In this document: piece by piece, positions 1 through 23,013 of the stretch
Numbering within the stretch: the stretch's first letter is position 1
How the letters are laid out: the number at the start of each line of letters is the position of its first letter
IMG/VR virus record: IMGVR_UViG_3300042691_001823
Location: 1-23,013 of that record
Origin: a virus
Direction: 5' to 3' (one strand)
DNA: 23,013 nucleotides
The notes under the pieces: generated by a model
What the model was told of the DNA's origin: nothing
What the model saw: only the letters and a program-made list of their open reading frames with translations
The model's database searches: none
Made by a program: the position numbers and the translations under genes

Positions 1-1102
1 CCCCGCAGACAGCGGCCAACCCAGCGAACAAAGGGACCAAAGGGTCGCAGCCCACGCTTTCCGAGATCTCTTGCGACCGCTGGCGCAGGATGGTGGGCCA
101 CACGTTCAAGTCCATCTCGGGCGGCTTGGGGCGCAGCCCGTCGAGCACATGAACCGGCTCCATGACTGGCACTTCGATCTTGCTGAACAACTCGGACGCA
201 TCGGGCATGGGTCTGGTCCATCCGTGTGACTTGGCGATGTGAAACAGTGTCCCCAACTTGACAGCCGTGGCCTTGTCAGGCTTGAAGCTGATCCACTGGG
301 TCAGGATCTCACGCTCTCCAGGGTACTTGGTCTGTGCGGTAGCACTCCATTCGTTCCACAAAGCCAGCGCCTGCTCAAGCTGGTCGGTCTGTGTGCCTGC
401 CCAGTGCAGCGCCATGCCGATACCTACCCACTCGTCACGGGTGCACTCAGCAGGGACTGCATCGAGTGCTTGCCTGATCTCTTCCCACGAGGCGTCAATC
501 GTGCCGTCCGTGGCGATGGTGCGCTCCTTGTCCTGCGCCAGCATCCCGTTCCAAAGGTCCAGCAGACCTTGGGGGATGACAGGCAGACGGGTCCAGTGAC
601 CGTGGCCTGCCCAGTGGTACGGTTGCAGTGTCTCGGGGTGTATAGACGGTGGCAGCACGTCCTGCACCGTCAGACCGCTCACGGTGGCGCACCGCAGCTC
701 ATAGGCCGTGATGCCCCCGTGCATGATCTTCTTCGATGGCAGCGCAGCGCCAAAGGGCATCGAGTACAGCAGCTTGCCGTGACCCGGCTTGCCTGAGTTG
801 ATGACCACAGCATCGGGTGCAGCGTAGAGGGCATCGAGGTCAAGGCCGTGCTCTGCCAGCAGGCTGGTTGTGACGGTCCAGTTGTCGATGTCAAGGGCCA
901 TCGTGCCGCTGTACGCATGGGCCAAGCCGATGCCGTAGCCTGGTGGCAGGTCGCCTTGGGCCTTAAGGGCGTTCTCTCGCAGGTTCCACCCCGGTGTGCG
1001 CGGCCCCTTGGTGTTGGCTGGGATGGGTACAAGGCTCCATCCGTGTCTGATGTAGGCGTCAACTGACGCAGGATGAGATTGCACGGTTTGAGGGGCTGTC
1101 AT
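1..1102 (-). CDS. Bifunctional primase-polymerase (Prim-Pol), 5' part, runs off the left edge
   Basis: The minus strand is open from an ATG at 1102 to the window edge, giving 367 residues with no stop, so the gene is partial at its 3' end. Residues about 13-165 look like an archaeo-eukaryotic Prim-Pol domain. They contain the start motif RHGWSLVPIPANTKGP, a GIGLAHAYSGTMALDIDNW segment with the acidic pair D71/D73 expected to bind metal, and a basic SGKPGHGKLLYSMP strand near 103-116. Residues about 205-295 resemble a PriCT helical domain (DEWVGIGMALHW). A further domain, DUF3987/helicase-like in related phage proteins, begins near 325. It probably synthesises primers for the polymerase encoded across the divergent promoter. 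No Shine-Dalgarno sequence precedes 1102. The ATG overlaps the stop of a short leader ORF (ATGA), which suggests coupled translation. The Prim-Pol assignment is from motifs, with no search run. Confidence 0.85.
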   Translation of the reverse strand, partial: MTAPQTVQSHPASVDAYIRHGWSLVPIPANTKGPRTPGWNLRENALKAQGDLPPGYGIGLAHAYSGTMALDIDNWTVTTSLLAEHGLDLDALYAAPDAVVINSGKPGHGKLLYSMPFGAALPSKKIMHGGITAYELRCATVSGLTVQDVLPPSIHPETLQPYHWAGHGHWTRLPVIPQGLLDLWNGMLAQDKERTIATDGTIDASWEEIRQALDAVPAECTRDEWVGIGMALHWAGTQTDQLEQALALWNEWSATAQTKYPGEREILTQWISFKPDKATAVKLGTLFHIAKSHGWTRPMPDASELFSKIEVPVMEPVHVLDGLRPKPPEMDLNVWPTILRQRSQEISESVGCDPLVPLFAGLAAVCG

Positions 1103-1143
1103 AGAATAGGTTCGTTGGTGATTGCAGTTGCCGACAAGTTCAT
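1099..1143 (-). CDS. 14-codon leader ORF overlapping the primase start
   Basis: On the minus strand an ATG at 1143 follows a strong AAAGGAG ribosome-binding site (1151-1157) by seven bases. It opens a 14-residue ORF reading MNLSATAITNEPIL. Its TGA stop (1101-1099) overlaps the ATG of the primase gene as ATGA. The primase frame has no upstream ATG or GTG and no ribosome-binding site of its own, so ribosomes probably load here and reinitiate on the primase. Seen: the site, the ORF and the overlap. Inferred: translational coupling. The peptide may have no function of its own. Confidence 0.5.
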   Translation of the reverse strand: MNLSATAITNEPIL

Positions 1144-1157
1144 TGTGTTTCTCCTTT

Positions 1158-1189
1158 AAGCCCCGTGGTCCACAAACCACGGGGTTTTT
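1158..1189 (+). terminator. Hairpin with T-tract on the plus strand, inside the primase leader
   Basis: A perfect 9-bp stem, CCCCGTGGT (1161-1169) with ACCACGGGG (1176-1184) around a 6-base loop, is followed on the plus strand by TTTTT. It has the form of an intrinsic terminator for transcripts entering from the left, antisense to the primase. On the minus strand the same stem lies in the primase 5' leader, directly upstream of the AAAGGAG site, where it could act as a leader hairpin instead. Confidence 0.6.
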
Positions 1190-1218
1190 CTTTGCCTGAA
1201 AATAATTTTTCAAAACTG

Positions 1219-1256
1219 TTGCACAATCGTAGCACAAGTCTGCTACACTGCGTCAA
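1219..1256. promoter_or_regulatory. Symmetric divergent promoter
   Basis: Plus strand: TTGCAC (1219-1224), a 19-bp spacer, and TACACT (1244-1249) preceded by TGC as an extended -10. Minus strand: TTGACG (1256-1251), a 19-bp spacer, and TACGAT (1231-1226), again preceded by TGC. Both promoters are placed symmetrically about 1237.5. The inner TGC-TAC parts form an inverted repeat, GTAGCA (1229-1234), N6, TGCTAC (1241-1246). The predicted plus start near 1256 leaves a leader of about 19 bases before the gene at 1275. The minus start near 1219 gives a leader of about 75 bases before the primase leader ORF. Spacers of 19 bp are longer than ideal; the extended -10 would compensate. The inverted repeat could also be an operator. 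Confidence 0.6.
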
Positions 1257-1274
1257 CGGTTAAGGAAATTATTC

Positions 1275-1484
1275 ATGCGCACCAACCAACCCAAATCAGC
1301 GTTCATGACTGTCCGAGTGACAGACAAGACGCACACCCAGTTTCATGACAAGGCACAGAAGATCGGGAAACCGAGCGAAGTGCATCGTGAAATCGTCGAG
1401 GCTTTCGTTGAAGATCGCCTCACAATCCAACCCCCTGTAATCCGTAAACTGGAGAAACTTTATGTCACTCGAACTCAAGATTGA
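1275..1484 (+). CDS. Small ribbon-helix-helix-like DNA-binding protein
   Basis: A 69-residue basic protein. Residues 10-50 fit a ribbon-helix-helix (Arc/CopG/MetJ-like) pattern: a short beta strand (MTVRVT), then helix A (DKTHTQFHDKAQKIG), a turn at KPSE, and helix B (VHREIVEAFVEDRL). It is the first gene after the divergent promoter and starts 26 bases from the TACACT element, with a TAAGGAAA ribosome-binding site. Such proteins bind short inverted repeats as dimers and often repress their own promoter, so the GTAGCA-N6-TGCTAC repeat just upstream is a plausible target (inference). The 3' end overlaps the next gene by 23 bases. The fold call rests on pattern and size only. Confidence 0.7.
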   Translation: MRTNQPKSAFMTVRVTDKTHTQFHDKAQKIGKPSEVHREIVEAFVEDRLTIQPPVIRKLEKLYVTRTQD

Positions 1485-1881
1485 AGCCCTGACCGCTGCC
1501 GTGGTTGCCCTGACTGCCAAGCTGGAGTCCAGCAATGTAGCAGCACCCGCACCTGTTGCGCCAACACCCGCCCCTGTGGTACAAGCTGCCCCCGCTCCTG
1601 TTGCAGCACCTGTCGTGGAAGCACCCGTGGCTGCTGCCCCGGCCATGCCAGCGCCTCCCATATTCGCAGCACCAGCACCTGTTGCACCTATTACTTTGGC
1701 CGCACCGTTCAGTGACCCCAAGGGCTTGATCGACTACGTGATGGGTGCCTACAAAGCCCTCGGCCCACAAAAGGGTGCCATGATCCAAGGCGTCTTGACT
1801 GGTCTGGGCTACCAGAACATCAACGATGTGAAGCCCGAGCACTACGGTCAACTCCACGCTGGCGTTGAGGCACTGAAGTGA
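1462..1881 (+). CDS. Ala/Pro-rich linker protein, unknown function
   Basis: A 139-residue protein in three parts. Residues 1-25 form a predicted amphipathic coiled-coil helix (LELKIEALTAAVVALTAKLE). Residues about 27-88 are a low-complexity Ala/Pro/Val tract with repeated APAPV and AAP units, probably an extended linker. Residues about 89-139 form a small globular tail (DPKGLIDYVMGAYKALGPQKGAM). The start has a good GGAGAA ribosome-binding site and lies inside the end of the preceding gene. The stop overlaps the GTG of the DUF2800 nuclease (GTGA). I do not recognise a family. The layout suggests a tether that oligomerises at one end and binds a partner at the other, perhaps in the replication complex it is encoded with (inference). 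Confidence 0.75.
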   Translation: MSLELKIEALTAAVVALTAKLESSNVAAPAPVAPTPAPVVQAAPAPVAAPVVEAPVAAAPAMPAPPIFAAPAPVAPITLAAPFSDPKGLIDYVMGAYKALGPQKGAMIQGVLTGLGYQNINDVKPEHYGQLHAGVEALK

Positions 1882-3173
1882 GCGATCACGCCAAGCTGTC
1901 CCCATCGAAGCGCAGCCGCTGGGCCTTGTGCCCCGGCAGCATTCGAGAGGAGGCCAAGTACCCTGACACCGGTAGCGGCCCCGCTGCTGCCGATGGTACC
2001 CACAGCCACACGCTGCTGGAGCACTGCATCAAGAACGGCTTGTCGGACCCGATGGATCAGGTGGGGGAAACCTTCACCGATCACGAGGGTGAGTTTAAGG
2101 TGGACGCTGACCGTGCTGCACGGGTCAAGTCGGCCATCGAGTACATCCGTGAACGTTCGATGGGTGGCTTGTTGCCAGTCATCTCTGAGCAGAAGGTGGA
2201 CCCCGAGTTCCTGTTAGGTCGTGATGACCTGTCGGGCACCGTGGACTGCCAGATTCTTGGTCCTGACTGGCTTGAACTCATCGACTACAAAGACGGCATG
2301 GGTATCGTCACAGCCGAGGGTAACTTGCAGCTTGAGCAGTACGCATACGGTGTGCTGGCCCGACTGCGATTGCCAGTCAATGGCAACTACCCGTTCAGCA
2401 CAGTTCGCATGACCATCATCCAGCCCAAGCTGGCAATGAAGGGCATGAAGCCCATCACATCGCACGAGGTTTCTGTGCGTGACTTGATGGCGAACATGGG
2501 TACAATCATCTCGCAAGCTGCGGCCACCGATGCACCGGATGCCCCGCTTGTACCGGGTGACAGTCAATGTAAATTCTGCCGTGCCAAGGGGTCATGCTCT
2601 GCACTGGCAAACAATGTAATGAAGGAGGTCGGGATCATGTTCCAGCCTGTCGTAACCGAAACACTCGATGTCGCGCAGCAAAGCGCCGATAAAGACCCAT
2701 CCACGATGGACGATGCCCAGATTCGTCAGATCATGGAAGCCGCTCCCCTCATGCGTCAACTCCTCGAAGCTGTCGAGAAGGAAGCACTGCGCCGTCTGGA
2801 GTCTGGTGGCAGCATCCCCGGTTTGAAGCTGGTCAACGGTCGTGGCTCCCGCGCTTGGGCACTGCCCGAAGACCAGATGGCCGAGAAGCTGGTCAAGATG
2901 GGCATCCCCAAGTCTGCTGTCTACGAGACCAAACTCGTCACACCCGCCAAGGCTGAGAAGCTGACGTGGGAAAAGAAGGACGGCACCAAGGTGACCCTGA
3001 CCGAGCGCCAACTCAAGCGCATGGATCAGGAGTACGTCAGCAAGCTGGCGGGCAAACTGACCGTGGTCCCCGAATCTGATGGCCGTCCGGCTGTCATCAT
3101 GAACGCTGCGCCGCTGTTTAGCGCAGTCGAGGCAGCACCCGCTGCCGAATCCCTGCCCTCGTGGCTTTCTTAA
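1878..3173 (+). CDS. DUF2800 PD-(D/E)XK nuclease, Cas4/RecB-like
   Basis: A 431-residue protein starting at GTG, with GAGG eight bases upstream. Nuclease core: D123 in SGTVDCQ, then D136-Y137-K138 in LELIDYKDG, then Q151-xxx-Y155 in NLQLEQYAYG, the RecB/Cas4 order. C18 (RWALCPGS) together with C231, C234 and C240 (CKFCRAKGSC) resembles the four-cysteine iron-sulphur staple of Cas4 and AddB nucleases. The last about 190 residues are a separate helical and basic region (EAVEKEALRRLESGG; KLTWEKKDGTKVTLTERQLKRM). It is probably a DNA end-processing exonuclease in replication or recombination. It is followed 15 bases later by the DUF2815 single-strand binding protein, a common phage pair. Specificity and polarity cannot be read from the sequence. 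Confidence 0.88.
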   Translation: MSDHAKLSPSKRSRWALCPGSIREEAKYPDTGSGPAAADGTHSHTLLEHCIKNGLSDPMDQVGETFTDHEGEFKVDADRAARVKSAIEYIRERSMGGLLPVISEQKVDPEFLLGRDDLSGTVDCQILGPDWLELIDYKDGMGIVTAEGNLQLEQYAYGVLARLRLPVNGNYPFSTVRMTIIQPKLAMKGMKPITSHEVSVRDLMANMGTIISQAAATDAPDAPLVPGDSQCKFCRAKGSCSALANNVMKEVGIMFQPVVTETLDVAQQSADKDPSTMDDAQIRQIMEAAPLMRQLLEAVEKEALRRLESGGSIPGLKLVNGRGSRAWALPEDQMAEKLVKMGIPKSAVYETKLVTPAKAEKLTWEKKDGTKVTLTERQLKRMDQEYVSKLAGKLTVVPESDGRPAVIMNAAPLFSAVEAAPAAESLPSWLS

Positions 3174-3188
3174 ACTGGAGTAAATGTA

Positions 3189-3866
3189 ATGTCTGAAATC
3201 ATCTTTTTGTCGAACGTCCGTCTGTCCTTCCCTCACCTTGCTGAACCACAGCGCCAGATGAATGAGGCCACCGGCAAAGAACGCATCTCGTACAACTGCG
3301 AGTTCATCATGCCGCAGGACCACGCTGGCTTCCAGCAGTTCATGGCCCGCTACGGTGCTCTGGCATTGGAGAAGTGGAAGGAACACGCTCAAGCTGTGAT
3401 GAGCATGATCCAGAACGACCGCAAGACCCGCTGCTTTGGTCGTGGCGAGGAGAAGGTCAACAAGAAGACCTTCCAGCCGTATGACGGCTACGCAGGCAAC
3501 GTGTTCATTACCGCAGGACGTGACTCGGCCCCGCAGATGATCCAAGCCGATGGTACACCCATCGACCCCACCAACACGATGGCTTACCAGCAGCTTGCCC
3601 GCAAGATGTACGGCGGTTGCCGTGTCAACGCTGCCGTCAAGCCTTGGCCTCAAGACAACAAGCATGGCCGTGGCATCCGCTGCGACTTGATCGCTGTCCA
3701 GTTCGCTGGTGATGACACACCATTCGGTGAAGCCAACGTGGACGCATCGAACTTGTTCGGCGCTGTGGCTGGTGCTCCCGCTGGTATGTTTGCCCCTGCT
3801 GCTGCCGCTATGCCTGCCGCACCGTTCGCAGCACCTGCTGGTCTGCCTTCGTTTTTCGGCCAGTAA
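3189..3866 (+). CDS. DUF2815 single-stranded DNA-binding-type protein
   Basis: A 225-residue protein. The N-terminal about 175 residues carry the DUF2815 pattern: IIFLSNVRLSFPHL at the start, a YNCEFIMP strand, a basic region with GRGEEKVNKKTFQPYDGYAGN, then YGGCRVNAAVKPWP and RCDLIAVQFAGDDTPFG. This family is linked to OB-fold single-strand binding proteins like T7 gp2.5. Residues about 180-225 are a flexible Ala/Pro/Met-rich tail ending in aromatic residues (LPSFFGQ). A flexible tail with a terminal aromatic is typical of single-strand binding proteins that recruit partners, although this one lacks the usual acidic character. The leader AACTGGAGTAAATGTAATG gives a strong ribosome-binding site. 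It would cover single strands for the polymerase encoded next. Confidence 0.82.
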   Translation: MSEIIFLSNVRLSFPHLAEPQRQMNEATGKERISYNCEFIMPQDHAGFQQFMARYGALALEKWKEHAQAVMSMIQNDRKTRCFGRGEEKVNKKTFQPYDGYAGNVFITAGRDSAPQMIQADGTPIDPTNTMAYQQLARKMYGGCRVNAAVKPWPQDNKHGRGIRCDLIAVQFAGDDTPFGEANVDASNLFGAVAGAPAGMFAPAAAAMPAAPFAAPAGLPSFFGQ

Positions 3867-3873
3867 TTGAATC

Positions 3874-3940
3874 GGGGCTGAAAGCGGATGCTGCGTAGTG
3901 CCGTCACGGACTCCGGAGCGCAGTGCAGCGAGTAAGCCCC
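3874..3940 (+). other. Potentially structured leader between DUF2815 and DNA polymerase genes
   Basis: The 92-base gap 3867-3958 is the longest in the replication operon. GGGGCT (3874-3879) can pair with AGCCCC (3935-3940). Inside it GCTGC (3890-3894) can pair with GCAGC (3925-3929). A CTCCGGAG palindrome sits at 3911-3918. Together these could fold into a long nested hairpin ending 18 bases before the polymerase ATG. No T-tract follows, so it is not an intrinsic terminator. Confidence 0.35.
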
Positions 3941-3958
3941 ACCTACACGGTAACCGTA

Positions 3959-5812
3959 ATGAGTAACGACTATGTATTCGACATCGAAACCTATCCCAAC
4001 GTGTTCACGCTGGCAGTGGAACACGCAGAAGCACCTCTGCACTGGATGTTCGAGATCAGTGACCTACGCAACGACAGTCGTGCGATCATTGAGTTCCTCC
4101 AGCACCTCAAGGACACCGACTCACGCATGGTCGGCTTTAACAACTTGGGGTTCGATTACCCTGTGATCCACACGTTGATCCGCATGGGTCACAGTGACGC
4201 CAACACGCTGTACCAAAAGGCGATGGCGATCATCCACGCACAAGACGACGATGGTGGCCGTTGGATGCACACGGTCAAACCGTCTGACCAGTTCGTCACG
4301 CAGATCGACCTGTTCAAGATTCACCACTTCGACAACAAGGCACGAGCCACCAGCCTGAAGGTGCTGGAGTTCAACATGCGCAGCGCCAGCATTGAAGACC
4401 TGCCGTTCCCGGTGGGCACCGTGCTGAACCGTGAGCAGATCGAGGTGCTCAAGCAGTACAACAAGCACGATGTGGCGCAGACCAAAGCGTTCTATCACCA
4501 TTCGCTTGACATGATCCACTTCCGTGAAGAACTGACGCGCAAGTACGCTCGGGACTTCATGAACCACAACGACACCAAGATCGGCAAAGATTACTTCGTC
4601 ATGAAGCTGGAAGAAGCCGGTGTCGCCTGTTATGACTTCGGCCCCAAGGGTCGCACACCCCGGCAGACCAAGCGCCCAGTCATCGCGCTCAAGGACGCCA
4701 TCCTGCCGTGGATCAACTTCGAGCAGCCCGAGTTCAACCGGGTGCTGGACTGGCTCAAGGCCCAATCAATCACAGAGACCAAGGGGGTCTTCACGGACCT
4801 CACAGCATCAATCAATGGATTCACTTTCGTCTTCGGCCTTGGAGGCATCCACGGCTCCGTCGAGTCTGAGGTCATCGAGTCTGACGGTGAGCACGTCATC
4901 GTGGACTTGGATGTCACTTCATACTATCCAAATCTGGCAATCACGAATGGGTTTTACCCGGCCCATCTCGGAAAAGAGTTTGTCAGCATCTACAAGTACC
5001 TGTTCGAGCAGCGCAAGTCATACCCCAAGAAGTCAGCAGAAAGCGCGATGCTCAAACTCGCACTGAACGGTGTGTACGGCGACAGCAACAATCAGTTCAG
5101 CGTCTTCTACGACCCGCTGTTCACCATGAGCATCACGCTCAACGGTCAACTGCTGCTGTGCTTGCTGGCCGAGGGTCTGATGCACATCCCCGGTCTGCGC
5201 CTGATCCAAGTCAACACTGACGGCCTGACTGTGCGTGTGCCCCGCAGCCACAAGATGCTGGTTGATCTGGCCCGCGCTGCATGGCAGACGCGCACCGGCT
5301 TGAACCTCGAAGAAGCCGTCTACAAAGCCATGATGGTGCGCGATGTCAACAACTACATCGGCGTGTTTGAGAACGGCAGCACCAAGCGCAAGGGTGCTTA
5401 CGAGTACGACATGGAATGGCACCAGAACGCTGGTGGGCTGGTGATCGCCAAGGTGGCCGAGAAGGTGCTGGTCGATGGTGCACCCATCCGCGAGACAGTC
5501 GAGCAGTGGCCGCACATCATGGACTTCATGCTGCGCACCAAGGTGCCCCGGTCCAGTCACTTGGGCATCGAGAAGGACGGCGTGACCTCGCAGCTTCAAA
5601 ACATCACGCGCTACTACGTGGCAAAGGGTGGCGGGCAGTTGGTCAAGTACATGCCACCGCTGGCGAAGAAGCCCGGTCAGTGGCGTAAGTTTGCCGTTGA
5701 GAGTGGCTGGGGTGTCCAGCCCTGCAACGACATCAAGGACGCAGGCAAGCTGCCTGTCGATTTCGACTATTACATCAAGGAAGTGGAGAAGCTATGTCTC
5801 AGTTTGAAGTGA
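3959..5812 (+). CDS. Family B DNA polymerase with 3'-5' exonuclease domain
   Basis: A 617-residue protein. Exonuclease domain: Exo I FDIETYPN (D8, E10), Exo II FNNLGFDYP (D66) and Exo III YNKHDVAQT (Y167, D171). Polymerase domain: motif A VIVDLDVTSYYPN (313-325, with D318), motif B KLALNGVYG (K366, N370, Y373) and motif C IQVNTDGLTV (D421). Motif C reads N-T-D-G where the family norm is D-T-D-S, so the first aspartate is asparagine while the second is kept. It is short for family B (phi29 is 575, cellular enzymes about 800 or more). I chose the ATG at 3959, giving MSNDYVFDIETYPN. An in-frame GTG at 3923, with GGAG upstream, would add 12 residues. The last 19 bases overlap the DUF3310 gene. 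Confidence 0.9.
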   Translation: MSNDYVFDIETYPNVFTLAVEHAEAPLHWMFEISDLRNDSRAIIEFLQHLKDTDSRMVGFNNLGFDYPVIHTLIRMGHSDANTLYQKAMAIIHAQDDDGGRWMHTVKPSDQFVTQIDLFKIHHFDNKARATSLKVLEFNMRSASIEDLPFPVGTVLNREQIEVLKQYNKHDVAQTKAFYHHSLDMIHFREELTRKYARDFMNHNDTKIGKDYFVMKLEEAGVACYDFGPKGRTPRQTKRPVIALKDAILPWINFEQPEFNRVLDWLKAQSITETKGVFTDLTASINGFTFVFGLGGIHGSVESEVIESDGEHVIVDLDVTSYYPNLAITNGFYPAHLGKEFVSIYKYLFEQRKSYPKKSAESAMLKLALNGVYGDSNNQFSVFYDPLFTMSITLNGQLLLCLLAEGLMHIPGLRLIQVNTDGLTVRVPRSHKMLVDLARAAWQTRTGLNLEEAVYKAMMVRDVNNYIGVFENGSTKRKGAYEYDMEWHQNAGGLVIAKVAEKVLVDGAPIRETVEQWPHIMDFMLRTKVPRSSHLGIEKDGVTSQLQNITRYYVAKGGGQLVKYMPPLAKKPGQWRKFAVESGWGVQPCNDIKDAGKLPVDFDYYIKEVEKLCLSLK

Positions 5813-6057
5813 CGATGGAAGAAAATGAAGCGTTTGACGCATTGAGCAAACAGGTCGCTGGCAATCACTACAAAGATCAACCGATCCAACCAGTCGAGTA
5901 CATCCACGCCAACGCAATTGGCTACTTTGAAGGCAACGTGATCAAGTACGTGTCCCGTTGGCGCAAGAAGAACGGCCTTGCTGATCTGGAGAAGGCCAAG
6001 CACTACATTGAGTTGCTGATCGAACTGGAGAACCGCCGTGCTCGAAAAACAGATTGA
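5794..6057 (+). CDS. DUF3310 small protein
   Basis: An 87-residue protein with the DUF3310 core (residues 19-75): KQVAGNHYKDQPIQPVEYI, then GYFEGNVIKYVSRWRKKNG, then ADLEKAKHYIELLI. Members are common in phage replication modules and are often labelled nucleotide kinase, although no Walker A motif is present here and the biochemical role is not established. The start lies inside the polymerase gene, with GGAG seven bases ahead. The end overlaps the VRR-NUC gene by 20 bases, so the three are translated as one block. Family call is confident; function is not. Confidence 0.85.
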   Translation: MSQFEVTMEENEAFDALSKQVAGNHYKDQPIQPVEYIHANAIGYFEGNVIKYVSRWRKKNGLADLEKAKHYIELLIELENRRARKTD

Positions 6058-6334
6058 AGCCAAGGTCTGCGACTACGCCAAAGAGTGCGGGGTGGGTGTC
6101 TACAAGTTCACCAGTCCGGCCCGTGCCGCTGTGCCTGATCGCATGTTCATCTACAAGGGTCGCGTGTTCTTCATCGAGTTCAAGCGCGAGGGGCAAAAGC
6201 CCACGCCTGCTCAAGAGCGTGAACACAACCGGATGCGCCAGCACCAGATCAACGTGTTCGTGGTGGACAACGTGGAGATGGGCAAGTCAACCATCAACCT
6301 CATGCTGCAAATGATTGAAGCGAGGTTGTGCTGA
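6038..6334 (+). CDS. VRR-NUC domain nuclease
   Basis: A 98-residue single-domain protein, GTG start with GGAG about nine bases upstream. It matches the stand-alone phage VRR-NUC type of the PD-(D/E)XK superfamily: MLEKQIEAKVCDYAKECG helix, then VPDRMF with D34, then RVFFIEFKREGQKPTPAQ with E47 and K49, and a QHQINVFVVDNVE strand. Related small VRR-NUC proteins act as homodimers on branched or flap DNA, so a role in resolving replication or recombination intermediates is likely. It lies between DUF3310 and the PP-loop protein and shares a base with the next start (TGATG). All three catalytic residues are present. Confidence 0.9.
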   Translation: MLEKQIEAKVCDYAKECGVGVYKFTSPARAAVPDRMFIYKGRVFFIEFKREGQKPTPAQEREHNRMRQHQINVFVVDNVEMGKSTINLMLQMIEARLC

Positions 6335-7062
6335 TGAGAGTCATTTCATGGTTTTCATGTGGTGCCGCCAGTGCGGTAGCCACCATCCTCGCTGCCGTCA
6401 AGTACGGTGAGATTGAGGCTGTCTACTGCCGGGTGGTTGAAGAACACGAGGACAACCTTCGGTTCCTTGACGACTTCACTCGTGTGACCGGCATCCCGGT
6501 CAAGGTCATTATGGATGAACAACACGAGGGGTCAATCTACAAGGTGTTCGCAAAGCGCGGGTTTATCAAGAATCAGTACGGTGCACCATGCACAATGATT
6601 TTGAAGAAAGACATGCGCAAGTCGTACCAGCGCCCCGGCGACATTCAAGTGTTTGGTTACACCGCTGAAGAACAAGACCGCGCTGACCGATTCATTGACG
6701 GCAACAATGATGTCAGTGAGGACTTTATCCTGATTGACAACAAAGTCAGCAAGCAGGACTGTTACGCACACCTGACCCGACTGGGCCTGAAGTTGCTAAC
6801 CATGTACCACCTCGGGTACTCCAACAACAACTGTATTGGTTGCGTGAAGGGGGGGATGGGTTATTGGAACAAGATTCGCAAGGACTTTCCAGATCGTTTC
6901 GACAAGATGGCAAAAGTGGAAAGACTTATCGGCCACGCCATAAACAAGGACGAAAACGGCCCGGTGTACTTGGACGAGTTAGCACCCAATCGTGGACGGT
7001 TCAAGGTGGACATGCCCGCCGATTGCGGCTTTACGTGCGAGGTGAGCAATGCTGACACCTGA
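6334..7062 (+). CDS. PAPS reductase-like PP-loop ATPase with cysteine pairs
   Basis: A 242-residue protein. The ATG at 6334 is preferred: GAGG lies eight bases ahead, while a GTG at 6328 would be too close. Residues 5-16 read SWFSCGAASAVA, a diverged PP-loop (usual SGGxDS) that binds ATP in the PAPS reductase/ATP pyrophosphatase superfamily. Cysteines lie at C86 (GAPCTMILK), C167 and C170 (NNNCIGCVKGG) and C231 and C235 (DCGFTCEV), able to hold an iron-sulphur cluster or transfer sulphur. Family members adenylate a substrate for reduction, thiolation or other modification, and phage copies may serve sulphur metabolism or nucleic acid modification. No partner such as dndD/E or a queuosine-type gene is nearby, so the substrate is unknown. 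The 3' end overlaps the helicase gene by 14 bases. Confidence 0.8.
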   Translation: MRVISWFSCGAASAVATILAAVKYGEIEAVYCRVVEEHEDNLRFLDDFTRVTGIPVKVIMDEQHEGSIYKVFAKRGFIKNQYGAPCTMILKKDMRKSYQRPGDIQVFGYTAEEQDRADRFIDGNNDVSEDFILIDNKVSKQDCYAHLTRLGLKLLTMYHLGYSNNNCIGCVKGGMGYWNKIRKDFPDRFDKMAKVERLIGHAINKDENGPVYLDELAPNRGRFKVDMPADCGFTCEVSNADT

Positions 7063-8455
7063 CCTGCTTCACGGCTACCAGCAGAAGGCTGTCAACTTCC
7101 AGTCCACGCATCCCCACTCGATGCTGTGGCTGGACATGGGTCTGGGCAAGACCGTGATCACACTGACCACGCTGGCCCACCTGATCCGCACCAGCTTCCT
7201 GCGAGGTGTGATCATTGTGGCTCCCATCCGAGTCATCCGGCTTGTCTGGAGGCAAGAGGCTGTAAAGTGGGAGCACACCAAGCATCTCAAGTTCAGCATG
7301 GTCACGGGCACCAAGGACCAGCGCACCCGCGCCCTGCTGCGTCCCGCTGATGTCTGGATGATCAACTACGAGAACCTCGGGTGGCTTGCCGAAACGCTCC
7401 AGACTTACTTCGTCAAGAAGGGCAAGCCGATGCCCTTCAACGGGATCATCTGGGACGAGATCAGCAAGATGAAGAACAGCGCCACGAACCGGGTCAAGGC
7501 GTTTCGCAAGATCGCTGACCAGTTCGACTGGGCCACGGGCTTGACCGGCACCCCGGCCAGCAACGGGTACAAAGACCTGCACGGTCAGTTCCTCGTGGTG
7601 GACAGGGGTGAGCGGCTGGGCACCAGCAAGACGCAGTTCAAGACCCGGTTCTACAAGAAGGTCGGGCCGTACAAAGAGGTGCCCTACGAGGATACCGAGG
7701 ACACGATCAAGAAGCTGATCGGGGACATCACGCTGGAGATGTCAGCCGAGGACTACAACCCGCTGCCTGACCTGATCGTCAACAACATCGAGATCGAGAT
7801 GCCCGAGGAGTTGCGGGCCAAGTACGACAAGCTGGAGAGGGAGTTCTTCTTGGTGCTCGACAGCGGCAAAGAGATCGAAGCGTTCAACCAAGCGGCTCTC
7901 ACCAACAAGTGTTTGCAGTTCTCCAACGGTGCCATGTACCCCATCGCCGGGATGCCGCTGTGGGAGCCGGTGCACGACATGAAGCTGGACGCTCTGGAGG
8001 ACATCATCGACGAGGCCCAAGGGTCACCGATCCTGTGCGCCTATGCGTACCGCAGTGACGCCGAGCGCATCATGACCCGGTTCAAAGACCTGCGGCCCAT
8101 CAACCTGACCGAGTGCAAGAGCGAGGCGTCTCTCACCAACGCCATGCACCGCTGGAAGACGGGCGACTGCCAACTGATGATCGGCCACCCAGCGTCGATG
8201 GGTCACGGCATCGACGGCTTGCAGAAGAACGGCCACATTCTCGTGTGGTATGGCCTCAACTGGTCGCTGGACCTGTACGAGCAGTTCAACGCCCGAGTGC
8301 GCCGCCAAGGCCAAGGTGCCCCGGTCATGTGCCACCGCATTCTGATGCAAGACACGCTTGACCAAGCGCAGGCACTGGCCCTCGATGAGAAGGCCACCAC
8401 GCAGGCCGGATTACGTAACGCTGTAAAACAATACCGCATATCTAAAAATGTGTGA
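7049..8455 (+). CDS. SNF2-type DEAD/DEAH helicase (translocase)
   Basis: A 468-residue superfamily 2 protein. Q-like motif LHGYQQKAV (8-15), Walker A DMGLGKT (29-35), motif Ia APIRVIRLVW (58-67), Walker B WDEISKMKN (135-143, DEIS in place of DEAH), motif III TGTPASNG (166-173), and a C-terminal RecA lobe with motif V MGHGIDGLQ and motif VI QFNARVRRQGQ (R416 and R419 as candidate arginine fingers). This is the compact phage SNF2 helicase found in replication modules, expected to move on double-stranded DNA or unwind at the fork. The ribosome-binding site GAGGTGAG lies inside the preceding gene. It is the last gene of the first plus-strand transcription block; its TGA lies inside the next promoter-like site. 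Confidence 0.92.
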   Translation: MLTPDLLHGYQQKAVNFQSTHPHSMLWLDMGLGKTVITLTTLAHLIRTSFLRGVIIVAPIRVIRLVWRQEAVKWEHTKHLKFSMVTGTKDQRTRALLRPADVWMINYENLGWLAETLQTYFVKKGKPMPFNGIIWDEISKMKNSATNRVKAFRKIADQFDWATGLTGTPASNGYKDLHGQFLVVDRGERLGTSKTQFKTRFYKKVGPYKEVPYEDTEDTIKKLIGDITLEMSAEDYNPLPDLIVNNIEIEMPEELRAKYDKLEREFFLVLDSGKEIEAFNQAALTNKCLQFSNGAMYPIAGMPLWEPVHDMKLDALEDIIDEAQGSPILCAYAYRSDAERIMTRFKDLRPINLTECKSEASLTNAMHRWKTGDCQLMIGHPASMGHGIDGLQKNGHILVWYGLNWSLDLYEQFNARVRRQGQGAPVMCHRILMQDTLDQAQALALDEKATTQAGLRNAVKQYRISKNV

Positions 8456-8470
8456 TACACTTGTGTCACA
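8451..8470 (+). promoter_or_regulatory. Promoter-like extended -10 inside an imperfect dyad
   Basis: TG-A-TACACT at 8453-8461 matches the extended -10 used at 1241-1249 (TG-C-TACACT). It falls within TGTGATACACTTGTGTCACA, where 8 of 10 positions pair about the centre. No clear -35 hexamer lies 16-19 bp upstream. The helicase stop codon overlaps it and the next gene starts 22 bases after the dyad. It could be a promoter with an overlapping operator for the small-gene cluster. Confidence 0.4.
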
Positions 8471-8491
8471 TCAACAACTGGAGTAACTGTA

Positions 8492-8701
8492 ATGATCCGT
8501 GAACTGTACAACTGGGTGCGAAACGCCTATGCCACACCGAGTGCCGAGTCGCTGGCGCTGCGTGAACTTGAGGAGGCCAAGCGCAGCCTCCTCGAAACCC
8601 AGTCAGCCCGTGAATACGCTGACAGCATGTGCAAGTACCGCGAGGCCCAGATCAAGCGCCTGACGGCCTATTTGCACAAAGCCACTGAGGTGGACGCATG
8701 A
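8492..8701 (+). CDS. Small coiled-coil protein, unknown function
   Basis: A 69-residue charged helical protein. An N-terminal amphipathic stretch (IRELYNWVRNAYATPSAESL) is followed by a long helix from about 22 to 63 (ALRELEEAKRSLLETQSA, then REYADSMCKYREAQIKRL), probably coiled coil. Similar short proteins occur in the small-gene regions of many Proteobacteria phages, without a known role. The leader AACTGGAGTAACTGTAATG is almost identical to that of the DUF2815 gene. Its TGA overlaps the next ATG (ATGA), and it is the first gene after the promoter-like site at 8451-8470. Confidence 0.8.
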   Translation: MIRELYNWVRNAYATPSAESLALRELEEAKRSLLETQSAREYADSMCKYREAQIKRLTAYLHKATEVDA

Positions 8702-8790
8702 GCGAGTGCCAACACCGCTGGGAACCCGTCGAAGGTCAACCACTTTACAAGTGCGTCCGGTGTGGCGCGTTCATGAGGATTGTCAAATGA
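8698..8790 (+). CDS. 30-residue zinc-knuckle-like peptide
   Basis: An ORF of 30 residues whose ATG overlaps the previous stop (ATGA) and whose TGA overlaps the following ATG. C4 and H6 (SECQHRW), then C19 and C22 (YKCVRCGAF), form a CxH...CxxC set able to hold one zinc ion, as in treble-clef or zinc-ribbon peptides. Support: end-to-end coupling with both neighbours and the metal-ligand spacing. Too short for a family call. Confidence 0.6.
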   Translation: MSECQHRWEPVEGQPLYKCVRCGAFMRIVK

Positions 8791-8894
8791 CGTGGCCCTT
8801 CCCTCCCCCCGGTGGCCCTGTGCCGTGGACTCCACAGCAGGAGTCCGAGTATCAGCGCCAGCAGCGCAGCCAGTTACCGGAGGCACCTTTCTGA
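8787..8894 (+). CDS. 35-residue Pro-rich peptide
   Basis: A 35-residue ORF beginning MTWPFPPPGGPVPWTPQQE, then a Gln/Arg-rich tail ending in LPEAPF. Start at 8787 follows GAGG about nine bases away and overlaps the previous stop; a longer in-frame version from 8706 would overlap the zinc-knuckle ORF completely and has no better ribosome site. Short phage proteins with a PVPWTP core are familiar in related small-gene blocks, but no function is known. The stop overlaps the next ATG (TGATG). Confidence 0.6.
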   Translation: MTWPFPPPGGPVPWTPQQESEYQRQQRSQLPEAPF

Positions 8895-9283
8895 TGGCTT
8901 CGACAAACACAGGCTTTCACGTCATCAAGGCGTACGAAGCACTGCACGAGTTCGGCAAGATCACCGCACAAGAGTTCGCCGACTACGCCGACATCGGACG
9001 CTACGATGCTCACGCTGTGCTGAACCGCATGGCGAAGCGCACCAAAGCTGGCGAAAAGCGCATCCACATCGCAGACTGGACCTATGTCCACGATGACGCC
9101 AAACGCTACCCTCGTGCGGTATTCATGATCGGCGACAAGCCCGACAAGAAGAAACCAAAGCCCAACCTGCGCGAGAACCGCAGACGCAGCGAAGCTAGGC
9201 GCAACACACCATTTCGCATGAACAGCGTGTTCAACATGGCAACTCCTCGTGACAAAATCAGGGAACTGAGGAGATCGCTTTGA
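8894..9283 (+). CDS. Winged-helix-like small basic protein
   Basis: A 129-residue protein. Residues about 8-65 give three helices and a wing-like hairpin (HVIKAYEALHEFGKITAQEF, then DYADIGRYDAHAVLNRMAKR, then EKRIHIADWTYV), a pattern typical of winged helix-turn-helix domains that bind DNA. Residues about 83-105 are a very basic linker (DKKKPKPNLRENRRRSEARR). It could regulate late transcription or bind DNA in replication. An in-frame start at 8780 would add 38 residues but would read through two overlapping small ORFs. I chose 8894 because of the TGATG coupling and the GGAGG upstream. The stop overlaps the next TTG start (TTGA). Confidence 0.7.
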   Translation: MASTNTGFHVIKAYEALHEFGKITAQEFADYADIGRYDAHAVLNRMAKRTKAGEKRIHIADWTYVHDDAKRYPRAVFMIGDKPDKKKPKPNLRENRRRSEARRNTPFRMNSVFNMATPRDKIRELRRSL

Positions 9284-9504
9284 GCATTACCTGCCCTGTG
9301 TGCAGCGCGTGGACCTCGGTCAAAGAAACCCGGACACGCAAAACAGACGGCGTGGTGACGCGCCGATACGAGTGTGCCAACCTGCACCGATTCACAACCG
9401 AGGAAAGGATTCGATATGACAACGTGCTGCAACGGCAACTGCAACCAAGGCCGGGATTGTCCGGTCCGGGTGGCGAGGGTTGGGCAGCGTATGAAAACCG
9501 CTGA
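9280..9504 (+). CDS. Zinc-ribbon protein, NrdR N-terminus-like
   Basis: A 74-residue ORF with a TTG start that overlaps the preceding stop (TTGA) and is preceded by GAGGAG about eight bases away. Residues 5-45 resemble the NrdR zinc ribbon: CPVC at 5-8, a KETRTRKTDGVVTRRYEC stretch, then C32 and H36 with RFTTEER. The NrdR ATP-cone domain is absent. The fourth ligand would be H36 where NrdR has Cys. From about residue 46 the sequence is low in structure and overlaps the next gene out of frame for 89 bases. It may bind DNA or RNA as a stand-alone ribbon. Confidence 0.65.
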   Translation: MSITCPVCSAWTSVKETRTRKTDGVVTRRYECANLHRFTTEERIRYDNVLQRQLQPRPGLSGPGGEGWAAYENR

Positions 9505-9619
9505 TCCGCTGCCACCAAGCATCTGGCGTGACCAACTCAAGCGGTTGGGGTACTGGATGTTGATGGCAGTGATCGGTTTGACCGTGTGGCCGATGCTGGT
9601 TTATCTGACCCTGCGTTAA
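9416..9619 (+). CDS. Small Cys-rich single-TM protein
   Basis: A 67-residue protein. Residues 1-17 read MTTCCNGNCNQGRDCPV, with cysteines 4, 5, 9 and 15, a motif I recognise from many small phage proteins. Residues about 46-65 are one hydrophobic helix (YWMLMAVIGLTVWPMLVYL), probably a membrane anchor with a basic segment before it. The ATG at 9416 follows AAAGGA by seven bases. An in-frame ATG at 9491 would remove the cysteines. The stop TAA shares two bases with the stop of the convergent endolysin gene. Function unknown; its place before the lysis block makes a membrane or lysis-timing role possible. Confidence 0.65.
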   Translation: MTTCCNGNCNQGRDCPVRVARVGQRMKTADPLPPSIWRDQLKRLGYWMLMAVIGLTVWPMLVYLTLR

Positions 9620-10053
9620 GCGAAGGGGCGGGTACCCGCCTTGTCGATGATCAGCGCCTGCTTGCGGGGGCTGGTGTCCACGCTGTTGGGCACACTGATG
9701 TGGACCCAGCGGTCAAACTCACGGATCACTTGGTCGTACCCGATGCCGCTGGCGATGATCTTGCGGCACACCTCGTCAGGGGTCATACCGGGCACCTTGA
9801 AGTCAGCGGCGCAGCCTGTGCGGTGCTGGCTGGTGTCTTTGCTGCCCACGGCATCGTTGACCTTCTTTGTGCGCAGGCCCGACGAAATCATGATGGGTTT
9901 GCCGCCCATGACCACTTTGACCTGCTCTAAAAAGTCAGCCAGTCGTGTGAGGTTGGCAAGTTCTGCATCGTTGGGGCTGTTGTCCCAGCCGTTGCGCTCG
10001 GCTGTCTCGGATGCTGTCAACTCGTCGAGAGTGAAGTTGGGTGTCAAGTTCAT
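9616..10053 (-). CDS. Endolysin, peptidase M15 family
   Basis: A 145-residue protein of the Peptidase_M15_3 type (zinc D-Ala-D-Ala carboxypeptidase/endopeptidase-like). Opening FTLDELTASETAERNGWDN and LANLTRLADFLEQVK form the N-terminal helices. The core is SSGLRTKKVNDAVGS, then SQHRTGCAADF with H77 and D84, then RWVHISV with H118; these three are the expected zinc ligands. It would cleave peptidoglycan stem or cross-link peptides. No signal peptide is seen, so it needs the holin encoded immediately upstream. ATGA overlap with the holin stop. This is the last gene of the minus-strand structural and lysis operon. Confidence 0.9.
   Translation of the reverse strand: MNLTPNFTLDELTASETAERNGWDNSPNDAELANLTRLADFLEQVKVVMGGKPIMISSGLRTKKVNDAVGSKDTSQHRTGCAADFKVPGMTPDEVCRKIIASGIGYDQVIREFDRWVHISVPNSVDTSPRKQALIIDKAGTRPFA
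9627..9640. repeat. 14-bp perfect palindrome at the convergent junction
   Basis: GGCGGGTACCCGCC is its own reverse complement and can form a 5-bp GC-rich stem with a GTAC loop on either strand. It lies inside the last codons of the endolysin gene, eight bases from the convergent stops. No T-tract follows on either strand, so a terminator role is weak. It is the only strong dyad at this junction. Confidence 0.3.
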
Positions 10054-10541
10054 TTTGTTGTCCTTGAAAGAATGTCAGTCTTGGCCTGTGACCCAGCAGA
10101 CGATCCGAAATAATAGGCAATGATGCCAGTCCATGCCGTGCCCAAGCTGCCCAGCATCATCAAGATGGCCGGGTTGCTGCTGTCAATCTGGTTGAAGAAC
10201 ATCATCACCATGATGCCAAAGAAGCCGATGGTGACAGCGCCAGCCAGCAATGGGGGCATCATTGATCGAGTGGTGGCCTGCATGTCCCGTGCTGACTTGC
10301 GGTCTTCCACTTCCAGTTTCTCGAAGTTCAAGCCCAGTTCCTGTGCTTGCTTTTGCAGTTCGATCTCAGCAATCTTGACTTGTGCGATTTGCTCGGCTGA
10401 CAACTTGTTGTTGGAGATCATGTCTCCCACCTTGTCAGGGTCAACTCCAATGGCTTTGGAAATGGCCGACACAGCCATTCCCGCCAGTGGGCCACCCATT
10501 GCCGTGGCGATGGTCGGTGCGATTTGTTTGAGCCAGTCCAT
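10050..10541 (-). CDS. Holin, three transmembrane segments (GTA_holin_3TM type)
   Basis: A 163-residue protein of the GTA_holin_3TM (DUF3154) type. Segments: 8-32 (amphipathic to hydrophobic), 96-117 (MPPLLAGAVTIGFFGIMVMMFF) and 125-146 (AILMMLGSLGTAWTGIIAYYF). Between them is a charged helical region (about 45-90) with LEVEDRKSARDMQ, a hallmark stretch of this family. It would form the membrane pores that release the M15 endolysin at lysis. It is the first of a tight pair with the endolysin (ATGA) and starts two bases after the preceding gene, whose last codons supply AAGGG as ribosome-binding site. Confidence 0.85.
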   Translation of the reverse strand: MDWLKQIAPTIATAMGGPLAGMAVSAISKAIGVDPDKVGDMISNNKLSAEQIAQVKIAEIELQKQAQELGLNFEKLEVEDRKSARDMQATTRSMMPPLLAGAVTIGFFGIMVMMFFNQIDSSNPAILMMLGSLGTAWTGIIAYYFGSSAGSQAKTDILSRTTK

Positions 10542-10543
10542 GA

Positions 10544-10999
10544 TTACCCTTTTAGGTCAAAACTTAAATTAGGGTGGCGCGGGTATTGCACAACGCGCTC
10601 ACCTTCTGGGCACTTGTACTTGATTGTTGCCAGCAGAGTTGCCTTACCACTAGCAATCTTCTCTTTTTGCACCATCGTAAGCTGGTACGTAAAGGTGTCA
10701 ATCTCTGGCCCTGCTGGGCCGCTAAACTTGCTGGCCGTGGTAGTCGCTGCATGGACCATCCCCGCAGCATCTCGAATGCTTGGGGTAAAACTTTCAACAG
10801 AGCAATCGTCGCGTTTTTTGATCCGCGCAACAGTGACGTTGATCGGCTTACCGGCTTCTGCCGTGATTTTGAAATTCTCAGGCGACCATTCGATAATGGC
10901 CCTGTCAAGCAAACCAAATTTATCGGCCAGCGTGTAACTGCCGCCCAGTGCAGCAACACTGGCAGCGACTGCCCCAATTGCTTTGGTAACGTCAACCAT
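10544..10999 (-). CDS. Membrane-anchored beta-rich protein of the lysis block, unknown
   Basis: A 151-residue protein with one N-terminal hydrophobic helix (about 6-25, AIGAVAASVAALGGSYTLADK), then a region predicted to be mostly beta strands (FKITAEAGKPINVTVARI; TFTYQLTMV; TLLATIKYKC). C66 and C130 could form a disulphide if the domain is periplasmic. No lipobox is present. It sits between the XhlA-like protein and the holin. No recognisable Rz/Rz1 spanin pair is in the window, so a role in outer-membrane disruption is possible but untested. I do not recognise the family. Confidence 0.75.
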   Translation of the reverse strand: MVDVTKAIGAVAASVAALGGSYTLADKFGLLDRAIIEWSPENFKITAEAGKPINVTVARIKKRDDCSVESFTPSIRDAAGMVHAATTTASKFSGPAGPEIDTFTYQLTMVQKEKIASGKATLLATIKYKCPEGERVVQYPRHPNLSFDLKG

Positions 11000-11002
11000 G
11001 AT

Positions 11003-11242
11003 TTAGTGACCCTTAATCCAACTTAGGGCAAACCCTACTCCACTGGAGATAAATGACACAAAGGCCATTCCGGCCCAGAAGCCGCCGCGCCCTTGGTTGG
11101 CAAGGGCCACCAGCTTCTCGACGTTGGACTCCATCTTGTCCATCTTGGCGCTCATCTCATCGAATCTGCGCTCATAGTCTTGGACCTTTTGCCACAAGAC
11201 GCCGTATTTCACTGGGTCGATTTCAGCACTCTCAAAAGCCAT
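11003..11242 (-). CDS. XhlA-like coiled-coil plus C-terminal TM protein
   Basis: A 79-residue protein with a coiled coil at about 18-47 (QKVQDYERRFDEMSAKMDKM, then ESNVEKLVALA) and one hydrophobic segment at 54-75 (GFWAGMAFVSFISSGVGFALSW). This is the layout of the XhlA/haemolysin family and of small phage membrane proteins that accompany holins. Its place at the head of the lysis block supports a lysis-accessory role. It begins six bases after the end of the gp16-like ejection protein gene. The family call is by layout only. Confidence 0.65.
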   Translation of the reverse strand: MAFESAEIDPVKYGVLWQKVQDYERRFDEMSAKMDKMESNVEKLVALANQGRGGFWAGMAFVSFISSGVGFALSWIKGH

Positions 11243-11248
11243 CTCTTG

Positions 11249-13204
11249 TTACTCCATTGCCAACGGCTCAAAGCTGATAAGCGAGTTTTGGACTTCACTG
11301 GCCGGGGCCAGCATGTTTACAGCAGCAGGGGTACGCAACACCTTGGAGGCGGCTTTGCCAGTTTTGGCAAACGGGTCGGCCATCTTTTGACCTTTAGCCT
11401 GACGCGCCAGTGCTTTTTCAAGCGCAGCGGCAGCGGCAGCAGGGTCCAGCATCTCAGTGGCTAATTCAATTGCCAGCTTCTGGTCCAGCTTGCCCTGCAT
11501 ACGGCGCAACAGATCGTTGGCGACCGTGGTGACGTTGTTGATGAAGTTGGGAGCGCGGACGCTGCCCATGACTTCGGTGCCCATCAAGTTCACGTCAGGA
11601 CCAGCGCCCCGGGCAGCAGCGGCTTGCCGCTCAGTCAACTGAGCACGAGCCAAGTCGGCACGGACATTTTCGAGAATATTGATTTGCTCGGGAGTCAGCA
11701 CGTCAGACAGGTTTTGGAACCGCGATTCACCTGTGGCCCGCTTGATGGTGCCCGGAGCGTTTTCCAAGGCCGTGGCAAAACCAGAGGCACGAAGCCGCGC
11801 CGTTTCCTCACCAAGAGCAGGAGTCAACTTGCCCTCAAGGTACTGGCCGACTGCCATCTGGTTGATCGGCTTGCTTTGGGTGGCAAAAGTTTCCCGGGCC
11901 GTGCGATAGGACGGGGCTTTGCTTTCAACCCAATTGAGAAACTGTGCCCGTGTACCCTTGATTGCCCCAACCTCGGATGCACCAATACCAAACCGTTCAG
12001 GGTTCTTGATTAGATCATCGAAGGCCAGCTTCATCGAGTGAAGGCTACTGCCCGGATACTTAGCCACTTCGCCCGGAATCACTGTCTGACCCATTGGGCG
12101 ACCGGCTTCGTCGACAATGCTGGATGGCACAACCTGTGAAGGTCGGTTCTGACCGATCTGAAATGACTGACCTTTTTCCGCAGCCAAGTCGCTGGCGCGG
12201 CCAAGCACTTTGTCCATTGAGGGGCGACCGAGCAGCGACGAGAATGTGTCATCTGCCGCCACCATTGCTTTGTCGGAAATGCCGTACAAATCTTTCGCCG
12301 TGGCTTTGCGAATAGCTTCAGCCGCAGCCAAATCATCAGCCGTTTGACCGACTTGTCTCACCGCACCCACTTGCGCAGCCTTGTTGCCCTCACCACGTTC
12401 AAAGAACGGTGTGGACAGCGTCTTACGTGCAGACTCACCCATTGCGGAGAACCGAGTAGCGCCCACAGACGATGCGGCTTCGGCGGCAGTGGGCAGACTG
12501 CCCGGGACAAGTTCGGACGGTTGACGCAAGGCGTTGAGCACTTGAGGACCGCGACCTTCAACGGCTGTCAGGTACGCTGCCGACTTTGGGTCAAGCGCGT
12601 TGTAGACAGCACCCACACCCTTTGCGGCCAATTTGATGGGCTGCTCGATGAGGGGTGCGATGGGGCGCATCGGGTTAATGGCAGCACCACCCCTCGACAG
12701 TGCAGCGCCAGTCTGCGTGGCACCCAGCTTGGTCGCGGCAGCACCGCCCCCAGTCAGCAGGGTGGACAGGTCAGCAGCAGCGCCCACTGGGTCTTCAGCA
12801 AACGTGCGCTTGATGCCCTCGTAGCTGCCGTAGCGGTCTTTGTACATGCCACCGATGGCGTTGGCTGTCTGGACAGCCCGCTGCGCAGCTTCAGGATCGA
12901 CTTCAAACCGGTCAATAAAGTTGACCACGCCCTGCGGCAGCGAGTTGCGCAGCGCACCAGCACCAGCGTCAAGGATGCCGGTGAGCGTTTGAAGCGGACT
13001 GGTCACGGCCTGCACGACACCGCCGACAAACTTGCCTGCGCTCTCGGGCAGGTTTTTGACGGCTTCCACGGGCACCTCGGTCAGCGAGTAACCACGGCGT
13101 GGGCCGGGGATGCCACCAGAAGGTGCTGCGGGGGCGAACTGAGCAAACGGGTTGTCTGTTTGCGCGGGCTGTGCGGCAAACTTGGCAAAAGGATTTTCAG
13201 CCAT
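11249..13204 (-). CDS. Ejection (internal virion) protein, gp16 position
   Basis: A 651-residue protein, Ala-rich and mostly helical. The N-terminus holds a repeated NPFAxFA unit (residues 4-10 and 18-24), echoed by DPFAKTG near the C-terminus. Residues about 60-110 include amphipathic and hydrophobic helices (FVGGVVQAVTSPLQTLTGIL), and further Gly/Ala helices follow. No lytic transglycosylase or other catalytic motif is visible. Size and gene order (third after the gp7-like and gp20-like genes) match P22 gp16 (609 residues), which is ejected with DNA and helps it across the membrane. It begins directly after the gp20-like stop codon with AGGGGAAG as ribosome site. Confidence 0.75.
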   Translation of the reverse strand: MAENPFAKFAAQPAQTDNPFAQFAPAAPSGGIPGPRRGYSLTEVPVEAVKNLPESAGKFVGGVVQAVTSPLQTLTGILDAGAGALRNSLPQGVVNFIDRFEVDPEAAQRAVQTANAIGGMYKDRYGSYEGIKRTFAEDPVGAAADLSTLLTGGGAAATKLGATQTGAALSRGGAAINPMRPIAPLIEQPIKLAAKGVGAVYNALDPKSAAYLTAVEGRGPQVLNALRQPSELVPGSLPTAAEAASSVGATRFSAMGESARKTLSTPFFERGEGNKAAQVGAVRQVGQTADDLAAAEAIRKATAKDLYGISDKAMVAADDTFSSLLGRPSMDKVLGRASDLAAEKGQSFQIGQNRPSQVVPSSIVDEAGRPMGQTVIPGEVAKYPGSSLHSMKLAFDDLIKNPERFGIGASEVGAIKGTRAQFLNWVESKAPSYRTARETFATQSKPINQMAVGQYLEGKLTPALGEETARLRASGFATALENAPGTIKRATGESRFQNLSDVLTPEQINILENVRADLARAQLTERQAAAARGAGPDVNLMGTEVMGSVRAPNFINNVTTVANDLLRRMQGKLDQKLAIELATEMLDPAAAAAALEKALARQAKGQKMADPFAKTGKAASKVLRTPAAVNMLAPASEVQNSLISFEPLAME

Positions 13205-14548
13205 TTACTTCCCCTTGGGTAAAACCCGATCTGCTGATCCGGGGCCAAACTGTGCATCGAATTGTTCACGAGTGCCCGCACCGCTTTTGAGCATGTCAAT
13301 TGCAGCACTTGGTATGTTCATGACGGACGAGGTTTTGCGCGGCGGCACAACCACCGGCTGGGTGGAAATACCGGTACCCTCAAGCGCACTTGCGGGAATC
13401 TGAGTAACCCGCTTGTTCCACGACTCTGCGCTCTTTTCGGCAGCAAGGCGGGACAGACGGGCCAGTTCGGTGAGTGACTTGGCATCGTAGCTGAGTTGAC
13501 CGGCCTTGGCTTTTTCCAAGAAGTCTCGGTCGGCGTTGGTGAAGCCTTGACCCGCACCAAGGTTCGACGATTTGATTGCACCCAGCGTTGTTTCGGCCAA
13601 CGAGGAAACCAGCACCTCGGTGTTGCGAATTTTTTCCGAGTCGGTGCCACCGGCCAAGTTCAATGCCTTGGCAAGTTGCAGTCGAGCGTTGGCACCCGTG
13701 CCGGTAATGACTTTACCGGTAGAGATCAAATCCATCACTCGGTCGGCAGTTGCCGCAGCGTTGGGGGCGTTCTCGGCAGCAGCCAGTTTGGCAGCGTCTT
13801 GATCGGCGATCAGACCGCTAAACCGTTGACCGTAACCTTTTTCGGTGTTGACGCTAACTGAGGGTGCGCCAGACTTTGCAATACGCGACCTTTGCGCCTC
13901 GACAGCAGTGGGCAGCGGCACATCGGCGTAGGTGCCCACCGTGGTCGGTGCGCCGCTGAACGCAGGTACGCGCACAAGATCAATTTGCCCGCTGCGGTTA
14001 ACTGACTGAACAGATGGCTTCAACTCACCTGCGGTAGCGCCCGCCTGAGAAAGAATCCGTACACGCTCTGGGGTTGGTAACGCCAACAACTGACTGACCG
14101 TAGCGTTAACTTGCTCGGGCGTGTACAGACCTTGCAACACCGCATCTTGACCAAACGCAATGATGTTTTCATCCGATGGGTTGGCCGACAAACCGCGCTT
14201 GAGGTCTTCACCAAACTTGCGCTGCGCCGCTTTCAAGTCAAACTCAGACTTTTGCTGCGCTGCTCTCTGGGCTGCTGTAGTTGCTGCTTCCTTGCGATAT
14301 TGAATACCCAACTGCGGACTGACTTTGAACAGTTGGTTTTCGTAATCCTCGGCTGCGGGATTCAACTGGCGCAGCGCGTTACGCTCTTGCATGGCCGCTT
14401 GGGCTTCTTGCATCTTGAGCGCGTTCAATTCTTGCGCTTGACGACCGCCTTGAATTTGCTGAATCTGAGCGTACTGAGCTAAAGCGTTCGGAGCCTGAAA
14501 CTCAGGCTGACGAAAACTCATTGCGATGTTGGGATTGACGAGTGCCAT
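13205..14548 (-). CDS. Ejection (internal virion) protein, gp20 position
   Basis: A 447-residue protein, largely helical. Residues 25-130 are a long Gln/Ala-rich probable coiled coil (YAQIQQIQGGRQAQELNALK; EAATTAAQRAAQQKSEFDLK). The middle (about 150-230) is less regular, and a helical segment near 250-360 (AAKLAAAENAPNAAATADRV; NTEVLVSSLAETTLGAIKSS) follows. The C-terminus has a basic GPGSADRVLPKGK tail. P22 gp20 (471 residues) is similar in size, order and composition. The previous gene's stop lies ten bases upstream and forms part of the ribosome site TAAGGA. Assignment is by order and composition. Confidence 0.72.
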   Translation of the reverse strand: MALVNPNIAMSFRQPEFQAPNALAQYAQIQQIQGGRQAQELNALKMQEAQAAMQERNALRQLNPAAEDYENQLFKVSPQLGIQYRKEAATTAAQRAAQQKSEFDLKAAQRKFGEDLKRGLSANPSDENIIAFGQDAVLQGLYTPEQVNATVSQLLALPTPERVRILSQAGATAGELKPSVQSVNRSGQIDLVRVPAFSGAPTTVGTYADVPLPTAVEAQRSRIAKSGAPSVSVNTEKGYGQRFSGLIADQDAAKLAAAENAPNAAATADRVMDLISTGKVITGTGANARLQLAKALNLAGGTDSEKIRNTEVLVSSLAETTLGAIKSSNLGAGQGFTNADRDFLEKAKAGQLSYDAKSLTELARLSRLAAEKSAESWNKRVTQIPASALEGTGISTQPVVVPPRKTSSVMNIPSAAIDMLKSGAGTREQFDAQFGPGSADRVLPKGK

Positions 14549-14557
14549 GTTCAGTCC

Positions 14558-15298
14558 TTATGTGCTGGTGCCGTAACGGAACCCAGCATATGGGTCTTGA
14601 TACCCAACGTTGGGGGCGGGTGCAGCGGCGGGAGAATAATCTGTAGGACGGCTCAACGCTTGCTGCAACAACGAGTTTTGCTGCTGTTGCTGACCGTAGT
14701 TCAGGTATTGACCCAAGCCACCAGCAGCAGCATTTGCCATGCCCATGTAACCAGACGCCGCAGCTTGAGCGCCTGCGCCAAGTGCGTTGCCTGCGTTAGT
14801 CGCATAGTTTTGACCCGCAGCGCCCAACTGATTCGTTGCCGTCTGACCGATACCGGCCAGCGACTGCAACGGATTCAAACGGGCGTTACGTTCAGTCTGG
14901 TAACGGTTGAAAGCGTTGGTGTATTCTTGCGAAGCCATGTCCTGACCAAATCGACCAGCCGCCTTTAAAGCACTACCTGATATTTGACCACCTCGAATTG
15001 CTGCCATTCGGTCCAGTTGCTTTTGCCCTTCGGACAAACGAAAAGCGTAGCCGGGGTCTTGTTGGAATTGTTGCATTCCAAACGGGGTGTACTCGGTCGC
15101 CAGCGGGGTCAGCTTATTCAGGGCGGTAATACCCGCTTGACGCCACGGTTCCTGCAACTCGACCTGTCGTTCAAATTGCTGCTGCTGAAGATCGGCAGCT
15201 TGGCTAGCCGCACCAGCCTGTGTTTTAGCTGCTTTGTTGGCGGCTAAACCCCCAAGTGCAGCCGCCCCAAGAATTGCGGTTCCGGTTGCTATTGCCAT
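14558..15298 (-). CDS. DNA transfer protein, gp7 position
   Basis: A 246-residue protein. It opens with a Gly/Ala hydrophobic helix (ATGTAILGAAALGGLAANKA), then a Gln-rich helix (QAADLQQQQFERQVELQEPW). Residues about 80-125 carry QDPGYAFRLSEGQKQLDRMA and GGQISGSALKAAGRFGQDMA, a motif I associate with phage proteins annotated as DNA transfer protein. A Gly/Ala/Gln stretch (about 145-210) and a Pro-rich end follow. P22 gp7 (229 residues) is the match in size and order. The start lies ten bases inside the GNAT gene, with AGAGGT ahead of it. It probably enters the cell with the DNA. Confidence 0.78.
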   Translation of the reverse strand: MAIATGTAILGAAALGGLAANKAAKTQAGAASQAADLQQQQFERQVELQEPWRQAGITALNKLTPLATEYTPFGMQQFQQDPGYAFRLSEGQKQLDRMAAIRGGQISGSALKAAGRFGQDMASQEYTNAFNRYQTERNARLNPLQSLAGIGQTATNQLGAAGQNYATNAGNALGAGAQAAASGYMGMANAAAGGLGQYLNYGQQQQQNSLLQQALSRPTDYSPAAAPAPNVGYQDPYAGFRYGTST

Positions 15299-15756
15299 GC
15301 TGTGACCTCTTTGATGAATGTGCGCTCCATCGGCTTAAAGCCTGCGCGAATGTACAGATTTTCCATCTTTTTTGCCCGGTTGTCTTCTAATGCAATCATG
15401 AATAGAGCAGACGCGTCTTTTTCTTTGGACCATTGTTCAATTTGTTTGAACATTTGACCACCCGCGCCGCTACCACGGGACGCTGGGGTTAGCCACCACC
15501 ACAGTTCCTGTACAACCAGTGCCGAGGGGTTGAAGTACATGGGGTACACCAGCGCACCGCAGATGCCCACAATCTCACCATCGATCTCAGCAAGCCATAT
15601 GCCAACATTGTCGTTTTGCAAAGATGACAGGTAAAACTGAGAATACCCTGCTGCGTCAAAACCAATGACGCCGTGCATGGGCGATGCCATGTGAAACGAT
15701 TCTGCCAGCACAATGTACTTCGGCAAGTCTGTTTCGGTGGCTTTACGAACGATCAC
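15289..15756 (-). CDS. GNAT family N-acetyltransferase
   Basis: A 155-residue GNAT-fold protein with a GTG start that overlaps the previous stop (GTGA), with GAGGTGA ahead. Beta strands: IVRKATETDLPKYI (alpha 1 at 8-18), GIWLAEIDGEIVGICGALV (strands 2-3), LVVQELWWWLTPASRGSGAGG (motif A, acetyl-CoA loop R94-G-S-G97-A-G99), ASALFMIAL and NLYIRAGFKPMERTFIKEV (motif B). It would transfer an acetyl group from acetyl-CoA to an amine. The substrate is unknown. It is embedded in a structural operon at the position of P22 gp14, between a small structural gene and the ejection genes, so a virion or early-infection role is possible (inference). Confidence 0.88.
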   Translation of the reverse strand: MIVRKATETDLPKYIVLAESFHMASPMHGVIGFDAAGYSQFYLSSLQNDNVGIWLAEIDGEIVGICGALVYPMYFNPSALVVQELWWWLTPASRGSGAGGQMFKQIEQWSKEKDASALFMIALEDNRAKKMENLYIRAGFKPMERTFIKEVTAWQ

Positions 15757-16091
15757 TGAGTCACCTCACGACCACTGACGCGCATGTTGATTGCGCTGGC
15801 GGTTCCTGCGATTGTACTGATGAAGTCGCCGGGGTTCAAAACCTGCCCCACGAGTTCGGGGAACGTGTACACCTCGGACGGCTGAAGCGTTTTGGTCTTG
15901 GTGATCAGGTTGATATTACCAGCCGTACCAGCCAAAGTCACCAAGTTGACCGAGATCGTCGCAGCCGTGGCGCTGTAATTTGTCGCCGTGAACTTGTCGA
16001 TGATTGTGGTCACGTTGCTGGCCGTGTACTGAGTGGTCTGTGCGTTCTCGACCGTTTTGGCCGGGACAATGTTTTTGACGATGACTGTCAT
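15753..16091 (-). CDS. Small beta-rich structural-region protein
   Basis: A 112-residue protein rich in Thr, Val, Asn and Ala with alternating beta-strand segments (TTQYTASNVTTIIDKFTATN; AATISVNLVTLAG; NLITKTKTLQPSEVYTFPEL; FISTIAGTASAINMRVSGRE). This resembles a compact beta-sandwich found on phage virion surfaces. The start has GGAG seven bases ahead, and the stop overlaps the GNAT start. I have seen similar short proteins next to GNAT genes in podovirus-like phages but cannot give a family name. Likely a virion component (inference). Confidence 0.7.
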   Translation of the reverse strand: MTVIVKNIVPAKTVENAQTTQYTASNVTTIIDKFTATNYSATAATISVNLVTLAGTAGNINLITKTKTLQPSEVYTFPELVGQVLNPGDFISTIAGTASAINMRVSGREVTQ

Positions 16092-16103
16092 TCGGGTTTC
16101 TCC

Positions 16104-16520
16104 TTATTCAAGCATGAGGTAGCTGCGAGAGTCTTGCTCCCACTTGCCGGTGGTGCCGTTGTAAATCAGCTTGTCCCCATTAGAAGGGTTCATGGCACTC
16201 ACATCGGCCAGTTGAGAAAGCATCGCCGTGATCTGAGCAGGCAGCACGGCCAAGGCTTCGACCTGCTTTTGCATCTCAGCCATTTGTGACACCGTGTCAC
16301 TAAAACTCGGCTGTGTCTGCACTTCTTGCGTCAGCGTCTGAAGCAGTGCGTCATAGCTGGCAATCAACGACTCAGCGCTGGGGCCAACAGCCGGATCGTC
16401 AACAACGGCATTCGCTACATTGTTCAACGCTAGAAAAAACAAATACCACGCCCTGCTGATCAAGCCTGTGTTTGCGTCAACCAACGGCACCCGTGGGGGC
16501 GTGATGATAGGATTAAGCAT
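16104..16520 (-). CDS. Small structural protein at the tail-needle position
   Basis: A 138-residue protein. N-terminus PRVPLVDANTGLISRAWYLF then FLALNNVAN, a recognisable segment in small phage structural proteins. Residues about 45-115 form long amphipathic helices with a heptad look (SLIASYDALLQTLTQEVQTQ; SQMAEMQKQVEALAVLPAQI). The end (NGDKLIYNGTTGKWEQDSRS) is a short beta-like domain. In P22 the gene following gp10 encodes the gp26 tail needle, a trimeric coiled coil of 233 residues. This one is much shorter, so needle-like or tail plug is a guess from order and coiled coil. It overlaps the gp10-like gene by eight bases. Confidence 0.68.
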   Translation of the reverse strand: MLNPIITPPRVPLVDANTGLISRAWYLFFLALNNVANAVVDDPAVGPSAESLIASYDALLQTLTQEVQTQPSFSDTVSQMAEMQKQVEALAVLPAQITAMLSQLADVSAMNPSNGDKLIYNGTTGKWEQDSRSYLMLE

Positions 16521-17952
16521 TGGTCGGACTCAAGATCAGTTCAGCGCCCATGATGGCGATCTTCACGGGGTCGGTGCCCGACACCTCGTAGACGCGATCA
16601 CGCAGCTTGAGTGTCATGCCCAGCCTGCGCCAGATGGCACGGCGATAGTACTCACCGATCTTGCCGATGCTGACCCAGTGCTCGTTAGACCATGTGTGAC
16701 CGCCATCGTCTGACCAGCGCAGCATGACCTCGGGGTCGCTGCCTTGCCCGAGGTTCAGACCAGTGCCCGACTCGCAGTCAAGCTGGAGGCTGTGGTGCGC
16801 GGTGCGCTTCAAGTTGTTTTGACCGGTAGGCAGTGCTCTCCACGAGCGCAGCCACTTTTGAATCTGCCCGTTGTCCGAGTAATCCTCAAGGTCGAAAGCG
16901 TAGATGTTGCCATTCTCGAAGTCGCCAACAACGACCTTGTTGTTGAACGCCATCTGGCAGTTGCTGCGGTGCCGGGTGAACTGCCCGTTGGCAAACCCAG
17001 CCCGTTCATGCCATGCCTGTGTGGCGGCATCGTAGACCCATGTGGTGTTGGCCGTGGGAAAGATCAGCACGTAGAAGCTGTGACCTTCTTGCTGGTACGT
17101 GTAGGCGATGGCGTCAGAGATGTCGGCATACTGCTGGATGTGCCACTCAACTGCATGAGTCGAGATGCGTTGCCCAGCGTAACCGTTGGCCCGGTAGACG
17201 ATGCCTTGACCACGGCGGTCACGGCCAAGCCAGAACAGCCCGTTGTCCATCTTGGCAATCGAGTAGGGGGCAGCGCAGCCCAACTCGTTGAATGCGCCGG
17301 GGATGCGTTCAAGCGGAAAGTCCAGTGCACCGGTGTCAGACCAGACTTCAATCGAGTTGGTACCAAAAGCCCAGACCTCGCGGAAGTTGGAGATCACGGC
17401 CACCAAGCCGTCAGGGGATGCGGCGGTTTGCTGGAACTCCAGCGGGTCAATAGATGTGCCGTCCAGAAAAGCCGTTACCCACATCTCTTGGCTGTTTGGC
17501 TTGTTGAACACGAAGTAACCGTCAAGGTAGGTGACTGTCACTGCGCCGGGGAAGTCTGGGTCGGTGATTGCGCCAAAGGCGTTTGTGTTGGCGTTGTAGA
17601 TGTAGCTGGGGCCGTTGGCTGCGATGAACAACTGGGTGCCGTTGTCGGCCATGCTGACGGGGCCAGTGCCTGCCACGGTGCCGATCAGTGTGGGTGTGTA
17701 GGCGTTGTCAATCTTGAACAACTGGGTTCCCGACACCACAAAGCCTATACCATCGTTTGGCGAGAACGCCCACAGACCACGGATCGGACCAAAACCAATC
17801 GTGTTGAGCAGGCTCAAGCCGGGAGCGCGGTTTAGGAACGCAGGCTCCTTACCAGCCTCGGGCACGATCTCGGGGAATAGGTTGACCATGCGGGCATCCG
17901 CAGCGTTGACACTGCGGGCCACGTAGGATGATCCGAGGATGGGCGTCTTCAT
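16513..17952 (-). CDS. Packaged-DNA stabilisation protein, P22 gp10-like
   Basis: A 479-residue protein (P22 gp10 is 472). N-terminus PILGSSYVARSVNAADARMV then NLFPEI, the typical opening of the P22 gp10/Phage_stabilise family. It continues as repeated beta blades: VSGTQLFKIDNAYTPTLIG, NGPSYIYNANTNAFG, VTYLDGYFVFNKPNSQEMWV, FREVWAFGTNSIEVWSDTG, then a C-terminal WSDDGGHTW beta-propeller-like signature and a final AELILSPTNA. In P22 the protein forms the tail hub beneath gp4 and closes the portal after packaging. It starts at TAATG shared with gp4. Confidence 0.92.
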   Translation of the reverse strand: MKTPILGSSYVARSVNAADARMVNLFPEIVPEAGKEPAFLNRAPGLSLLNTIGFGPIRGLWAFSPNDGIGFVVSGTQLFKIDNAYTPTLIGTVAGTGPVSMADNGTQLFIAANGPSYIYNANTNAFGAITDPDFPGAVTVTYLDGYFVFNKPNSQEMWVTAFLDGTSIDPLEFQQTAASPDGLVAVISNFREVWAFGTNSIEVWSDTGALDFPLERIPGAFNELGCAAPYSIAKMDNGLFWLGRDRRGQGIVYRANGYAGQRISTHAVEWHIQQYADISDAIAYTYQQEGHSFYVLIFPTANTTWVYDAATQAWHERAGFANGQFTRHRSNCQMAFNNKVVVGDFENGNIYAFDLEDYSDNGQIQKWLRSWRALPTGQNNLKRTAHHSLQLDCESGTGLNLGQGSDPEVMLRWSDDGGHTWSNEHWVSIGKIGEYYRRAIWRRLGMTLKLRDRVYEVSGTDPVKIAIMGAELILSPTNA

Positions 17953-18662
17953 TAGAAGTTACCGGCGTAGATGTTGAACCGCTGACGATTTGCCACCACA
18001 GCGTAGGGCAGGCTCATGACATCGTATGGGTTGTTGATGCGCTTCAGGTTGCGCTTGCTGGTCATGGCGATGCGCTGCACCTGTGGGCTTGGCTCCACGC
18101 CAAACTCGGGTGCGATCTCCATTGCCAAGTTGTAAGCAAACGCCCGCATGTAACCGGGCGGGAAGTGCAGATCGGTGCTTAGTGTGGCGGGCTGTGTCAA
18201 TTCTTGCACCGAGATGAAGTGCCACTCCAAAACCTGTGTGGGTCGTGGGTAGACGTACATCTCCACATCGGGAAAGGTGTTGTTGACAAAAATGACCTGC
18301 GGAAAGGTCGATGTCGATGTTTTGACAGCGATGCCGTTGTACTGGTCTTGGTTGATGAACTTGATGCCATACGACACGCCGCTTGGGGCTTTGTAGTAGG
18401 TGCCATCATCGAGTTGAATGGGGCGGTTGCCCACAAAGTCACCAGAGGGGCCAAGGGTGCGCTTGATCTCGCCAGCAGGCCACGAGAAGATTTGGTCTTG
18501 AGTGCAGAACACGGACAGTCGTTCCGTGTTCCACGAGTCGATCATCTGGTTGAGCGCAACCAGAGCGTCTTGACTTGTTGCCGCTGACGCCGTTTCACCT
18601 TCGGCAAGAATACCAAGCAGACGTAGTGCTCGGTTGATCTGTTCGCCAGCGGTATAAGCCAT
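17952..18662 (-). CDS. Tail accessory / head completion protein, P22 gp4-like
   Basis: A 236-residue protein (P22 gp4 is 166). It begins AYTAGEQINRALRLLGILAE followed by SQDALVALNQMIDSWNTERL, the helical bundle signature of P22 tail accessory factor gp4. Later parts contain beta strands (YGIKFINQDQYNGIAVKTST; FVNNTFPDVEMYVYPRPTQV) and end in helices (FPPGYMRAFAYNLAMEIAPE; RIAMTSKRNLKRINNP). It is the first factor to bind the portal vertex after packaging, giving a platform for gp10. The gene starts one base after the stop of the small upstream gene and shares a base with the gp10 start. Confidence 0.92.
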   Translation of the reverse strand: MAYTAGEQINRALRLLGILAEGETASAATSQDALVALNQMIDSWNTERLSVFCTQDQIFSWPAGEIKRTLGPSGDFVGNRPIQLDDGTYYKAPSGVSYGIKFINQDQYNGIAVKTSTSTFPQVIFVNNTFPDVEMYVYPRPTQVLEWHFISVQELTQPATLSTDLHFPPGYMRAFAYNLAMEIAPEFGVEPSPQVQRIAMTSKRNLKRINNPYDVMSLPYAVVANRQRFNIYAGNF

Positions 18663-18663
18663 T

Positions 18664-18909
18664 TCAGTTTCCTTCGGATTCGTCGCTTGCCGAAGTCAGA
18701 AAAGATGGGACTTCGTTGGGCTGTTCGACAGGTTGATCGGTCACTTTGCGAGTCAGCTTGTTGCGCACAGGCTTTTCCGCTTTCGGTGCCGCCTCGACGG
18801 GCGTAGCAGGATTGTACCGTGTCCAGCCGTTTTTTTCATCTTCGGCGATTTCGACTTCGTTGATGGCAACTTTGGCACCGTGGATTGGGTGTACGAGGGT
18901 GACGTTCAT
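18664..18909 (-). CDS. Small charged head-region protein, unknown
   Basis: An 81-residue protein. The first half has a beta-rich start (MNVTLVHPIHGAKVAINEVE) and a GWTRYNP segment. The second half is Pro/Glu/Lys-rich and probably disordered (APKAEKPVRNKLTRKVTDQP), ending acidic (SASDESEGN). The ribosome site is GGAGAA, and the strong hairpin at 18925-18948 lies between this gene and the putative decoration gene. Such proteins often lie between coat and gp4-like genes in podoviruses. I cannot name a family. Confidence 0.75.
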   Translation of the reverse strand: MNVTLVHPIHGAKVAINEVEIAEDEKNGWTRYNPATPVEAAPKAEKPVRNKLTRKVTDQPVEQPNEVPSFLTSASDESEGN

Positions 18910-18924
18910 TTAATTCTCCATGTG

Positions 18925-18948
18925 AAAACGGGGCCGAAGCCCCGTTTT
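18925..18948 (-). terminator. Strong terminator hairpin after the decoration-type gene
   Basis: AAAACGGGGC and GCCCCGTTTT form a perfect 10-bp stem around a TTCG tetraloop (read on the minus strand), ending in TTTT. It lies between the 131-residue gene and the following small gene. The GGGGCTTCGGCCCC core is the same as in the hairpin after the coat gene. As the operon must still be read past it, it is more likely a partial terminator or RNA-stability element. Confidence 0.8.
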
Positions 18949-18964
18949 ATCAGTTGCTCAAAAA

Positions 18965-19360
18965 TTAAGCAACACGGTATGCGGTCCAAGTACCATCGCC
19001 GGTTTTACGGGCGAGGAATCGGGCCGATGTGTTGGCGCTGACAGCGGCCACACCAACGATGGTCCAGCCAGTGCCAACCACCAAAGTGGCAGCGTTGGTG
19101 CCGCCAATGTTGATGATGCCGAACTCAAATGCGGAGTTCACTTTCTGTGCGCTAGAAACGTCAGCTTCCAGATCGGCCACGGTGGGCAGAGTCAGGTTGA
19201 CGGCAGCGCCGGTATATGTGAACAGACCATTTGAGAGTTGAGCACCAGTCAGAGTTGCTGCGGCTGTCAGTGCTACGGGAGCGCCTTGAACCGTCAGATT
19301 TGCTTCGCCGATGTTGCCGTCACCAATTTGGTAACCGCCTGCGCCGTTTGGGAGTGCCAT
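18965..19360 (-). CDS. Putative head decoration protein
   Basis: A 131-residue Ala/Gly/Thr-rich protein with strand-like runs: ALPNGAGGYQIGDGNIGEAN at the start, then VALTAAATLTGAQLSNGLFT, VNLTLPTVADLEADV, SAFEFGIINIG, ATLVVGTGWTIVG and RKTGDGTWTAYRV. Small proteins with the MALPNGAGGYQ-GDGN opening commonly follow phage coat genes and are interpreted as decoration or head-surface proteins. The context supports this: directly downstream of coat, flanked by terminators on both sides, and sharing the coat gene's translation leader (AGGAAATCATCATG). That suggests high expression, as expected for a surface protein in many copies. Function is inferred. Confidence 0.75.
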   Translation of the reverse strand: MALPNGAGGYQIGDGNIGEANLTVQGAPVALTAAATLTGAQLSNGLFTYTGAAVNLTLPTVADLEADVSSAQKVNSAFEFGIINIGGTNAATLVVGTGWTIVGVAAVSANTSARFLARKTGDGTWTAYRVA

Positions 19361-19385
19361 GATGATTTCCTTTCAGAGATTGATT

Positions 19386-19408
19386 TTGAAAACAGGGGCC
19401 GAAGCCCC
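19386..19408 (-). terminator. Terminator hairpin after the coat gene
   Basis: Read on the minus strand, GGGGC (19408-19404), TTCG loop, GCCCC (19399-19395), then TGTTTT. It starts ten bases after the coat stop. With the near-identical hairpin at 18925-18948 it brackets the decoration-type gene. It could reduce transcription after the coat gene or protect the coat mRNA 3' end. Confidence 0.75.
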
Positions 19409-19417
19409 CGCTTTGGA

Positions 19418-20617
19418 TTAGCCCCAGATGCGGCAACCCATTTGTGGACGGATCGTGTTGTAGCCATACAGCACGTCAACACGGCAAGGCATACGGTCGT
19501 TGTTGATGTCGTACTGACGAACAACGCGCAGGCTGATACCGTTGTGAACGGCACGGCTAGCCATGTCAACGCCTTGTGGCAGCAACAGGTCAGCAGTGGC
19601 GAACGCGATGGCGTCACGGTGGTACACCATGTTCTGTGGGTAGCTGGTCGAAGCAGCACCAACAAACACGACAGCCTTGCCAGTGGCAGGCAAGGACACC
19701 ATAGTGCACAGGGCGTTACCAGCCGAGTACATAGGAGCCACGGTCACAGTAGCTGTGGTGCTGGAAGTCGAAGACGACAAGGCCACGAACTGGAACAGCG
19801 AACCGGTGGACTCACGAGTCTGTGGGTTGGCAGCGAAGCAGTCGGCGATGGTGAACACGTCACCAACAGCGATGGTTTCACCGGAACCGACAGTCAGAGT
19901 CAGAGTGGTTGCGCCTTCGGAGGTCACAGCAGCGCCAGTTGTGTTGCCAGTGGCAGCACGGGTACCGCAGGTGTGAACCTTGATCGACTGGCTCATGTTG
20001 ACTTCTTCGTAGCCCAACACTTGCTCACCCATCATGCCGTTTTTGAACTGGCGAGAGATGACATCTGTGGGGTTGAAGAAACCGGACAGGCCGTTCACCA
20101 ATGCAGCGTTGGCGGCAGGGTTCACGGTAGCGTAACGAGGCGACATGGTGGCGGCGTTCTCGTTCAGCTTCTGCTGGGCTTGCAACAGCACCAAAGCGGT
20201 AGCGGGGGCAACGCCGGGGGTACCGACACTGTTACCGATCAGCTTGTATGCGTTGGCAACGTCAGCATCCACAGTGGAGGCCAACTGGCTGATACGTGGC
20301 TTCAAGACACGCTCTGCGAAGTCGTCCAACTGCATGGTCAATTCAGCGGATGTGAAGTTGATGCCGATGTGCTTCTGGCTGGAGACAGTCAGAGTGGTGA
20401 ACTGTTCGTTGTCGTCCTGAACTTGCAGGGCGGCACCGTCAGTGACCAGAGCGCGGTCGGGCAAACGGATACGCAGTGTAGAACCGATCTTGGCACCTTC
20501 AACAGCGAAGCTGTCGTCGTACTGACGGTTTACGTTGCGGGTGATCACAAGGTTGTTTTCCAAAATCTCTAAAGATTTTCTTGTGATCATGTCAATGGTG
20601 AGAAGCGAGTTACTCAT
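19418..20617 (-). CDS. Major coat protein, P22 gp5-like
   Basis: A 399-residue protein (P22 coat is 430). It starts with SLLTIDMITRKSLEILENNL then VITRNVNRQYDDSFA, the N-arm of the P22 coat family, and continues IGSTLRIRLPDRALVTDGAA, VSSQKHIGINFTSAELTMQL and FAERVLKPRISQLASTVDAD, all recognisable as HK97-fold parts. Residues about 215-285 (TGNTTGAAVTSEGATTLTLT and FTIADCFAANPQTRESTGSL) would be the inserted I-like domain. It ends in LLPQGVDMASRAVHNGISLR, then the P-domain with the VDVLYGYNTIRPQMGCRIWG tail. It forms the capsid shell with help from the scaffold encoded 15 bases upstream. The ribosome leader is AGGAAATCATCATG, and a terminator follows. Confidence 0.95.
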   Translation of the reverse strand: MSNSLLTIDMITRKSLEILENNLVITRNVNRQYDDSFAVEGAKIGSTLRIRLPDRALVTDGAALQVQDDNEQFTTLTVSSQKHIGINFTSAELTMQLDDFAERVLKPRISQLASTVDADVANAYKLIGNSVGTPGVAPATALVLLQAQQKLNENAATMSPRYATVNPAANAALVNGLSGFFNPTDVISRQFKNGMMGEQVLGYEEVNMSQSIKVHTCGTRAATGNTTGAAVTSEGATTLTLTVGSGETIAVGDVFTIADCFAANPQTRESTGSLFQFVALSSSTSSTTATVTVAPMYSAGNALCTMVSLPATGKAVVFVGAASTSYPQNMVYHRDAIAFATADLLLPQGVDMASRAVHNGISLRVVRQYDINNDRMPCRVDVLYGYNTIRPQMGCRIWG

Positions 20618-20632
20618 GATGATTTCCTAAAA

Positions 20633-21430
20633 TTAGCGGTTGCGAAGTGCCCGTGCCTTGTCGAGTTGTCGTTGACGCTCGGCAGCAATCCAGTCCTGAA
20701 CACTCATGGTCTTGATAGACCGAGGATCGGTGGTGTCAGTGACACCGGGGTTTACTGCTCGTGCAGTCACCGGACGAATCGGGTCAGGTGCGGACGAAGT
20801 TTTCTTTTGGAAAGGTTCGGCAGTTATCTTAGCCTCAATCTTTCCGATTTCTCGCGCTTGCAACAGTGGCGACAGACGAGAGATGCGATCAGCTTCTTTG
20901 GGGTTGCTGCCCAGCCAGTAGGCCAGATCAGGTCCAATGTCAGAGCTTTTGATTGTCTCGGCCATCACATCGGTGACTCGGAGATTCGGGTTGTAGGCGA
21001 CTTGTTCAAAGTCGTCGTACTTGTTCCGAACTTCTTCCTCACGTTCTGCGTAGCTGTCCTCAATCGCTGCTTTTTGCTTCTGGAGTTCACGCTGGTGGAG
21101 CATCTCCTCGGCCCGCTTGACTGCCAGTGCTTCCGCATAGGCTTCAGGGGACTCAAATTGATCCACAGGCGGGAGTTCCTTGGGCACCGATTGCCGCACT
21201 TGCATCTCTGCTTGCTTGGCTTGCTGCTCACGTTCCCATTTGCGCTGTTCTCTTGCGAGGCGCTTGCCGATCATCGAATCGAGTTCAGCTTGAGAGAATT
21301 TCTTCTCCTCGGGTGTCTCGTTACTCTGGTCAGCGACTTCCGGCAGATTTTGTGCATTGTCCGAGGTGGCCGTCACTTCGGGTGCTGGCGCGGAGTCTAC
21401 TTCCGCTAGGTTTTGGACTTCATCAGTCAT
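20633..21430 (-). CDS. Scaffolding protein
   Basis: A 265-residue, very charged helical protein (P22 gp8 is 303). The N-terminal about 45 residues are acidic and disordered. A long coiled coil follows (FSQAELDSMIGKRLAREQRK, EREQQAKQAEMQVRQS, EALAVKRAEEMLHQRELQKQ). After a middle region the basic C-terminus has VQDWIAAERQRQLDKARALR, the likely coat-binding helix, as in P22 gp8. Location directly before the coat gene supports the call. Its start has only a weak GAG ribosome site, lying in the right arm of an AACTCA-TG-TGAGTT dyad. Confidence 0.88.
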   Translation of the reverse strand: MTDEVQNLAEVDSAPAPEVTATSDNAQNLPEVADQSNETPEEKKFSQAELDSMIGKRLAREQRKWEREQQAKQAEMQVRQSVPKELPPVDQFESPEAYAEALAVKRAEEMLHQRELQKQKAAIEDSYAEREEEVRNKYDDFEQVAYNPNLRVTDVMAETIKSSDIGPDLAYWLGSNPKEADRISRLSPLLQAREIGKIEAKITAEPFQKKTSSAPDPIRPVTARAVNPGVTDTTDPRSIKTMSVQDWIAAERQRQLDKARALRNR

Positions 21431-21434
21431 TTGT

Positions 21435-21448
21435 AACTCATGTGAGTT
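21435..21448 (-). promoter_or_regulatory. Dyad over the scaffold ribosome-binding site
   Basis: Read on the minus strand, AACTCACATGAGTT is a perfect palindromic element (5-bp stem AACTC/GAGTT with loop ACAT). The GAG in its right arm is the only ribosome-site-like sequence before the scaffold ATG, six bases away. Folding would hide it. P22 scaffolding protein is known to reduce its own synthesis after transcription, so an RNA target here is plausible. Confidence 0.4.
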
Positions 21449-21491
21449 CTCGGTCTACTGGGCCGATACAGTGGGTTTATCTTACAGCAGA

Positions 21492-21737
21492 TTACTCTGA
21501 CTGTGCAACAGATGCTTTGTAGGCTGCGATTACAGCGGCTGTGTGTGTTGCCTTACAGATTGCTTGCACTTTAGCATCTTCACCACTTACGTCAGCACCG
21601 GGGGCGACAACGTGACGGTGGAACTTGCTGCCGATTTCAACGCCATCTTCTTTAATGACGGTTTTGGTGCGAACTTGAATGCAGCCGTTTTCGACAACTT
21701 CAATCAGATCGACAGAGATGACTTTTTCAAGAGACAT
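21492..21737 (-). CDS. Conserved small phage protein, unknown
   Basis: An 81-residue protein: a beta-rich first half (VISVDLIEVVENGCIQVRTK; TVIKEDGVEIGSKFHRHVVA) followed by PGADVSGEDAKVQAICKATH and a C-terminal helix (TAAVIAAYKASVAQ). The KEDG-EIG-FHRHVV-PG-D-SGED motif is familiar from small proteins beside phage tail fibre genes, with no assigned function. The ribosome site is AAGGAAA. It lies between the short acidic protein and the scaffold gene. The fold suggests a small chaperone or cap for the fibre (inference, weak). Confidence 0.75.
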   Translation of the reverse strand: MSLEKVISVDLIEVVENGCIQVRTKTVIKEDGVEIGSKFHRHVVAPGADVSGEDAKVQAICKATHTAAVIAAYKASVAQSE

Positions 21738-21752
21738 GATATTTCCTTGCTT

Positions 21753-21799
21753 CCAGCCACGGCATCCACCGTGGCATTAAGGCTGGTGGGCCGCACCAG
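21753..21799 (-). other. Paired, mutually exclusive hairpins before the 81-residue gene
   Basis: The 89-base gap 21738-21826 contains two stems: GCCACGG (21756-21762) with CCGTGGC (21769-21775), and CTGGTG (21783-21788) with CACCAG (21794-21799). CCAGCC (21753-21758) can also pair with GGCTGG (21781-21786), competing with both. An AT-rich stretch with TTTAAT on the minus strand (21817-21812) lies upstream and could be a -10 element, without a clear -35. Confidence 0.4.
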
Positions 21800-21826
21800 T
21801 ACGGGTTAACAATTAAAGACTTATTT

Positions 21827-21970
21827 TTATTCAGAATCGTCTTGTTCAAGTGGCACATTTCCTTGAGCCAACCATTGTTGATATTCTGTGTCATTGACTG
21901 GAATCATCGGCCAAACCTGATCCACATCAACAACAAAATCATCTCCATGTTTTCTGTACATCTTCACCAT
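21827..21970 (-). CDS. 47-residue protein, fibre-associated
   Basis: A 47-residue ORF with ribosome site AAGGAG seven bases from the ATG. It reads MVKMYRKHGDDFVVDVDQVW at the start, a charged beta-like segment, then PMIPVNDTEYQQWLAQGN, then an acidic end (LEQDDSE). The EYQQWLAQGN-P pattern is typical of short phage proteins encoded directly after tail fibre genes, some of which act as fibre assembly chaperones. It starts nine bases after the fibre stop, which supports co-translation. Confidence 0.75.
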   Translation of the reverse strand: MVKMYRKHGDDFVVDVDQVWPMIPVNDTEYQQWLAQGNVPLEQDDSE

Positions 21971-21979
21971 GATTGCTCC

Positions 21980-23013
21980 TTATACTGGGTCGGTAGTACT
22001 TGCAACATTGCCAAAATTTAGAATGTCGTATGTGATTGCAGACCCAGTGTTGTTCTTCACGTTGATCTGGTGCGAATTGGCAGATTTGAAAATCCCCGTA
22101 TAGCCGACACCGGGCGCAGCAGATGCTTGAAACTCACTTGATGGGTTTGACAGCAATGTGATGGTCGTTGACTTGTAATCTGCGAAAACAAGCGCAGCCG
22201 CACCGCCACCAGTTGAAATGCTAAACAGCTTCCCAGACTGGTTGGCAAAACCAAAAGTTTGAGTGTCTGGGCACAACGTGGAATAGCTGACACCAGTCTC
22301 GCCGACTTTTGTGACAGAGCCTGATTTCTCAAAACCAGTGATCGGCCCATACATTTCAAGCCCAAATGTTGTTGGCGATCCCTTATTTGTGATCTTCTGG
22401 TTCAAAGTCATTTTGAGGCCAGTCGATGTGTCAAAGAACATCGAATTGACCCAATTTTGTTGCAGGCTTCCAGTAAAACCAAAGCCATAGACGTTCTCGG
22501 TATTGGCCGTGTTGGTCACCGCCCCCATGACGCCGCATCCAAAGATGCCAAGAATAGCGCGGTCAAAACTAATTGGACAAGAACAGTCTGATGGAAGAAA
22601 TGTAAAGCTCTGAGTTGGCACTGCCACTGAGCCATCAAAACGAATGTTTGATCCGGCAGCACCACCAGCCGGGAAAACTCCACCGCCAAGAAACGAGAAT
22701 TTCAACACGCCCTTGATGAGCAGTGTCGAAATGCCTCCACCAAAGACGGTACACGCAATCATGTCCAATCCGCGAATGCCAATTGGGGCAGAACTTGCTC
22801 CAGTGCCATCGGCATAAACGGTGTATTGATGGGTGCTACTTCCTGTGGTTGTAAAAGTCACGTGGTCAAACTTGAACAACCCAAAACTTGATGTTGTATT
22901 GACCAATGAAACCAAGCATCCACCAGACTGGCCAGCCAACGATCGTAGCGTCATGTCTTGCATGACAACACCCGATCCACCATTGCGGATGTTAAAAATT
23001 CCTTCTGCATCAT
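21980..23013 (-). CDS. Tail fibre or tailspike, 3' part (5' end outside the window)
   Basis: The frame is open to the right edge (344 codons here, 1 base incomplete at the edge); the ATG at 22963 is not likely the real start, as coding sequence reading DAEGIFNIRNGGSGVV precedes it. The protein is Gly/Ser/Thr/Phe-rich with many short beta strands (SLVNTTSSFGLFKFDHVTFT; SSAPIGIRGLDMIACTVFGG; NIRFDGSVAVPTQSFTFLP; LEMYGPITGFEKSGSVTKVG), as in right-handed beta-helix receptor-binding proteins. The last about 70 residues (SSEFQASAAPGVGYTGIFKS; NSHQINVKNNTGSAITYDI) look like a C-terminal trimerisation or cap domain. It probably recognises the host surface. No hydrolase residues can be named. The small genes after it, and its place upstream of the scaffold gene, differ from P22. 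Confidence 0.75.
   Translation of the reverse strand, partial: DAEGIFNIRNGGSGVVMQDMTLRSLAGQSGGCLVSLVNTTSSFGLFKFDHVTFTTTGSSTHQYTVYADGTGASSAPIGIRGLDMIACTVFGGGISTLLIKGVLKFSFLGGGVFPAGGAAGSNIRFDGSVAVPTQSFTFLPSDCSCPISFDRAILGIFGCGVMGAVTNTANTENVYGFGFTGSLQQNWVNSMFFDTSTGLKMTLNQKITNKGSPTTFGLEMYGPITGFEKSGSVTKVGETGVSYSTLCPDTQTFGFANQSGKLFSISTGGGAAALVFADYKSTTITLLSNPSSEFQASAAPGVGYTGIFKSANSHQINVKNNTGSAITYDILNFGNVASTTDPV

Follow-up and report, generated by a model that had tools for sequence, protein, structure and literature searches.

The scaffolding protein of phage P22 lowers its own synthesis at the post-transcriptional level, a property that has been known for decades. The literature searched, which excluded the original P22 papers, yielded no account of an RNA target of P22-like scaffolds. 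The closest described RNA elements are those of T4, T2 and RB69. According to excerpts of the published reports, the leader of T4 gene 32 harbours a pseudoknot 5' of the phage ribosome site, and in all three phages an autogenous translational repressor nucleates at the gene 32 pseudoknot (PMC535899, PMC3014915). A different arrangement, likewise documented in an excerpted source, is that of the split ribosome sites of T4 genes 25 and 38, where a hairpin intervenes between the AUG and a purine tract further upstream (PMC3014915).

The window analysed here is a stretch of viral DNA of 23,013 nucleotides. Its minus strand carries a small gene of 81 codons (21492..21737; PHROG 6228, E 4.1e-22), the gene for a scaffold protein of 265 aa (20633..21430, ATG 21430-21428; PHROG 8865 head scaffolding, E 5.5e-31) and, directly downstream of the latter, a coat protein gene of the P22 type (19418..20617; PF11651, E 1.3e-35; PHROG 283). 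Neither the 81-aa protein nor the window scaffold protein taken alone gave a Pfam match, and a profile of nine family scaffolds matched the P22 scaffolding protein chains 9kyw/8i1v in the PDB (E 1.5e-5). The coat family and the scaffold profile thus bear out an earlier note on this DNA, which had called the phage P22-like.

The same note had pointed to a dyad before the scaffold start as a possible autoregulatory RNA element. The dyad indeed forms a 5-bp hairpin, termed H2 (AACTC-ACAT-GAGTT, 21435..21448, minus strand), with the arms AACTC (21448-21444) and GAGTT (21439-21435), the loop ACAT (21443-21440) and a spacer ACAA (21434-21431) that separates it from the scaffold ATG. A GAG is held in the stem as proposed, yet it is not the sole such triplet before the ATG, as a second GAG (21451-21449) is found just 5' of the stem. 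By itself, as a single-sequence fold, H2 is unremarkable: the 45-nt leader of the window has a folding energy of -7.7 kcal/mol (z = -0.91), and equally stable folds arise in 29 of 200 shuffles. At this z value, folding energy was set aside as evidence for the element. A four-codon reading frame, noticed by eye inside H2 of the window, was also dropped, since the loop with its ATG varies among relatives.

Comparison of leaders indicates that the dyad is the 3' half of a larger element, which comprises a predicted H-type pseudoknot (PK), a linker G, H2, a short spacer and the scaffold ATG. The PK core of 22 nt (21450..21471, minus strand) was delineated by covariation on 36 unique cores and on the scaffold tree. 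Its helix S1 pairs CTG (21471-21469) with CAG (21460-21458), and helix S2 pairs TCGGCC (21466-21461) with GACCGA (21455-21450), including one C.A opposition; the loops are TA (L1, 21468-21467) and TA (L3, 21457-21456), and the linker G occupies position 21449. The general plan consists of S1 with 3 bp, L1 with the bases UA, S2 with approximately 6 bp, no spacer between the helices and an L3 of approximately 2 nt, followed on the 3' side by one linker G, H2 of 4-6 bp, a spacer of mostly 3-7 nt and the start codon. As in the excerpted accounts of T4, T2 and RB69 gene 32, a pseudoknot in the leader of a phage gene thus lies 5' of a ribosome site. The window knot is smaller than its gene 32 counterpart as given there (22 versus about 28 nt), it ends 1 nt before a triplet-holding hairpin, whereas the gene 32 knot adjoins an unstructured A+U-rich stretch, and it is found before scaffold genes as well as before a second gene.

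The scaffold profile yielded a usable start in 430 of the 448 collected loci with a match, and 320 of these 430 leaders were assigned to the window clade by score and locus set. Since many loci are repeats of the same contig, unique sequences were counted. The PK core is present in 319 of the 320 window-clade leaders (the exception is L136) and comes in 43 unique forms. The core 5' of the linker G has the form NNNN-TA-S2-loop-S2', where the bases before TA pair with loop bases, and S1 occurs as CTG/CAG, CCG/CGG, ACG/CGT or CCT/AGG. The entry conditions for window-clade cores were pairing of columns 7-10 with 20-23, a TA before S2, a G in S2 and a G after it; pairing of S1 was not among them. 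The linker G, invariant in the alignments A2 and A3, is therefore partly preselected. Alignment A2 comprises the 36 unique cores with 9-nt loops and leaves out the other 7 of the 43, which have 8-nt loops.

Across these 36 cores, a 3-bp S1 together with a 6-bp S2 is paired in 90.1% of the cells, compared to 74.3% after shuffling, and the covariation amounts to 0.486 versus 0.198 (0 of 500 shuffles); slid versions of the structure are paired in 23-45%. S1, which was not used in the choice of rows, is paired in 81.9% versus 69.9% of the cells when taken as four pairs. Pair 12-18 appears as GC, CG, UA and AU and is unbroken in 36/36 cores and in 138/138 rows of the scaffold tree, the latter including pattern-search rows in which S1 and columns 12 and 18 were fixed. 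Pair 11-19 is U-A, U-G or an opposed C.A. On the tree of 138 leaders, the pairs 3-14, 7-23, 8-22 and 12-18 change 24, 17, 21 and 22 times, respectively, counts that may be inflated by pattern-found rows and leader recombination and do not all stand for separate mutations. On supported branches, both sides change together in 12/12 independent pairs for 3-14 and in 11/11 each for 7-23, 8-22 and 12-18. Two crossing helices, each with compensatory changes at the sequence level, are thus found, the hallmark of an H-type pseudoknot, and with this covariation the RNA structure may be regarded as good as shown.

The same data bear on the reading that the dyad is a DNA-level operator or a chance repeat without any role as RNA. 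Short dyads are common, and the unremarkable single-sequence fold would suit such a reading; it is contradicted by covariation, as the letters change while the pairing stays, crossing pairs included, and the element hardly varies in orientation or in its distance from the start codon. We consider it extremely improbable.

A longer hairpin, in which S2 is extended by columns 11-13 paired with 17-19, was weighed as a replacement for the PK. It is paired in 82.5% of the cells with a covariation of 0.421 and was rejected, because the pairs 11-19 and 13-17 each fail in 22 of the 36 rows; pair 12-18 was kept within S2. In rows such as L064 the longer hairpin is the plain energy minimum and competes with the PK. 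A four-base S1 (column 1 with 16) is paired in 20 of 36 rows without compensatory change, and S1 was accordingly trimmed to three pairs. S1 also fails in some leaders: pairing is poor in five loci of the L047 group, and 16 of 138 leaders lack pair 4-13. As a duplex, S1 CUG/CAG contributes -0.1 kcal/mol, and due to this weakness the PK may need help to form. A PK finder run on the L001 leader, which is identical to that of the window, gave a score matched by 8 of 300 shuffles. Searches of Rfam 15 produced no match to the window leaders at E values up to 5, and with the cutoff at E 1 the leaders of 11 loci yielded none either, save for one off-target match (E 0.56) on the other strand inside the L285 scaffold gene.

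The earlier note had named a lack of conservation first among the outcomes that would refute its proposal, and on this point the proposal holds. In a first set of relatives, made up of the best 80 of 432 viral loci (scaffold identity 74-100%), the letters of the dyad vary, its pairing stays and a second conserved structure is located immediately 5'. In the window clade, 312 of 319 leaders retain H2 with no fewer than 4 consecutive base pairs, and the arms come in 20 different combinations, among them GAATC/GATTC, GTTCC/GGAAC, AACTC/GAGTT, GATTC/GAATC, GTTTC/GAAAC and ACTC/GAGT. Counted on unique leader tails, it occurs in 99 of 102 (shuffled mean 20.4, maximum 31), and a stem of at least 5 bp is found in 89 of 102 as compared to 6.9 in shuffled tails. 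Owing to this conservation across the clade, the dyad is more than chance. Alignment A3 admits only rows whose H2 has 5 perfect base pairs and a loop of 4 nt, and the H2 figure obtained from A3 is given by construction and is no evidence.

The notion of a ribosome site held in the stem survives in a widened form. At the border between loop and 3' arm of H2, a GGA (58), GAG (20) or AGG (17) is present in 95 of the 99 unique H2-bearing leaders (the 7 of 319 leaders lacking H2 were not counted), whereas shuffles average 38.3 with a maximum of 52, and hairpins flipped with their pairing kept reach 46 of 99. For 91 of these 95 leaders the distance between triplet and start codon is 6-10 nt, and in all 95 the stem takes up two or three bases of the triplet. 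GAG as such had to be dropped as a conserved feature, since only 19 of the 99 have it in the 3' arm or in the spacer. In the window, the triplet is the GAG at 21439-21437, the best-placed ribosome-site triplet there. Shine-Dalgarno sequences (SDs) of three bases or fewer are found at 35 of 65 scaffold starts versus 11 of 55 coat starts, and the scaffold starts are hence the weaker ones.

Place, orientation and triplet suggest that the element likely acts on the message in cis. As it is positioned before the scaffold gene in many P22-like phages, and before a second gene in some, it probably sets the amount of protein made from the message. A cis-acting RNA leader that gates the access of ribosomes to the scaffold message is a proposal we regard as evenly balanced between right and wrong. 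Folded H2 would hold the weak triplet and slow ribosome binding; the PK, one base away, would stack on H2 and, alone or with a bound protein, would decide whether H2 stays shut. The sister clade around MW202483 lacks H2 and adds two variants of this arrangement. In 10 of its 29 unique leaders, one of the 29 starts being doubtful, a gap of 4-7 nt separates the PK from the start codon, and the closest triplet is the AGG with which S2 ends; in such leaders the PK would cover the ribosome site itself. Another 18 leaders have a gap of 12-18 nt, and an ordinary SD is free between PK and start codon, which runs counter to gating, as does a free AAGGA at the second gene of the window. Among the readings considered, gating fits the scaffold leaders best, a judgement that we hold with middling confidence.

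The position of H2 also allows a different assignment of the ribosome site. The actual SD might be the purine run formed by the end of S2 and the linker, hidden by the PK, and H2 might be a structured spacer. A match of at least three bases to the anti-SD is present at the S2 end and linker in 309 of 312 leaders, and in 312 of 319 the start codon follows this tract at a distance of 18-23 nt, which an H2 of 12-16 nt would shorten to approximately 5. In the excerpted source, the hairpins of T4 genes 38 and 25 bridge 22 to 5 and 27 to 11 nt, respectively (PMC3014915). The conservation of the tract is not independent evidence, as S2 pairing and the entry rule fix most of its letters. Furthermore, in distinction to the T4 genes 25 and 38 as described in that source, H2 itself contains a triplet at a suitable distance, and the purine run upstream belongs to a pseudoknot. 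A split site is distinctly unlikely in our estimation.

Gating by a pseudoknot, the preferred reading, draws on more distant phages as well. The scaffold leader of BA3 contains the PK ACCG TA CCAGTG CGGT T CACTGG, those of Vibrio 1.183 and Shewanella X14 contain GGC TA CCAGTG GCC TTT CACTGG, and that of VvAW1 contains AGC TA CCCATG GCT T CATGGG. MW202573 has GCG CCA CTGGA CGC AT TCCAG, and MW202483 with its clade has CCG A CTAGC CGG ATA GCTAG. The same topology with other letters also precedes the scaffold genes of MW202674, MW202691 and MW202557. Over 15 scaffold leaders, the PK finder gave a combined p of 1.8e-7 (Fisher), which is approximate, as some of them are related (e.g., BA3 and Vibrio 1.183); single PK-bearing leaders range from 0/300 (BA3) to 14/300 (MW202557) shuffles. 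Among the scaffold leaders, the finder gave no PK for EBPR podovirus 1, P22 and L541 and no significant one for P26218 (124/300) and PBR31 (46/300). The 13 coat leaders gave a combined p of 0.99; an exception among them is PBR31 (L287, before 1861), which shows a high-scoring PK (1/300). In the whole genomes of BA3 and VvAW1, the scaffold leader is the only TA-type match at a score of at least 22. Nine other gene starts of P22 yielded a lowest value of 16/300 (gene 7), and the lowest value among 11 other gene starts of the window, 1/300, led to a second copy of the PK.

P22 shares with the window a homologous scaffold and coat, and its clade has a compensatory hairpin at a similar place; it differs in that the PK was not found there and in that its hairpin lies within the end of the portal gene. 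A search for a PK holding across the P22 clade was given up, as none did. The P22 hairpin, CGGC-N6-GCCG, is located 28-41 nt before gene 8 (L452 3852-3865, end of gene 1), and it is replaced by CGCC-N6-GGCG in Tatumella and Xenorhabdus loci and by CGTC-N6-GACG in Rosenbergiella. In 12 distinct rows, 93.8% of the cells are paired compared to 80.0% after shuffling (0 of 500). All double changes fall on a single pair and the Proteus row deviates from the structure, so that the covariation evidence for this putative hairpin is modest.

The second copy in the window, CCG-TA-CTGGTG-CGG-CC-CACCAG (21783..21804, minus strand), emerged from the PK finder and from related leaders and precedes the 81-codon PHROG 6228 gene, 45 nt from its ATG and with a free AAGGA. 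It is followed by a 7-bp hairpin, GCCACGG-TGGATG-CCGTGGC (21756..21775, minus strand), with a GGA in the loop. Leaders of the PHROG 6228 family contain CCG/CGG or CTG/CAG forms of the PK in 22 unique sequences, and a stem after the PK is present in 21 of the 22. A gene-agnostic pattern search with one degenerate form retrieved at least 119 stretches of the viral collection. Among the 117 matches listed, 94 are located before scaffold genes, 13 before PHROG 6228 genes and 10 before other or cut-off frames. By eye, L568 and L648 of these 10 resemble cut-off scaffolds, L628 and L677 resemble cut-off PHROG 6228 genes, L590 ends its contig, and L593, L606, L630, L644 and L667 are other or chance matches. 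The element is therefore not confined to one gene: the same PK stands before scaffold genes and before PHROG 6228 genes.

Targets of CsrA/RsmA follow an ANGGA rule, and hairpins with a GGA at or near the tip followed by AAGGA, as at 21775-21756 in the window and as H2 of relatives, resemble such targets.

One reading builds on this motif and holds that CsrA/RsmA or a similar GGA-binding regulator recognizes a GGA presented near the tip of the hairpin after the PK. GGA is found at the tip in 62 of the 99 unique H2 and in the loops of second-gene hairpins (e.g., TGGATG in the window), and the Vibrio phage VvAW1 has an annotated CsrA-like gene. However, GGA also forms part of the Shine-Dalgarno sequence, and this accounts for its presence equally well; 37 of the 99 H2 lack a GGA at the tip, including that of the window, and CsrA needs no pseudoknot. 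We deem this regulator very unlikely.

Upstream of the scaffold PK, the window has a weak promoter-like site, TGCACA-17-TAAGAT (21479..21507, minus strand; score 8 of 12 in the L001 leader), whose second hexamer is separated from the ACTG of the PK by 6 nt. Among relatives, sigma-70-like promoters with a score of at least 9 of 12 occur in 95 of 180 unique upstream sequences versus 8 of 180 shuffled ones. In the commonest arrangement, seen in 54 of the 95 good promoters, 6 nt lie between the -10 hexamer and the ACTG, and hence transcripts would begin at about the PK. The promoter spacers (L019, L029, L061 and others) often hold a variable inverted repeat, such as CACCGGG-GCAA-CCCGGTG in L029, perhaps another structure or an operator.

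A start of transcription at the PK would suit a ligand-free stabilizer or insulator, which would shield the 5' end or the border of a cistron, delay the entry of RNase E and render the scaffold-coat message long-lived; a structure that is kept while its sequence is free accords with this role. The PK is not always 5'-terminal, however: an open frame terminates no more than approximately 7 nt ahead of 22 of 137 scaffold leaders, and the second-gene PK of L589, L600 and L601 immediately follows the end of an ORF. A plain hairpin would suffice for protection, and the conserved triplet and the distances to the start codon point to translation. Overall, protection of the message appears rather unlikely.

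The preferred reading of a gate for ribosomes acquires a named regulator if the scaffold protein itself is the ligand. As an autogenous operator, the PK and hairpin would be bound by free scaffold protein, which would shut off its own synthesis until assembly consumes it, and the second leader would be a second target. P22 scaffold lowers its own synthesis after transcription, and a covarying hairpin precedes gene 8 of P22; most of the listed gene-agnostic matches (94 of 117) are found before scaffold genes. T4 gene 32, as far as the excerpted reports describe it, provides a precedent (PMC535899, PMC3014915). The second copy, at an unrelated gene in 13 of the 117 listed matches, is the main fact against a target at the scaffold gene only. 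There are 23 PHROG 6228 places, two of them on one contig, and a scaffold frame follows within the next 1.5 kb in 12. Eight of the other 11, each with at least 1.5 kb to the right, show no scaffold gene in that stretch; one of them, L669, has a scaffold elsewhere, and the remaining seven are without a scaffold match in contig stretches of 4.5-14.5 kb, fragments of phages that may have one. Two of these seven, L601 and L664, carry PHROG 3287 virion proteins. Since extra targets of one regulator are possible, the second copy lowers the probability of an autogenous operator and does not exclude it. Further points against it are that P22 is without the PK, that leader types switch often between related scaffolds on the tree, and that the two knots of the window share 9 of 18 paired letters and differ in the other half. 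A common reader would therefore go by shape more than by sequence, or else the fold would be ligand-free. Scaffold feedback is possible but doubtful; it is not fully exclusive of message protection or of a split site, nor are these two of one another.

A bolder version, which we put forward as speculative and unlikely, is that a mobile pseudoknot-hairpin leader, recognized by shape rather more than by its letters, is the target of scaffold feedback in P22-like phages and unites the scaffold and the small second protein in one post-transcriptional regulon. If true, this would add a second viral example of a pseudoknot that serves as an operator in autoregulated translation. In any event, a precisely defined and conserved RNA, divisible into S1, S2, linker, H2 and triplet, is now available for P22 relatives, and P22 itself has a smaller covarying hairpin, so that single changes in the stems could test the question of scaffold feedback.

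The gene before the PK copy has tail or tailspike matches in L589, L600, L601 and L669 and belongs to a gene family without assignment in L664. With a tail or tailspike neighbour in four of the five contigs examined, a tail module may carry such leaders between phages. At L630 2043, a leader of the scaffold type including H2 stands before a different frame of 86 aa, perhaps due to recombination or an assembly joint.
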